In this document: positions 1 to 64,000 of the stretch, one piece after another
Layout: every line of letters starts with the position of its first letter
Numbering within the stretch: position 1 is the first letter of the stretch
DNA from: Chitinophagaceae bacterium
Lineage (GTDB): Bacteria > Bacteroidota > Bacteroidia > Chitinophagales > Chitinophagaceae
Reading direction: 5' to 3'
Assembly (NCBI GenBank): GCA_947488765.1
Contig: CANLAE010000004.1
Coordinates: 87,966-151,965 of the forward strand
DNA length: 64,000 bases
Notes under the pieces: model-generated
What the model was told of the DNA's origin: nothing
The model's input: the letters and a program-made list of their open reading frames with translations, nothing else
Database searches by the model: none
Made by a program: the position numbers and the translations under genes

Positions 1-225
1 AGCGATTACGAACATAAGTATAAAGAGTTCAATGAACAATATAAAAAAGTGGAAGTTCCAAGATCTTTAAAAACTACTATCAACGAACCTTTAACAGAAC
101 AAGTACCTACAAAACCTGAAAAAGTTGATGTTACTGAGCGTGAACACAAAATAAAATTCTGGGATAGGTTCAAAGACAATCTTATTGATTTGTTTAAAGA
201 AGAAGAAGATAAAATGATCAAATAA
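1..225 (+). CDS. ftsA: Cell division protein FtsA, C-terminal fragment
   Basis: Frame 1 is open from the window edge to a TAA at 223-225 and encodes 74 residues. The ORF track misses it because its start lies outside the window. The last part (KFWDRFKDNLIDLFKEEED) is an amphipathic, aromatic/basic-acidic helix like the membrane-targeting helix that ends FtsA, preceded by a low-complexity linker. FtsA is the actin-like protein that ties FtsZ to the membrane, and in Bacteroidota it lies directly upstream of ftsZ, as here (73-nt gap). The ATPase core is not in the window, so the call rests on the tail and the position. Confidence 0.8.
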   Translation, partial: SDYEHKYKEFNEQYKKVEVPRSLKTTINEPLTEQVPTKPEKVDVTEREHKIKFWDRFKDNLIDLFKEEEDKMIK

Positions 226-298
226 AAATACTTACACACATACTTACTATTACTACTAACAAAAGAAAATTACATTTTAACCCATTAAAAATTCTATT

Positions 299-2170
299 AT
301 GATTCACTTCGATTTGCCAAAACAAAAATCTTCCATCATCAAAGTTATTGGTGTAGGTGGCGGAGGAAGCAATGCAGTAAATTATATGTTTTCTCAAGAT
401 ATTGAAGGCGTTGACTTTATTATTTGTAATACAGATTCAAAAGCAATTGAACAAAGCAAAGTCCCTAATAAAATTCAATTAGGTCCACATTTAACACAAG
501 GTCTTGGCGCAGGAGCTAACCCCGAAGTTGGTAAGGCCGCAACCGAAGAAAGCTTGGAAGAAATCAAGCGTATACTTGAGGTGAATACCAAAATGGCTTT
601 TATCACTGCTGGTATGGGCGGTGGTACAGGAACAGGAGGTGCTCCAATCATCTCAAAAATATGTAAAGATTTAGGAATACTTACCGTAGGCATTGTAACC
701 ACTCCATTTGGTTTTGAAGGTCCTCGCCGTATGCAACAAGCAGAGGAAGGTATCAAACAATTAAAACCTTATGTAGATACTTTATTGGTAATCAGCAATG
801 ATAAGTTGCGTATGCAATATGGCAACTTAAAAATGAAAGAGGCTTTCACCAAAGCAGACAATGTTTTGGCAACCGCAGCAAAATGTATCACCGATATTAT
901 CAATAGTCGTGGTCATATTATTGTAGACTTTGCCGATGTATGTACCGTAATGAAAAATGGTGGCGTTGCAATTTTAGGAAAAGCCGAAATTGAAGGAGAA
1001 GACAGAGCTCAGCGTGCAATTGAAGAAGCATTGAATAGTCCGTTGTTGAATGACAGCGATATTAAAGGTGCAAAATGGATCTTAATTAATATCAATAGTG
1101 CCGAAGGTGATGATGAATGCACAATGGATGAATTAGAAACCATCAATAATTACTTGCGTATGCAAGCTGGTGAAAGTACTGATGTTATTGTAGGTACAGG
1201 CTATGATAATACTTTGGGTGGTAAAATTAGCATTACATTAGTTGCAACAGGTTTTGATGCAAAAGATCCTTTTGCAAAACATGTACCTGTTAAAAAAGCA
1301 CAACCTGTTCAAGAAAAAATCGTAATGACTTTGGGTGTTGAAAATGAAGAAAAGCAACTTGAAAAACCAGTTTTCGAACAGCAAACTTTACCATTAGAAT
1401 TTCAACAACAAAATAGTGTTAGCAGTGAGCCATTAAACGCTTTCCATAATTTTAATGATGCTTACAATATGCCTTTAGTTGAAGATCTTACTCCAACATT
1501 GAATGAATTTGTTGAAGAAATACCTACCCAAAATGAAGTAGTGAGTTTTGTTGAGGAAGATGAAAATACAGTGTATCATTTTGAATTATCAACCGAAACT
1601 TTGGAGCCGGTTACTACTGAAAATACAGTCGCAGAGCAAGTTGCACAATTTCAAAATATTCCTGAAACAAATTCTTTTTTAACAAGACCAACTAATATTT
1701 ATGCCGATGCACTTCAAGAAAACATTGAAGTGAAACCTGAGACAATACAAGAGGTTCAACCAAATATTGAATCGGTACAAGAGCAACCCGAAATGGAAAT
1801 GACATTGGTAATGAGAGAAGAAATTCAGGAAGTTGAAAAAGTAGTTCCAACACTTACTGTGCATGAAGAAACAAATGTTTCAAGCATTACAGAAATGGAT
1901 CCAACTATGTTTGATGAAGGCGAAGAACAAAGAAGAAGAGCTGCAGAAAGAATTCAGAAGTTGCGTAATCTTTCTTTTAATAATGCCAATGAAGCTAACT
2001 CAGAGTTCGATGCTGTGCCTGCTTACATCCGTCGTAACATGGAGTTGTTTGGAAATACACTTACATCCGTAGAAAATTTTTACAGTAAATACACCGTTAA
2101 CAAGGAAGAAAATAATAACGGACCAATTTCTAGTATCAACACTTTTTTAGATGGTAAAAAACCGGATTAA
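299..2170 (+). CDS. ftsZ: Cell division protein FtsZ with long C-terminal extension
   Basis: Tubulin-like GTPase that forms the cytokinetic Z ring. The N-terminal GTPase core (about residues 10-325) has the GVGGGGSNAVN nucleotide loop and the tubulin signature GGGTGTGGAP, followed by the T7-side NKADNVLATAA-like segment (here TKADNVLATAAK). At 623 residues it is much longer than the usual 380-450: a Glu/Gln/Val-rich linker of about 230 residues is followed by the probable conserved C-terminal peptide (VPAYIRRNMELF) that binds FtsA, then about 45 further residues. Long linkers are common in Bacteroidota. The gene follows ftsA and ends at a strong hairpin terminator. Confidence 0.97.
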   Translation: MIHFDLPKQKSSIIKVIGVGGGGSNAVNYMFSQDIEGVDFIICNTDSKAIEQSKVPNKIQLGPHLTQGLGAGANPEVGKAATEESLEEIKRILEVNTKMAFITAGMGGGTGTGGAPIISKICKDLGILTVGIVTTPFGFEGPRRMQQAEEGIKQLKPYVDTLLVISNDKLRMQYGNLKMKEAFTKADNVLATAAKCITDIINSRGHIIVDFADVCTVMKNGGVAILGKAEIEGEDRAQRAIEEALNSPLLNDSDIKGAKWILININSAEGDDECTMDELETINNYLRMQAGESTDVIVGTGYDNTLGGKISITLVATGFDAKDPFAKHVPVKKAQPVQEKIVMTLGVENEEKQLEKPVFEQQTLPLEFQQQNSVSSEPLNAFHNFNDAYNMPLVEDLTPTLNEFVEEIPTQNEVVSFVEEDENTVYHFELSTETLEPVTTENTVAEQVAQFQNIPETNSFLTRPTNIYADALQENIEVKPETIQEVQPNIESVQEQPEMEMTLVMREEIQEVEKVVPTLTVHEETNVSSITEMDPTMFDEGEEQRRRAAERIQKLRNLSFNNANEANSEFDAVPAYIRRNMELFGNTLTSVENFYSKYTVNKEENNNGPISSINTFLDGKKPD

Positions 2171-2203
2171 TATTTTAGATTGTTAAGTTTTGTTTTGTTG
2201 TTT

Positions 2204-2236
2204 ATCCTCCCAATATTTATTGGGAGGATTTTTTTG
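2204..2236 (+). terminator. Rho-independent terminator after ftsZ
   Basis: A perfect 12-bp stem (ATCCTCCCAATA / TATTGGGAGGAT) with a tiny loop is followed by a run of T (ATTTTTTTG). It lies 33 nt after the ftsZ stop and probably ends the division-gene transcript. Confidence 0.9.
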
Positions 2237-2592
2237 TTGAAATATTTTAGCAGGCTTTCGTCAACAAAATATACGTCAACTTTTGTTCAGGCTGTTCGTT
2301 GCAAGTCCTCGCTCCTGCGTCGCTGTGGGCTTTTCACTTCCATCCTGCAGCTATTTAACTGTAGAATCAATTATCAACTGAAAAAATTTTAAATTAAACA
2401 ATGAAAAGTAAAATTATTTTGACTCGTTTGAAATTGAAAATATAAATAAGAAAAAAGTTGTTGTGATTAGTCCATTATAGAAATGAATTTTATAATAAAT
2501 ATTTCTAGTCCGTATGTATATAGATGGAATAACCTAAAACAATAATAATACAATAATTTTTTTAAAACTTCTCTTTATTATCTTCGCAGTCT
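2237..2592. other. Intergenic region ftsZ-trpS, with a GC-rich island
   Basis: About 356 nt between the ftsZ terminator and trpS. Positions about 2295-2345 form a GC-rich island (GTCCTCGCTCCTGCGTCGCT core) in otherwise very AT-rich DNA. It looks like a Bacteroidota intergenic repeat element rather than coding sequence, and no second copy occurs in the window. The ORF at 2180-2392 runs through the terminator and this island and is not credible. A weak inverted repeat (TAGAAAT / ATTTCTA) lies near 2475-2510. TATCTTCG at about 2579-2586 resembles the -7 element TAnnTTTG, with one mismatch, and would place trpS transcription very close to its ATG. Confidence 0.5.
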
Positions 2593-3597
2593 ATGGCAAA
2601 AGAGGTAGTGTTAAGTGGTATCAGACCCACAGGTTTCCTTCATTTAGGAAATTATTTTGGTGCAATGCGCAATTATGTTCGTATGCAAGATGAATTTGAT
2701 TGTTATTTTTTTGTAGCCAATTGGCATGCACTAACAACACATCCTGATACGCAAACTTTGAAAGCTGCTGTGCATAGAGTGATTGCAGAAAATATTGCTT
2801 GTGGATTAGATCCTGAAAAAGTTTGTTTGTATGTACAAAGCGACGTGCCTGAAATTGCAGAATTGTATTTGTATCTCAATACATTGGCCTACAAAGGAGA
2901 GTTAGAAAAAACAACAACATTTAAAGACAAATCAAGGCAACAGCCTGAAAATATTAATGCCGGTTTATTGACTTATCCTGTATTACAAGCAGCAGATATT
3001 TTAATTCATAGAGCTGTGAAAGTGCCTGTGGGTAAGGATCAGGAGCAACATTTAGAAATGGCAAGAACTTTTGCCGAACGCTTTAATCACAGATATGGTG
3101 ATGTATTGCCATTGCCATATGCCTTTAATTATGGTGGAGAACTTACCAAAATATTAAGTCTGGATGGAATTGGAAAAATGAGCAAAAGTGAAAACCAATT
3201 GGCAACTTTATACCTCGCAGATGAAGATGATGTGATCAGGAAAAAAATAATGAAAGCCAAAACTGATGCAGGTCCATCGGAACCAAATTCGGTGAAGCCT
3301 GATTATATTCAAAACCTATTTACATTAATGAATATTGTGAGTACAGCAGATACCCTAGAGAAGTTTAACGCTGACTTTAATAATAGCTCTTCGGGGAATT
3401 GTATCATTCGTTATGGTGATATGAAAAAGCAATTAGCAGAAGATATGGTACAATTTATTAAACCAATTCGAACCAAAGCAGCTGATTTGCAACAAAATAA
3501 GGAGTTGTTGGAGAAAATAATTCAACATGGTGCACAAAAGGCCAGGGTAAGTGCTTCTGCTACTTTACAAATTGTACGGAAGGCAATTTTAGGGTAA
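2593..3597 (+). CDS. trpS: Tryptophanyl-tRNA synthetase
   Basis: Class Ic aminoacyl-tRNA synthetase that charges tRNA-Trp in the cytoplasm. It has the family's usual length (334 residues). The HIGH-type motif is PTGFLHLGN at residues 12-20 and the KMSKS motif is exact at about 195-199. The conserved internal segment (LTYPVLQAADIL, VGKDQEQHLEMAR) that builds the Trp/ATP pocket is complete. It is a single gene, separated from ftsZ by a terminator and from the next gene by 122 nt. The ATG start fits the family N-terminus closely. Nothing odd was seen. Confidence 0.98.
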   Translation: MAKEVVLSGIRPTGFLHLGNYFGAMRNYVRMQDEFDCYFFVANWHALTTHPDTQTLKAAVHRVIAENIACGLDPEKVCLYVQSDVPEIAELYLYLNTLAYKGELEKTTTFKDKSRQQPENINAGLLTYPVLQAADILIHRAVKVPVGKDQEQHLEMARTFAERFNHRYGDVLPLPYAFNYGGELTKILSLDGIGKMSKSENQLATLYLADEDDVIRKKIMKAKTDAGPSEPNSVKPDYIQNLFTLMNIVSTADTLEKFNADFNNSSSGNCIIRYGDMKKQLAEDMVQFIKPIRTKAADLQQNKELLEKIIQHGAQKARVSASATLQIVRKAILG

Positions 3598-3719
3598 TTA
3601 CAACATTTTAGGAGTATTTATTGCAAAATAATTGTAGAACCCCTATTTTCACGAAACACAATTAAAGATTGAGTTTTTAAAATTATCTTTTACTATTTAA
3701 ATTTTGAATATCGCTTGTC

Positions 3720-4355
3720 ATGTCTAAAGCAAAAAAACCAAAACACATTGCAATAGCCGGAAATATAGGTGCCGGCAAAACTACATTAACTGAAATGTTA
3801 AGTAAACATTATAAATGGATTCCTCAATTTGAAGATGTAGATCATAATCCATATCTCATGGATTTTTATGATGATATGCCTCGCTGGAGTTTTAATTTAC
3901 AAATCTATTTTTTGAATAGCAGATTAAACCAGTTATTAGATATTCAACGTGGTACAGAAACCATTATTCAGGATAGAACTATTTATGAAGATGCACAAAT
4001 ATTTGCACCGAATTTGCATGATATGGGTTTAATGAGCAGAAGAGATTTCGATAATTATTTTAAGTTCTTTCAAACGCTTAAAACAATGGTACAACCCCCA
4101 GATTTATTAATTTATTTAAAAGCTTCTGTTCCTACATTGGTTGGTCAAATTCAAAAACGAGGAAGGGAATATGAAGAAAATATTCGTTTGGATTATTTAA
4201 AAAAACTGAATGAACTCTATATCAAATTTATTGATGGATACAAAGAAGGTCCGTTGTTAATTATTGATTGCGATAAAAATAAGTTTGGTGAAAATGAAGA
4301 ACACTTGGGAGAAATCATACGTAAAGTGGATGGTATGTTGTATGGTTTGTTTTAA
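3720..4355 (+). CDS. Deoxynucleoside kinase (dAK/dGK-type)
   Basis: Salvage kinase of the dNK/dCK/dGK family (PF01712), which phosphorylates deoxynucleosides at the 5' position using ATP. The P-loop GNIGAGKTT is at residues 14-22, the substrate-side DRT motif (IIQDRTIYEDAQIF) at about 85-98, and the lid region with RGREYE at about 145. At 211 residues it has the bacterial family's normal length. Substrate choice (dA, dG, dC or several) cannot be read from the sequence. It stands alone, 122 nt after trpS, and is closed by a terminator. Confidence 0.92.
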   Translation: MSKAKKPKHIAIAGNIGAGKTTLTEMLSKHYKWIPQFEDVDHNPYLMDFYDDMPRWSFNLQIYFLNSRLNQLLDIQRGTETIIQDRTIYEDAQIFAPNLHDMGLMSRRDFDNYFKFFQTLKTMVQPPDLLIYLKASVPTLVGQIQKRGREYEENIRLDYLKKLNELYIKFIDGYKEGPLLIIDCDKNKFGENEEHLGEIIRKVDGMLYGLF

Positions 4356-4382
4356 AATTCTTTATCAAATATTTTAAGTATC

Positions 4383-4411
4383 AACCACTAAGTAATTCTT
4401 GGTGGTTTTTT
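4383..4411 (+). terminator. Terminator after deoxynucleoside kinase gene
   Basis: A 10-bp stem (AACCACTAAG / CTTGGTGGTT, one wobble pair) with a 5-nt loop is followed by TTTTTATTT, 27 nt after the stop codon. Confidence 0.8.
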
Positions 4412-4503
4412 ATTTCAATAAGTTATTTTCAATTGCCTTTGTTTCTTGAAAAGTCTGTATTTTCAATAGTAGAAATTCAATTTTATATTCAAAATAGTTA
4501 CTG

Positions 4504-7260
4504 ATGCAAAAATCATTTTTATTCCTTTTGCTGACAATTAGTTTACAATTATCAGCACAAAAGAAACAGATAGATCATAGTGTTTATGATAGTTGGCAGT
4601 CAATTGGCGAAAAATTAATTAGTAATGACGGTAGCATTGTTGTATATACAATCAATCCGCAAGAAGGAGATGCAACTTTGGTCATACAAAATAGCAATGG
4701 TGCCAAAATAATGGAAGTACAAAGAGGTTATGCGGCTAAAATTACTAATGATGGAAAATTTGTGGTTTTTAAAATTAAATCAACTTATCAACAAACAAGA
4801 GAAGCAAAAATTAAAAAGAAAAAAGCAGATGAAATGCCAAAAGATAGTTTGGCAATTGTAAATGTTGCAAATAAATCTATTGAAAAATTTGCCAGAGTGA
4901 AATCGTTTAAGATGGCAGATAAAAGCAGCGATTGGCTTGCATGGCAATACGAAAAAGACGAAAAGAAAAAATCTGAAAATGCCGATAAAAAAGAGGATGA
5001 AGGTACTTTGTTGGTAATAAGAAATTTGTTGAAAAATAAGCAAGATTCATTGGCATTAATAACCGAATATTTCTTTGATAAAAGCGGTAAGCATTTATTG
5101 GTTGAAAGTGCTGCTAATACAAAAGACAGCATAAAAGCAAGTGTGCATTTAATTGATTTATTCAGCTGGAAAAAACAACGAATTTTATATGGGTACAACG
5201 ATGCAAAAGGGTATTCATTTGATGAAGAAGGTACACAAATTTCTTTTGTTGCCGAACGAGACAGTATCAAAAAAGAAAGCCAGAAATTTTATCAGTTATT
5301 TTATTTTAAAAACAACTTAGATAGTGCTGTAATGCTTGTAAATAAAGCATCACAGGGAATGCCTGAAAAGTGGAATGTTAGTGAATTTGGCAACATCAGT
5401 TTCAGTAAATCGGGAAAAAGATTGTTTTTTGCTACGGCTCCAATTCTTCCTTTAAAAGATACCTCACTGCCCGAATTTGAAAGAGTAAATGTAGATATTT
5501 GGCATTACAATGATGATGATTTGCAATCTGCTCAACTAAAAAATCTGGAAAATGATTTAAAGAAAAATTACTTAGCTCGTTATGATTTTGAAACAAAGAA
5601 AGTAGTGCAATTAGGGAATGAAAATTTTGAACGTTTTGATAAAACTTCAGAAGGTGATGGAGCAACATTTTATACCACAAGTGATGCAGGAAAACGGGTA
5701 GCAAAACAATGGCAAGGTTTCACTTTACGTGATGTATATGCTGTTAATCCGATAGATGGTAAACCTACTCTGATTCGTAAAAATTTAAAAGGAAATATCA
5801 GTTCATCTTATAGTGGAAACTACTTATTGATGTATGATGAACGGCTTAAACAATATCAATCATACAACACATTTACTCAAAAAATTAATAAGGTAGCAGC
5901 TGATATTCAATTTCCTTTATACGATGAAGAAAATGATGTACCCGATGATCCGAATGCTTATGGAATTGCAAAATGGATGGAAGGGGATAAGCATGTTTTG
6001 ATTTATGATAAGTTTGATATTTGGAAAGTTGATCCGTTTGGAAAAGAAAAAAGTATCGTATTAACTTCAGGAAGAAAAAATTTGATTCAATCACGTTTGG
6101 TAAATCTTGATGAGGATAAAAAATTCATTAATTCTAATGATACTATTTTGCTAAAAACATACAATGAAAAAACAAAAGGATCAGGAGTTTCTAAATTGTT
6201 TTTTGGAAATAACGGTAAATTGAATCTTGTACAAACAACAATCCCAATTTCTGACTGTTTTATAACTAATCTTGTTCAAAGCAAAAATTCAACCAATTTT
6301 ATTTTTACAAAAGAAAAATATGAATCTTCTCCAAACCTTTATTCAGCAACTCTTTCTGGCATAAATAAGTTTACTGATTTAAATACACAACAAGCCAATT
6401 ACAACTGGGGTTCTGCTGAATTATTTCAATGGAAAGCATACACCGGAAAACTTTCGGAAGGTGTTTTGTATAAACCCGAAAACTTTGATGCAAAGAAAAA
6501 ATATCCGATGATTGTTTATTTCTATGAAAGAAATAATCAAACATTGTACAACTACATCCCGCCAACTCCAACCCCTTCACGTTTAAATATTTCCTTTTTT
6601 GTGAGTAGAGGCTATATTGTTTTTGTACCGGATATTTGGTACAAAAATGGCAAGCCAGGGCAAAGTGCATACGACTACATTGTAAGCGGCACAAGGGCTA
6701 TAGTAAAACTTGGTTTTGTTGACAGTACTAAACTCGGCTTGCAAGGACAAAGCTGGGGTGGTTATCAAATTGCACATTTAATTACAAGAACAAAATTGTA
6801 TGCAGCTGCATGGGCCGGTGCGCCGGTTGTAAATATGACAAGCGCTTATGGCGGTATTCGTTGGGGTACGGGTATTAACAGACAGTTTCAATACGAAAAA
6901 TCACAAAGCAGAATTGGTGCAAATTTGTGGGAACGCAGAGATTTATACATAGAAAATTCTCCATTATTTCATTTACAAAATGTAACAACACCTGTAGTTA
7001 TTATGTCAAATGATAAAGATGATGCAGTGCCTTGGTATCAAGGAATTGAAATGTTTTCAGCATTGCGTCGCCTGAATAAAAAAGTATGGATGTTGAACTA
7101 CAATGATGAAGTACATAATTTAATGGAACGCAGAAATAGAAAAGATATACAAATTAGGGAACAACAATTTTTTGATTGGCTTTTGAAAGGAGAGAAGCCT
7201 GCAACATGGCTTTCAGAGGGTTTACCTGCAATTATGAAAGGAAGAACTTTGGGTTTATAA
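4504..7260 (+). CDS. Secreted S9-family prolyl oligopeptidase-like peptidase
   Basis: Exported serine peptidase of family S9 (prolyl oligopeptidase/DPP4-like), 918 residues. Residues 1-18 form a signal peptide ending LSAQ. An N-terminal beta-propeller-like region (about 30-620) precedes an alpha/beta-hydrolase domain. The catalytic triad is visible: Ser750 in GQSWGGYQ, Asp839/840 in DKDDAVPW, and His871 in DEVHNL. It probably removes short peptides in the periplasm. It stands alone, with terminators on both sides. Its length is normal for the large Bacteroidota members of the family; the exact cleavage specificity is unknown. Confidence 0.93.
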   Translation: MQKSFLFLLLTISLQLSAQKKQIDHSVYDSWQSIGEKLISNDGSIVVYTINPQEGDATLVIQNSNGAKIMEVQRGYAAKITNDGKFVVFKIKSTYQQTREAKIKKKKADEMPKDSLAIVNVANKSIEKFARVKSFKMADKSSDWLAWQYEKDEKKKSENADKKEDEGTLLVIRNLLKNKQDSLALITEYFFDKSGKHLLVESAANTKDSIKASVHLIDLFSWKKQRILYGYNDAKGYSFDEEGTQISFVAERDSIKKESQKFYQLFYFKNNLDSAVMLVNKASQGMPEKWNVSEFGNISFSKSGKRLFFATAPILPLKDTSLPEFERVNVDIWHYNDDDLQSAQLKNLENDLKKNYLARYDFETKKVVQLGNENFERFDKTSEGDGATFYTTSDAGKRVAKQWQGFTLRDVYAVNPIDGKPTLIRKNLKGNISSSYSGNYLLMYDERLKQYQSYNTFTQKINKVAADIQFPLYDEENDVPDDPNAYGIAKWMEGDKHVLIYDKFDIWKVDPFGKEKSIVLTSGRKNLIQSRLVNLDEDKKFINSNDTILLKTYNEKTKGSGVSKLFFGNNGKLNLVQTTIPISDCFITNLVQSKNSTNFIFTKEKYESSPNLYSATLSGINKFTDLNTQQANYNWGSAELFQWKAYTGKLSEGVLYKPENFDAKKKYPMIVYFYERNNQTLYNYIPPTPTPSRLNISFFVSRGYIVFVPDIWYKNGKPGQSAYDYIVSGTRAIVKLGFVDSTKLGLQGQSWGGYQIAHLITRTKLYAAAWAGAPVVNMTSAYGGIRWGTGINRQFQYEKSQSRIGANLWERRDLYIENSPLFHLQNVTTPVVIMSNDKDDAVPWYQGIEMFSALRRLNKKVWMLNYNDEVHNLMERRNRKDIQIREQQFFDWLLKGEKPATWLSEGLPAIMKGRTLGL

Positions 7261-7292
7261 AAAAAGGTGCATTTTAAAATGCACCTTTTTTT
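7261..7292. terminator. Bidirectional terminator between S9 peptidase and DUF6526 genes
   Basis: AAAAAGGTGCATTTT / AAAATGCACCTTTTT is a perfect 15-bp palindrome between two convergent genes. It has A and T tracts on both sides, so it can end transcription from either strand. Confidence 0.92.
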
Positions 7293-7301
7293 AGCTAATT
7301 G

Positions 7302-7730
7302 TTATACTCTATAATAATCTGCTTTCCAGTTTTGGATGGATTCTTTGATAGCTTTATTAGAAAGGTTTTCTGTTGCTGCACGATTGCATAACGCAACAAA
7401 TTCATCATTACTTGCAAAACGCAATGCAATGATTTGACCAATTCTTAATCTGCTGTCAATTGCTTTTCCTGTTAGGATAAAATACCTTAAACTTTCTTCT
7501 GCACGTATTGCACGGTCTTGTGCTTTTAATGCAAAAATTCTAACATAAGCAAATAAGAATAGAAAAATAAAAGCACACAAACAAAGTAATGATGCTGAAT
7601 AAAGGTTTTCTTTTGCAGCATGAAATAAATTCACAAAACTTCCTATTAATAGGGCAAGCATGCTGAAAAATGTAAGTCCATGCCAGCCACCTACAAGTCT
7701 TGAATGATTTTTAAAATTCTGTTGTTGCAT
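7302..7730 (-). CDS. DUF6526 family membrane protein
   Basis: 142 residues, recognised as DUF6526, a small family found in Bacteroidota and some Firmicutes with no known function. Visible features are the start QNFKNHSR, two transmembrane helices (about residues 20-38 and 46-66), and a conserved cytoplasmic tail (ALKAQDRAIRAEE, RIGQIIALRFASNDEF, ending NWKADYYRV). It is a single gene, convergent with the S9 peptidase and divergent from cinA. No function is assigned. Confidence 0.85.
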   Translation of the reverse strand: MQQQNFKNHSRLVGGWHGLTFFSMLALLIGSFVNLFHAAKENLYSASLLCLCAFIFLFLFAYVRIFALKAQDRAIRAEESLRYFILTGKAIDSRLRIGQIIALRFASNDEFVALCNRAATENLSNKAIKESIQNWKADYYRV

Positions 7731-7820
7731 AAAGTATATTTTTGAGGCTTGAAGTTAATTGAACTTATTTGTATTCAATATGTTTTCATAAAAATATCTA
7801 TTAATCATTTGTAACTATAT

Positions 7821-9074
7821 ATGAACAAACTTTTTGCATCTATCATAACAATTGGCGATGAATTATTAATTGGACAAGTGATTGATACCAACAGTGCATT
7901 TATTGCACAGGAATTAAATAAAATTGGAGTGCCTGTAAAACACAGATTGGCTGTTGGCGATACATGGGATGATATTTGGAATGCTTTGGATGAAGTGAGT
8001 AAACATGCTGATATTATTTTAATAACCGGTGGCTTGGGTCCAACAGCTGATGATATCACCAAACCCTTGCTGTGTAAATATTTTGGAGGAACAATGATTA
8101 CTGATGAATTAACATTGGCGCATGTTACCTATATCTTTGAAAATATTTTAAAACGCCCAATGATAGAACGAAACAGAAAGCAAGCAGAAGTGCCCAATAT
8201 TTGTACAGTTTTAAAAAATGAAGTAGGAACAGCACCCGGAATGTTGTTTGAAAAAGATGGAAAAATATTTATTGCAATGCCTGGTGTTCCTTTTGAAATG
8301 AAGTATATTATGCAGCATCATGTATTATCGTTGATTCCTAAAAAATTTACAACATCACATATTGAACACAGAACTTTATTAACGGCTGGTATTGGAGAAA
8401 GTTTTTTAGCAGAAATGATTCAATCATGGGAAGAAAAATTACCATCAACTATTAAGCTAGCATATTTACCTAATTATGGAATGGTTCGTTTAAGGCTTAC
8501 TGCATCGGGGTTTGAAAAAGATAAATTAGTGAAGGCGATTAATTCAGAGTTTGAAGCATTGAAAATTTTGGTGCAAGAATACTTAGTGATTGACGAAGAT
8601 TTACCTATGCATTTAGTGGTAACCAAATTACTTAAGGAAAAACATAAATCACTTGCTACTGCTGAAAGCTGTACGGGTGGCAGTATTGCAAGCATCATGA
8701 CGGCTAATGCAGGAGCAAGTAGCATTTTTACTGGTAGTGTGGTTTGTTATGATAACAGAATTAAAACAGAATTATTGGGTGTTTCGCATGAAATATTAAC
8801 CACAGTAGGAGCGGTGAGCAGAGAAACGGTAGAATTAATGGCAACGAATATTGTTGGATTGATGAAATCTGATTTTGGTATTGCTGTGAGTGGCATTATG
8901 GGACCAACAGGTGCTACAGATGAAAAACCGGTAGGAATGGTTTGGATTGCTGTTGCTGACAAAGAAAAGGTAATTGCAAAGCAGTTTAATTTCAGATTTG
9001 ACAGAGAAAGAAACATTCAGCTTACAGTAGTAAATGCCCTGAATATGCTACGTTTGTTGATATTGGAGTCCTAA
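7821..9074 (+). CDS. cinA: CinA family nicotinamide-nucleotide amidohydrolase / competence-damage protein
   Basis: 417 residues with two domains. The N-terminal MoaB/MogA-like domain (about 1-170; TIGDELLIGQ, LITGGLGPTADD) is an ADP-ribose pyrophosphatase-type domain in characterised homologues. The C-terminal CinA domain (about 258-415; ATAESCTGGSIAS, SGIMGPTG) carries the NMN deamidase activity that recycles nicotinamide mononucleotide. Length and motifs are complete. It is transcribed alone, with a 287-nt gap before the next gene. Confidence 0.95.
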   Translation: MNKLFASIITIGDELLIGQVIDTNSAFIAQELNKIGVPVKHRLAVGDTWDDIWNALDEVSKHADIILITGGLGPTADDITKPLLCKYFGGTMITDELTLAHVTYIFENILKRPMIERNRKQAEVPNICTVLKNEVGTAPGMLFEKDGKIFIAMPGVPFEMKYIMQHHVLSLIPKKFTTSHIEHRTLLTAGIGESFLAEMIQSWEEKLPSTIKLAYLPNYGMVRLRLTASGFEKDKLVKAINSEFEALKILVQEYLVIDEDLPMHLVVTKLLKEKHKSLATAESCTGGSIASIMTANAGASSIFTGSVVCYDNRIKTELLGVSHEILTTVGAVSRETVELMATNIVGLMKSDFGIAVSGIMGPTGATDEKPVGMVWIAVADKEKVIAKQFNFRFDRERNIQLTVVNALNMLRLLILES

Positions 9075-9293
9075 TAATTCATTGTTTATTTTGAAGATAA
9101 CAGGACTTTTGAAAATATCTTTTGTTCAAATTATTTTTTATCAGCTTAAAATAACTACTTATAAAATTTTAATGCACCTTTACAAAAGATTGCTTGCTTC
9201 ATTTGCCCAATACTTGTTTATTTTGCAAAGCATAGTTTGTTCTATTTTTTACATTTCAAATTTGAACTTGTTTTGTTGAAAATAGTTGCTAAA

Positions 9294-9312
9294 GTACAAG
9301 TGTGCGACGCAA
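9294..9312 (+). repeat. Intergenic repeat, copy 1 (GTACAAGTGTGCGACGCAA)
   Basis: This 19-nt sequence is identical to 20132-20150, and its last 15 nt occur inverted at 19045-19059. All three copies are in non-coding DNA and stand out as GC-rich in AT-rich surroundings. In each copy a TTGTTGA lies about 20-30 nt upstream of the core. Here the repeat lies 50 nt before the E2 acyltransferase gene. Its role is unknown. Confidence 0.7.
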
Positions 9313-9361
9313 TCGGTGATGAAGGAAGTAATACAGCTTGTTACCTAAATAAAAAAATTGT

Positions 9362-10696
9362 ATGGCAATAGTTGATTTGATCATGCCTAAGTTGGGCGAA
9401 AGTATAATAGAAGCCACTGTATTGAAGTGGAATAAAAATATTGGTGATGCAATTCAGCAAGATGAAACAGTTTTGGAAATTGCTACAGATAAAGTGGATA
9501 GTGAAGTGCCAAGTACTGCTTCTGGTATTATTTCAGAAATTTTATTTAATGTAAATGATGTGGTTCCGATTGGTACTGTAATTGCAAAAATTGATACAGG
9601 ATCTAACGGGTCTACTACAATAAAATCATCTGCTACAACTATTGCTGCAAAAGAGATTGAGCCTGCTACTCAAGAATTGCCTGAGGTCCCATTTGTACCT
9701 GCAAGTATTTCAATTAAGCCTTCAGGTAACGGTAAATTTTATTCTCCTTTGGTTTTGAATATTGCAAATAGCGAAGGAATTAGTTTGAGTGAGTTGGAAA
9801 ACATTCCAGGAACGGGTAATGAGGGAAGGGTAAGTAAAAAAGATTTGTTACAATATGTTGCAAGTAAAAAATCAGGAGTTGCAAGTGCTGCTTCGGTTTC
9901 AAATACAATTCCTGCAAGCGTTGTAGAAACAACTCCAAAAGTTGTTACAGCGCCGATACAACCACCATCTGCAGTTTCATATTCGAGTAATGTAGAGATT
10001 ATTGAAATGGATCGTATGCGCAAGTTGATTGCGAAGCATATGGTAGATAGTAAACATATCAGTCCGCATGTTACAAGCTTTGCAGAAGCAGATGTTACCA
10101 ATATGGTATTGTGGAGAGACAGGGTAAAGAAACAATTTGAAAAAGAGAATAATTCCAAGATTACGTTTACACCAATGTTTATAGAATGTGTTACAAAGGT
10201 GATGAAACGTTTTCCTTTTATCAATGCAAGTTTGGATGGCGATAAAATTATTGTAAAGAAAGATTATAACATTGGAATGGCTACTGCATTACCAAGTGGT
10301 AATTTGGTTGTTCCTGTGATTAAGGGTGCTGATATGCTTAATTTGATAGGGTTGAGTAAAACAGTGAATGGCCTTGCTGATGCGGCTCGCAACAACAAAT
10401 TAAAACCAGATGATACTGCAAATGGGACTTTCACTATTACCAATGTAGGTACATTTGGAAGTTTAATGGGTACACCAATTATTAATCAGCCACAAGTAGC
10501 AATATTGGCTGTAGGTGCAATTAAAAAGCGTCCTGTTGTAGTTGAAACACCAGAAGGCGATACGATTGGCATTAGACACATGATGTACTTGAGTTTAAGT
10601 TATGATCATAGAATTGTGGATGGAAGTATTGGTGCTAGTTTTTTAACTGCAGTGGCAAAAGAATTTGAAAAGTGGGATGTAAACAGGGAATGGTAA
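9362..10696 (+). CDS. 2-oxo acid dehydrogenase complex E2 (dihydrolipoamide acyltransferase)
   Basis: Core acyltransferase of a 2-oxo acid dehydrogenase complex. The N-terminal lipoyl domain (1-80) has the lipoylated Lys44 in ATDKVDSE. A peripheral-subunit-binding domain lies at about 124-165 (SPLVLNIANSEGI...GRVSKKDLL), followed by a Pro/Ala/Val-rich linker and the catalytic domain with SYDHRIVDG (His416). The MPKLGESI start resembles the branched-chain 2-oxo acid E2 type of Bacteroidota, but E1 and E3 genes are not adjacent, so the substrate (pyruvate, branched-chain or 2-oxoglutarate) is open. Confidence 0.93.
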   Translation: MAIVDLIMPKLGESIIEATVLKWNKNIGDAIQQDETVLEIATDKVDSEVPSTASGIISEILFNVNDVVPIGTVIAKIDTGSNGSTTIKSSATTIAAKEIEPATQELPEVPFVPASISIKPSGNGKFYSPLVLNIANSEGISLSELENIPGTGNEGRVSKKDLLQYVASKKSGVASAASVSNTIPASVVETTPKVVTAPIQPPSAVSYSSNVEIIEMDRMRKLIAKHMVDSKHISPHVTSFAEADVTNMVLWRDRVKKQFEKENNSKITFTPMFIECVTKVMKRFPFINASLDGDKIIVKKDYNIGMATALPSGNLVVPVIKGADMLNLIGLSKTVNGLADAARNNKLKPDDTANGTFTITNVGTFGSLMGTPIINQPQVAILAVGAIKKRPVVVETPEGDTIGIRHMMYLSLSYDHRIVDGSIGASFLTAVAKEFEKWDVNREW

Positions 10697-10737
10697 TTGT
10701 AAAAGCGCTCTCATTTAGTTTTATAATTTTAATTATA

Positions 10738-10775
10738 AAAAGGTTTCAATGTAATAATTGAAACCTTTTCTTTTT
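10738..10775 (+). terminator. Terminator after E2 acyltransferase gene
   Basis: A perfect 13-bp stem (AAAAGGTTTCAAT / ATTGAAACCTTTT) with loop GTAATA is followed by CTTTTT. It lies between the convergent E2 and rplL genes. Confidence 0.88.
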
Positions 10776-10812
10776 AAATGATTCAACGTATTTGATTTGT
10801 TTTAAATAAGCA

Positions 10813-10840
10813 TAAAAAAACCCCTCAAAATTGAGGGGTT
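10813..10840 (-). terminator. Terminator of the rplKAJL operon
   Basis: A 10-bp perfect stem (AACCCCTCAA / TTGAGGGGTT) read on the minus strand is followed by a run of T. It lies 21 nt past the rplL stop. It shows that the transcript ends here and does not continue into rpoB. Confidence 0.92.
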
Positions 10841-10861
10841 AATATTTGTGAGAAGCTGAAA

Positions 10862-11236
10862 TTATTTAACTTCTACTTCAGCACCTGCTTCTTTTAATTT
10901 ACCTGCGATATCATCAGCTTCTGCTTTTGATACGCCTTCTTTAACTGGTTTTGGAGCACCGTCTACTAAGTCTTTAGCTTCTTTCAAACCTAAACCGGTT
11001 AATTCTTTTACAATTTTAACAACACCTAATTTGCTAGCACCTGCGTTAGTTAAAATAACATCAAATGATGTTTTTTCTTCAGCAGCAGCAGCACCACCAC
11101 CATCACCACTTGCTACAACTACTGCAGCAGCAGCTGGTTCGATACCATACTGAGATTTTAAAACATCTGCTAACTCTTGAACTTCTTTTACTGTTAAGCC
11201 TACTAATGTTTCGGCCAATGCTTGTACGTCTGCCAT
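10862..11236 (-). CDS. rplL: 50S ribosomal protein L7/L12
   Basis: 124-residue stalk protein that recruits translation GTPases. The N-terminal dimerisation part is followed by an Ala/Gly-rich hinge ([20 protein letters not shown]) and the conserved C-terminal domain ([42 protein letters not shown]). It is the last gene of rplKAJL, 140 nt after rplJ and followed by a strong terminator. In most bacteria rpoB follows; it does not here. Confidence 0.98.
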
Positions 11237-11376
11237 TGTTTTTACTTTTTAACCGCCTTCATATTTGCAATCAACAAATCCGGCGGATGGTTAATTAATG
11301 AACCTCATTTGAACCTCAGAGGCATTGGTTGTTATTTTATAATCGAAATTATAAAATTATTTTAAATCAAAACTGA
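11237..11376 (-). promoter_or_regulatory. rplJ-rplL spacer with possible RNA structure
   Basis: This 140-nt spacer is rich in complementarity on the minus strand: TTTATAAT / ATTATAAA close to the rplJ stop, the palindrome ATCCGCCGGAT, and CCGCC / GGCGG flanking the region just before rplL. Such structure could set the higher output of L12 relative to L10 (four or more copies per ribosome). This is an inference from base pairing seen by eye; no known attenuator motif is recognised. Confidence 0.35.
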
Positions 11377-12024
11377 TTATTCAGCTGTTGGTTCTGCTGC
11401 CGGAGCATCTTCAACTGCTGGTGATTCAACTGCTGGTGCTTCAGCTACAGGAGCCTCAACAACAGGAGCTGCTGCTTCAACAACCGGAGCATCTGCTGCC
11501 GGAGCTTCAACTACAGTAGTAATTCCTTGTGCTTTCTGCTCGTGGTGGTGCAATAATGCAGCCAATACACGTTTAGCAGGGCTTTGTAACAAGCCAATTA
11601 CTTCACCAATTAATTCGTTCTTAGTCTTAATTTGTGTAAGCGCTTTTAATTGGTTGTCACCAACATATACATCACCATTGATGAAAGCAGCTTTTAATGC
11701 TGGCTTTTCACTTCCGCCACTCTTACGGAATGATGAAATAATCATTGCAGGTTCTTTAGGATTTTCACTAAACATCAATGCAGTTACATTGTGTAAGCTA
11801 TCGTAAATACCGGCATATTTTTGACTATCCAAGCTTTCTAAAGCTTTTTTAATCAAAGTATTCTTTGCTACTTTCATTTCAACTTGTTTGTTAAAACAAG
11901 CTCTGCGCAAAGTACCAACTTGAGCCACTGTTAATGACTCAGTATCAGTAATATAAAAGTTATTGTATTGTGAGAATTTCTCCTTGAGAACTTCGATCAC
12001 TTCATTTTTTTGTTCTTTAGTCAT
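11377..12024 (-). CDS. rplJ: 50S ribosomal protein L10 with Ala/Val/Pro/Glu-rich tail
   Basis: Base of the ribosomal stalk. Residues 1-170 are a normal L10 (VEVLKEKF-like start, RRACFNKQVEMKVAKNTLIKKAL, C-terminal helix that binds L12). The remaining 45 residues are an acidic, repetitive Ala/Pro/Val/Glu tail (units like VVEAPAA, PVVEAAA). The usual family length is about 165-175, so the tail is an addition. Some Bacteroidota L10 proteins are also extended. It is third in the rplK-rplA-rplJ-rplL operon, 55 nt after rplA. Confidence 0.97.
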   Translation of the reverse strand: MTKEQKNEVIEVLKEKFSQYNNFYITDTESLTVAQVGTLRRACFNKQVEMKVAKNTLIKKALESLDSQKYAGIYDSLHNVTALMFSENPKEPAMIISSFRKSGGSEKPALKAAFINGDVYVGDNQLKALTQIKTKNELIGEVIGLLQSPAKRVLAALLHHHEQKAQGITTVVEAPAADAPVVEAAAPVVEAPVAEAPAVESPAVEDAPAAEPTAE

Positions 12025-12079
12025 AACTAAGTTTTAGTAAACCCATTTCACAGTTTTAATTGCTTAAAACTCCATAGGA

Positions 12080-12772
12080 TTAGTTAGATAATGCTTTTGT
12101 GTCTAATGAAATACCTGGGCTCATGCTGCTTGCCATACTTACTGCTTTAAGGTAGGTGCCTTTTGCTGAAGATGGTTTTAGTTTCATGATGGCATTGATT
12201 AATTCAGTACTGTTTTCTGCAATTTTATCAGGAGAAAAAGATACACGACCAATTGATGCGTGAACGATACCTGCTTTATCTACTTTAAAAGCAATTTTAC
12301 CGCCTTTTACTTCATTAACTGCAGCAGCAACATCATTGGTTACTGTACCGGTTTTTGGATTTGGCATTAGGTTACGAGGACCTAATACTTTACCTAATTT
12401 ACCAATTTTAGGCATTACTGATGGTGTTGCAACAATTACATCAACATCTGTCCAACCGCCTTCAATTTTAGCAATGAATTCATCTAATCCTACGAAATCA
12501 GCACCAGCTTCTTTAGCAGCCGCTTCTTTATCGGGAGTACATAATACCAATACACGTTTAGTTTTACCTGTTCCATGTGGTAATGATACTGTGCCACGAA
12601 CTTGCTGATCTGCTTTTTTAGGATCTACACCCAAACGGATATGTAAATCTACTGAGCTATCAAATTTTGTACAGTTAATTTCTTTTACAAGCGTTGAGGC
12701 TTCTTTAAGGGAATAAGCTTTATTCTTATCCACCTTAGTATTTACAACTTTTCTCTTTTTTGTCAAAGACAT
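12080..12772 (-). CDS. rplA: 50S ribosomal protein L1
   Basis: Ribosomal L1-stalk protein, 230 residues, normal length. Conserved segments are visible: [34 protein letters not shown], and [11 protein letters not shown]1 usually represses its own operon by binding a leader mRNA ahead of rplK, and a structured leader is present here. It is encoded 26 nt after rplK. Confidence 0.98.
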
Positions 12773-12798
12773 TGTTTTTAGTTTTTAAGGTGAATGAA

Positions 12799-13242
12799 TT
12801 AGTTTTCCCAAGGAGCTTTTCCGTCAACAGATAATCCTAAGCTACGAGCAGTTCCGGCAACCATTTTCATGGCGCTTTCTTTGGTATAGCAGTTTAAATC
12901 AGGCATTTTGTCTAAAGCAATTGCTTCAATTTGTTGCCAGTTTACTTTACCTAATTTAACACGATTACTTTCCTTAGAACCTTTTTGGATTTTTGCTGCT
13001 TCCATTAATTGAATAGATGCAGGTGCAGTTTTGATTGCAAAGTCAAATGACTTGTCAGTATAAACTGTAATTAAAACAGGTACAACTTTACCTATTTTAT
13101 CTTGAGTTCTTGCATTGAATTGTTTGCAAAACTCCATAATGTTCAGACCCTTACTACCAAGGGCAGGCCCAACCGGTGGCGCAGGATTGGCTTGACCGCC
13201 TTTAACCTGCAACTTCACATAGCCTGAGATTTCTTTTGCCAT
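12799..13242 (-). CDS. rplK: 50S ribosomal protein L11
   Basis: 147-residue L11 of the GTPase-associated centre, binding 23S rRNA. Conserved segments are [27 protein letters not shown] and the C-terminal RNA-binding part ([19 protein letters not shown]). The ORF track begins 29 codons further upstream, but those residues have no L11 counterpart and lie in the operon leader. The start MAKEISGY at 13242 gives the exact family length. First gene of rplKAJL. Confidence 0.97.
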
Positions 13243-13356
13243 TGTGTGTGATTTAATTGGTGATAGCGTTTTGTTTCTTCTTACAAAAACAAAACTCCCA
13301 AGTTGCATCCTTTTCAGGATGACTTTCAATCATTCTTAATTGTAAAGAACTTTTTG
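13243..13356 (-). promoter_or_regulatory. Structured 5' leader of the rplKAJL operon (candidate L1 autoregulatory site)
   Basis: Between the predicted transcription start (about 13356) and the rplK ATG there are about 114 nt. Two hairpins can be drawn on the minus strand: CATCCT-GAAA-AGGATG (13307-13322), a 6-bp stem with a GNRA tetraloop, and GTTTTGTTT-N10-AAACAAAAC (13268-13295), a perfect 9-bp stem preceded by GGGA. Autorepression by L1 at the L11 operon leader is established in other bacteria; that this leader is the site is inference. Confidence 0.5.
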
Positions 13357-13362
13357 GGATTG

Positions 13363-13392
13363 CAAAAGTAGTGTTGTGAACCGAAAAAACAA
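13363..13392 (-). promoter_or_regulatory. Promoter of rplKAJL (Bacteroidota type)
   Basis: Minus strand: TTG (13392-13390), 19-nt spacer, then TACTTTTG (13370-13363), matching the Bacteroidota sigma-ABfr consensus TTTG / N17-23 / TAnnTTTG. Transcription would start near 13356. This gives the ribosomal operon its own promoter, independent of the metG-side genes upstream. Confidence 0.75.
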
Positions 13393-13435
13393 TTTTTTTT
13401 GAAAAAAAGATAGCAAATTCATTAAACAAGATCAA

Positions 13436-13924
13436 TTAAGGCCTCGGTAAGCTGTACAGACCTATGGGTTTTTGGTTAATGACATAGGACACTTTCTGTT
13501 TTCCCCAACTGCCCATCAATCTTATTTTCAACGGTGTTTTGTTATATTCTAAAGCAGGAATAATATTTGGTGTTAGTATCAGTTGATAAATAGAAAAGGA
13601 TTCTTCAACATTTATTTGAATTGGTTCTTGGTTTGTTTCATTTTCGCCAACTAAAATTACTTTGTCTTTTAATTTTATTATCTCAACTGAATATGTTTTA
13701 CCATTAATGGTTGCTGTTTTAAACAAAGGGATTTTCTTTGATTTAATATAGATAAAAACAGCCGTAGTAACACCAGGCGTAAGCTGTTTACCATGTTCAT
13801 CTACAGCAATGTTACCTGCAAAATTTGTTTGCGTGAACAAATAGGTTTTTACAATGCCGTATTGTGCATGTAAGCTTGATAATGAAAAAAAAGACAACAA
13901 TATGATGAATGAAAAAGTCCTCAT
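13436..13924 (-). CDS. Secreted protein of unknown function
   Basis: 162 residues with a clear signal peptide (FIILLSFFSLSSLHAQ, cleavage after about residue 20). The mature part is about 140 residues, beta-rich by eye, with no cysteines in evidence and no motif I recognise. It lies 38 nt after the BNR-repeat protein gene on the same strand, so the two may be co-transcribed. It has no T9SS tail and no lipobox. Function not assigned. Confidence 0.75.
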   Translation of the reverse strand: MRTFSFIILLSFFSLSSLHAQYGIVKTYLFTQTNFAGNIAVDEHGKQLTPGVTTAVFIYIKSKKIPLFKTATINGKTYSVEIIKLKDKVILVGENETNQEPIQINVEESFSIYQLILTPNIIPALEYNKTPLKIRLMGSWGKQKVSYVINQKPIGLYSLPRP

Positions 13925-13962
13925 AAATTACAATCAATTGTTACTAATAGATACATTAAATT

Positions 13963-16800
13963 TTATTGCTTAATAAAAGTTGTTGTTTGTTTTTCATTAC
14001 CCTGCAATACCTTAACTATGTACATACCTGGTGATAGTTTACTTACTTCAATTGGTTGTACACTAGTTGTTCCTGCTTGAATGTTGCCATTGCCAGTTTT
14101 TAAAATTGATCCTTGTACATTACACAATTGCCAGTTGTAATTACCTGTATTACTAGAGCTGATTGATAAATTACCAAGACTATTCAATGGATTTGGAGAT
14201 ACTTTTACTTGAAGTCCTTTAATAGTTTTGTTGGATTTTATAAAAACTACATTAGAAAAAACAGGGGCTGCATTAGGTTCTGTTGCTAAAATTCTAAAGT
14301 ATGCTCCGTTAGTATTAAGGAAATGTTTGTATGAAAAAATTGAATTAAGTTCTGCAATTTGTTGATAATTGATCCCATCAATACTAGTCTGAACAAAATA
14401 TTTCACTTGAGAACCTGATCCACCAATCTTCCATGACAAATTAACTCTGTTGTCATTTTCAAGAACACCCGTCAACGTTATATTTCTTAGTGGTAATATT
14501 TCTAAAATATTCCCCGACCACATTCCTCTGCCATGAGTTGCAGCAACTACAGTATTATCAGATTTACGAAGTTTAAGCATATCTGTTCTTACCAATGGAA
14601 ATCCTGGACTAGGAAACCATTGTGTACTTCCTCCATTAATTAGTCCTGTTGTAAATACACCAGCTTCTGTAGCAATCAATAATTTATTGTTGTCAGTTGG
14701 ATGAAAAACAGCCCAACGAACAGGCATATCTGGTAAATTTCCATCAATTCCTGTCCATGAAGTACCTCCATTATTTGAATACCAAACATTATTAATACCG
14801 TAATTGGAATACACTGCCAATAAATTATTATCATTTGTACCAACTGCAATACAGCTAACATTACCACTTGCAGGTTGATTGAGTAATGTTACATCGCTAG
14901 ATCCAGAACCTGTGGTAGAAATGGTATTATTGACTCTTATTATTCTTCCGGTACTAGATCCAAAATAGGCTCTCCCTGTAGTATATGGCGAAACTTGAAT
15001 AGTTGATACAATTCCATTTAATTCTGTTAAAGAAATCGTATTGGTAGATGCTGTGCCACTAGCCGTTTGCGGGTCATTCCATCTAATGAAAGAATTATTA
15101 TTTGCTCCACACAACATAATATTTTGAACATCATCGTAATCAAATGGATTAATAAAATCTCCAATTGTTGATGAAATATTAAAGCTTGACCAACTTGCAC
15201 CTCCGTTTGTACTTCTTCTGTATTGGTTATAAACATAACTTGTAAATTGATACTGAGGTTGATCCTGATCGATATCTACAAAAGCACCATCTCCTCCGGT
15301 AACTTCTGTACTATAACTCAATCCGGCATTTTTAAATTGATGGCTTCCATTATCTTGAGCTCCTCCTAAAACATAATTTGCATCTGATGGATGTATTGCA
15401 CAAGAGTAAAATTGTTTAATTGCTAAATTTTTGTTTCGGTCTATAAATGTAACCCCGTTATTCAAGGAATAAAAAATACCTCCATCTGTAGCAATACTAA
15501 TAATATTTTGCGTTTCACCCAGTTTTGTCCACTGCATTAAATGATGGTCAGCATGAACATATGGAGCATTTGTTACCCAATAAGTAAGTCTTGAATATGT
15601 TTGTCCATCATCAGATGATTTGTAAGCATCCAATCCACCTACAATAATCTCATGACTGTTGGTAGGATTTATTGATAAGGTAAGATCGTACCAAGCTTGT
15701 GTATTAGCAATATTTGGCATTGCAACTGAATTCATTTTGCTAAATGTGACTCCTCCATCAACTGATTTGTAACAACTATCTACATTGTTAGATGAGTTAG
15801 AGGTAACTGCATATACGGTATCAGCTATAGTAGCCAATTCCAATCTACGAGCTATTGTTGAAGAGTTACGAATTCCTGTAGAAGTTGTCCATCTTAAAGT
15901 TGAGGTAGCAGTAGCAGGTGAACTTGTAAATCGATGAAAAACAGTTGAACCACCAAATCCAAAACTAGCATGTAATATTCCTGTACTTGATAACTCAAGA
16001 TCTGTACAAGTGGTACTTGAAGCTGAACTTGGTCTGATGTCAGTCCATGAAACACCACCATCTTTACTTCTTAATAAACCACTGCCACCTGTAGCATAAT
16101 AAATATTTCCGGAAGCATCGCAAATTATTTTAAAGCTTCTGCCAATTCCTGCAGTGGCTCCAAGTTGTGTCCATGTTACACCATGGTTAGTTGATTTATA
16201 TACACCATTTCCACGCACAGCACCCAAATTGACCCAAGGTTCACCCGTAGCACAATACATAATATCCAAATTTGTGGGATCTTGTGCAAAGGATACAATC
16301 GACATATTGCTCATCGCATCATTTACTGCAACCCAGTTTGGCGCCGCTGTTGTTGAAAGAAAATTTGTACATTTCCAAATTCCTCCGCATGCACCACCAG
16401 CAAATACAGTATTCCCAGTTGGGTCTCCAGCATCAACAATAAAGCCATTCATTCTTCCGGAAGAATATGCCCCTGTGCCACCTGCTCTTGTATTTCCATT
16501 GCTTGGTCCTACGCTATCAAAAATTGGCCCTCTTTCTTGCCAGGCAACTGTAAGTGAACGATAATTATTAGATTGTTTTAGAGCTTCTGTGTAGCTAATT
16601 GCATCCCATAATCTCTCAATTGGCACACTTCCCAATGCAGGATCTTTTGTCATTTCAAATTCGTGTTGCATGATTTCTCTGATACCATCGTACTCTTCAT
16701 GCTCTTCACCTTCTTTTTCCAATTTTTGATGATTACAAGATGTTGTAGTAATAAGCAATAAAGAAAATAGAATTGGAAGTGCACTTAAATATTTTTTCAT
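13963..16800 (-). CDS. BNR/sortilin-like beta-propeller protein with T9SS type A sorting domain
   Basis: 945-residue exported protein. Residues 1-22 form a signal ending TTTSC, compatible with a lipoprotein signal. The body (about 80-760) holds repeated BNR/Asp-box-like units (SKDGGVSWTD, SVDGGVTFSK, STNGGASWSS, SNNGGTSWTG), as in sialidase or VPS10/sortilin-type propellers. A fibronectin-like stretch follows, then a C-terminal Por secretion domain (KVSPNPLNSLGNLSI ... LSPGMYIVKV) that marks T9SS cargo. The catalytic residues of a sialidase are not evident, so no enzyme activity is claimed. It lies 90 nt downstream of metG. Confidence 0.85.
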   Translation of the reverse strand: MKKYLSALPILFSLLLITTTSCNHQKLEKEGEEHEEYDGIREIMQHEFEMTKDPALGSVPIERLWDAISYTEALKQSNNYRSLTVAWQERGPIFDSVGPSNGNTRAGGTGAYSSGRMNGFIVDAGDPTGNTVFAGGACGGIWKCTNFLSTTAAPNWVAVNDAMSNMSIVSFAQDPTNLDIMYCATGEPWVNLGAVRGNGVYKSTNHGVTWTQLGATAGIGRSFKIICDASGNIYYATGGSGLLRSKDGGVSWTDIRPSSASSTTCTDLELSSTGILHASFGFGGSTVFHRFTSSPATATSTLRWTTSTGIRNSSTIARRLELATIADTVYAVTSNSSNNVDSCYKSVDGGVTFSKMNSVAMPNIANTQAWYDLTLSINPTNSHEIIVGGLDAYKSSDDGQTYSRLTYWVTNAPYVHADHHLMQWTKLGETQNIISIATDGGIFYSLNNGVTFIDRNKNLAIKQFYSCAIHPSDANYVLGGAQDNGSHQFKNAGLSYSTEVTGGDGAFVDIDQDQPQYQFTSYVYNQYRRSTNGGASWSSFNISSTIGDFINPFDYDDVQNIMLCGANNNSFIRWNDPQTASGTASTNTISLTELNGIVSTIQVSPYTTGRAYFGSSTGRIIRVNNTISTTGSGSSDVTLLNQPASGNVSCIAVGTNDNNLLAVYSNYGINNVWYSNNGGTSWTGIDGNLPDMPVRWAVFHPTDNNKLLIATEAGVFTTGLINGGSTQWFPSPGFPLVRTDMLKLRKSDNTVVAATHGRGMWSGNILEILPLRNITLTGVLENDNRVNLSWKIGGSGSQVKYFVQTSIDGINYQQIAELNSIFSYKHFLNTNGAYFRILATEPNAAPVFSNVVFIKSNKTIKGLQVKVSPNPLNSLGNLSISSSNTGNYNWQLCNVQGSILKTGNGNIQAGTTSVQPIEVSKLSPGMYIVKVLQGNEKQTTTFIKQ

Positions 16801-16890
16801 AGTAAGACTTTTGACTTGATAATATGATGCAATTTAAAATCAATATTTTGATTAAAAATTTTATTTTATAAATATTTTGTTTTTTGTTAA

Positions 16891-19005
16891 TCAACTGATA
16901 GTGCTCCCCGCATCAATCATTCCGTTTGTGTGTAAAAAATGTAATTTGCCCGATTTATCCTCGGCCAACAAAATCATTCCGTTACTTTCTATGCCACGCA
17001 TTTTTCTGGGTGCAAGATTACAAACTACTGTAACCTGCTGTCCAACAAGTTCTTCAGGTTTGAAATGCATTGCAATCCCCGATACAATCGTTCTTTTTTC
17101 AAAACCTAAATCCACCTCCAATTTCAATAGTTTATCAGCTTTCTCCACTTTCTCAGCAGCAGTTATTGTGCCAATACGCAAGTCTATTTTTCCAAAATCA
17201 TCAAAAACAATTTCAGGTTTTAAAACATTTTTTGATTCTTGTTCAACTTCAACTGATTTATTTTCTTCCACTTGTACTTTTTTAATTGTTAATTTTTCTA
17301 ATTGATGTGCAATTTCTTCATCTTCAATTTTTCTGAAAAGCAATTGCGGTTCTCTTAAGCTATATTCAACTTTCAACAAATCTACCCTGCCTGCATTTTG
17401 CCATTCCAATAACTTCTCTACCACCTTCATCATGTGCAACATTTTCTTGGCAGTAAATGGTAAAAACGGATTAATTAAAATAGCAAGGTTGGCTGTTAAC
17501 TGTAAACACAAGTGCAGCGCATTATCTATCAAATGCTGATTAGACGGGCTTTCCGGCAAATGTTTTGCTAAAATCCAAGGCTCTTTCTTTTGCATGTACT
17601 GATTGGCTTTTCTTGCCAAATCAATCACTTCAAATTGGGCTTCTCTAAATTTATATCCTTCCAGTAAAGTCTCCACTTTCAATTTTGTATTTCCAATATC
17701 CTGTATCAATTGTTTGTCCAAATCATCTATTAAATCATTGTGAAATGGAGGCACTTTTCCATTACACAATTTATGCATCAATACAAAAGTTCTGTTTACA
17801 TAATTCCCAAAAACACTTACCAATTCACTGTTACAGGCATCCTGAAAACCTTTCCAGGTAAATTCACTGTCTTTTGTTTCGGGTGCAATCGCAGTTAAAT
17901 AATAACGAAGTACATCCGCCATACTTTCTCCGCCATTTTCTTTCTTAATCCAATCATTAATGTAATCATCCATTTCAATACTCCATCCTCTGCTTGTACT
18001 CATTTTATCGCCTTCCAAATTCATAAACTCATTCGATGGAACATTTGCAGGTAAAATATTTCCATGCAATTTCAACATTACCGGAAAAATAATTGCATGA
18101 AAAACAATATTGTCTTTGCCAATAAAATGAACTAGTTGTGTATCATTTTCATACCAATACGGCTTCCAGTCTTTTCCATGATTCAAAGCCCATTGCTTCG
18201 TTGCACTTATGTAACCAATAGGTGCATCAAACCACACATACAACACTTTTCCAACTGCATTTTTTACCGGAACTTGAATACCCCAATCCAAATCTCTTGT
18301 CACAGCTCTTGGCTGCAAACCACCGTCAACCCAGCTTTTCACTTGCCCTACTACATTTACACGCCAATCATTTTTATGTTCTTTCAATACCCATTCTCTT
18401 AAAAAATCTTCATGCTTATTCAATGGTAAATACCAATGGCTTGTTTCTTTTTTTACAGGTACATTACCACTTAAAGTACTAACCGGATTTATCAATTCAT
18501 CCGGACTTAAACTCTTTCCGCATTTCTCACACTGATCGCCAAAAGCGTTGTCGTAGCTGCAATTGGGACAAGTACCTTTTATAAAACGATCTGCTAAGAA
18601 TGTTTGTGTTGCCTCATCAAAATATTGTTCACTCGTTTTTATTTCCAAATCTCCGTTGTCATTCAAAACAGTAAAAAACTCTTGTGCAGTTTCATGGTGT
18701 AAAGGAGAAGATGTTCTGTGATAAATATCAAAATGAATTCCTAAGTCTTTAAAATTTTGCTCAATAATTGGATGGTATTTATCAATAATAGCTTGTGCGG
18801 TAGTTCCTTCTTTCATAGCCTGAATTGGAATAGCCGTTCCATGTTCATCGCTTCCGCAAACAAACACTACATCACGCAATTGCGCTTTTAAATAACGCAC
18901 ATAAATATCAGCAGGAATATACGCACCTGCCAAATGTCCAATATGTTTCAATCCATTGGCATAAGGTAATGCAGATGTTACTAAATATCTTTTAGGAGTA
19001 GTCAT
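16891..19005 (-). CDS. metG: Methionyl-tRNA synthetase
   Basis: Class Ia synthetase, 704 residues. HIGH is exact at residues 21-24; the KMSKS loop reads KMSTS at 334-338, a normal variant in this enzyme. The zinc knuckle is present (CPNCSYDNAFGDQCEKC). After the anticodon-binding domain, the last about 110 residues form a Trbp111-like OB-fold tRNA-binding domain (KIDLRIGTITAAEKVEKADKLLKLEVD ... NLAPRKMRG), giving the long MetG1-type architecture. A -7-like TACTTTTG on the minus strand (19101-19094) suggests a leader of about 80 nt, which would contain the AAGTGTGCGACGCAA repeat. Confidence 0.97.
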   Translation of the reverse strand: MTTPKRYLVTSALPYANGLKHIGHLAGAYIPADIYVRYLKAQLRDVVFVCGSDEHGTAIPIQAMKEGTTAQAIIDKYHPIIEQNFKDLGIHFDIYHRTSSPLHHETAQEFFTVLNDNGDLEIKTSEQYFDEATQTFLADRFIKGTCPNCSYDNAFGDQCEKCGKSLSPDELINPVSTLSGNVPVKKETSHWYLPLNKHEDFLREWVLKEHKNDWRVNVVGQVKSWVDGGLQPRAVTRDLDWGIQVPVKNAVGKVLYVWFDAPIGYISATKQWALNHGKDWKPYWYENDTQLVHFIGKDNIVFHAIIFPVMLKLHGNILPANVPSNEFMNLEGDKMSTSRGWSIEMDDYINDWIKKENGGESMADVLRYYLTAIAPETKDSEFTWKGFQDACNSELVSVFGNYVNRTFVLMHKLCNGKVPPFHNDLIDDLDKQLIQDIGNTKLKVETLLEGYKFREAQFEVIDLARKANQYMQKKEPWILAKHLPESPSNQHLIDNALHLCLQLTANLAILINPFLPFTAKKMLHMMKVVEKLLEWQNAGRVDLLKVEYSLREPQLLFRKIEDEEIAHQLEKLTIKKVQVEENKSVEVEQESKNVLKPEIVFDDFGKIDLRIGTITAAEKVEKADKLLKLEVDLGFEKRTIVSGIAMHFKPEELVGQQVTVVCNLAPRKMRGIESNGMILLAEDKSGKLHFLHTNGMIDAGSTIS

Positions 19006-19044
19006 TTTTTTGTTCTAAGCTTTTTGTTCTTTACGCATCGTTCC

Positions 19045-19059
19045 TTGCGTCGCACACTT
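19045..19059 (-). repeat. Intergenic repeat, copy 2 (inverted core AAGTGTGCGACGCAA)
   Basis: On the minus strand this 15-nt stretch equals the 3' part of copies at 9294-9312 and 20132-20150. It lies in the predicted metG leader, 39 nt before the ATG. Just upstream on the same strand is TTGTTGATGCATATTCATCAGTTG, which contains the palindrome TGATG-CATATT-CATCA. Confidence 0.65.
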
Positions 19060-19093
19060 CAACTGATGAATATGCATCAACAAACAACAGCAG

Positions 19094-19101
19094 CAAAAGT
19101 A
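19094..19101 (-). promoter_or_regulatory. Candidate -7 element of the metG promoter
   Basis: TACTTTTG on the minus strand matches TAnnTTTG exactly. No clear TTTG is found 17-23 nt upstream, so only the -7 half is supported. Confidence 0.4.
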
Positions 19102-19197
19102 AGCAATTACGCATAGGGCTTTAAACATAAACATAGAAAAACTGAAATTATAAAAACTAATTACTTTGCAAATTCAGATAATCAATAATATTGTTGT

Positions 19198-20106
19198 ATG
19201 ATTACGATTCCTCCTTACCTTAAAAAAGGCGATACAATTGGCATTGTTTGCCCAAGTGGTTTTATGCCTTATGAAAATGCAGTAACCTGTATTCAAACAT
19301 TAGAAAGTTGGGGGTATAAAGTAAAAGTGGGTAGCACTTTAGGAAGTCAATTTCATTATTTCAGTGGCACTGATAAACAACGTATTCAAGATTTGCAAAT
19401 GATGCTGAATGATACAAGCATCAAAGCTATTTTATGTGGTAGAGGAGGGTATGGTTTAAGCAGGATTATTGATAAATTAGATTTCCAGAAGTTTAAAAGA
19501 AATCCAAAATGGATTATTGGTTTTAGTGATATCACTGTGTTACATGCACATATTTTTCAGCACTTTCAAATTGCTACAATTCATGCTCCAATGGCTGCAG
19601 CTTTTAACGGAGATGGGTTTCAAAATAAATATATTGGTTCTTTAAAAAATGCTATTACTGGAATCAGTACAAACTATACTTGCGCAACACATGCTTTCAA
19701 TAAAACAGGAAATGCAGAAGGAGAATTGATTGGCGGAAATCTGGCAATTATTGCACATTTAATTGGTTCACATTCAAGCTACAAAACCAGACACAAAATT
19801 TTATTTTTAGAAGATGTTGGTGAATATCTATACAATATAGACAGGATGATGATTCAACTAGAAAGAGCTGAAATATTTAAACACCTGAAAGGATTGATAA
19901 TAGGCGGTTTCAGCGATTTAAAAGATACAACTGTTCCATTTGGAATGGATGTGTACAATATTATTAATGAGTATGTGAAGGATTATAAATTCCCAATTTG
20001 TTTTGATTTTCCTGTAAGCCATCAAACAGAAAATTTAGCACTAAAAATTGGCATCAAACACGAATTAAAAGTTGGAAAAGATGAAGTGATTTTAAGGGAG
20101 ATGTAA
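19198..20106 (+). CDS. LD-carboxypeptidase (peptidase family S66)
   Basis: 302 residues, full length for S66. The enzyme removes the terminal D-Ala from peptidoglycan tetrapeptides or related LD-linked peptides during murein recycling. The signature GRGGYGLSRI is at about 80-90. The nucleophile Ser is in IIGFSDIT, the Glu is probably in FLEDVGEYLYNIDRMM, and the His in PVSHQTENLAL. No signal peptide is present, so it acts in the cytoplasm. It is a single gene convergent with katG. Confidence 0.92.
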   Translation: MITIPPYLKKGDTIGIVCPSGFMPYENAVTCIQTLESWGYKVKVGSTLGSQFHYFSGTDKQRIQDLQMMLNDTSIKAILCGRGGYGLSRIIDKLDFQKFKRNPKWIIGFSDITVLHAHIFQHFQIATIHAPMAAAFNGDGFQNKYIGSLKNAITGISTNYTCATHAFNKTGNAEGELIGGNLAIIAHLIGSHSSYKTRHKILFLEDVGEYLYNIDRMMIQLERAEIFKHLKGLIIGGFSDLKDTTVPFGMDVYNIINEYVKDYKFPICFDFPVSHQTENLALKIGIKHELKVGKDEVILREM

Positions 20107-20131
20107 TTTTTTTGTTGACTATTGTTGTGCG

Positions 20132-20150
20132 GTACAAGTGTGCGACGCAA
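20132..20150 (+). repeat. Intergenic repeat, copy 3 (GTACAAGTGTGCGACGCAA)
   Basis: Identical over 19 nt to 9294-9312. It lies 25 nt after the LD-carboxypeptidase stop and before the shared terminator, so it would be in the 3' untranslated part of that mRNA. The upstream flank (TTGTTGACTATTGTTG) resembles the flank of copy 1 (TTGTTGAAAATAGTTG). Confidence 0.7.
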
Positions 20151-20182
20151 CTACTGCTCAATAGATGTTCTTCAGCTTACTT

Positions 20183-20222
20183 AAAAAAATTGGTAGTCTT
20201 TTTGAGACTACCAATTTTTTTT
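20183..20222. terminator. Bidirectional terminator between LD-carboxypeptidase and katG
   Basis: AAAAAAATTGGTAGTCT / AGACTACCAATTTTTTT is a long near-perfect stem with a 5-6-nt loop and flanking A and T tracts, between two convergent genes. Confidence 0.92.
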
Positions 20223-20246
20223 AAACAACTTTATGTTTTTTGTAAA

Positions 20247-22478
<2,232 letters not shown>

Positions 22479-22610
22479 TTAGAGGGTAAAATTACATCAA
22501 TCCACCTATTGACATTTCAATTTATTAACAATATCTTGATTTTTTTAGAGATTTATACAACAAGCTCAATACACATAAAGGAGTATAGAAAATGTACAAT
22601 CAATAAATGC

Positions 22611-22639
22611 TGTGTCAGCTATTATAAAATAATGTGTCA
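22611..22639 (+). promoter_or_regulatory. Direct repeat TGTGTCA x2 before methyltransferase gene
   Basis: TGTGTCA at 22611-22617 and 22633-22639, 22 nt apart (about two helical turns), in the divergent katG/methyltransferase intergenic region. The spacing suits a dimeric regulator binding one face of DNA; no regulator is identified. Confidence 0.3.
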
Positions 22640-22657
22640 AATGCTTTTCTTTGTAGC

Positions 22658-23371
22658 ATGAAGTTATTTTTTATTAGATATACGAAACTGCTTTTTATAT
22701 GGCTGCAGTTACACAGAGTATTTGGTTTCATAAGTGGTGCTTTTGCTAACTTGTATTATTTAACCAAATTTTCTCAATGGGCATTTCAAAATAAAAATGT
22801 TACTTACAATGATTTTCCTTGTAAGTGGGATTATTTTAAAAGAAATAGCATGTACCAATGGGTAATAGAAAATGAAAAACTTACTGAAAGTATTAATTAC
22901 ATTGAGTTTGGTGTCGCAGCGGGTCATTCTTTTAAGTGGTGGCTTGAACAAAATAAAAATGTACAAAGTAAGTTTTACGGCTTCGATACTTTTGATGGCC
23001 TTCCTGAAGATTGGGGACCCTTCAAAAAAGGATCATTTAGTAATAATGATGCACTGCCTGAAATAAATGATGATAGAGGAAAATTTTATAAAGGACTTTT
23101 TCAGCAAACTGTTCCAACATTTGTTAAAGAATTAGATAATACCCGAAGAAATGTATTAATGATGGATGCAGATTTGTATTCAGCAACATTGTATGCATTA
23201 ACCTCTTTGGCACCTTATTTAAAAAAAGGAGATATTATTTTCTTTGATGAATTTGTTGTACCAACTCATGAGTTTAAAGCATTTTTAGATTTCACACAAT
23301 CGTATTATATCAAACTAGAATTAATTGCGGCAGCAAATAATTATTATTTTACTGCATTTAAAGTAGTGTGA
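22658..23371 (+). CDS. TylF/MycF-like SAM-dependent methyltransferase
   Basis: About 237 residues of class I methyltransferase fold. The SAM-binding loop is YIEFGVAAGHS, followed by YGFDTFDGLPEDWG, and a metal-site-like segment VLMMDADLYSAT plus IIFFDEF, as in the TylF (macrocin O-methyltransferase) family. The substrate is unknown. The ORF track starts at a GTG (22634); the ATG at 22658 is preferred because the GTG overlaps a TGTGTCA repeat and adds nothing conserved. A hydrophobic N-terminus (residues 3-35) may sit at the membrane. It stands alone, divergent from katG. Confidence 0.8.
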   Translation: MKLFFIRYTKLLFIWLQLHRVFGFISGAFANLYYLTKFSQWAFQNKNVTYNDFPCKWDYFKRNSMYQWVIENEKLTESINYIEFGVAAGHSFKWWLEQNKNVQSKFYGFDTFDGLPEDWGPFKKGSFSNNDALPEINDDRGKFYKGLFQQTVPTFVKELDNTRRNVLMMDADLYSATLYALTSLAPYLKKGDIIFFDEFVVPTHEFKAFLDFTQSYYIKLELIAAANNYYFTAFKVV

Positions 23372-23416
23372 CAAAAAGTAAGTGTTTTAATTTTATTTAA
23401 AAATAAAATTTACAAA

Positions 23417-23965
23417 ATGAAATCCTTTTTTATATTGATTTTATTCTTTTGCTGCCTTGATGTTTTTTCACAAGAGATTCAGGCTGATACAAGAAACAGA
23501 ACTGCAAATAGAACTACAAATATCAACGCAAGCATTAATCAAATTCGTGGAATATATGATTATGATTTTGTTGAAAGAAAACCAATATTTTTTGCAGGGA
23601 AAGACTCATTAAATAAAATTTATTTAAGCTATTTTACAGGGTTTGATTCATTAGCTGTGAGGTGCATAGATAAAGGAGATACTGCCAAATATATCAGAGT
23701 TCATTTTGAGTTTGTAACTGATGAAAATGGTAATCTTTATGATGGCAAATTTTCTTATATCGGAACTACAAGATACGGAAGTAGTAATGGCGATAAAAAA
23801 ATCAAATATTTTGATGATTTGAAGGAATATTTTAATGGTGCAGTAAAAAAAATGATACAATATATTCCATCCTGGAAACCTGCCATGCAAAACAACGTTC
23901 GGGTAAATTGTTTAGTGAAAGATTCCTTCCAATTTTGGTTGGGCATTAATCCAGAGCCGAATTGA
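23417..23965 (+). CDS. Small secreted protein with TonB-C-like segment
   Basis: 182 residues with a signal peptide (FFILILFFCCLDVFSQ, cleaved after about residue 18). The C-terminal half has the pattern DENGNLYDGKF ... MIQYIPSWKPAMQNNVRVNCLV, which resembles the TonB C-terminal domain and related TonB-like secreted proteins (W-x-PA followed by NN-x-V), but no membrane anchor or Pro-rich spacer is present. Function unknown. The last 20 nt overlap the end of the convergent flavoprotein gene. Confidence 0.65.
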   Translation: MKSFFILILFFCCLDVFSQEIQADTRNRTANRTTNINASINQIRGIYDYDFVERKPIFFAGKDSLNKIYLSYFTGFDSLAVRCIDKGDTAKYIRVHFEFVTDENGNLYDGKFSYIGTTRYGSSNGDKKIKYFDDLKEYFNGAVKKMIQYIPSWKPAMQNNVRVNCLVKDSFQFWLGINPEPN

Positions 23966-25562
23966 TTTTTTGGAAAATAGCTTCTGCAACTTTTTCGCCA
24001 TCCATTGCGGCACTTACAATTCCACCTGCATATCCCGCACCTTCAGCACATGGGTACAAATTTTTTATTTGAGGATGTTGTAATGTTTCATGATCTCTTG
24101 GAATACGAATTGGAGATGAAGTTCTGCTTTCGGTTGCAACAACAATTGCCTCATTGGTATAATAACCTTTCATTCTTTTTCCAAATGCTTGAATCCCTTT
24201 TTGCAAGCGGCTTTGAATGAATTGTGGTAAAACTTCTTTCATTTGAACAGAATTGATCCCAGGCAAATAAGAACAATCAGGTAGTGTAGTAGATTGTTTG
24301 TTTGTACAAAAATCAACAACACGTTGTGCCGGTGCTACAAATTTTCCGCCTCCGGCTGCAAAGGCTTTTGCTTCAATCATTTTTTGAAACTCTAGTAATA
24401 TCAGGGGATTGGAATTAGTTGAATTTCCTAAATACTTTAAACTGTTCAAAGCATCTGCTACTTCAACAGTTACAACCATGCCGCTATTTGCAAATGGATT
24501 GTTTCTTTTACTGGGGCTCCAACCGTTTACTACCAATTCATTGGAGTTGGTTGCAGCCGGGGCAATAATACCACCTGGACACATGCAAAAACTAAATACT
24601 CCTTTTTCTTGTACTTGTTCTACTAAAGAATAGCTTGCGGGAGGCAAGAACTCGCCTCTGTCAGGAGTTTCGTTCAAAGAAGCTGGAATATGATATTGTG
24701 CAGCATCAATAATACTCTGAGGATGCTCAATCCTTACTCCTAATGCAAAAGGTTTGGCTTCAATTAAAATATTTTTTCTATGCAATAATTCAAAAATATC
24801 ACGGGCACTATGACCTGTTGCAAGTATCACAGCATCTGCAAAATGCTTATCGCCTTCTTGGGTAATTACTCCTTTGATAATTTCATTTTGAACAATAAAA
24901 TCAACAACTTTTTTGTCAAATAAAACTTCACCTCCACATGCAATTATTTGTTCCCGCATGGCAGTAATTATATGAGGTAATTTATTTGTACCAATATGAG
25001 GATGGGCTTCTAATAAAATTTTTTCTTCTGCTCCAAATTGTACAAATAAATTGAGAATACGGTTAATATTCCCCCTTTTATTACTTCTTGTATAAAGCTT
25101 TCCATCACTGTATGTTCCTGCGCCACCTTCACCAAAACAGTAATTGCTTTCAGGATTTACAACACCTTCTTTATTAAGCATTGCTAGGTCTCTTCGTCTT
25201 GCACGTACATCTTTTCCTCTTTCAATAATAATTGGCTTTATGCCTAATTCTATGAGCTTAAGTGCAGCAAAAATACCTGCCGGTCCTGCACCAACGATGA
25301 TTACTTCTTTGGCAGATTTTTTTAATTCCAGAAAGCGAATTGAGTCAAGTTGCCTTTCAACAAAAGGCTCATCTATAAATACTTTTACCGTAAGGTTAAC
25401 CCAAATTTGCTGACGGCTTCTTGCGTCAATGCTTTTTTTCATTGGGTAGAAACCGGTTATACTTTTTACTGGCTTGCCAATAATATCTGCAATGTGCAGT
25501 AAAATAATTTCATTGCTGAAAGCCTCATTGGGCTTTAGTTGTATAGTAATATCTTGTTGCAT
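23946..25562 (-). CDS. FAD-dependent oxidoreductase (COG2509 type)
   Basis: 538 residues, recognised as the uncharacterised FAD-dependent dehydrogenase family COG2509. An N-terminal extension (1-85) precedes the Rossmann dinucleotide fold (EVIIVGAGPAGIFAALKL), followed by ERGKDVRARRRD, NYCFGEGGAGTYSDGKLYTR, a second nucleotide segment (VILATGHSARD), and a C-terminal FAD motif (YPCAEGAGYAGGIVSAAMDG). It is probably cytoplasmic. The substrate is unknown. It is convergent with, and overlaps by 20 nt, the small secreted protein gene. Confidence 0.88.
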   Translation of the reverse strand: MQQDITIQLKPNEAFSNEIILLHIADIIGKPVKSITGFYPMKKSIDARSRQQIWVNLTVKVFIDEPFVERQLDSIRFLELKKSAKEVIIVGAGPAGIFAALKLIELGIKPIIIERGKDVRARRRDLAMLNKEGVVNPESNYCFGEGGAGTYSDGKLYTRSNKRGNINRILNLFVQFGAEEKILLEAHPHIGTNKLPHIITAMREQIIACGGEVLFDKKVVDFIVQNEIIKGVITQEGDKHFADAVILATGHSARDIFELLHRKNILIEAKPFALGVRIEHPQSIIDAAQYHIPASLNETPDRGEFLPPASYSLVEQVQEKGVFSFCMCPGGIIAPAATNSNELVVNGWSPSKRNNPFANSGMVVTVEVADALNSLKYLGNSTNSNPLILLEFQKMIEAKAFAAGGGKFVAPAQRVVDFCTNKQSTTLPDCSYLPGINSVQMKEVLPQFIQSRLQKGIQAFGKRMKGYYTNEAIVVATESRTSSPIRIPRDHETLQHPQIKNLYPCAEGAGYAGGIVSAAMDGEKVAEAIFQKINSALD

Positions 25563-25608
25563 ACTGTTAGGTTTTTATCCTAAAAAGTTGGGAAGTGAGA
25601 TTATAAAA

Positions 25609-25989
25609 TTAAAATGGCAAATCATCAACAATATCTCCAGGTGCATCTGAAGGCACAAAATCTGGAGGCGCATCATTAAAACTATTGTCAGTATTTATTT
25701 TTACGGTTTCCATACGCCATGCATCCAAATTAGTGATGTAATTATCAACTCCGGATTTATTCCACTTGGTTCCTTTAATATTAAACATCACTTTTACCTC
25801 GTCTCCAATATTAAAACGGTCAGGCATATTGGTTTTGTCTTGTACACATTGAAATTTTGCGTAGTTTGTGATCACTCTTCCACCAATATCTTCACTTTTT
25901 TCAATTACAAATTCTCTTGTTTTAAAAGTTTCAGTACGTTGTACAATGTCAAATTTGGCAATTAGCTTGCCAATCATTTCATAACTCAT
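25609..25989 (-). CDS. DUF3127 domain protein
   Basis: 126 residues. DUF3127 is a Bacteroidota family with an OB-fold-like pattern; the segment FKTREFVIEKSEDIG ... KFQCVQDKTN ... GDEVKVMFNIKG is the family core, followed by an acidic tail (DAPGDIVDDLPF) reminiscent of single-strand-binding protein tails. Function is unproven. The ORF track extends 32 codons upstream in a hydrophobic frame; the ATG at 25989 (MSYEMIGKLIAKF) matches the family start. It is followed by the flavoprotein gene on the same strand (46-nt gap) and is divergent from the 5'-nucleotidase genes. Confidence 0.85.
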   Translation of the reverse strand: MSYEMIGKLIAKFDIVQRTETFKTREFVIEKSEDIGGRVITNYAKFQCVQDKTNMPDRFNIGDEVKVMFNIKGTKWNKSGVDNYITNLDAWRMETVKINTDNSFNDAPPDFVPSDAPGDIVDDLPF

Positions 25990-26103
25990 AAATAATAATT
26001 TAATAAAGTCGAAAGTAGTGTAAAAAAACTCGAAATAAAAAACTAAAAATATTGCTAAACAAAATACAAAAGCTGTAATTTTCATCTCCGATAAAAATCA
26101 CCC

Positions 26104-26844
26104 ATGTCCCAAAAAATATTATTGCCATTATTTAGTGTTGTTGTATTGATTTCATGCACTCCTCAACAACAAGTTACACGTACCTATAAATACCAAGGCT
26201 ATCAAATTCAAAATCAAAATAAAGTTGATGAAAGTATTTTAAAAATGCTTGCTCCTTTTTCGGATAGTATCAATAAAACAATGAATAGAGTAATTGGTTT
26301 TTCAACAACCGGTTTAACTAAAAAACAACCTGAAAGTGAATTGGGTAATTTTATGACAGACTGCATGAAAGAAATGGCACATCAAAAGTTTGGCAAAAAA
26401 GTAGATGCTGCTTTTGTGAATTATGGAGGTATTCGATCATACTTGCCAAAGGGCGATATTACTGTAGGAAAAATTTATGAATTAATGCCATTTGATAACC
26501 TAATTGTTTTACAGGAAGTAAATGGATCTGTGTTGAAATTATTTTTAGCCAAAGTTGCTGAAAGGGGCGGCTGGCCTGTATCCGGGATGAGTTATCAAAT
26601 AAAAGATAAACACCCTCAAAATATTTTGATTGGTGGAAAACCAATTGATGACAATACCATTTATATCATTGCAAACACAGATTATATTGCTTTACAAGGA
26701 GGAGATGATTGTTCAATGTTGAAAGGGTTGCCCACAGTAAATATTGGTTATTTGTTTCGTGATGCACTTATTGAATATGTACAGCAGGTTACAAAGAAAG
26801 GAAATCCAATTGAATCTAAAATTGAAGGAAGAGTAATGTATTAA
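26104..26844 (+). CDS. 5'-nucleotidase C-terminal (substrate-binding) domain, lipoprotein
   Basis: 246 residues, with a lipoprotein signal (VVVLISC, Cys at about 18). It corresponds only to the 5_nucleotid_C half of a UshA-type nucleotidase: ESELGNFMTDCM, AAFVNYGGIRSYLPKGDITVGKIYELMPFDN, and TDYIALQGGDDC. In UshA-type enzymes this half binds the nucleoside. The metallophosphatase half is a separate gene 10 nt downstream, in reversed order relative to the fused enzyme. The two products probably work together in the periplasm. Split versions are known in Bacteroidota. Confidence 0.9.
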   Translation: MSQKILLPLFSVVVLISCTPQQQVTRTYKYQGYQIQNQNKVDESILKMLAPFSDSINKTMNRVIGFSTTGLTKKQPESELGNFMTDCMKEMAHQKFGKKVDAAFVNYGGIRSYLPKGDITVGKIYELMPFDNLIVLQEVNGSVLKLFLAKVAERGGWPVSGMSYQIKDKHPQNILIGGKPIDDNTIYIIANTDYIALQGGDDCSMLKGLPTVNIGYLFRDALIEYVQQVTKKGNPIESKIEGRVMY

Positions 26845-26853
26845 ATCAATCTT

Positions 26854-27792
26854 ATGCAAACGAACAGAAGAAATTTTTTAAAAGATTCCGCAATGGCGGG
26901 AGGTGCAATTGTTGCAGCTAATTTACTGCCTACAGTCGTTTTTGCATCTGATGAAAAGGTTGATAAAATAACCATACTTCATACTAATGATGTTCATAGC
27001 AGACTGGAAAGTTTTCCTTTGGATGGCAGTAAAAATGCAGGTCTTGGCGGTGTTGCTGCAAGAGCAGAATTAATAAAAACAATCAGGGCAGAATCAGCGC
27101 AAGTTTTATTATTAGATGCAGGGGATATTTTTCAGGGTACACCATACTTTAATTTATACAAAGGAGAACCGGAGATTAAAGCAATGAGCATGATGGGTTA
27201 TGATGCATGCACAATGGGTAACCATGATTTTGATGGGGGCATGGAAAATTTTACAACTCAATTAAAACATGCAAGTTTCCCTGTAATTATTTGTAATTAT
27301 GAAGTAACAAATACACCAATGGAAGGGAAGACAATTCCTTATCAAATTTTTAATAAAGGAAATTTAAAAATTGGCATTTTGGGTGTTGGCATTGAATTAA
27401 AAGGATTGGTTCCGGATAATTTATATGGTAATACCATTTATAAAAATCCAATTGAATGTGCCAATAAAACAGCCGAATTACTTAAGCGTAAAGGATGTGA
27501 TATGATTATATGTTTATCACATTTAGGGGATAGATATTTTGATGATAAAATCAGCGATGAAATATTAGCAAAAGAGTGTTTTGACATTGATTTAATAATC
27601 GGAGGACACACCCATCGGTTGTTTCCCGAACCAAGGAAATATACCAATAGAAGAGGGGGCGAAACATTGGTAAATCAGGTAGGTTGGGCAGGTATGCATG
27701 TTGGAAGATTAGACTATTCATTTTCAAAAAATAAAAAGAAAAATTTAGATAAGGCACATTTAAATGTTATAGGGGAAAAAATAATGAAATAA
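26854..27792 (+). CDS. 5'-nucleotidase metallophosphatase domain, Tat-exported
   Basis: 312 residues. A twin-arginine signal (NRRNFLK, then a hydrophobic AMAGGAIVAANLLP segment) suggests folded export with metals bound. The calcineurin-like phosphoesterase core is complete: ILHTNDVHSR, DAGDIFQGTP, MGNHDFDGG, CLSHLGDRY, and IIGGHTHRLFPEP. It lacks the 5_nucleotid_C half, which is encoded 10 nt upstream as a lipoprotein. It is probably a two-gene operon for extracytoplasmic nucleotide dephosphorylation. Confidence 0.93.
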   Translation: MQTNRRNFLKDSAMAGGAIVAANLLPTVVFASDEKVDKITILHTNDVHSRLESFPLDGSKNAGLGGVAARAELIKTIRAESAQVLLLDAGDIFQGTPYFNLYKGEPEIKAMSMMGYDACTMGNHDFDGGMENFTTQLKHASFPVIICNYEVTNTPMEGKTIPYQIFNKGNLKIGILGVGIELKGLVPDNLYGNTIYKNPIECANKTAELLKRKGCDMIICLSHLGDRYFDDKISDEILAKECFDIDLIIGGHTHRLFPEPRKYTNRRGGETLVNQVGWAGMHVGRLDYSFSKNKKKNLDKAHLNVIGEKIMK

Positions 27793-27921
27793 AAAAATTT
27801 TTTTTTCAACATTTATTACCCATATTGCATATCTCAAAAAAAATCGTTGTTTTTTTAAAAAACTACATTTAAGAGAAAAACTGAAAATTGTTAACTTAAT
27901 TATATAAAGTTTATTGTAATC

Positions 27922-29352
27922 ATGACCAAAACTGCTGAATCTGTTTGGAGCAACTGCTTGAAAATTATTAAAGACATTGTAGAGTGGCAACATTTTAAAA
28001 CTTGGTTTGAACCAATTAATCCTGTAGAACTTAAAACAAATGTTTTAATGATTCAGGTCCCAAGTCAATTCTTTTATGAATATCTAGAGGAGCATTATGT
28101 AAATCTTTTAGCCAAGACATTAAAACGCGAATTAGGCAAAGAAGCAAGACTAGAATATAGAATTATGGTTGATAGTGGTAATACCGCTAAAAACGGCAGC
28201 ATGGATGTACCTGCAAGAGGTATGAAAACATACAGCAACAATGAAATGAATTTTCCATTGGTAATTGATAGTCCGGTAAAAAATCCATTTGTAATTCCAG
28301 GGTTGAAAAAAATGCAAATTGACCCACAGTTAAATGCGATGTACACCTTTGATAGTTTTATGGAAGGCGATTGCAACAGAGTAGCAAGAAGAGCTGGAAA
28401 AACTGTGGCTGAAAAACCAGGTGCAAATTCTTTTAATCCATTGGTAATTTATGGTGGTGTTGGATTAGGTAAAACACATTTGGCACAAGCAATTGGAAAT
28501 GATGTAAAACGAGCACATCCTAATAAATTGGTTTTATACGTTAGTAGCGAAAAATTTATCAATCAGTTTCAAGATCATGGACGTAATAATGCCATCAATG
28601 ATTTTATACATTTCTATCAATTAATAGATGTATTGATTATTGATGATGTTCAGTTTTTTGCAAGAGCAGAAAAAAGCCAGGATGCATTTTTTGCAATCTT
28701 TAATCACTTACACCAAAGTGGCAAACAATTGGTATTAACAAGTGATAAAGCACCGAAAGATTTGGATGGAATGCAAGAAAGATTGCTCAGCCGTTTTCGT
28801 TGGGGATTAAGTGCCGATTTACAAATGCCAGACTACGAAACAAGAATTGAAATCTTAGAACGTAAGATGAAGAATGATGGTTTGGAAATGCCTAAGGAAG
28901 TAGTTAAGTATGTTGCTTATAATATTACCACAAATGTAAGAGAATTAGAAGGTGCTTTAATTAGCTTATTGGCGCAATCTTCACTTAACAGAAAAGAAAT
29001 TGATTTAGAGCTTGCTAAAAAAGTATTAAGGAATTTTGTAAAAACAAGCAGTAAAGAAATTACTATTGATGCAATCCAAAAAATGGTTTGTGAATATTTT
29101 GATGTGCCTTACGAAAGATTATTGCATAAAACAAGAAAAAGAGAAATTGTACAAGCAAGACAAATCACTATGTATTTGGCAAAAGCATTCACAAAAAATT
29201 CATTAAAAACAATTGGCGAACATTTTGGTGGTAGAGATCACACTACAGTAATTCACTCTTGCCAAACTGTGAAAGATTTGATGGATACAGATACTATTTT
29301 CAGAGAAAATGTAATGGAACTAACACAAAAAGTTCAATTGGCAGCAATGTAA
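27922..29352 (+). CDS. dnaA: Chromosomal replication initiator DnaA
   Basis: 476 residues. Domain I is at about 1-85, then a short linker, then the AAA+ domain with Walker A GGVGLGKTH (Lys184), Walker B VLIIDDVQFF, and the arginine-finger segment SRFRWGLS. Domain IV ends with the DnaA-box recognition signature GGRDHTTVIHS. The protein is cytoplasmic. Only 129 AT-rich nt separate it from the upstream gene, and no cluster of DnaA boxes (TTATNCACA) is visible nearby. dnaN and recF are not adjacent, which is usual for Bacteroidota, so this is not evidence for an origin here. Confidence 0.98.
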   Translation: MTKTAESVWSNCLKIIKDIVEWQHFKTWFEPINPVELKTNVLMIQVPSQFFYEYLEEHYVNLLAKTLKRELGKEARLEYRIMVDSGNTAKNGSMDVPARGMKTYSNNEMNFPLVIDSPVKNPFVIPGLKKMQIDPQLNAMYTFDSFMEGDCNRVARRAGKTVAEKPGANSFNPLVIYGGVGLGKTHLAQAIGNDVKRAHPNKLVLYVSSEKFINQFQDHGRNNAINDFIHFYQLIDVLIIDDVQFFARAEKSQDAFFAIFNHLHQSGKQLVLTSDKAPKDLDGMQERLLSRFRWGLSADLQMPDYETRIEILERKMKNDGLEMPKEVVKYVAYNITTNVRELEGALISLLAQSSLNRKEIDLELAKKVLRNFVKTSSKEITIDAIQKMVCEYFDVPYERLLHKTRKREIVQARQITMYLAKAFTKNSLKTIGEHFGGRDHTTVIHSCQTVKDLMDTDTIFRENVMELTQKVQLAAM

Positions 29353-29380
29353 TTCTATAAAAATTAAAAAATATTTTTCA

Positions 29381-29416
29381 AAAAGTCCCGATACATCATA
29401 TTTCGGGACTTTTTTA
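29381..29416 (+). terminator. Terminator after dnaA
   Basis: AAAAGTCCCGA / TCGGGACTTTT stem with an 11-nt loop and a T run, 28 nt after the dnaA stop. Confidence 0.85.
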
Positions 29417-29447
29417 TTAAAAAAATCGAAAGAAATTAGAAATTGTT

Positions 29448-29477
29448 TTTGCTATTTGTATTTAGCGATTATATTTG
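29448..29477 (+). promoter_or_regulatory. Promoter of tRNA-Ser(GCT)
   Basis: TTTG (29448-29451), 18-nt spacer, TATATTTG (29470-29477): a full match to the Bacteroidota promoter. The start would be near 29484, at the foot of a 7-bp hairpin (CCTTCAC-GTTATAGCA-GTGAAGG, 29482-29504) in the pre-tRNA 5' leader. Confidence 0.7.
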
Positions 29478-29512
29478 CAACCCTTCACGTTATAGCAGTG
29501 AAGGATTAAGGA

Positions 29513-29601
29513 GGAGAGGTGGATGAGTGGCTGAAATCAGTAGTTTGCTAAACTGCCGTACGGGTTAAACTGTACCAAGGGTTCGAATCCCTTCCTCTCC
29601 G
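29513..29601 (+). tRNA. tRNA-Ser (anticodon GCT)
   Basis: Class II tRNA of 89 nt with a long variable arm. Acceptor GGAGAGG pairs with CCTCTCC (29594-29600), discriminator G. The anticodon loop is TTGCTAA with anticodon GCT, reading AGC/AGU. The T arm is AGGGTTCGAATCCCT. The CCA end is not encoded (GCA follows). Confidence 0.96.
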
Positions 29602-29603
29602 CA

Positions 29604-29635
29604 AAAAACTCTATCAATTTGATAGAGTTTTTTTT
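29604..29635 (+). terminator. Terminator after tRNA-Ser(GCT)
   Basis: AACTCTATCAA / TTGATAGAGTT stem with a run of eight T, directly after the tRNA. The A tract on the left also allows it to serve the convergent large gene. Confidence 0.88.
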
Positions 29636-29636
29636 G

Positions 29637-32600
29637 TTATCTCAAGACTGTGAGCCATCCACTTTTAATAGGTTTATTATTGCCGGTATTGATAATGTAA
29701 TAGTACACGCCTATCGGAACTGGGATTCCATTTTTCCTTCCATCCCAGGGTATTGCATATCCTTTTGATTGAAATATAATTTGACCATTCCTATTAAAAA
29801 TTTGAACAGTAGCATTTGGAAATAAATCCAAATTAGTAATATCCCAATAATCATGCAACCCATCTCCATTAGGCGAAAAGACATTAGGTATTTTTAAATC
29901 CTTTAGTAATTTCACATTAACTGTATTACTTGCACGACAGCCGTTCTCATTGATTACAGTTAATTTGTAAAGCATATCTGATAAGGGATTTATCACCCAA
30001 GGATTTGCAATTATATTATCTGAAAGATACTGTGAAGGAGACCATAAATAATTGAATAAGTTACCTCCACTTACTGTACTAATCATTTGTACACTATCAC
30101 CTTCAAAAACACTTTTATCAGGTCCTATACTAACAATAGGATTGGCAAATAATATAACACTCACTCCTGATGAAATACTGCTACAACCATTGCTGTTACT
30201 GACTTTCACCGTGTAGTTTCCTGCTTCTGTTATTTGTAAAGAATTGCTTGTACCACCTGAAATTAATATACCATCTTTATACCATTCATTATCTGTTGAT
30301 GCAGAACTATAAAGTATTACAGAACTATCTGCACAAATTTGTATTGGTCCAGTGGGATTAATAATTGGTGTTGTAGGGGCAGAAACTACATTCACAATAA
30401 TTGTTGCTTGTGGACTTTCACAATTGTTTATTGTTTGAGTTACGTAATAGTTAGATGAACCAATAAATGTTGTTGAAGGTATCGGGCTTGTACTTGTGCC
30501 GATACTCCCATTAGGTAAATTATACCACAACAGATTGGTACCTGTTGCCGTTAATGCAGTAGCTGTTGCGTTTTGGCAATATGCAATGGGAGTAGTTACA
30601 ATTGGTGCATTTGGTATTGCATTAATTGTAATCGTTGCGGTTGGTGTAATAGTACAGTTACCGACTGTTAAGGTGTAGGTAATTGTATAAATTCCTGGTG
30701 TGCTTGCAGCAAGATTAATTACGCCGGAAGTTGCATTAATTATCAATCCATTACTACTGCTGAATGTTCCACCTGATGTTCCTGTAATCGTTGGGGTGGC
30801 TGTTCCTAATGTACAATATGTATTTGCAGGATAGCTAAATGTGGCAACTGGTAATGGATTTACAGTAATGGTAAATGTTGTTGGTACGCCGGTGCAAATG
30901 CCACTTTGCGAAATAAAATTTCCTAAGGAATGTGGAACTGAGCCTACTGCAATTGTTGCAGAAACAGAATTGGTATTGGTGTTTATTACCGAGACATTTC
31001 CTGATCCAAAATTTGCAACAAATGCTTTACTGCCATCGGCTGTGAATGAAATACCTTGTGGATTACTTCCTACAGAAATAGTTCCAGATACTGTGTTTGT
31101 TGCTGTATTGATTACAGAAACATTTCCACTTAATTGATTGGTTACATACACCTTCATTCCATCGGGAGTTACTGCAATTCCATTAGGTGCAAAACCTACT
31201 GTAACGCTTGTAATTACAGTATTTGAGGCAGTATTGATGATTGAAATATTATTCGATCCGAAGTTGGTAACATACAATCTGCTTCCATCGGGGCTGATTG
31301 CTGCAGTGATTGGTTGAGTTCCTACACCAATTGTAGTGATTACAGTATTGGTAGCAGTATTAATCACAGAAATATTGTTGGAGTTTACGTTGGCTACATA
31401 CACTTTGCTTCCATCAGGACTGATAGTTACACCTTGAGGTTGTAATGAAATGGGAATGGTTACTACAACTGTATTGGTTCCTGTATTGATAACGGAAAGT
31501 GTATTGGATAATTGATTAGCCACATATACTCGGCTGCCATCTGGACTAACAACAATACCCATTGGTTGGCTTCCAACTCCAATTGTATTTACAACAGTAT
31601 TGGTTGATGTGTTAATTACAGACACTGAATTGGCTCCATAATTGGTTACATAAACTTTAGTTCCATCTGAACTTGCAGAAACTCCAAATGGATTACTGCC
31701 AACCGTAATTGTTCCAGTAACTGCATTCGTATTGGTGTTGATAACTGTTACGGTGTTACTCAATGGAAATGAAGTAATACTTCCATAATTAGCAATATAA
31801 GCAAATGATGATGGAACAGGTGTTGCAGTAATAGTTGCTGTAATAGGCGTTGTGCCCGTATTTAGTGCGGTAAATGAAGTAATATCACCAATACCATTTG
31901 CTGCTAAGCCAATCGATGTATTGTTATTATTCCATAGGAATGTATTGGTTCCAGCACCTGTTAAATTAATGGGTGCTGTTGACGTATTTGTACAAACTGT
32001 TTGATTGGATACTGCATTAATTGTTGGCGCTGCATTGATGGTTACCACAATAGTTGCTCTCGGGCTTTCACAACTATTTGCTGTCTGACTTACATAATAA
32101 TTTGTATTGCCAGATGTTGTTGTATTAGGCGTTGGTGCAGTTGCACTTCCTGTGCCACCCGTTGCATTTGTGTACCACAATAAATTAGTACCGGATGCAA
32201 TTAAAGCATTTGCTGTTGCATTTTGACAATAGCTAATTGGAGTTGTAACAGCTGGTGCTGCTGGAGTTGCGTTTACCGTAACTACAATATTTGCTCTCGG
32301 ACTTTCACAAGCACCTGATGTTTGGCTAACATAGTATGTAATATTACCTGCTGTTGTTGTAATAGGCGTTGGTGCAGTTGCACTTCCTGTGCCACCCGTT
32401 GCAGTTGTGTACCACAATAAATTAGTACCTGATGCAATTAAAGCATTTGCTGTTGCATTTTGACAATAGCTAATTGGAGTTGTAACAGTTGGTGCTGCTG
32501 GAGTTGCGTTTACCGTAATTGAATTAGTTTGTGAAATTGGACAGTTAGAAGCTCCTGAAATATAGTTTACAGTATATGTAATTTGATATGTACCATTTAA

Positions 32601-33584
32601 ACCTGTTGGGTTAAATGTAGAGCTAATAACATTAACGCCTGTTCCACTCCATGTTCCACCTGTACTTCCTGTTATTAGACTATTTAAATTAATGCTAGAA
32701 CTATTTGAACAAATTGTGCCCGATGGGGCAGTCCATGTTGCAGTTGGAATATCCCCTCCAGTATTAATTAAAATATTAAAACCTCCAGCATAATTAGTTC
32801 CAGAAGATGCATACAGAGCAGAAGTAGAATAACTGCTCCAATTACTTGGATTGCTTATTCTTGAAATCCAAGTTGTTTGATTTGCAGCTGTTAAAGGGCC
32901 AGTATATTTATTATATGCTGAGTTGCTAGTTGGTGCCATACTAAAGCAACTCATGCCAGGATATAAACCAGATTCTCCTGATGATTGCTGTTGAGATAAC
33001 CACGAACCACTACTAGAAAAACCAAACAATATTCTTCCATTATTTCCAGGGAAAGTCGCATTTGGTGAAGTTCTGCTACCATTGATTGTGCAAAGGGTAC
33101 TTAACTCAGACCATATACCTCCTTGTGCAAAATATATTTGATCGCCACCTGAATTAATATTGAAATCATTGGCAAGAACAGAGTAATTAGTATTTGTTGG
33201 ATGAACATATAAATCTGTAACAACCCATCCATTATCAGGAGACAAGAAAGTGTATGGAGAGGTATTTCTAAATGTTATAACAGTTCCTGCTGCTATTGTA
33301 GGTCCAGTTCTTGTAAACTTAGCCCCACCTTCTTGTCCACAACTCCATAATCCTACTAGGCAATTTTCATACCCTGCATCTAATATTTGAATCTCCGTTC
33401 CAGTTGTTATCGGTTTAAAACATACAAAGCTAATTTCATCTTTTGTATTAAGTGTTCCAGAAGAGGCGAGATTTGCATTAACTGCCACAATCGCTAAATC
33501 CCCTTTATTCAATATAGTTTGGGAATGAATATTTCTTAATAAAAAAAATATTAAAAAAGAGAGGAGAAGGTATTTTCTATACAT
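29637..33584 (-). CDS. Very large secreted YVTN beta-propeller protein with T9SS type B sorting domain
   Basis: 1315 residues. Signal peptide at 1-22 (LSFLIFFLLRNIHSQ). Residues about 25-280 form a lamin-tail/LTD-like start. Then Ig-like/PKD-like segments with a 79-residue unit present twice in tandem (starting PAAPTVTTPISYCQNATANA) and a third diverged copy near residue 990. In the middle are seven YVTN/YNCE units of about 42 residues (VSPDGSRVYVANQLSNTLSV-like), the number needed for a seven-blade propeller. The C-terminus is the gliding-type CTD (NVFSPNGDGLHDYW ... IPVPIGVYYYIINTG), so it is T9SS cargo kept at or released from the surface. Function is probably adhesion or binding (inference). 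Confidence 0.9.
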   Translation of the reverse strand: MYRKYLLLSFLIFFLLRNIHSQTILNKGDLAIVAVNANLASSGTLNTKDEISFVCFKPITTGTEIQILDAGYENCLVGLWSCGQEGGAKFTRTGPTIAAGTVITFRNTSPYTFLSPDNGWVVTDLYVHPTNTNYSVLANDFNINSGGDQIYFAQGGIWSELSTLCTINGSRTSPNATFPGNNGRILFGFSSSGSWLSQQQSSGESGLYPGMSCFSMAPTSNSAYNKYTGPLTAANQTTWISRISNPSNWSSYSTSALYASSGTNYAGGFNILINTGGDIPTATWTAPSGTICSNSSSINLNSLITGSTGGTWSGTGVNVISSTFNPTGLNGTYQITYTVNYISGASNCPISQTNSITVNATPAAPTVTTPISYCQNATANALIASGTNLLWYTTATGGTGSATAPTPITTTAGNITYYVSQTSGACESPRANIVVTVNATPAAPAVTTPISYCQNATANALIASGTNLLWYTNATGGTGSATAPTPNTTTSGNTNYYVSQTANSCESPRATIVVTINAAPTINAVSNQTVCTNTSTAPINLTGAGTNTFLWNNNNTSIGLAANGIGDITSFTALNTGTTPITATITATPVPSSFAYIANYGSITSFPLSNTVTVINTNTNAVTGTITVGSNPFGVSASSDGTKVYVTNYGANSVSVINTSTNTVVNTIGVGSQPMGIVVSPDGSRVYVANQLSNTLSVINTGTNTVVVTIPISLQPQGVTISPDGSKVYVANVNSNNISVINTATNTVITTIGVGTQPITAAISPDGSRLYVTNFGSNNISIINTASNTVITSVTVGFAPNGIAVTPDGMKVYVTNQLSGNVSVINTATNTVSGTISVGSNPQGISFTADGSKAFVANFGSGNVSVINTNTNSVSATIAVGSVPHSLGNFISQSGICTGVPTTFTITVNPLPVATFSYPANTYCTLGTATPTITGTSGGTFSSSNGLIINATSGVINLAASTPGIYTITYTLTVGNCTITPTATITINAIPNAPIVTTPIAYCQNATATALTATGTNLLWYNLPNGSIGTSTSPIPSTTFIGSSNYYVTQTINNCESPQATIIVNVVSAPTTPIINPTGPIQICADSSVILYSSASTDNEWYKDGILISGGTSNSLQITEAGNYTVKVSNSNGCSSISSGVSVILFANPIVSIGPDKSVFEGDSVQMISTVSGGNLFNYLWSPSQYLSDNIIANPWVINPLSDMLYKLTVINENGCRASNTVNVKLLKDLKIPNVFSPNGDGLHDYWDITNLDLFPNATVQIFNRNGQIIFQSKGYAIPWDGRKNGIPVPIGVYYYIINTGNNKPIKSGWLTVLR
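32028..32501 (-). repeat. Tandem 237-bp repeat within the large T9SS protein gene
   Basis: Two adjacent copies (32265-32501 and 32028-32264) encode nearly identical 79-residue units and are nearly identical at DNA level (for example GTTGGTGCAGTTGCACTTCC in both). This points to recent duplication or ongoing recombination. A more distant third copy lies around 30385-30620. Confidence 0.85.
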
Positions 33585-33745
33585 ATTTTCAATTATGATA
33601 TGGGTTTATTTAGAAGGGGAAAATTCAAAATAATTTAGCTATAGATTTTATTCACAAATTTAGAGCTAATTTTTGTCCTATTTATTCAATACTTATATTT
33701 TTATTAACCTAGCATTCTTAGTGTAATTATTTTCATCTTTGTTAC

Positions 33746-34513
33746 ATGAATTTAATTGATACACATTCTCACTTGTATTTGCCCGAGTTTAAAGATGATA
33801 TTGCAGCTGTCATAGAAAGGGCTCAAATCCTGGGGGTGCAACAATTTTATTTACCTGCAATTAACAGTGAATGTATTGATGATATGTTGCAATTAGAACA
33901 ACAATATCCAAATATTTGTATTGCTATGATGGGCTTGCATCCTTGTTATGTAAAAGAAAATGTAGTAGAAGAATTAGCTATTGTAGAACGTTGGTTAGCC
34001 AAAAGAAAATTTGTAGCCATTGGTGAAATAGGATTGGATTTTTATTGGGATGAAACATTTGCAACGGAACAACTTCATGCCTTTCAAACCCAAATGGAAT
34101 GGGCATTACACTATCATTTACCCATTGTTATTCATACAAGAAATGCTATGCAACAAACCATTGATGCAGTAAAGCCATTTGCAAAAAAAGGATTGACTGG
34201 TATTTTTCATTGTTTTAGCGGTAGCTACGAAAGTGCCCAACAAATTATTGATATGAATTTTGCATTAGGCATTGGCGGGGTTATAACTTATAAAAATGCA
34301 GGTCTGCCGGAAGTATTGCAACATATAGATTTAAAGCATATTGTTTTAGAAACAGATGCACCTTACTTAACACCTGTACCTTACAGAGGGAAACGCAATG
34401 AAAGTGCTTATTTGGAGTACATTGTAGCCAAACTTGCAACAGTAAAAAGTTGTTCTGTACAAGAAGTTGCAGCTATAACAACAGCTAATGCAATAAAAAT
34501 ATTCGGTAGCTGA
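33746..34513 (+). CDS. tatD: TatD-family metal-dependent hydrolase
   Basis: 255 residues, a TIM-barrel amidohydrolase. Metal ligands are in IDTHSHLYL (His7, His9), [26 protein letters not shown] and ETDAPYLTP. TatD homologues are 3'-5' DNA/RNA exonucleases or D-aminoacyl-related hydrolases; the substrate cannot be told from sequence. It is cytoplasmic. It precedes tRNA-Ser(GGA) by 36 nt and could be transcribed with it. A -7-like CATCTTTG lies just before the ATG (one mismatch). Confidence 0.94.
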
Positions 34514-34549
34514 TTGGTAACTACTATTTTTGCTGCCCAATAGATAAAC

Positions 34550-34636
34550 AGAGGGGTGTCCGAGTGGTTGAAGGAGCACGCCTGGAAAGTGTGTATACGG
34601 GAAACTGTATCGAGGGTTCGAATCCCTTCCCCTCTG
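34550..34636 (+). tRNA. tRNA-Ser (anticodon GGA)
   Basis: Class II tRNA of 87 nt. Acceptor AGAGGGG pairs with CCCCTCT (34629-34635), discriminator G. The anticodon loop is CTGGAAA with anticodon GGA, reading UCC/UCU. It has a long variable arm and a standard T arm (GGGTTCGAATCCC). CCA is not encoded. Confidence 0.96.
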
Positions 34637-34644
34637 CTAATACA

Positions 34645-34677
34645 AAAAAAGACCTAATATAATTTAGGTCTTTTTTT
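34645..34677 (+). terminator. Terminator after tRNA-Ser(GGA)
   Basis: AAAAGACCTAA / TTTAGGTCTTTT stem with an A/T-rich loop and a T7 run, 8 nt after the tRNA. Confidence 0.88.
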
Positions 34678-34698
34678 ATTAATTGCGATAATACTTTT

Positions 34699-36480
34699 TT
34701 ATCTTCTTGCTCTGAAACTACATTGAATTGGATGATTTGTGTTTGTTGAACTATCTCTCAAGATTGCAGAAAAACTTCCTGAAATATAAGTTCCTGTTAA
34801 TGTGCCATATTCTGTAGTAGTAACTGTTGAGCTGTTTGTTGTATAAACATACTGAGGACTATTTGTAGCACTAGTACCCAAGCTAAGAGAAGTTAAAGGG
34901 TATGTTCCAACACCATTTCCATTGAAAGAAAAGGAAATGCTTTTTTGTGTATTAGGAGATGAACTACCATAACCATAGATTGAAGTGCCATATGTAGTTC
35001 CCTGAGTATTGGTAAATGCACTTATAGAATCTGTAGGCGGTAAAATTGAATAGTTAACACCATCGATATTATAGTAAATATATCTTGCAGTAGAAATTCC
35101 ACATGCAGTAATGGAACCCAAGTTGGTAGTTGGATTGGTTACTACCATGGATGCAGTGGTACTTTGTTGATTGTTGGTTGCATCAACCGCATAATAAGTG
35201 ATACTAGGTGATGACGAGCAACTTAAAAAAGATAAGCTGAATACTCCACTAGCATTGGTAATTGCTGTGTAGTTATTAGTTCCAACAGAAATTTTTACAA
35301 AACCATTGGAAACTGCGTTATTGCTACAATTTACAACAGTACCTGTGATTGAAATTGAATTTTGAGCAGGTATGGTTACAGTTATTGTACCCAAAGAGTT
35401 GGTAGTTCCTGTAACAAATGGACCAATATTTTGTGAAAAGATAGGAGTATTGCATGTGTAGCCGGATGATACTTCCATAACCAAAGATTCATTGGATGGT
35501 ACTTGTCCTGTTACATATCCTGTTGAATCTGTAAATCCATAAGAGGAAGAGCCATTAGCTCGTTTAATTCTTATCAAAGCATGTTGTAAGGGAGCATTAT
35601 TTTGGTTGATAAATTTTGCAGAAAATCTGGCTAATGGAAAATAGGCATCGCAGTTCCAAAATGAAAAATGGCTAACATCTGCAACATAAGTATTTCCACT
35701 TTTTGTGGCCGTGCCCTCTTGTTTCCAAATTCCAGTTGTATCATTAAAACTCCACAATGCAATACTAGTAGGTGCTGTAGCTAATATGGATGCTGGAATT
35801 GGAAATTTAATATTTGCTTTTTTGCCAGTAGCAATTTGTAATTTTTCTCCACTTGTTCCAGAAAGTTCAACACCCAACATTCCAAAGCTTTGTAACCCTT
35901 GTTCCGCACCAGTTGCATCGATACCTCTTAAATCACCAGGCATTTGTCTGTACAAATCGGTAGATGTTGGATTAATCCAAGTCATGGCAATAGATACATC
36001 TCCTGTATATGCATTTCCTGTGGTATTGTTGATAATTCCGTTTGCTGGTAATGTAATTGCAGATCCATTACCAATATTTAATGTACCACCTGATGTTGCA
36101 TTAATCTTTCCCACAGAAATTTTGGAAAGTAGCATTATTTCAATGAAATGTTTTTGATATTCTTTTGCAAAAAATGTTCTGCCACCTTTAAAGTATCCGG
36201 TCTTTTCTACACTAACAACAGCCGATTCATATAAACTAGCATTATTAATTCTGAAATTTCCATTTAAATCCGTTGTACTAGTAGTATTTCCTGCGGTAAC
36301 AGTGGCTCCAGAAATTGGCTGATTACTTTCATCTACAATTCTTCCTGTAACAATTACAGAAATTTTATTTACGGCGAATACCGGATTATTAGAATCGCTA
36401 GAAGAATTTTCTTTCTTACATCCTGTGACTACAGCAGCAAAAAAACACATCATCAGAAACAATCGGTTAATGGTATTCAT
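34699..36480 (-). CDS. Lipoprotein with carboxypeptidase-regulatory-like domain
   Basis: 593 residues, starting at MNTINRLF (the ORF track adds ten residues upstream). The lipobox VVTGC is at about residue 21. Residues about 40-125 form a CarboxypepD_reg-like fold (VTGRIVDESNQPISGATV ... DLNGNFRI). A second similar unit occurs around 380-450 (SITGTVVNCSNNAVSNGFVKI ... TNASGVFSLSF). The rest is beta-rich and Ser/Thr-rich. It is probably an outer-membrane-anchored surface or periplasmic protein of unknown role. Next on the same strand upstream is DUF983. Confidence 0.8.
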   Translation of the reverse strand: MNTINRLFLMMCFFAAVVTGCKKENSSSDSNNPVFAVNKISVIVTGRIVDESNQPISGATVTAGNTTSTTDLNGNFRINNASLYESAVVSVEKTGYFKGGRTFFAKEYQKHFIEIMLLSKISVGKINATSGGTLNIGNGSAITLPANGIINNTTGNAYTGDVSIAMTWINPTSTDLYRQMPGDLRGIDATGAEQGLQSFGMLGVELSGTSGEKLQIATGKKANIKFPIPASILATAPTSIALWSFNDTTGIWKQEGTATKSGNTYVADVSHFSFWNCDAYFPLARFSAKFINQNNAPLQHALIRIKRANGSSSYGFTDSTGYVTGQVPSNESLVMEVSSGYTCNTPIFSQNIGPFVTGTTNSLGTITVTIPAQNSISITGTVVNCSNNAVSNGFVKISVGTNNYTAITNASGVFSLSFLSCSSSPSITYYAVDATNNQQSTTASMVVTNPTTNLGSITACGISTARYIYYNIDGVNYSILPPTDSISAFTNTQGTTYGTSIYGYGSSSPNTQKSISFSFNGNGVGTYPLTSLSLGTSATNSPQYVYTTNSSTVTTTEYGTLTGTYISGSFSAILRDSSTNTNHPIQCSFRARR

Positions 36481-36543
36481 ACTATTTATTTTTTGATTAT
36501 TAATTATCAATCAGTTCTATAAAGATACGAAAAATTGAATTAG

Positions 36544-36936
36544 TTATAAATTTTTACTCCAGTCCTTATCATATTGCACAAACCAACTCAACCAAAGACT
36601 TCTTGATAAACGCATCATAGGCGGTTGGATTGCCAGCAATAAAAAACAGGTAATTCCAAGCCACCAAAAAATACTATTGTTGGTAATATTAACGTTAAAT
36701 AAAACTGCAGAAGCAACATAAGAAGTTACCAAAAAAGCAACAGATAATGCATAACTCACATAACCTGTACCGTAATAAAATCCGACTTCAATTTCAGTGC
36801 GTTGGTTGCATCCTGGGCAATTTTCATTCATGGTAAGGTTATGCTTGAAATCGTATGGGTTTTTTGAAGTAAAAAGCTTGCCTTGTCTGCATCTCGGACA
36901 TTTATTGGAAAGAACATTTTTTAGGTATTGAAGCAT
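36544..36936 (-). CDS. DUF983 zinc-ribbon membrane protein
   Basis: 130 residues. Two Cys pairs (CPRCRQG at about 14 and CPGC at about 41) suggest a zinc ribbon, followed by two transmembrane helices (about 58-80 and 90-108). The YYGTGYVSYALS segment is typical of DUF983. The role is not known. It lies between murF and the CarboxypepD_reg lipoprotein gene on the same strand. Confidence 0.88.
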   Translation of the reverse strand: MLQYLKNVLSNKCPRCRQGKLFTSKNPYDFKHNLTMNENCPGCNQRTEIEVGFYYGTGYVSYALSVAFLVTSYVASAVLFNVNITNNSIFWWLGITCFLLLAIQPPMMRLSRSLWLSWFVQYDKDWSKNL

Positions 36937-36996
36937 TTTTATTCCTTTTTTATTGCCGCAAGGTAATCATTAAAATATCAACGATACAGTTAAAAT

Positions 36997-38301
36997 CTAG
37001 GACAGTATTTTTTCCATTTGCATACTTCTCGAACCTTTAATTAAAATATGTGCCTGCTGAAAATGCTGTTCGTCAAACCAGACTTTTGCCTCTATTGAGT
37101 TATCAAAGAATAAGCAGGAATGTTGAATATTTTTATAATCACCACCAACTAAAACTACATTACTCCATTCGTATTTTTGAATTAGCTTAATGATTGCTTC
37201 ATGCTCTGAAATACTGTCTTCTCCTAATTCCATCATACCACCCAACATAATTATTTTTTCGGCTGCTTGAATTTTTGCAAAATTTTCAATTGCTGCTTTA
37301 GTACTGGTAGGGTTCGCATTGTAGGCATCTAAAATTATTTTATTAGAGCCATTACTTACCATCTGGCTTCGGCTGTTACTTGGTGTATAATTTTCAATTG
37401 CAGTTTTAATTTTATTACTTGAAATATTAAAATAATTTCCTATGGCAATAGCACATAAAACATTAGGTAAATTATAGTCACCAACTAATTGTGTTCTAAT
37501 AATTTCTTGAATGGGTTTATCAATAGTCACTTCCAAAAAAGGTTCATTCAATGTAGCGTTTCCAACTACTGCTCCGTTTTTAGTTCCGTATTCAATTATT
37601 TTCGGAATTCCTATACTCATGTTTTTTAAGTAATCATAGTCACTAAAAACAAAAGCTATTCCATTTGTTTCTCTTAAGAAATTAAATAATTCTCCTTTAC
37701 CCTTTTTTACTCCTTCAATTCCCCCAAATCCTTCTAAATGTGCTTTACCACAATTGGTAATAATTCCATGAGTAGGTAAGGTGTATGTACAATAGCCCTC
37801 AATTTCTTTTTGATGATTGGCACCCATTTCAATTACAGCTATTTCTGCATCAGGCCGCACACTTAAAATTGTAAGTGGTATTCCTATATGATTATTGAGG
37901 TTGCCATGTGTAGTATAAGTATTAAAGCTACTTGATAAAACTGCGCTTACAAGCTCTTTGGTAGTTGTTTTTCCATTGCTGCCGGTAATGGCAATAAATG
38001 GAATTTTAAATTGTTCTCTGTGGTATTTTGCAAGTGCCTGCAGGGTTGTAAGTACATCTTCAGTGTATATTAGCTGATCTGAAATGAAGCTGAAAGGCTC
38101 ATCAACTATAGCATAAACAGCACCCATTTTAATTGCTTCTTCAGCAAATAAATTACCATTAAAGTTTGGGCCCTTTAATGCAAAAAATAAATCACCTTCT
38201 TTTATTTTTCGCGTATCTGTTTGTACAGATGGAAATTGTAAAAACAGATTATATAGTGTTTCTAATTGCACAGTTTTTTTTTCAAAAGTAAAGCTATTCA
38301 A
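36997..38301 (-). CDS. murF: UDP-N-acetylmuramoyl-tripeptide--D-alanyl-D-alanine ligase
   Basis: Last cytoplasmic Mur ligase; it adds D-Ala-D-Ala to UDP-MurNAc-tripeptide. 434 residues. The ATP loop ITGSNGKTTTKEL is near residue 105, the Mur ligase core GNLNNHIGIPLTIL follows, and the C-terminal domain has LDAYNANPTSTKAAIE and MLGGMMELGEDS. It lies downstream of gldJ on the same strand; the gldJ-murF pairing also occurs in gliding Flavobacteria. A weak terminator lies between the two genes. Confidence 0.96.
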   Translation of the reverse strand: MNSFTFEKKTVQLETLYNLFLQFPSVQTDTRKIKEGDLFFALKGPNFNGNLFAEEAIKMGAVYAIVDEPFSFISDQLIYTEDVLTTLQALAKYHREQFKIPFIAITGSNGKTTTKELVSAVLSSSFNTYTTHGNLNNHIGIPLTILSVRPDAEIAVIEMGANHQKEIEGYCTYTLPTHGIITNCGKAHLEGFGGIEGVKKGKGELFNFLRETNGIAFVFSDYDYLKNMSIGIPKIIEYGTKNGAVVGNATLNEPFLEVTIDKPIQEIIRTQLVGDYNLPNVLCAIAIGNYFNISSNKIKTAIENYTPSNSRSQMVSNGSNKIILDAYNANPTSTKAAIENFAKIQAAEKIIMLGGMMELGEDSISEHEAIIKLIQKYEWSNVVLVGGDYKNIQHSCLFFDNSIEAKVWFDEQHFQQAHILIKGSRSMQMEKILS

Positions 38302-38343
38302 AGAAGAATTAAATTCAATTTATGAAGTTTTTTATAAAAGCAA

Positions 38344-38371
38344 AAGCCACCAGAAAAATATCTGATGGCTT
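38344..38371 (-). terminator. Possible terminator after gldJ
   Basis: Minus strand: AAGCCATCAG / CTGGTGGCTT stem (one wobble) with an 8-nt A/T loop, followed by TTGCTTTTAT. The T run is imperfect, so partial read-through into murF is possible. Confidence 0.6.
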
Positions 38372-38394
38372 TTTTTCGCTGTATTTACCTTTCC

Positions 38395-39960
38395 TTATTT
38401 TTTTGCTCTCCTTGGTGGAAAGAAATTTCCTGTTTTAATATTTGCTTTAGTTCCTTCAGGCGCTCCGAAATGCGTCATTGCACAACGGAATCCTATCGTG
38501 CTGCTGCTTTGTTCTTCTTCTAGAAACCTTCTAGCACCTGGGCTTAACCAATAAGGTCTATCATTCCAACTACCACCTTTAATTACTCTTGATCTATCTG
38601 AAATTAAAGTTGTTGATCCATAATTGTATATAGAGGTACTTCCTTCTAAAGTAGAATCTCCATCTAAATAATCAATTACTTTAGACTTCTGATAATTTCT
38701 TCTTTTCTTTAACAATGAATCTGGCTCATTCTCATATACTACTCGTCCTAAAGAATCTTTAGAATACTCACCAGCTGAATCTTTTTTAGCTCTCTTAAAT
38801 TCATTACCACGGAAGTAATTAAAATCATCACCCTCTAATGTTGTAAGTGGCCTGTACACATCAGCTACCCACTCACTTACGTTACCGCTCATGTTATACA
38901 CACCAAATCCATTTGGAAAAAATGAAGAGATAGGCGCGGGTATTGCACTGTTATCATTTAAACCACCTGCAACTCCCATGTTATCTCCAGAACCTCTTTT
39001 AAAGTTTGCTAAAAAAGCACCTTGAAAAGTTCCTCTGCGGGTACTGCGTAAATTATCGAAGCCATCATTTTGCCAAGCAAAAATTTGTTTGTTAGAAATC
39101 ACTTCTTCTCCACGTGTTTTTGCGCTTTTTTTAGGTTGGGGATTGCTTAAAACATATCCATAAGCAGCATATTCCCATTCGGCTTCTGTTGGCAATCTAT
39201 AATCTCCGTATAAAATCCCGTCATCAATTTTTGCAGATCTTGGCTTACCTTTTGGATCTTTCAACGGACTTTTCTTTGTTGCAGGAGTTTTAGGATTGTA
39301 CAACCCCATTAAATATGATTTAGTATTAAAGTTTTCCTCATGTACATTATTCATACCACCTTTAAGATAATCCTTTGCGTTAATGATACCTTTATCTATC
39401 AAAGCTCTTTCATTAACCCTATCTGTACGCCAAATACAAAAATCATAGGCTTGTTTCCAGTTTACACCAACAACAGGATAGTAGTTATAGGAAGGATGAC
39501 GGAAATAATATTCTACATATGGCTCATTGTATGCTAATTCGCTTCTCCAAACCAACGTGTCAGGTTTTACATCTTCAATAGCTTGTTTGTATTTATCGTC
39601 ATCCCCAAAGGTGTTTTCAATCCAATAGATATATTCTTTGTAATGCACGTTTGCAACTTCAGTTTTATCAATAAAAAACGAATTTACAGTTACTCGTTTA
39701 GGTATGTTATTCCAATCACCCATTACATCTTCTTGTGAAGCACCCATTGTAAATGTACCACCTTGCACAAAAACAAGTCCAGGACCAGTTTTAACATCCT
39801 TTGGCTGTGCCACTGTGAAGCCACCCGTTTTTTTGTCGTTGTAGTTCCAGCCAGTAACACCTGATTTTTCTTCCTTCTTCTTAAAAAAATTACAAGAAGA
39901 CAATGTAACTATTGCTGCCAGTAGTAATGTTGCATTTTTAAATCCTGTTTGCATGCGCAT
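38395..39960 (-). CDS. gldJ: Gliding motility / T9SS lipoprotein GldJ
   Basis: 521 residues, lipoprotein signal with LSSC at about residue 23. A formylglycine-generating-enzyme-like (SUMF1) domain covers most of the protein (FVQGGTFTMGASQEDVMGDWNN, FFIDKTEVANVHYKEY, YNMSGNVSEWVADVY, IKGGSWNDRPYWLSPGARRFL). GldK is the other SUMF1 lipoprotein of the system, but GldK sits with gldLMN. The DVMGDWNN segment and the position beside porU-porV and murF favour GldJ. In F. johnsoniae GldJ is needed for gliding and for stable GldK and T9SS function. The active Cys of true FGE is not apparent, so a structural role is likely. Confidence 0.87.
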   Translation of the reverse strand: MRMQTGFKNATLLLAAIVTLSSCNFFKKKEEKSGVTGWNYNDKKTGGFTVAQPKDVKTGPGLVFVQGGTFTMGASQEDVMGDWNNIPKRVTVNSFFIDKTEVANVHYKEYIYWIENTFGDDDKYKQAIEDVKPDTLVWRSELAYNEPYVEYYFRHPSYNYYPVVGVNWKQAYDFCIWRTDRVNERALIDKGIINAKDYLKGGMNNVHEENFNTKSYLMGLYNPKTPATKKSPLKDPKGKPRSAKIDDGILYGDYRLPTEAEWEYAAYGYVLSNPQPKKSAKTRGEEVISNKQIFAWQNDGFDNLRSTRRGTFQGAFLANFKRGSGDNMGVAGGLNDNSAIPAPISSFFPNGFGVYNMSGNVSEWVADVYRPLTTLEGDDFNYFRGNEFKRAKKDSAGEYSKDSLGRVVYENEPDSLLKKRRNYQKSKVIDYLDGDSTLEGSTSIYNYGSTTLISDRSRVIKGGSWNDRPYWLSPGARRFLEEEQSSSTIGFRCAMTHFGAPEGTKANIKTGNFFPPRRAKK

Positions 39961-40122
39961 TTTTTAAATGGTTTGATATTAAACGATTAAATTTATTATA
40001 TATTGTATAAAAAGAGTTGCAATATAAATGAAAAATCCAAATCTTGTACTATCATTATTAATTTAATCTTAGTAAACGTATAAATTTCGAATTTTAAAGT
40101 TAATTTTATTTACGAATCTGAA

Positions 40123-43100
40123 ATGAAAAATCTGAAATTTACAATCCTAATAGCTTTTTTTTTAGGAATATTTAGCTTACAATTTACACTTCTTCTCGCC
40201 CAAAGGCAATATACCACACAATCAGTGCTGGCTGCGGGCAATTGTTATAAATTATCTACAAAAATTGAAGGTATTTACAAGGTGGATGTCTCTTTTTTAA
40301 ATAGCCTGGGTATCAATACAAATAACTTGGCATCGGCCTCCATTCAGCTTTTTGGAAATGGGGGTAAAATGTTGAACGAAAACAATTCAGTTTACCCCTT
40401 GGATGATGTAACCGAAAATGCAATTGAAATGTTTGATGGTGGTGACGGAGTTTTTAATGGAAATGATTTTTTTTTATTTTACGGACAAAGTCCAGATAAT
40501 TGGCTGAAAGATAGCATCAATCAAAAATTTATTCACCAGAAAAATATCTACGCAGATAGTGTAATTTATTTTATAAAAATTGGCAACAATGGCAAAAGAA
40601 TAAACTCCAGTAATACTATATCAATAGCTAATAAGTTTGTTACGAGTTTCAATGAAAGGTATTTTTATGAGCATGATTTAATCAACTTTTTAAATAGTGG
40701 GAAAGAATGGTTTGGGGAAGAATTCAGTAGTTTGCCAGGCAACAGTTTATCTCGATCATTTGCTGTTGATATGAGTGGTTTAGAACCTGCGCAACCAATA
40801 CAACTGAATACCAACTTAGCATGCAGAAGCATTGGCTCTTCGAGCAGTTTTTCTGTTACTGTAAATAATCAAATTGTTCAGAACATAAATATGGGGATTG
40901 TATCAGGTAATTTTTTAGAGGCTTTTGTTACAAATAATTCTCAAAACTCTTTTTTTTCTGCAAGTAATAATTTACTCAATATTTCTTTCAATTTTAATCC
41001 ATCATCACTTTCTGCTCAGGGCTGGTTAAATTGGTTTGAGTTACATGCAAGAAAAAAATTAAGTATGGCTTCTCAAAATCAATTATTTTTTAGAGACTGG
41101 CAAAGTGTGGGTACAGGAAATATTGTAAAATATACTATAAATAATTGTACTTCTACAACTTCAGTATGGGATATTACAAATTCTTTTGTTCCAGAAAAAA
41201 TATCAACAACTTTTGGTAATGCACAATTAACTTTTAATAGAGAATCAAGCAGACTTAGAGAATTTATTGTTTTTAATAATTCTAATTATTTAATACCCGT
41301 GCCTATTGGTAAAATAGACAATCAAAATTTACATAATTCTCAACAAGTAGATTATGTAATAATTGCTCCTCCTGTTTTTTTGTCAGAAGCAAAAAGACTT
41401 GCACAATTTCACCAACAACAATATCAGTATAAAGTAATTGTAGCAAGTACTACAGACATTTTTAATGAATTTGCATCCGGGAATGCCGACCCTTCTGCAA
41501 TAAGGGATTTTGTAAAAATGTATTTTGATAAAGCCGCCGGAGATACAACTAAAATACCTAAATACTTATTACTTTTTGGTGCTGCTTCATTCGACTATAA
41601 AAATCGATTGAAAAACAATACAAACTTTATTCCCTGTTATGAAAGTATCAATTCAATCGATCCTTTGTTAAGTTATACTTCTGATGATTTTTTTGCTTTA
41701 TTAAATGATGGGGATGATATTAATTTAAATGCACCTCCAAGTCAATTGGATATTGCTATTGGTAGGATTCCCGTTTCTACAATAGATGAAGCAAAAAACG
41801 CTGTAGATAAAATCATCAATTATCATTCCAAATCGAGCTTGGGACAATGGCGAAATAATACTATTTTTACTGCAGATGATAAAGATGGAAACACACACTT
41901 AAATGATGCAGAGGTTGTTTCAAAAAATGCTAATACAACCAATAATTTATTCAACCAGAGTAAAATTTATTTAGATGCATATCCGCTGGTAAGTGGAAGT
42001 GGAGGGGGTAGATATCCTGCTGTGAATAATGCAATTGTTAATCAAATTTCTACGGGGGCATTATTCTTTAATTACAATGGTCATGGGGGTTACAACCGAT
42101 TGGCAGATGAAGCTATTTTAAGTCAGGATGAAGCCAATCAATTTAATAATGCCAACAAACTCCCTTTATTTATTACTGCTACATGCGATTTTGTTCCTTA
42201 CGATGACCCTACAAAAACCGCATTGGGAACATCATTATTAGTTGCAGAAAAAACTGGTGCTATTGGTTTGGTTACTACAACAAGAGTTGTATTTGCTTTT
42301 AGCAATAGAATTATGAATGATAATTTTTTAAAAATAATTCTCAAGAAAGACATTGCAAAAGGGTACTTAACATTGGGCGAATCGGTAAAACGAGCAAAAA
42401 ATGAAACATACCAAAATTATTCGGATGTAATAAATAACAGAAAATTTACACTGATTGGTGATCCGGCAATTCAACTAGCTTTTCCGAAAACAAATATTCA
42501 AATTACCAATATAAATAATCATCCAATAACAGGAAATGACACTTTAAAACCTTTAGCCAAATACACATTTAGTGGACAGATACTGGACTTGAATGGTGCC
42601 CTACAAAATAATTTTAACGGAACTATTTATCCTGTTTTATTTGATAAAGTACAATTAATAAAAACTTTAGGTAACGATCCACAAAGTCCTGTTGCACAAT
42701 TTAACCAACAAACCAATGTAATTTATCGGGGTAAGGCAACAGTTCAAAATGGGTTATTTGATTTTTCATTCATTGTACCAAAAGATATTAATAATCAAGT
42801 TGGTAATGGCAGACTTAGCACGTATGCAGAAAATGGCATCACAGACGCAAATGGTGTTTTAAATTCATTTTTAATTGGGGGTGTTGGTAATAATCTTATC
42901 TCAGATTCAAAAGGTCCCGAAATAAAAGCATACTTGAATGATGAGAAGTTTGTTAATGGAGGATTGGTCAATGAAAGACCTATTTTAATTTTACAACTAT
43001 CAGACTCATCCGGAATAAATTCTAGTGGAATCGGTATTGGTCATGATATCACCGCTGTAATTGATGGAGATGAAAAGAATATTATTGTATTAAATAGTTT

Positions 43101-43563
43101 TTATGAGTCAGCTCAAGATAATTATCAAAATGGAACTATTCATTACCAACTGAATTCATTAAGTGATGGTGTTCATTTCATCAAAATAAAAGCATGGGAT
43201 ATTGCTAATAATTCATCTGAAATTATTATTGAGTTTTTAGTGGCAAAAACGCAGCAATTAAAAATTCATCATGTTTATAATTATCCTAATCCTTTTACTA
43301 CAAGTACAAATTTTTGGTTTGAGCATAATCAACCCTCTACCAATTTAAATGTGCTGATCAATATTTATTCGGTTTCTGGGAAATTGGTACATCAAATCCA
43401 GCGGTCAATCATTAGTGATGGAAATAGAGTAAATGATATTTTTTGGGATGGAAAAGACAAATTCAATCAAAAATTAGCACGTGGTGTATATTTTTATCGT
43501 ATTATTGTGTCGAGTTTGTTTGGGCAAAAAGCTGAAACTACTCAAAAAATATATTTATTGTAA
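40123..43563 (+). CDS. porU: Type IX secretion system sortase PorU
   Basis: 1146 residues. Signal peptide at 1-27 (IAFFLGIFSLQFTLLLAQ). A C25 (gingipain-like) peptidase domain is in the middle with catalytic His654 (FNYNGHGGYNR) and Cys688 (ITATCDFVPYDDP). The C-terminus has its own CTD-like domain (YNYPNPFTTSTNFWFEHNQP). PorU cleaves the CTD from T9SS cargo and transfers it to A-LPS at the cell surface. It is divergent from gldJ and 110 nt upstream of porV, its partner in the attachment complex. Confidence 0.95.
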   Translation: MKNLKFTILIAFFLGIFSLQFTLLLAQRQYTTQSVLAAGNCYKLSTKIEGIYKVDVSFLNSLGINTNNLASASIQLFGNGGKMLNENNSVYPLDDVTENAIEMFDGGDGVFNGNDFFLFYGQSPDNWLKDSINQKFIHQKNIYADSVIYFIKIGNNGKRINSSNTISIANKFVTSFNERYFYEHDLINFLNSGKEWFGEEFSSLPGNSLSRSFAVDMSGLEPAQPIQLNTNLACRSIGSSSSFSVTVNNQIVQNINMGIVSGNFLEAFVTNNSQNSFFSASNNLLNISFNFNPSSLSAQGWLNWFELHARKKLSMASQNQLFFRDWQSVGTGNIVKYTINNCTSTTSVWDITNSFVPEKISTTFGNAQLTFNRESSRLREFIVFNNSNYLIPVPIGKIDNQNLHNSQQVDYVIIAPPVFLSEAKRLAQFHQQQYQYKVIVASTTDIFNEFASGNADPSAIRDFVKMYFDKAAGDTTKIPKYLLLFGAASFDYKNRLKNNTNFIPCYESINSIDPLLSYTSDDFFALLNDGDDINLNAPPSQLDIAIGRIPVSTIDEAKNAVDKIINYHSKSSLGQWRNNTIFTADDKDGNTHLNDAEVVSKNANTTNNLFNQSKIYLDAYPLVSGSGGGRYPAVNNAIVNQISTGALFFNYNGHGGYNRLADEAILSQDEANQFNNANKLPLFITATCDFVPYDDPTKTALGTSLLVAEKTGAIGLVTTTRVVFAFSNRIMNDNFLKIILKKDIAKGYLTLGESVKRAKNETYQNYSDVINNRKFTLIGDPAIQLAFPKTNIQITNINNHPITGNDTLKPLAKYTFSGQILDLNGALQNNFNGTIYPVLFDKVQLIKTLGNDPQSPVAQFNQQTNVIYRGKATVQNGLFDFSFIVPKDINNQVGNGRLSTYAENGITDANGVLNSFLIGGVGNNLISDSKGPEIKAYLNDEKFVNGGLVNERPILILQLSDSSGINSSGIGIGHDITAVIDGDEKNIIVLNSFYESAQDNYQNGTIHYQLNSLSDGVHFIKIKAWDIANNSSEIIIEFLVAKTQQLKIHHVYNYPNPFTTSTNFWFEHNQPSTNLNVLINIYSVSGKLVHQIQRSIISDGNRVNDIFWDGKDKFNQKLARGVYFYRIIVSSLFGQKAETTQKIYLL

Positions 43564-43673
43564 CTAAAATAACTGCATGATTTGATTTCTACTCGATAAT
43601 TTCAACCGTCCAAATTTGGCTGTTTGAAATAATCTTTTATTTTTACAATTCATCTTTAAAATTATTGACCTCG

Positions 43674-44849
43674 ATGAGACAATCAACCTTAAAAGCTGCT
43701 GCTCTTTTTTTATGTATTGGTGCATTATCGCCAAAGGCTAATTCCCAATCATCTAATGAAACAATCAATGTAGTTACATCAGCTGTACCTTTTTTACGTA
43801 TTTCTCCAGATGCTGCTGCAGGCGGTATGGGTGATGTGGGTATTGCTACGGCATCTGATGCCAACAGTTCTTTTTGGAATTTGGCCAAAACTCCTTTTGC
43901 AAAACAAAAATCAGGAATTGGTTTTACCTACACCCCTTGGTTAAAAGATTTAGGATTAACAGATGTATATCTAGCTAGCTTAGCAGGGTATTACAAATTG
44001 GATGATGAACAAGCATTGTCTGCTTCCCTTCGTTATTTCAGTTTGGGAAATATTCAATTTACTGACTTTGCTGGAAATGATTTACAATCTTATCGTCCAA
44101 GAGAGTTTAGTGTTGACTTCGGTTATTCTAGAAAGTTAGGAAAAAATTTAAGTTTAGGTGTAGCATTGCGTTATATTAACTCTAGCTTGGCAAATGGTTC
44201 ATTTGGCGGAACAACCTACAAAGCCGGGAATGCTTTTGCTGGTGATATTTCTCTCTTTCATCATGGACAAAATGAAGAAGGAAATGGTTGGAATTGGGGT
44301 GTTGTATTGTCTAATTTAGGTTCAAAAATCAGCTATACCAACGATGCAAATAACAAAGACTACATTCCTGCCAATTTAGGATTGGGTGTTACTTATACAA
44401 AAGTATTTGATGAAGTAAATAAAATTACTTTTGGATTAGATGTTAACAAATTAATGGTTCCTACTCCTCCAATGCCAGTAAATCCAACAACTCCAAATGC
44501 TACATCTATCGATTCTTCTAATTTAGCAAGTTATAGAAATCAAGGTGTTTTGGGAAGTTGGTTCAAATCATTTGGTGATGCGGGCAGTTTTGGAAATGAA
44601 TTAAAAGAGTTTCAACTTTCTGTGGGTGCAGAGTATATGTACAATGATCAATTTGCATTACGTGCTGGATATTTTTATGAAGATAAATACAAGGGCAACC
44701 GTAAATATTTTACAGTAGGTGCAGGGTTGAAGTATAATGTAATTGGATTGAACTTTTCATACTTAATTCCTTCAGGAAATGGTATCACAAGAAATCCGTT
44801 GTCAAACACATTGCGTTTCGGATTAACTTTTGACATTTCAGGAAAATAA
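43674..44849 (+). CDS. porV: Type IX secretion system outer-membrane protein PorV
   Basis: 391 residues, FadL-like beta barrel. The ORF track starts at a TTG (43665); the ATG at 43674 (MRQSTLKAAALFLCIGALSP) gives a clean signal peptide. The conserved early part (VPFLRISPDAAAGGMGDVGIATASDANSSFWN) is diagnostic of PorV/LptO. PorV shuttles cargo from the SprA translocon to the PorU sortase. It follows porU and ends at a terminator before ispF. Confidence 0.95.
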   Translation: MRQSTLKAAALFLCIGALSPKANSQSSNETINVVTSAVPFLRISPDAAAGGMGDVGIATASDANSSFWNLAKTPFAKQKSGIGFTYTPWLKDLGLTDVYLASLAGYYKLDDEQALSASLRYFSLGNIQFTDFAGNDLQSYRPREFSVDFGYSRKLGKNLSLGVALRYINSSLANGSFGGTTYKAGNAFAGDISLFHHGQNEEGNGWNWGVVLSNLGSKISYTNDANNKDYIPANLGLGVTYTKVFDEVNKITFGLDVNKLMVPTPPMPVNPTTPNATSIDSSNLASYRNQGVLGSWFKSFGDAGSFGNELKEFQLSVGAEYMYNDQFALRAGYFYEDKYKGNRKYFTVGAGLKYNVIGLNFSYLIPSGNGITRNPLSNTLRFGLTFDISGK

Positions 44850-44872
44850 TATTTAATTTATTTCATTTTTCA

Positions 44873-44906
44873 AAAGCAAAGGTGTAATCCCCTTTGCTTT
44901 TTTTTA
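44873..44906 (+). terminator. Terminator after porV
   Basis: AAAGCAAAGG / CCTTTGCTTT stem with 8-nt loop and T8 run, 24 nt after the porV stop and just before ispF. ispF may start from downstream of it. Confidence 0.85.
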
Positions 44907-44916
44907 TAAAAAAAAT

Positions 44917-45399
44917 ATGGCAAACATTAGAATTGGTTACGGAGTAGATTTTCATCAATTAGTTGAGGGCAGGGATCTTTGGATTGGAGGTGTAAAAATC
45001 CCCCATACAAAAGGTGCTTTAGGTCATAGTGATGCAGATGTGTTGTTACACGCTATTTGTGATGCAATGTTGGGTGCTGCTTGTTTAGGAGACATAGGTG
45101 AGCACTTCCCCGATACCTCTAACGAATTTAAAAATATTGACAGTAAGATTTTATTGCAAAAAAGTTTTGAGCTGATTAAAAATAAAGGGTATTCAATCGT
45201 AAATATTGATACAACTCTTTGTTTGGAGTTACCAAAAATTAAACCTTATATCCCCCAAATTCAAAAAGTTATTGCTGAAATAGTACACATAACCGTTGAT
45301 GATATTTCTATAAAAGCCACCACAACCGAAACAATGGGTTTTGTTGGCAGACAAGAAGGTTTAATAGCTTATGCAAGTATTTTGCTAAAAAAGTATTAA
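44917..45399 (+). CDS. ispF: 2-C-methyl-D-erythritol 2,4-cyclodiphosphate synthase
   Basis: 160 residues, MEP isoprenoid pathway. Zn-binding DxH is at GVDFHQL (Asp11, His13) and the third ligand in LGHSDADVLLHA. The pocket segment GDIGEHFPDT and the C-terminal KATTTETMGFVGRQEG are complete. The ATG is only 11 nt after the terminator T run of porV. No other isoprenoid gene is adjacent. Downstream begins the exopolysaccharide locus. Confidence 0.98.
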   Translation: MANIRIGYGVDFHQLVEGRDLWIGGVKIPHTKGALGHSDADVLLHAICDAMLGAACLGDIGEHFPDTSNEFKNIDSKILLQKSFELIKNKGYSIVNIDTTLCLELPKIKPYIPQIQKVIAEIVHITVDDISIKATTTETMGFVGRQEGLIAYASILLKKY

Positions 45400-45457
45400 A
45401 TTGTATTTAAAACACAATTACACCCAGATTTCTATTCTGGATTTAAATTAATTAAAT

Positions 45458-46756
45458 ATGATTGAAAGTAAAACGTCCTCTAAAATAGCAATAATTGGGT
45501 TAGGATACGTAGGATTGCCATTAGCAATAGAATTTGGAAAAAAATATGATGTCTTGGGTTTTGATATCAATCAGGTTCGTATTGATGAATTGGAGAACGG
45601 TATTGACAGAACAAAAGAAGCAGATTTAAAAACAGTTATGGAGGTGGTTGAATTAAGGAAATCCAGTAATCACAAAGGGTTGCATTTTTCTTCCGATGTA
45701 AATAAGCTAAAACAATACAATGTTTTTATTGTAACTGTTCCAACACCAATAGACAACTTCAAGGCACCCGATTTAAAACCGCTTCTAGCTGCAAGTGCTA
45801 TGATTGGTAAAGTTTTGAAAGAAGGAGATGTTGTAATTTATGAATCTACCGTTTATCCCGGATGTACAGAAGAAGATTGTGTGCCAGTACTCGAAAAACA
45901 TTCCGGATTGGTTTTCAATAAAAACTTTTATTGTGGTTACTCTCCGGAAAGAATAAACCCAGGCGATAAAGTAAACACATTGACTACCATCAAAAAAGTA
46001 ACTTCCGGATCAACAGATGCAATAGCAACTTATGTAGATGATTTATATGCAAGTATTATTATTGCAGGTACGCACAAAGCACCCACAATAAAAGTGGCTG
46101 AAGCATCAAAAGCCATTGAAAATGCACAAAGAGATGTAAACATTTCTTTTATCAATGAATTGGCTCTGATTTTTGATAGAATGGGTATTGATACTACAGA
46201 TGTAATTGAAGCTGCCGGAACCAAATGGAATTTCTTAAAGTACAGACCGGGGTTAGTTGGTGGGCATTGTATAGGTGTAGATCCTTATTATCTCGCCCAC
46301 AAAGCAGAAAGTCTGGGGCATCATCCCGAAGTTATATTAAGCGGACGCAGGGTAAACGATAACATGGGTTTGTTCGTTGCGAATAAAGTAGTAAGATTAA
46401 TGATAAAAAAGGGACAAAAAATTAGTGGCTCAAAAGCCTTGATTTTAGGAATTACTTTTAAAGAAAACTGTCCTGATATCCGGAATACAAGGGTGATAGA
46501 TATTTATAATGAACTAAAACAATACGGTGTTCAGGTTGAGGTGTACGACCCTCATGCAAACGAAGATGAAGTGAAGGAAGAATTGGGTATTGAATTAGTG
46601 CAAAATTTGGGCAAAGAGTACGGAGCAGTTATTTTAGCTGTTGCCCATAAAGAGTTTAATGAATTGCCATTACAAACTTTAATAAAGGATAATCATACCG
46701 TTGTATTTGACACAAAATCATTTTTTAATCGCCAAATGGTTGATGCTCGTTTGTAA
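45458..46756 (+). CDS. UDP-N-acetyl-hexosamine dehydrogenase (TviB/WbpA-like)
   Basis: 432 residues. NAD-dependent UDP-sugar 6-dehydrogenase; N-terminal Rossmann fold with IIGLGYVGLPLAIEFG, catalytic Cys271 in GGHCIGVDPYYL, and the C-terminal UDP-binding domain (SGRRVNDNMG, GITFKENCPDIRNTR). It is closest in style to TviB/WbpA/VipA enzymes that make UDP-GlcNAcA or UDP-GalNAcA rather than Ugd (GlcA). It supplies an acidic amino-sugar to the polymer. It opens the EPS locus; no TviC-like epimerase is seen next to it. Confidence 0.92.
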   Translation: MIESKTSSKIAIIGLGYVGLPLAIEFGKKYDVLGFDINQVRIDELENGIDRTKEADLKTVMEVVELRKSSNHKGLHFSSDVNKLKQYNVFIVTVPTPIDNFKAPDLKPLLAASAMIGKVLKEGDVVIYESTVYPGCTEEDCVPVLEKHSGLVFNKNFYCGYSPERINPGDKVNTLTTIKKVTSGSTDAIATYVDDLYASIIIAGTHKAPTIKVAEASKAIENAQRDVNISFINELALIFDRMGIDTTDVIEAAGTKWNFLKYRPGLVGGHCIGVDPYYLAHKAESLGHHPEVILSGRRVNDNMGLFVANKVVRLMIKKGQKISGSKALILGITFKENCPDIRNTRVIDIYNELKQYGVQVEVYDPHANEDEVKEELGIELVQNLGKEYGAVILAVAHKEFNELPLQTLIKDNHTVVFDTKSFFNRQMVDARL

Positions 46757-46782
46757 TTAAGTTTAAAAGGGATGATTTATCA

Positions 46783-46814
46783 TTTGTTCTATTGGTTATC
46801 TCTAACTACATTTG
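46783..46814 (+). promoter_or_regulatory. Promoter upstream of the SLBB export gene (EPS locus)
   Basis: TTTG (46783-46786), 20-nt spacer, TACATTTG (46807-46814): exact match to the Bacteroidota consensus. Start predicted near 46820, giving a leader of about 100 nt. It could drive most of the EPS locus downstream. Confidence 0.7.
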
Positions 46815-46850
46815 CTAATATCTATCAGAAGCATTTTGTAATTCAATCAT

Positions 46851-46870
46851 TGAAGGTCTCAAAGACTTTC
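46851..46870 (+). promoter_or_regulatory. Leader hairpin of the EPS export gene
   Basis: GAAGGTCT-CAA-AGACTTTC forms an 8-bp stem with one G-T wobble within the predicted leader. There is no T run, so it is not a terminator by itself. Confidence 0.4.
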
Positions 46871-46879
46871 TGGGAGTGA

Positions 46880-46915
46880 CATGGCGGAGCTCTGTAAAAA
46901 TCAAAAAAAGTTATA
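46880..46915 (+). CDS. Possible 11-residue leader peptide (uORF)
   Basis: ATG GCG GAG CTC TGT AAA AAT CAA AAA AAG TTA TAA encodes MAELCKNQKKL. It starts 4 nt after a GGGAG (46871-46875), a Shine-Dalgarno-like sequence in a genome where such sequences are rare, and its stop lies 3 nt before the ATG of the SLBB gene. This fits translational coupling, but a chance short ORF in a GC-rich island cannot be ruled out. Confidence 0.3.
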
Positions 46916-46918
46916 AAA

Positions 46919-49330
46919 ATGGCAAAGAAAATCAGTATTTTTTCTTCAAAAAAGGTAACGCTTGTATTGTTTCTTTTCTTTTCTATTAATTTATTTGCTC
47001 AATTACCTGCAAATATGAGTAACATCAGATCAAAGGATATTTCTGATGTGCAACTGCAAGAGTTTATTAAAAAAGCAGCTGCTTCCGGATTATCAGAGTC
47101 TCAATTTCAAGATGAGTTTTTAAAAAGAGGCATGAATTCGGGTGAAGTGGCGATATTGAAAAATAGGATAAGCCAGGCAACTGCAGCACCATCCTCAACA
47201 CCTAATCCTGTTTCAGAACCAAGGGTTTCTAATAGTCCAAATGATAAAGCCAATACAACCAACGCTACTTATGGAGGTGCTATTTTAGGAGCCGAATTAT
47301 TTTCAAATCCTACACTGAGTTTTGAGCCTGATTTAAGAATTGCCACCCCAAAAAATTATGTGCTTGGTGTTTCGGATAAAATATTATTAGACGTTTATGG
47401 GGTAAACCTATCACAACAAAATTTAGAAATAAGCCCTGAAGGCACAGTAAATATAAAATATGTAGGACCCCTATATATTAATGGTTTAACTATTGAAGAA
47501 GCTACGAAACGAATAAATGCCAAACTCATCAAATTATACCCAGAATTAAATTCTGGTAAAACTAAAATGCAAATTACTTTAACAGGTATTAAAAGTATCA
47601 AAGTTATTTTGGTTGGTGCGGTAAAAAAGCAGGGGACTTTTACATTATCCTCACTTGCAACTTTATTTAATGCACTTTTTATAAGTGGTGGGCCTGCAGA
47701 AAATGGATCATACAGAAATATTGAGTTAATAAGAAATAATAAAATTATCCAAGTTGCAGATTTGTATGATTTCTTATTAAAAGCAGATCAAAAAGCAAAT
47801 GTTGGACTTAAAGATAATGATGTTATAAGAATTCCTTTTGCCATAACAAAAGTTAATATTGACGGAGAGGTTAACAGGCCCGGCATATATGAATTGCAGC
47901 GTAATGAAACACTGGCTGATGTTTTAACATTTGCCGGAGGGTACAAAAGCCTTGCATATAAAGCAAGAATTACCGGTGTTAGAAATACCGATTTTGATAA
48001 AAGAGTGATAGATATTATAAAAGATTCTATTGCTTATTTTAAACCACAGAATGGAGATAGTTACAGTATAGGGGGCATAATTGACAGATTTCAAAATAGA
48101 GTTGTTATAAATGGTACTGTATTCAAACCGGGAAATTATGCCGTAGAAAAGGGGATAACACTGGATCAACTTATAAAAAAAGCGGAGGGTTTAAGGGAGG
48201 ATGCTTATACAGAAAGAGTAATCATCATTAGAACAAGAGAAGATTTAACTAAAGAATATATTAGCGTTAATTTAAATACACAATCAGGCAAAAATTTATT
48301 GATACAAAAAGAAGACGTAATAAACATTTCCTCAATATTTGATATTAAAGAAAAGTTTTCCGTTACAATAAATGGTGCAGTAAGAAAACCGGGCAGTTAT
48401 GGCTTCGAGGACAGCCTTTCATTGAAATCATTGTTGTTAATGGTAGGCGGTTTTGCAGACAATGCAACAGGGAAAGACATTGAAATTTCCCGCAGAAAAC
48501 GGGATGTGGAAGTGAATAGTCCGCAAAGCCCGATTGTAGAAATAATCAAAATAAATGATACCACCGATTTGGCATTATTTGCTAACGATATCAAACTACA
48601 AGCATTTGATGTTATCAGTGTAAAGGTGAATTCTTTTTACAAGCCTCAGATTAATGTTTCTATTGCAGGAGAGGTATTAAACCCAGGAACCTATACTTTG
48701 CAAAACAGATCAGAGCGCATTAGTGATTTGATCAAAAGGGCGGGTAATACTTTATACACTGCAAATCTTGAAGGTGCAAAATTAATTCGAAGAAATTACT
48801 TGTCCGGAAACGACCTTGAGACAATAGAAAAAATTGCAATGTCCGGTAAAGATTCATCCGGAATATTAACCAATAAGGAGAGAAAACCTTACCGCGAGAT
48901 TTCGATAGCGTTAACCAATATTATGAATCAGCCAGGTAGTTTTGATGATATTTTGTTGGAAGAATCTGATCAGATTATTATACCTATGAAAGACAATATG
49001 GTTTCGGTATATGGAGAAGTGTTTAAACAAATAACCATTAGCTATGAAGCGACAAAAAAGCTTAAAAATTACATATACGATGCCGGCGGTGTTACTGCAT
49101 CTTCAAATAAGCAAAATATTTTTGTAATCTACCCTAATGGAAAAGCTGCAAATATTAAACATACTTTTTTATTTTTTAGGAAGTATCCCAAAATTACAGC
49201 TGGGTCTAGAATATTTGTTCCTAAAGAGCCGGAAAAGAAAGGAACCGATTCAGTAAAATCTGGTTTAATCATATCTTCAATTTCTGCATTTGTTACTGCA
49301 GCTGCATTGGCATATCAGTTAACAAAATAA
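46919..49330 (+). CDS. SLBB-domain polysaccharide export protein (Wza-like)
   Basis: 803 residues. Signal peptide at 8-26 (VTLVLFLFFSINLFAQ). The polysaccharide-export domain is at about 145-230 (NYVLGVSDKILLDVYGVNL), followed by about five beta-grasp SLBB units (VILVGAVKKQGTF, VNIDGEVNRPGIY, VVINGTVFKPGNY, VTINGAVRKPGSY, VSIAGEVLNPGTY), and a C-terminal hydrophobic segment. Wza itself is about 380 residues; the long multi-SLBB form is usual in Bacteroidota. It forms the outer-membrane/periplasmic channel of the EPS exporter. No lipobox Cys is visible, unlike E. coli Wza. Confidence 0.92.
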   Translation: MAKKISIFSSKKVTLVLFLFFSINLFAQLPANMSNIRSKDISDVQLQEFIKKAAASGLSESQFQDEFLKRGMNSGEVAILKNRISQATAAPSSTPNPVSEPRVSNSPNDKANTTNATYGGAILGAELFSNPTLSFEPDLRIATPKNYVLGVSDKILLDVYGVNLSQQNLEISPEGTVNIKYVGPLYINGLTIEEATKRINAKLIKLYPELNSGKTKMQITLTGIKSIKVILVGAVKKQGTFTLSSLATLFNALFISGGPAENGSYRNIELIRNNKIIQVADLYDFLLKADQKANVGLKDNDVIRIPFAITKVNIDGEVNRPGIYELQRNETLADVLTFAGGYKSLAYKARITGVRNTDFDKRVIDIIKDSIAYFKPQNGDSYSIGGIIDRFQNRVVINGTVFKPGNYAVEKGITLDQLIKKAEGLREDAYTERVIIIRTREDLTKEYISVNLNTQSGKNLLIQKEDVINISSIFDIKEKFSVTINGAVRKPGSYGFEDSLSLKSLLLMVGGFADNATGKDIEISRRKRDVEVNSPQSPIVEIIKINDTTDLALFANDIKLQAFDVISVKVNSFYKPQINVSIAGEVLNPGTYTLQNRSERISDLIKRAGNTLYTANLEGAKLIRRNYLSGNDLETIEKIAMSGKDSSGILTNKERKPYREISIALTNIMNQPGSFDDILLEESDQIIIPMKDNMVSVYGEVFKQITISYEATKKLKNYIYDAGGVTASSNKQNIFVIYPNGKAANIKHTFLFFRKYPKITAGSRIFVPKEPEKKGTDSVKSGLIISSISAFVTAAALAYQLTK

Positions 49331-49472
49331 ATAGATTGCCAACCAATTTCTTTGATAAAATTAACCTATGAAAAAAAGAAGAAAATTTAAGAATATATAG
49401 AATTTTTGATTCTAATTTTTTAGTTTTCTTCATCATAAATAACAATATACTTTAAATTATTAAAATAACAGA

Positions 49473-50537
49473 ATGTCAAATTACATTTCTACAGAAGTGA
49501 CAGATGAGATATCTTTTGCTGAAATTAAGACCAAGATTAAAAGTTGGCTTTTTCATCTCAAACAATACTGGTGGAAGCTTTTATTGGTTGGTATCCTCGG
49601 TGGGTTGCTTGGGTTACTGTATGCCTTTATAACACCCAAAAAGTTCACAGCAAAATTGAGTTTTGTAGTAGAAGAAGGTAAATCTACCACCGGAGGTTTA
49701 GCATCTTTAGCAGGACAACTTGGATTTGACGTGGGCAGTAGTTCAACAGGAGGAACGAGTGGGCTATTATACGGAGAAAATTTGTTGTTGTTTTTAAAAA
49801 GTAACAATCTTACTAAAGAAGTTTTATTAACACCTTATGATACTTTAAAAAATTATTCTTTGGCTGATAAATATGCAGAAGTTTATAAATTAAGAAAAAA
49901 ATGGACAAAAAGCAGGAAAATTAACCAAACAGTATTTTTTCCAGTTACTCACACTTTACCATTTACAAGATTACAAGACAGTTTGTTGCATTTGATATGC
50001 GAGAGAATTTTATTAAAAGAAATAAAAGTTGAACGACCAGAAAAAAAAGCATCTTTCATCAATGTGGAAACAACACTGAGAGATGAATTATTGTCAAAAT
50101 ATTATTGCGAAAGATTAGTAACAAAGGCCGTTGCTAAATACATTTACTATAAAACAATGCGACAAAAAACCAATGTAGACCGCTTACAACAAAGGGCAGA
50201 TAGCATAGGCAATATTTTAAACAATAAAACATTCATCAGTGCATCTGATCAGGAAAAAATACTAGATGTGAATCCAGCTGCAAGAACAGCTACCGTAAAT
50301 GCTGAAATGAGCAGTAGAGATAAAACAATGATGCTTACACTCTTTGGTGAAGTAGTAAAAAACCTGGAGATTGCTAAGGTTCAATTAAGCCAGGAAACAC
50401 CTACCATTCAAATGGTGGACACTGTTGATTTGCCATTAGACGACAATACTAAAGACGATATGTATTTCCCTTTCATTGGGTTTTTAATATTTTGTTTTTT
50501 ATCTACACTGATTATAATTGCAAACAAATTCTTTTAA
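49473..50537 (+). CDS. Wzz-like chain-length determinant
   Basis: 354 residues. Two transmembrane helices (about 30-50, LLLVGILGGLLGLLYAF; and the last 22 residues, FPFIGFLIFCFLSTLIII) flank a periplasmic domain with coiled-coil-forming stretches. It belongs to the Wzz/polysaccharide co-polymerase family. No cytoplasmic BY-kinase domain follows, so it is the O-antigen-type (PCP-1-like) rather than the Wzc-type. It probably sets polymer length with the Wzy polymerase. The end overlaps the flippase start region by 20 nt. Confidence 0.87.
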   Translation: MSNYISTEVTDEISFAEIKTKIKSWLFHLKQYWWKLLLVGILGGLLGLLYAFITPKKFTAKLSFVVEEGKSTTGGLASLAGQLGFDVGSSSTGGTSGLLYGENLLLFLKSNNLTKEVLLTPYDTLKNYSLADKYAEVYKLRKKWTKSRKINQTVFFPVTHTLPFTRLQDSLLHLICERILLKEIKVERPEKKASFINVETTLRDELLSKYYCERLVTKAVAKYIYYKTMRQKTNVDRLQQRADSIGNILNNKTFISASDQEKILDVNPAARTATVNAEMSSRDKTMMLTLFGEVVKNLEIAKVQLSQETPTIQMVDTVDLPLDDNTKDDMYFPFIGFLIFCFLSTLIIIANKFF

Positions 50538-51837
50538 ACAATTTTTTTTGAAAATTAATGTGCATAGTAGGGTTATCCGAAATTTTTTTCATTTAGGTGC
50601 GTATCAATTAGCAAACCTACTTTATCCAATTTTAATTTCTCCATACCTTATTTCTAAAGTGGGGATAGATAATTTTGGATTATTGGTATCTGCTCAAGCG
50701 TTAATGACTTTTCTGATAATTATTTGTGATTATGGTTTTAATATGACGGCTACCAAGGATATAAGCTTATCCTCTAACAATATGAAATCAGTCGAGGTCA
50801 TATTTAATTCTGTTATGTGTGTTAAATTCTTATTGCTATTTGTTTGTTTTATATTTTTATTGTTTTTAATAAGTTTTGTTCCATTTTTCATAAGTCATTC
50901 ATTTTTATTTCTTATCTCTTTTCTTATTCCTCTTGGACGCACTTTTTTTCCTATCTGGTTTTTTCAGGGTATGCAAAAAATGCAGTACTTAATATTTTAT
51001 TCTTTTTTTTCAAAAGGAATAGCTGCTGTTTTAATATTTTCTTTAGTGAATTATAGAGAGGATTATTTAATTGTCAATCCGATCATTGGAGGGATGGATT
51101 TTTTAGCAACACTTATTATCATCATCATAGCTAAAAATAAATTCAAGTTGTCTTTTTTTTTACCTGGAATTAAAAACATAAAAGAGCAAACCAAAAAGAG
51201 TTTTTTTATGTTTACTTCTATCTTTTTTAGTAATATCTCTACCAATTTGGGGGTTATAATTTTGGGTAATTTTGTAAGTCCCATAGATCTTGGAATATAT
51301 TCAGTTGCTGAAAGAGCAATCTTGTTAATTAAACAATTTCCATTAATAATATTTCAAGCTGTTTATCCCCATGTCTCAAGGATGTGGATAGAGTCTAAAA
51401 TTTATTTCTTTAGATATATTAAAAACCTATTCTTTTTTTTATTAATCTGTATTAGTTTGATTGCTTTTTTTACAGCTTCTTTTTCAGAAACTATTAGTTT
51501 ATTTTTTAGTCATGAAAATAATAAAGAAATCGGAATCCTATTAAAATATATGGTCTGTTTAACAATAATATCTGGTCTAAATATTCCTGCATTTATCGTT
51601 ATTTTACTGACTGAAAAAACGAAGTTTTTTTCTAGCCTAGTAGTTTTTGCAAATATATTTTATTTGCTAATTGGCTTTTTTCTGTCCTATAAATATGGCT
51701 ATTGGGGAATTGTAATAGCTATTTTAATTTGTGACTTAATCATCACTATAGCCAATAATTTTATGGCCATAAAATTAAAGTTGTTTTATTCTGATAATAA
51801 AACCAGCATTAAAATATCAGAGGTCAATATAAATTAG
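50518..51837 (+). CDS. wzx: Wzx-type oligosaccharide flippase
   Basis: About 439 residues (425-439 depending on start), 12 or so transmembrane segments, MOP superfamily (PST). The N-terminal LGAYQLANLLYPILISPYLISKVGIDNFGLL is typical. It moves lipid-linked repeat units across the inner membrane. The start is uncertain: TTG at 50518 (overlapping wzz), TTG at 50548 or GTG at 50560 all give a plausible N-terminus; no ATG is in frame. Very AT-rich with many Phe/Ile/Leu codons. Confidence 0.88.
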   Translation: MQTNSFKQFFLKINVHSRVIRNFFHLGAYQLANLLYPILISPYLISKVGIDNFGLLVSAQALMTFLIIICDYGFNMTATKDISLSSNNMKSVEVIFNSVMCVKFLLLFVCFIFLLFLISFVPFFISHSFLFLISFLIPLGRTFFPIWFFQGMQKMQYLIFYSFFSKGIAAVLIFSLVNYREDYLIVNPIIGGMDFLATLIIIIIAKNKFKLSFFLPGIKNIKEQTKKSFFMFTSIFFSNISTNLGVIILGNFVSPIDLGIYSVAERAILLIKQFPLIIFQAVYPHVSRMWIESKIYFFRYIKNLFFFLLICISLIAFFTASFSETISLFFSHENNKEIGILLKYMVCLTIISGLNIPAFIVILLTEKTKFFSSLVVFANIFYLLIGFFLSYKYGYWGIVIAILICDLIITIANNFMAIKLKLFYSDNKTSIKISEVNIN

Positions 51838-51927
51838 TATAGCAGCTTTGCTTTGTATTGTACTCGTTTTATTAAACTTAATATTAGTACAATTACTTAA
51901 CTAATCAGACTAAATTTTTTATTTAAG

Positions 51928-53295
51928 GTGAACACAATAAAAAATATCAAAAACATGTTTCAAATAGGTTCTCTAAATAATTTAATTTTAAAAAAATCAT
52001 TTTTAAAGGATGTTTTAATATTATTCACTGTTTTAATTTTCACATCCTGTTGTCTTTTTTTTGAAGTTTATTTAAATGCCTTTTTTTTAAAATATACATA
52101 TCTTTTTGTACTTTTTTTCTGTCTGATACAATTAGTTAGAAATTCTCTTAAAAGTAAAGTTTTGTTTATACTCTTAAGTTATATGCTACTTTATTTTATA
52201 AAACTTAAATCATACTTATTTAGTGATGTAATTATTTTTAATCCTAATTCTTTTGATGATATAAGGTTTACTTACAGAACAATTTTTTTATATGAGTTGT
52301 TCTTTTTCATTTTGTTTTTCTTTATTCGAATTGAACATTTTCGTTTTTTTAGTGAAAGATTAAAGTTGTATCCCAATCGACACATTTTTTTAGCATTAAT
52401 AGCGCTCTCCTTATTAATCACATTTTTTGTAAAAAACGGGAGTTATTTATTTTTGAGTAATAGTGATATAGCTTATGGTGAAAATAAAATAAAGACAAGT
52501 GGACTTATTGAATATACAATATTTATATTTTTTGTAGCTTTTATCTTTAAACCTAAAGGATATTTATTCAATATTATTTTTTATTTTGCTATTGTATATT
52601 ACAGTTTAAAAAATCTGTTATTAGGAGGTCGAATTGAAGTATTACAACTAGGGATATTATTGTTTATACTTGTTTTTGAAATAAAGTCAAAATGGAAAGT
52701 GTTGTTGACATTTTTAATTTTTGGTTACTATATCATGTCAATTTATGAAAATGTAAGATTAAACCCAATAAAACTAGCAACTTCATCATTTACTGAAACT
52801 CTATTAATTCCTTTTGAAGCAAATAAAGGCGAGTCCTTTATTTCTAATGAAGGTGAAGTTTTTAGTTCGACCAATAGACTTGTTTCGATGTCAGATAAGT
52901 CAATTCTTTCGATAGAAACCAGGGCATTTAGTTTTTTAGCCTTTTTAGCCTCTGTTATTTTACCTTATAATATTTTACCAAATTATGCTGTTCTTGACAC
53001 ATATTTACAAAATACCTATATTTCCTATGGTGGAGGTATGATCTTAGGGTACATGTATGTTTGGTTTGGTATAATTTCAATCATATTTGTACCTTATTTT
53101 ATTGGGGTATTTGTTAAATATTTGGGTGAGGCAAGCAGTCAATATACACTTTTCTATGGAGTACTCTTCTTAACTACTATGCCAAGATGGTTTGCCTATA
53201 ACCCAATTGTATTAATAAAGGCAAATTTATTTGGCTTTTTATTATATGTTATTTGTATAGCTATACACATAAAAATGTACAAAAAAAAGCATTGA
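51928..53295 (+). CDS. wzy: Wzy-type polymerase (O-antigen/EPS repeat-unit polymerase)
   Basis: 455 residues, 10-12 predicted transmembrane segments with a larger periplasmic loop around residues 290-350 containing several charged residues (NLLLGGRIEVLQLG before it, ASSQYTLFYG after). Wzy proteins are poorly conserved, so the call rests on topology and on the place between wzx and glycosyltransferases. The start is GTG 51928, or ATG 51955 in the same frame. It would join flipped repeat units in the periplasm. Confidence 0.75.
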   Translation: MNTIKNIKNMFQIGSLNNLILKKSFLKDVLILFTVLIFTSCCLFFEVYLNAFFLKYTYLFVLFFCLIQLVRNSLKSKVLFILLSYMLLYFIKLKSYLFSDVIIFNPNSFDDIRFTYRTIFLYELFFFILFFFIRIEHFRFFSERLKLYPNRHIFLALIALSLLITFFVKNGSYLFLSNSDIAYGENKIKTSGLIEYTIFIFFVAFIFKPKGYLFNIIFYFAIVYYSLKNLLLGGRIEVLQLGILLFILVFEIKSKWKVLLTFLIFGYYIMSIYENVRLNPIKLATSSFTETLLIPFEANKGESFISNEGEVFSSTNRLVSMSDKSILSIETRAFSFLAFLASVILPYNILPNYAVLDTYLQNTYISYGGGMILGYMYVWFGIISIIFVPYFIGVFVKYLGEASSQYTLFYGVLFLTTMPRWFAYNPIVLIKANLFGFLLYVICIAIHIKMYKKKH

Positions 53296-53306
53296 ATTAT
53301 AATTGA

Positions 53307-54419
53307 ATGAATAACAAAAAAAATATCATATTTTTTGCCTGCCAACTCCCACCCCCTGTCCATGGAATGAGCGCTGTTAATAAATGTGTATTGAATTTAC
53401 TGGAAATTGAGGCTCAACAAAATGAAAATATTCAAGTATTTAACACTTTTGGTACTGGAAATTCTATTAAAAAATTTATAATTAGGTTTTCTAAAGGGTT
53501 AAATATTGTTTATAAATTAGTACTTAATTTTAAGAATAGAAAGGTAACTACATACTATTTAGCTGTTTCTGGTGGCTTCGGAATAATTCATGAAATTATT
53601 CCCTGGATATTTGCTGGTTTTCTTACAAAAAAAAGAATCATACATCATCATAGTTTTAATTATTGCAATAACAAAAGTTATTTAATGAAAATTATGCAAC
53701 TTTTTAAAACGACTAATATTACTAATATATTTCTTTGTTTAAAGCACAAAGAATTATTCTTTAGAAATTATTTTATTAAGAATAGCTTGAATAAGTATTT
53801 AATTATACCTAATGATTTTATTTTAGAGTACAATGATTTTCCGGTTAAAGAAAAAAATCTTAATCCTTTTAAGAGAATTGTTATAGGCCATCTCTCTAAT
53901 TTGACTTCTGAAAAAGGGTTCTATACAATAATTGAAATTTTTGAAAAATTAAAAAATAATAAAAATATTATTTTTGAGATAGTAGGTCCTACAAATGATG
54001 ATAAAATTAATTTGCTGCTAAAACAATATTCGGATAGTTTCCCAGAACAGTTTTTTTATCTTGGTTCACTTTATGGTTCTCAGAAGCAAGCTTGGTTTAA
54101 TCAAATTGATCTATTTCTATTCCCTTCAAAATATAATAACGAGGCATACCCACTAGTTTTAATTGAGGCAATTCATGCAAATGCTGTTATCTTAACAACA
54201 CCAATTGGATGTTTATGTGAGATTAACCATTCATCTTTTATTTTCGAATACGAAGAATATGTAAATGAAGTTATTAAATTTATTAATAGATACTATGCTG
54301 ATAATTTATTCCAAATGAAATGTAATGATGAGTTGCATCAATTATATAATACAAGTAAACAAAAAGCTATAGATGCAAAAAGAGATTTACTAAAAGAGTT
54401 TTTTGATACCACGAAATAA
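53307..54419 (+). CDS. GT4-family glycosyltransferase
   Basis: 370 residues, GT-B fold. The N-terminal domain begins IIFFACQLPPPVHGMSAVNK; the C-terminal Rossmann domain has GHLSNLTSEKGFYTIIEIF, FYLGSLYG, and the nucleotide-sugar EX7E-like segment (LFPSKYNNEAYPLVLIEAI). It adds a sugar to the lipid-linked repeat unit on the cytoplasmic side; donor and linkage are unknown. It follows wzy by 11 nt. Confidence 0.88.
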   Translation: MNNKKNIIFFACQLPPPVHGMSAVNKCVLNLLEIEAQQNENIQVFNTFGTGNSIKKFIIRFSKGLNIVYKLVLNFKNRKVTTYYLAVSGGFGIIHEIIPWIFAGFLTKKRIIHHHSFNYCNNKSYLMKIMQLFKTTNITNIFLCLKHKELFFRNYFIKNSLNKYLIIPNDFILEYNDFPVKEKNLNPFKRIVIGHLSNLTSEKGFYTIIEIFEKLKNNKNIIFEIVGPTNDDKINLLLKQYSDSFPEQFFYLGSLYGSQKQAWFNQIDLFLFPSKYNNEAYPLVLIEAIHANAVILTTPIGCLCEINHSSFIFEYEEYVNEVIKFINRYYADNLFQMKCNDELHQLYNTSKQKAIDAKRDLLKEFFDTTK

Positions 54420-54442
54420 GTGTTTATTTTAATAACTATACA

Positions 54443-55123
54443 ATGCAGTTTAAATTTATAAAATTGATAATAAATATTTTAGTAGTTTTCATGCCATTCT
54501 TTTTGAAAAGGCTTGTACTAATAAAATTCTATCATTACAAAATTCACAAATCTTCAAAAATTGGATTTTCGTACATATTTCCTCTTTCATTAGAAATGAA
54601 AGAAGGTTCGTCAATTGGGCATTTTAGTGTAGCCATTAATCTAGAAAAATTAGTTCTTGGTGTTAATACTAAAGTAGGAAAATTTAATTGGATCACAGGG
54701 CATCTTAAAACTTCTCAAAATAAGTTCTTTAAGAATATAGAAAAATACTCTGCATTAATTATTGACGATGAGTCTGCTATTACTGATAGACATATTATTG
54801 ATTGTACAGCCACTATTCAAATTGGTAAGTTTTCAACAATTGCTGGATTTAGATCACAATTACTTACCCACAGTATTAATGTCTATACTTCCCAACAAGC
54901 AGCTTCTCCGATAATAATAGGCGATTATTGTTTTGTTGGAACAGGCTGCATAATTTTACCTGATGCATACTTGCCTGATAGATCAATTTTAGCTGCAGGT
55001 TCTGTATTAAATAAGAAACACTCTAATTCAGATTCCTTGTATGCAGGAGTCCCAGCTGAATTTAAAAAAAATATCTCTACCGAAGCAGAATATTTCAAGA
55101 GAAAGACGGGTGTTGTATACTAA
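54443..55123 (+). CDS. Left-handed beta-helix acyltransferase
   Basis: 226 residues. Hexapeptide repeats are visible from about 45 to 210 (IGHFSVAINLEKLVLGVNTKVGKFNWI, IQIGKFSTIAGFRSQLLTH, IIIGDYCFVGTGCIILPDAYLPDRSILAAGSVL). The final repeat with AGVPAE is typical of acetyltransferases in capsule and O-antigen loci. It probably O-acetylates a sugar of the repeat unit. A hydrophobic N-terminus (7-28) may anchor it to the inner membrane. Confidence 0.82.
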   Translation: MQFKFIKLIINILVVFMPFFLKRLVLIKFYHYKIHKSSKIGFSYIFPLSLEMKEGSSIGHFSVAINLEKLVLGVNTKVGKFNWITGHLKTSQNKFFKNIEKYSALIIDDESAITDRHIIDCTATIQIGKFSTIAGFRSQLLTHSINVYTSQQAASPIIIGDYCFVGTGCIILPDAYLPDRSILAAGSVLNKKHSNSDSLYAGVPAEFKKNISTEAEYFKRKTGVVY

Positions 55124-55136
55124 AAATTAATTGATT

Positions 55137-55877
55137 ATGATTTATTGTTTAAAATTATTCACTGCTTTAAATGTTATTTTCAAATCTAAGAGATCTTTCT
55201 TTTCTTTTTTTAGAAGAGGAGCATCGATTGCATCAACTCAAATACTGCATAATATTAGCCTAAATGTTCCTGAAATTGCCACTATTTTTGATGTAGGTGC
55301 AAATCAGGGTCAGTTTGCAATAGCTTCAAATATTTATTATCCTAAAGCTACTATTTATTCTTTTGAACCAGTGCCTGACATATTTAGAAATTTAGAAAGG
55401 AATACAAAAAATATCAATAATATACATTGTATAAATTATGCCTTAGGTGCTACAGAAGGAGAAATTGATTTTTATAGTAATAATCATTCTCACGCTAGCT
55501 CTGCTTTAATAGTTTCTGATTTTCAAAAAGCTGTAATACCTGAAACTTTAAAGACTAAACAAATTAAAGTAGATGTTAATACTTTAGATAAAATAACTAC
55601 AACCCTCAATATTCAAAGTCCAATTTTACTTAAAATGGATGTACAGGGTTTTGAAAAAAAAGTATTAGAAGGTGGAATTAATTTTATTAACAAAGTCGAT
55701 TATTTATTATTTGAAGCATCGTTTATTTCAATGTATGATGGAGAGGCGCTATTTGAAGAAATGCATACAATTGTAAAAGACCTAGGTTTTGAATTAATTG
55801 CACCAACAGGGTTTTTACAATCAAAAAATCTACAGGTATTACAAATGGATATGTTATATAAAAAATCCAAAAAATAG
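55137..55877 (+). CDS. FkbM-family methyltransferase
   Basis: About 246 residues. The SAM motif is FDVGANQGQFAIA, with SFEPVPDIFRNLERN and the FkbM signature LLKMDVQGFEKKVLEGG. The ORF track starts at a TTG two codons earlier; the ATG at 55137 is preferred. In EPS loci such enzymes methylate hydroxyls of glycan residues. It lies 13 nt after the acyltransferase gene and is likely co-transcribed. Confidence 0.9.
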   Translation: MIYCLKLFTALNVIFKSKRSFFSFFRRGASIASTQILHNISLNVPEIATIFDVGANQGQFAIASNIYYPKATIYSFEPVPDIFRNLERNTKNINNIHCINYALGATEGEIDFYSNNHSHASSALIVSDFQKAVIPETLKTKQIKVDVNTLDKITTTLNIQSPILLKMDVQGFEKKVLEGGINFINKVDYLLFEASFISMYDGEALFEEMHTIVKDLGFELIAPTGFLQSKNLQVLQMDMLYKKSKK

Positions 55878-55993
55878 TTCATTGTGATACTGTAATTTAT
55901 TATGTATTTAGGACAAGCTTTTATTAATTTTTAATTAAATATAAATTAACTAGTTCACATTAAAACCATCAAATTAAATTTTGTTAGATTGAT

Positions 55994-56001
55994 TACTTTT
56001 G
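55994..56001 (+). promoter_or_regulatory. Candidate -7 element before the wcaF-like gene
   Basis: TACTTTTG fits TAnnTTTG exactly, in the 170-nt gap after the FkbM gene. No well-spaced TTTG is found, so a weak internal promoter is only possible. Confidence 0.3.
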
Positions 56002-56047
56002 AGTAGGATAAAAATTAATTATTTAAAATTATAGTTCGTAGAAAATT

Positions 56048-56602
56048 ATGAAATCCAGAGTTAGGCTAGATTTATTTAATAAACATTTTGAATTAGATAG
56101 AGAAAGTAGTTTCGTAAAAGAAATTACTTGGTACTTAGTAAAATCTTTTTTTTTTCTAACTCCATTTCCGTTTCCTAATTATTTTAAAAGCTTTTTGTTA
56201 AGACTTTTTGGTGCTAAAATTGGTAAAGGGTTAATTATTAAACCAAGGGTTAATATACATTTTCCTTGGAAACTAGAAATGGGAGATCATGTATGGATTG
56301 GCGAAGAAGTCTTTATTTTAAATTTTGAAAAAATATCAATAGGAAATAATGTTTGTATCTCACAACGTGCATTCTTGTGTGGAGGTAATCATAATTATAA
56401 AGTTAGTACAATGCCATATAAGAATGGGAAAATAATACTTCGGGATGGTTGTTGGGTAGGTGCTAATGTTTTTATTGCTCCGAATGTTGAAATAGGAATT
56501 GACACAGTTGTATCAGCTAGCAGTATGGTTAATAGAAACCTAGAATCAAACTCAATTTATGCAGGTAATCCTGCGATTTATATAAAGCAAAGATGGGAGT
56601 AA
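56048..56602 (+). CDS. wcaF: WcaF-like acetyltransferase
   Basis: 184 residues. The N-terminal part (KEITWYLVKSFFFLTPFPFPNYFKSFLLRLFGAKIGKG) and the following hexapeptide beta-helix (MGDHVWIGEEVFILNFEKISIGNNVCISQRAFLCGGNHNY) are characteristic of WcaF (colanic acid acetyltransferase) and relatives. His in GGNHNY is the usual catalytic His region. It probably acetylates a lipid-linked sugar. It follows a 170-nt gap after the FkbM gene. Confidence 0.86.
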   Translation: MKSRVRLDLFNKHFELDRESSFVKEITWYLVKSFFFLTPFPFPNYFKSFLLRLFGAKIGKGLIIKPRVNIHFPWKLEMGDHVWIGEEVFILNFEKISIGNNVCISQRAFLCGGNHNYKVSTMPYKNGKIILRDGCWVGANVFIAPNVEIGIDTVVSASSMVNRNLESNSIYAGNPAIYIKQRWE

Positions 56603-56640
56603 TAAAAAAATATAAATTATGATAAATTAATCAATTGATA

Positions 56641-57213
56641 ATGCTTGAAAAATTAAAAAAATACTGGTGTTCGCTATCCTACAGAATTCAAAAATTTATT
56701 TTAGTAGCTATTTTTTTAGTGCTTAGCTGGAAGATTGTATACTACACTCTTTTAAAACCCCAAAGACTGCTTGATAAACCTCTAACATCACTTACAGCAA
56801 ATTTTACAATTAGTGGATATAATTTTTTTACAAGCGAAGGATTAACAAACTATCAAAACCTACCTTCTGATAATTTTACCCATTACTCTGAAATTATTTT
56901 AAAAAATAATCATAGAATTTTAAGTATTGCTGACCCTTGTAATGCATTAGAATTAATGGTTTTATATGTTGGTTTTTTATTTTGCTTATACACTAATTAT
57001 AAAAGAGTATTCTTTTTCAGCATTATTGGAATAATTGCCATTTTTATATTAAACATAATGCGTTGTTATGGAATGATTTGGATTGCAATGCACCAAGTTG
57101 GTTGGTTTCATATAGCACATCATTATGTATTTACTTTAGTTGTGTACTCCTTCATCTTTTTGTTATGGGTTTTATATACAAAATCATTTAATACCGCTAA
57201 CAATGAAGTATAG
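56641..57213 (+). CDS. Exosortase/archaeosortase-family membrane protein
   Basis: 190 residues, four to five transmembrane helices. The three exosortase catalytic positions are visible: Cys100 in ADPCNALELMVLYVGF, Arg141 in LNIMRCYGM, and His160/161 in AHHYVFTLVVYSF. It is shorter than EpsH/XrtA (about 280) and similar in size to Bacteroidota types such as XrtF or XrtX. Exosortases are membrane cysteine proteases that cut C-terminal PEP-CTERM-like tails and are often tied to EPS loci. ATG 56641 is used; the track's TTG two codons earlier is less likely. The 3' end overlaps the next gene by 11 nt. Confidence 0.8.
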   Translation: MLEKLKKYWCSLSYRIQKFILVAIFLVLSWKIVYYTLLKPQRLLDKPLTSLTANFTISGYNFFTSEGLTNYQNLPSDNFTHYSEIILKNNHRILSIADPCNALELMVLYVGFLFCLYTNYKRVFFFSIIGIIAIFILNIMRCYGMIWIAMHQVGWFHIAHHYVFTLVVYSFIFLLWVLYTKSFNTANNEV

Positions 57214-57589
57214 ATTTTGGATAGCTTTAATTTTAATTGTATTGTTTTCAGTAACAATGAATCAATTTTTTTTTGATACAAAGAAATATTTATCAGAAGA
57301 TAAATATTTTCGAAATTATTTAGAACTGCTGAGTGTTGCAATTACAGGTTTGCTAGGTTTAATTTATTTCTCCAAAGAAGCTAAAAACAATATAGGTTCC
57401 TTATGGAAATTAATATATATTATCGGGGGTAGTTTTTTATTAGTTACTACTTTAATAGATAATTATTTATTTCAATTTTCTAAAGGTGGACAGTATAGGT
57501 TTTATGCTATGAAATCAATTTTAATCGGACCTATTTTTTTTTTGATTTTGACTCTTTTAGAAAAATTGAATTTAAATAAAAGAAAATGA
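57203..57589 (+). CDS. Small membrane protein coupled to the exosortase
   Basis: 128 residues with four transmembrane helices (about 5-22, 40-57, 66-85, 105-121) and a basic end (LNLNKRK). The ORF track starts at 57140 in frame, but the ATG at 57203 (MKYRFWIALIL) is natural and gives an 11-nt overlap with the exosortase stop (ATGAAGTATAG), which indicates translational coupling. It is probably an exosortase-associated membrane protein. No catalytic motif is seen. Confidence 0.7.
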   Translation: MKYRFWIALILIVLFSVTMNQFFFDTKKYLSEDKYFRNYLELLSVAITGLLGLIYFSKEAKNNIGSLWKLIYIIGGSFLLVTTLIDNYLFQFSKGGQYRFYAMKSILIGPIFFLILTLLEKLNLNKRK

Positions 57590-57631
57590 TTTTTGGAGTT
57601 ATTTTGATTAAGCTTATTATATAAATTCAGA

Positions 57632-58894
57632 ATGAAAAGCAACAAGAAAAAAACTATCCTAATTTATGGTATAAATTATTATCCAGAATTAACAGGAATT
57701 GGTAAATATAACGCTGAACTTGCAACTTGGATTCAATCCAATACTAACATACAGGTTGTAGCATTAACTGCTTTTCCCTATTATCCTAATTGGAAAGTAT
57801 TTAAGGATTACAGAAATAGGTTTTATGTTAATAAAAATATTGAGGAAGTAACAGTTATTCGTTGCCCTATTTATGTTCCAAATAAACTATCAGGAATTAA
57901 TAGAATAGTTCATGATTTTTCTTTCTTATTTTCCTCATTTTGGGCATTGCTTTATTTGAGGATTTTTCATCAAAAATTTGATTATATTTTATCTGTCGCA
58001 CCTCCATTTTTAATAGGATTGAATTCAATATTTTACAAACTAACATCGTCTAAAACAAAAGTTATTTATCATGTACAAGATTTACAAATTGATGCTGCTG
58101 ATCAAATTGGAATGATAAAATCTGGTTTATTATTAAAAATCATGTATTCAGTTGAGAGATTTATTATTAAAAAGGTGGATGTTGTAACAACAATTTCAGA
58201 TGGAATGAAATTGAAACTATTACAAAAAGAACAAAGAAAAGTTACAATTTTTCCAAATTGGGTTGACAGTAAATTGGTTTTTCCTGTTCAATTTCCAAAA
58301 TACCCTTTACTAGAATATGAAGATAGGATGGAGAATAAAATAGTAATATTTTATTCAGGTGCAATGGGTGAGAAACAAGGACTAGAAATTCTTATAGATA
58401 TAGCATCAAATCTTCATAAAAATAATCACAAGGAATTTATTTTTATGTTGTGTGGAGAGGGTCCATATAAAGATATTTTATCAGAGAAAATAAAATCTCA
58501 AAATATTGAAAATATTATTTTTGCTGATTTGCAACCAATAAATAAGTTTAATTTGCTTTTAAATTATGCTCACATACATTTGGTACTGCAAAAGAAATCA
58601 GCAACTGATTTAGTTTTGCCATCAAAATTGACAAATATTTTGGCTGTTGGTGGTGTTTGTATTGTAACAGCAGAACCAAATACAACCCTGTATAACTTAA
58701 TTTTTGATAACAAAATTGGTTTTGTAGTGGAACCCGAAAATGCTGAAGCTATAGTAGATATTTTGTTGGATTTCAAAATAAGTAATAATTCAAATGTGCA
58801 AAACATTAAAAAAAATGCTATTGAATATGCAAAAACCCATTTAAATAAAGAAAGTATAATACCTTCCTTTATCGATTCTATTTTAGAAAATTAA
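57632..58894 (+). CDS. wcaI: WcaI-like glycosyltransferase (GT4)
   Basis: 420 residues. The N-terminus ILIYGINYYPELTGIGKYNAELATWI and the LTAFPYYPNWKVFKDYR segment are those of WcaI-type transferases. The GT-B C-terminal domain has FYSGAMGEKQGLEILIDIA, LCGEGPYKDIL, and a donor-site segment VLPSKLTNILAVGG. It likely adds a sugar to the repeat unit in the cytoplasm. Second of two dedicated glycosyltransferases in the locus. Confidence 0.9.
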   Translation: MKSNKKKTILIYGINYYPELTGIGKYNAELATWIQSNTNIQVVALTAFPYYPNWKVFKDYRNRFYVNKNIEEVTVIRCPIYVPNKLSGINRIVHDFSFLFSSFWALLYLRIFHQKFDYILSVAPPFLIGLNSIFYKLTSSKTKVIYHVQDLQIDAADQIGMIKSGLLLKIMYSVERFIIKKVDVVTTISDGMKLKLLQKEQRKVTIFPNWVDSKLVFPVQFPKYPLLEYEDRMENKIVIFYSGAMGEKQGLEILIDIASNLHKNNHKEFIFMLCGEGPYKDILSEKIKSQNIENIIFADLQPINKFNLLLNYAHIHLVLQKKSATDLVLPSKLTNILAVGGVCIVTAEPNTTLYNLIFDNKIGFVVEPENAEAIVDILLDFKISNNSNVQNIKKNAIEYAKTHLNKESIIPSFIDSILEN

Positions 58895-59053
58895 TTTTAC
58901 AATTATATTTAAAACTAAGATTCTTCACAATTTAAGAAATGAACTTTTAATGAGATGTTGAATAAAATAAAAACTATGCCCCATTTTTTTATCATATCCA
59001 TTCTTCTTCTGATTTTATTATTCTGTTAACAAATTCGTTTAATTTTTCTATCA

Positions 59054-60448
59054 ATGCAAACAAAAAATAATTATTTATTAAGGTTACTAATAGACATATT
59101 ATTTATAACGCTTTGTTTTTATATTTCTAAGAAAATATCTTATTTCTTTAATGTACAAGCTCCCATAAGAAATGGTTTTTTATTAGTGTACACAATCTTT
59201 TTTTGGTATTTTTCATCTCAGGCTACATTTTTATATAAACATTTTCTGACACGGACAATATCTGAAGAATTAATATTAGTAATTCAGACGATATTACTTC
59301 AATTTACTTTTTTAGTTTTTTCTTTTTTCTTCCTATCTCATAATCCCTTAGATGCTAAATGGTTTGCTATTACTTTTTTAATTATTGAATTGATTGTATT
59401 GACAGTTTTAAAATATGTCACAAGATTCTATCTAGGGAATTTAATAAATAAAAGCAGACATAAAAATAATTTGATTATTGTTGGAATAACAGAAAATAGT
59501 CAAATACTTGTTGAATATATCAATCAACACCCATCTTTGGGTTATAAAATAATCGGATTTGTCGATGATGTTTACCCTCACAATTTCAAGGATCAATATT
59601 TGGGGAATATTAAACAACTTGAATTAATACTACAAGAAAAAATAGTAAACGAAATAGTAATAGCGCTTTCAATTAATGATGTAGATAAGATTCAATCAGT
59701 TGTCAAAATTTCCCAGGATAATGGGAAACGTGTTATGCTTATACCTGATTATTATCTATATTCTTCTAAATTCTCTTTAATCAACTTAGGTTCATTACCC
59801 ATTATTACCTTGAATACCATTCCTCTTGACAGTGTAGAGCTTCGTTTTTTTAAAAGGGCATTTGATTTGATAATAACTTTATTTGTATTTGTATTTATAA
59901 TTAGTTGGCTTTTTCCGATTGTAGCTTTATTAATCAAATTGACTTCTGAAGGACCTGTTTTCTTTGTTCAAGAAAGATGGGGCATGAATAGTAATAAAAT
60001 ATTATGTTATAAGTTTAGGACGATGTATTATAAAGCAAATAATGAAATAGATACAAATGGTAATTTTAGGCCAACTGAAAAAAATGACAATAGAATTACC
60101 AAAATTGGTGCTTTTTTAAGAAAGCATAATTTAGATGAATTTCCTCAATTTTATAATGTTTTGAAAGGTGAAATGTCACTGATAGGACCAAGGCCGCATG
60201 CATCATTACAAAATATTGAAATGAAAAGTATAATAAATAATTACAATGTTAGACATTTTGTAAATCCTGGTATTACAGGATGGGCTCAGGTAAATGGTTA
60301 CAGAGGGGAAACTAAAACTATAGATTTAATGCAGAAAAGAGTCGATTATGATATTTGGTATATTGAAAATTGGAGCTTTTGGCTTGATTGTCAAATTATT
60401 TTGCAAACAGTCATTAACATGATAAAGGGTGATAAGAATGCTTATTAA
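59054..60448 (+). CDS. wcaJ: WcaJ-like initiating sugar-1-phosphate transferase
   Basis: 464 residues. N-terminal four to five transmembrane helices (1-125), a CoA-binding-like middle domain (NLIIVGITENSQILVEYINQ ... GFVDDVYP), then the catalytic PGT domain: KRAFDLIITLFVFV, GPVFFVQERWG, FRTMY, LDEFPQFYNVLKGEMSLIGPRPH, PGITGWAQVNGYRG. It transfers sugar-1-P (probably Glc-1-P) to undecaprenyl phosphate and so starts the repeat unit. It closes the EPS locus, with 159 nt of unremarkable AT-rich DNA before it. Confidence 0.94.
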   Translation: MQTKNNYLLRLLIDILFITLCFYISKKISYFFNVQAPIRNGFLLVYTIFFWYFSSQATFLYKHFLTRTISEELILVIQTILLQFTFLVFSFFFLSHNPLDAKWFAITFLIIELIVLTVLKYVTRFYLGNLINKSRHKNNLIIVGITENSQILVEYINQHPSLGYKIIGFVDDVYPHNFKDQYLGNIKQLELILQEKIVNEIVIALSINDVDKIQSVVKISQDNGKRVMLIPDYYLYSSKFSLINLGSLPIITLNTIPLDSVELRFFKRAFDLIITLFVFVFIISWLFPIVALLIKLTSEGPVFFVQERWGMNSNKILCYKFRTMYYKANNEIDTNGNFRPTEKNDNRITKIGAFLRKHNLDEFPQFYNVLKGEMSLIGPRPHASLQNIEMKSIINNYNVRHFVNPGITGWAQVNGYRGETKTIDLMQKRVDYDIWYIENWSFWLDCQIILQTVINMIKGDKNAY

Positions 60449-60477
60449 TTTTTTTTGAAATCGTAATTGTATTTTAA

Positions 60478-60912
60478 ATGATTATCAAAATTATCAATCA
60501 ATCATCCAATCCCAACCCAACCTATGCTACAATTGGCTCTTCAGGTATGGATATTCGTGCCAATCTTTCCAATCAAATTATACTTCAACCTTTAGAGAGA
60601 ATTTTAATACCTACCGGACTTTTTTTAGAAATCCCAAATGGATACGAAGCACAAATCAGACCACGTAGCGGTTTGGCTATTAAACAAGGCCTAACTTGCT
60701 TAAACACTCCAGGCACTATTGATGCCGACTATCGTGGCGAAATAAAAATTATCCTTATCAATCTTTCCAAAGAACAACAAACAATCCAACATGGAGACCG
60801 AATTGCACAAATGGTTTTTATGAAAATTGAACAGGTGCAATTAACAACTGTGGAAATTATTAACGAAACTACAAGAGGGGAAGGTGGCTTTGGTCACTCC
60901 GGAATCCAATAA
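60478..60912 (+). CDS. dut: dUTP diphosphatase
   Basis: 144 residues, trimeric dUTPase. Five motifs present: [42 protein letters not shown], and the C-terminal [10 protein letters not shown]. It hydrolyses dUTP to dUMP, keeping uracil out of DNA. It starts 30 nt after wcaJ and is followed by the DUF4292 lipoprotein and envC, a gene order also seen in other Bacteroidota. Confidence 0.98.
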
Positions 60913-60917
60913 ATTTG
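60889..60917 (+). promoter_or_regulatory. Promoter of the DUF4292 gene (possibly leaderless)
   Basis: TTTG (60889-60892), 17-nt spacer, TAAATTTG (60910-60917): full consensus, overlapping the dut stop codon. The start would be at about 60922, at the ATG itself, so the mRNA may have no 5' leader. Confidence 0.55.
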
Positions 60918-60921
60918 CGCA

Positions 60922-61749
60922 ATGAAAAATAGTGTAATCTTCCTCATATACTTTTCTGGTATTTTATTTTCATGCACCACTTACAAGAAAGTTCAAACTA
61001 TTCAAACTGCTATCAGCAAAAAAGATACAGCCCAGAAAGTAATTGTTAAAGAAACTCCAGCTGTAGATTCTGCTGTAATAGTAAAATCTATCATGGAAAA
61101 AGTGATGCAGCGCCGTATTGGATTTAATACATTTAATGCAAAAATTAAAATTGATTTTGAAAGTGCTTCTGATACTAAAAATTTTTCGGCGTATCTATAC
61201 ATGCAAAAAGACCAAGTTATTTACATGCGGTTGGTAGGAAGTTTTATGGGGATATCAAAAGAAGGATTTGCTGTTAAAATAACAAGAGATAGCGTAATTG
61301 TTGTGAACAAAATTGATAAGGTTGTTCAATACAGAAGTCTAGCATACTTGCAAGAAATTACGCAGATACCATTTGATTTCTATACCCTCCAAGATATGTT
61401 TATCGGCAATCCTATTTTTGTTGATAGTAATATTGTCTCTTATAAAAATGGAGAACAACTTTCTGTTTTAATGATAGGTAAAATATTCAAACACCTAGTA
61501 TCACTGGATAATGATAATTATACAGTGATACATAGTAAACTTGATGACGTAGATAATTTTAAAAATAGAACTTGCGATATCTCATTGGGCAACTACCAAA
61601 ATCTAAATGGAATTAATTTCCCAACATACAGAAAAATATCTGTTGCAGAAAAATCTAAATTAGATGTGTGGTTAACCTTTACGCAATTTGCTTTTAACGA
61701 GCCCTTAACCTATTTGTTTAATATTCCTAAAAATTATAAAAAGCAATAA
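60922..61749 (+). CDS. DUF4292 lipoprotein
   Basis: 275 residues, lipobox GILFSC at about residue 18. The body resembles LolA/LolB-type folds: FNAKIKIDFES, SAYLYMQKDQVIYMRLVG, GISKEGFAVKITRDSVIVVNKIDK. DUF4292 is Bacteroidota-specific and is found beside envC-like genes. A role in outer-membrane lipoprotein handling has been proposed for LolB-like folds but is unproven here. It is preceded by its own promoter match and followed by envC after 60 nt. Confidence 0.87.
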   Translation: MKNSVIFLIYFSGILFSCTTYKKVQTIQTAISKKDTAQKVIVKETPAVDSAVIVKSIMEKVMQRRIGFNTFNAKIKIDFESASDTKNFSAYLYMQKDQVIYMRLVGSFMGISKEGFAVKITRDSVIVVNKIDKVVQYRSLAYLQEITQIPFDFYTLQDMFIGNPIFVDSNIVSYKNGEQLSVLMIGKIFKHLVSLDNDNYTVIHSKLDDVDNFKNRTCDISLGNYQNLNGINFPTYRKISVAEKSKLDVWLTFTQFAFNEPLTYLFNIPKNYKKQ

Positions 61750-61809
61750 TTTTTTAGATCTTTTAAGTTATGTTTACCTCCATAGCTTTTTTATCAATAT
61801 TATTAGTGT

Positions 61810-63171
61810 ATGAAACAAAAAATATCATTTCTTGCCTTTTTTATAATTATCGCAACTGTTGCATTTGCTCAGCCGCAGGGTAAAGAAGACTTACAAAAAA
61901 AAGAGGCTGATTTGAAAAAAGAAATTTTAGAATTAAATGCATCACTTGAGCGAATTCAAAAAAATAAAAAAGCCTCAGTAGCCCAGGTTGCTGCCGTACA
62001 ACAAAAAATAGCTGCAAGAGAAGCATTGATTGGAAACATAAACAAACAAGTAAAATTATTGGTAGAAGATATTTATAAAAATGAACTTGAAATTTATAGA
62101 CTAAAAAAAGAATTGGATACACTTAAAATCAAATATGCGCAAAGTATTGTGTTTGCTTATAAAAACAGAAGCAATTATCAATACCTTAATTTTCTGTTTT
62201 CCGCAACTAATTTTAATGATGCCATCAAAAGAGTTACTTACTTAAAAAGTTATAGAACTTTAAGAGAAACACAAGTTGATAATATTGTAAAAACCCAATC
62301 TATTCTCCAAAATAAAATTGGTGAATTAAGTAACAGTAAAAAGGAACAAGGGGTTGTATTAAAAGCACAACAAGGTCATCTTCAAGATTTAGAACAAGAT
62401 AAAAAACAAAAAGCCCAGGTTGTAAAAGATTTGAAAGGGCAAGAGAAAGAAATTTCTGCGCAAATTCGTAAAAAGGAATTGCAACGCCAACAAATGAAAA
62501 ATGCAATTGCTGCAATTATTAAAAGAGAAATTGCAGAAGCTGAAAGAAAAGCAAAGCTTGCACGGGAAAAAGAAATTGCAGATGCGAAAAAATTAAAGGA
62601 ACAACAAAGTAAAGATGGATTAATTGCTAAAACAACGCCATCAACTGCAACCACCACACCAACAAAGCCGAAAGTATCAGAACCTGTAACAGGGATGACA
62701 ACTGCTGGTTCCACATCGAGAGAATACAGTAAGTTGGAATCTACAGATGAATTAAAAGTTATTTCCATCAATTTTGAAAAAAACAGAGGCAACTTACCTT
62801 GGCCTGTAGGGCTTGGAACTGTTGTAATCCCTTTTGGCCCGTATGATGCAGGAGGAAAGTTAAAAGGTTATAGTGATGGAATTGAAATTGGATTGCCAAT
62901 GGGCACATCAGTAAAATCTGTTGCAGATGGAAAAATTTCTTATGCAGGTGATGTGGGTGGAGAAATGGTGGTGATTGTAAAACATGGCAAGTATTTTACT
63001 ACATACAGTCATTTGTCTGAAATTTTGGTAACAAAAGATCAGGAGATAAAAGCAGGATCTTTACTTGGAAAATCTGGTTCTGGAGATGATGGACAGGGTA
63101 CATTGTTGTTTATGGTGACAAACGATAAAAACGTAAATCTAAATCCGAAAAGCTGGCTGAAAGCAAGATAA
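61810..63171 (+). CDS. Murein hydrolase activator EnvC-like protein (degenerate LytM)
   Basis: 453 residues, signal peptide 1-20 (FFIIIATVAFAQ). Two coiled-coil stretches (about 22-115 and 155-260) precede a Thr/Pro linker and a C-terminal M23/LytM fold. The metal ligands are lost: the HxGxD motif reads SDGIE and the HLHFE motif reads TLLFM; only the His of TYSHL remains. As in E. coli EnvC, it is probably an inactive regulator that switches on cell-wall amidases during division. It is closed by a terminator. Confidence 0.92.
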   Translation: MKQKISFLAFFIIIATVAFAQPQGKEDLQKKEADLKKEILELNASLERIQKNKKASVAQVAAVQQKIAAREALIGNINKQVKLLVEDIYKNELEIYRLKKELDTLKIKYAQSIVFAYKNRSNYQYLNFLFSATNFNDAIKRVTYLKSYRTLRETQVDNIVKTQSILQNKIGELSNSKKEQGVVLKAQQGHLQDLEQDKKQKAQVVKDLKGQEKEISAQIRKKELQRQQMKNAIAAIIKREIAEAERKAKLAREKEIADAKKLKEQQSKDGLIAKTTPSTATTTPTKPKVSEPVTGMTTAGSTSREYSKLESTDELKVISINFEKNRGNLPWPVGLGTVVIPFGPYDAGGKLKGYSDGIEIGLPMGTSVKSVADGKISYAGDVGGEMVVIVKHGKYFTTYSHLSEILVTKDQEIKAGSLLGKSGSGDDGQGTLLFMVTNDKNVNLNPKSWLKAR

Positions 63172-63191
63172 TTCAATTAAAAATTTTTATC

Positions 63192-63224
63192 AAACTGCTC
63201 CTGAAAAGTGAGCAGTTTTTTTTT
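63192..63224 (+). terminator. Terminator after envC-like gene
   Basis: AAACTGCTC / GAGCAGTTT stem with a 9-nt loop and a T9-10 run, 20 nt after the stop. Confidence 0.9.
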
Positions 63225-63342
63225 GCCCATTTTATTAATGAATACCTTTAAAATGCATTTCTGATAATAAAAATTCTTTCATTCTGCTATTTTTTAAATT
63301 TTATCAATAAAAAGTCACATTATCTCTTTTTTGAAAGATTGA

Positions 63343-64000
<658 letters not shown>

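Follow-up and report, generated by a model that had tools for sequence, protein, structure and literature searches.

Gene content of the locus

The window, i.e., the whole stretch of 64,000 nucleotides analyzed here, harbors two overlapping genes on the forward strand: an XrtX-like exosortase gene at 56641..57213 (+; ATG start, 190 aa) and a gene encoding a four-helix membrane partner of the XrtX-associated type at 57203..57589 (+; 128 aa), with 11 nt in common. The first-pass annotation had described a 190-residue membrane protein with Cys100, Arg141 and His160/161, overlapping a 128-residue four-helix protein by 11 nt, and its coordinates, residues and overlap all proved exact; the respective codons lie at 56938–56940 (Cys100), 57061–57063 (Arg141) and 57118–57123 (His160/161). 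Its placement of the pair between wcaF-like and wcaI-like genes was likewise borne out, both flanks scoring above the cut-offs of these families: the WcaF-family acetyltransferase at 56048..56602 (+; NF007797, 208 bits, cut-off 192) and the WcaI-family glycosyltransferase at 57632..58894 (+; NF007640, 384 bits, cut-off 276).

The surrounding exopolysaccharide (EPS) locus further includes a WcaJ-type undecaprenyl-phosphate glucose phosphotransferase at 59054..60448 (+; TIGR03023, 432 bits, cut-off 411), a Wzx-type polysaccharide flippase at 50518..51837 (+; PF01943, E = 1e-31) and a Wzy-like polytopic membrane protein at 51928..53295 (+), which has no family match and was assigned from position and hydrophobicity. 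Wza- and Wzz-like genes lie farther upstream and, as with Wzy, were judged by eye only. The proposal that the two genes co-occur across EPS loci held in one half: the pair is kept in nearly every relative, but EPS-type genes were present at up to 6 kb from the enzyme in only 9 of the 50 related XrtX loci, indicating that the EPS linkage of XrtX is not general.

Identity of the exosortase and its partner

The enzyme scored 40.8 bits against the exosortase superfamily signature TIGR04178 (cut-off 23), which settled the exosortase identity assumed from the letters. The best subtype was XrtX (NF046081, 108.6 bits, E = 3e-31) and, since this score falls under the XrtX cut-off of 170, the enzyme is named XrtX-like. 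XrtF came second (TIGR04128, 63.3 bits, cut-off 90), and XrtY (NF046083, 26.6 bits, cut-off 160) and the Pfam EpsH family (14.4 bits, cut-off 25.7) also remained under their cut-offs. Relatives were gathered in two partly overlapping sets, 27 sequences from 399 genomes of the order and 50 loci from named genomes, the collection scan for the loci using a close set of seven exosortases. The Cys, Arg and His were invariant in both sets; the conservation among orthologues that had been put forward as a check was found in 48 of 48 exosortase sequences for C100, R141, H160 and H161, together with N101, G130, N138, Y169, F173 and W176. From this pattern, C100, R141 and H160 are the predicted catalytic residues of the enzyme. 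Its AlphaFold model (AF2, pLDDT 91) consists of membrane helices and a small strand-rich segment placed just before Cys100. No PDB relative was found by sequence, and a structure search with the AF2 models of both proteins against the PDB gave no meaningful match.

A tree with 61 rows separated XrtX-like from XrtY-like enzymes at 100/100 support and placed the window protein on the XrtX side, inside a Chitinophagaceae XrtX branch (100/99) whose neighbors outside the family include both proteins scoring over the XrtX cut-off. The divergence of this branch accounts for the fact that the cut-off of 170 was reached in only 2 of the 399 genomes of the order. The enzyme, the partner family and the substrate tail discussed below are already named in NCBIfam, and the window pair is a divergent member of this known XrtX system; no paper on exosortase X, XrtX or PID-CTERM came up in the literature searched.

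The partner was modeled by AlphaFold as four long helices (pLDDT 89). An HMM built from the partners of relatives, trained without the window protein, retrieved it at E = 1.2e-16 as the best match in the window, where there was no other convincing match. The NCBIfam model for the XrtX-associated membrane protein (NF046082) did not match it and recognized only 2 of the 23 relatives in the same position, therefore covering a small part of the partner family. A partner gene immediately followed XrtX in 46 of the 50 loci in one scan, in 47 after start-site correction and in about 48 when the scans were combined, which left only L262 (at a contig end) and L289 (with a partial enzyme) without it.

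Candidate substrates

The genome was searched with profiles, family by family. It encodes seven small Sec-exported proteins with a PID-CTERM tail (P-[IVLF]-D-G-G, a helix and a basic end), four of them over the NCBIfam cut-off (NF046080) and three weaker but clear paralogues. The common tripartite C-terminus for which a genome-wide scan had been proposed was thus found by profile, and all seven candidates lie outside the window, in agreement with the earlier observation that no protein in the window carries a sorting tail. Of the two alternatives raised at first, a substrate encoded elsewhere is supported by these seven proteins, which make the other, a glycan-linked role without a classical substrate, unnecessary. 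A stricter form of the latter, in which the pair no longer sorts proteins and acts solely in exopolysaccharide assembly without any tagged substrate, would fit a pair lying between glycan genes in a window lacking a tagged protein, but with tagged proteins present in the genome, the catalytic residues intact and EPS genes not beside most relatives we consider it very improbable.

An exosortase was present in 74 of the 76 PID-CTERM genomes of the order (hypergeometric p = 1.5e-42). In 14 of the 50 loci XrtX was immediately preceded by a PID-CTERM gene; across the class, a PID-CTERM gene stood near an exosortase in 18 of the 28 best loci. In Tamlana (Flavobacteriaceae; L283:5971-6976) PID-CTERM, XrtX and partner genes follow one another in a row, showing that the cassette extends beyond the Chitinophagales. 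A full row of T9SS cargo, PID-CTERM, XrtX and partner was also seen on a contig labeled as a Verrucomicrobia MAG (L244), which is probably a binning error.

A simple rule was used to estimate signal peptidase sites; counted from these sites to the end of PIDGG, the segment was 15–16 residues long in the window's genome (median 18 in the family). Gln was possible at the mature N-terminus in 76 of 95 PID-CTERM proteins, the majority of these peptides being acidic, and such a start fits the Q-rule of Bacteroidetes (PMC5837995, PMC10653852). A 973-aa protein from another genome (L358, G582:C1, - strand), with a hydrophobic N-terminal part and a VPIDGE motif followed by a helix and a basic end, is perhaps an MSEP-CTERM-type target; it was checked as a possible T9SS–PID fusion and is no such fusion.

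The window's genome has a second, XrtY-like exosortase (G000:C7, L010:1222-1779; 84 bits, XrtY cut-off 160), with a TlpA-like gene on one side, a TonB-type outer-membrane gene on the other and no four-helix partner. PID-CTERM proteins occurred in XrtX genomes without XrtY and likewise in XrtY-only genomes, where some of them are encoded behind T9SS cargo genes. A position profile of the tails, contrasting X-only with Y-only genomes, was right in 33 of 39 cases (leave-one-genome-out) and placed the tails of the window's genome near zero or on the Y side. Given the second enzyme and the PID-CTERM proteins of XrtY-only genomes, the seven candidates are not assignable to XrtX by their tails. Taken together, the presence of the XrtY-like enzyme, the XrtY-only genomes and the tail scores are what would be expected if the enzyme on contig C7 processed most of the PID-CTERM proteins, the window XrtX serving a subset or another target. 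This we regard as unlikely: many loci have PID-CTERM genes directly beside XrtX, XrtX-only genomes have them as well, and the discriminator was correct in only 33 of 39 cases.

Pairing with T9SS cargo

Six of the seven PID-CTERM genes of the window's genome are located directly behind a T9SS type-A cargo gene (TIGR04183) on the same strand, out of a genome total of 50 such cargo genes. Across the family, where the CTD profile used for counting had been trained on the unpaired cargos of the window's genome, 56 of the 66 PID-CTERM genes whose upstream neighbor was visible followed a T9SS cargo; among downstream neighbors it was 1 of 94 (order-wide set). Class-wide, 13 of 28 PID-CTERM genes stood behind a cargo gene. 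No report of this pairing was found in the mostly open-access papers searched.

The paired cargos are marked by a module ahead of the CTD, recognized by a motif of the NPYAS/NPYPS type mostly 310–440 residues before the end and present in 45 of 61 paired cargos overall (in one of these, a fragment, the match lies at the cut edge). In the window's genome it was found in 6 of 6 paired vs 1 of 43 unpaired cargos (p = 5e-7) and in a second genome in 7 of 8 vs 3 of 12 (p = 0.02); the motif had been picked after reading the cargos of the former, which makes the second genome the fairer test. Paired cargos from outside the order had the motif less often. The module carries no Pfam or NCBIfam name, and in a scan of ten paired cargos few named features turned up apart from the sorting domain and scattered beta-propeller repeats. 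The cargos before the PID-CTERM genes on contigs C2, C4, C5, C9, C15 and C20 of the window's genome (G000) share the NPYAS module. A single unpaired cargo (L102) has the module and a single PID-CTERM gene (contig C26) is an orphan; both are related to paired counterparts, so that module cargos and PID-CTERM genes number seven and seven.

The exosortase assignment could be right and the pairing nevertheless be a frozen unit of two genes spread by duplication, or a convenience of co-transcription, with peptide and cargo functionally unlinked. Several of the PID-CTERM copies in the window's genome are indeed clear duplicates (C2/C20 and C4/C5/C26), but the pairing extends across many genera and other orders with diverse cargos, is tied to a specific cargo module and, in this genome, leaves an unpaired module cargo balanced by an orphan PID-CTERM gene; we therefore hold this reading to be rather doubtful.

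Exceptions to the arrangement were also seen. The window itself contains two T9SS type-A cargo genes, at 13963–16800 (-) and 40123–43563 (+), and neither has a PID-CTERM gene behind it. Genus g73 (family f9) has a small MGMT-like gene, in place of a T9SS cargo, in front of the PID-CTERM gene (genomes G122, G110, G142, G182, G179, G104 and G128; loci L073, L082, L072, L168, L167, L169 and L159). Single-linkage clustering of the T9SS cargos gave groupings that were too loose and was abandoned.

Proposed role of the exosortase pair

The best joint explanation, to which we assign a probability of roughly 0.6, is that the first gene encodes a transpeptidase-type exosortase from a diverged XrtX clade specific to Chitinophagaceae and the second its accessory membrane protein, the substrates being PID-CTERM proteins paired to T9SS cargos. 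We propose that T9SS surface proteins have small peptide partners, which XrtX trims and conjugates. After removal of the signal peptide, the small PID-CTERM protein would stay anchored in the inner membrane through its C-terminal helix, where XrtX and the partner would cut at or near the PIDGG motif. The cut would leave an acidic peptide of 15–16 residues, its N-terminal Gln probably cyclized to pyroglutamate, and the new C-terminus of this peptide would be passed to a putative acceptor, which may be a glycolipid like those that the surrounding locus makes. Displayed at the cell surface, the conjugated peptide may then be a small, cognate partner for the T9SS cargo whose gene precedes its own. 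The established exosortase model also has a cut at the motif and transfer of the new C-terminus to an acceptor (PMC1569441).

More tentatively, and with somewhat less than even odds, XrtX and T9SS may form one surface-display module in Bacteroidia, in which many type-A cargos marked by a particular pre-CTD domain each have their own pyroglutamate-capped peptide of 15–20 residues, conjugated C-terminally by the exosortase and needed to anchor, gate or assemble the cargo. To our knowledge, what the substrates of bacterial exosortases get attached to is not settled, and mature substrates of about 15 residues would let mass spectrometry read the conjugated group directly. That PID-CTERM genes are so tightly paired with T9SS cargos suggests that two surface-display routes of the Bacteroidota are linked, and it offers a reason for the colonization defects common to Flavobacterium johnsoniae mutants in xrtF and in the T9SS.

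Comparison with known systems

The closest known counterpart is the exosortase X system (NF046081, NF046082, NF046080): the exosortase, the four-helix downstream partner and PID-CTERM substrates are all present, and the window enzyme falls in the tree clade of the sequences over the XrtX cut-off. It departs from this system in its score (108.6 vs a cut-off of 170), in a partner missed by NF046082 and in candidate substrates that are unlinked to the enzyme and mostly encoded behind T9SS cargo genes. XrtF (TIGR04128) of F. johnsoniae also adjoins a small partner gene and has a genetic T9SS link in surface colonization, which is impaired by deletion of either xrtF (Fjoh_1448) or the adjacent Fjoh_1449, as it is by deletions of T9SS genes (PMC10936215); the window enzyme, however, reaches only about 63 bits against the XrtF cut-off of 90. 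The PEP-CTERM/EpsH (XrtA) system with EpsI resembles the window pair in having a Cys-Arg-His enzyme in an EPS locus, a tripartite tail and an extra gene directly downstream (PMC1569441), but EpsH is an eight-helix enzyme acting with a PEP motif, in contrast to the 190-aa window enzyme and its PIDGG motif. Finally, T9SS type A sorting, with PorU and CTD cargo attached to A-LPS (PMC7468200), employs an unrelated sortase and signal, and the PID-CTERM proteins have no CTD; nevertheless, it likewise achieves surface display with C-terminal conjugation, and it is its cargo genes that are paired with the PID-CTERM genes.
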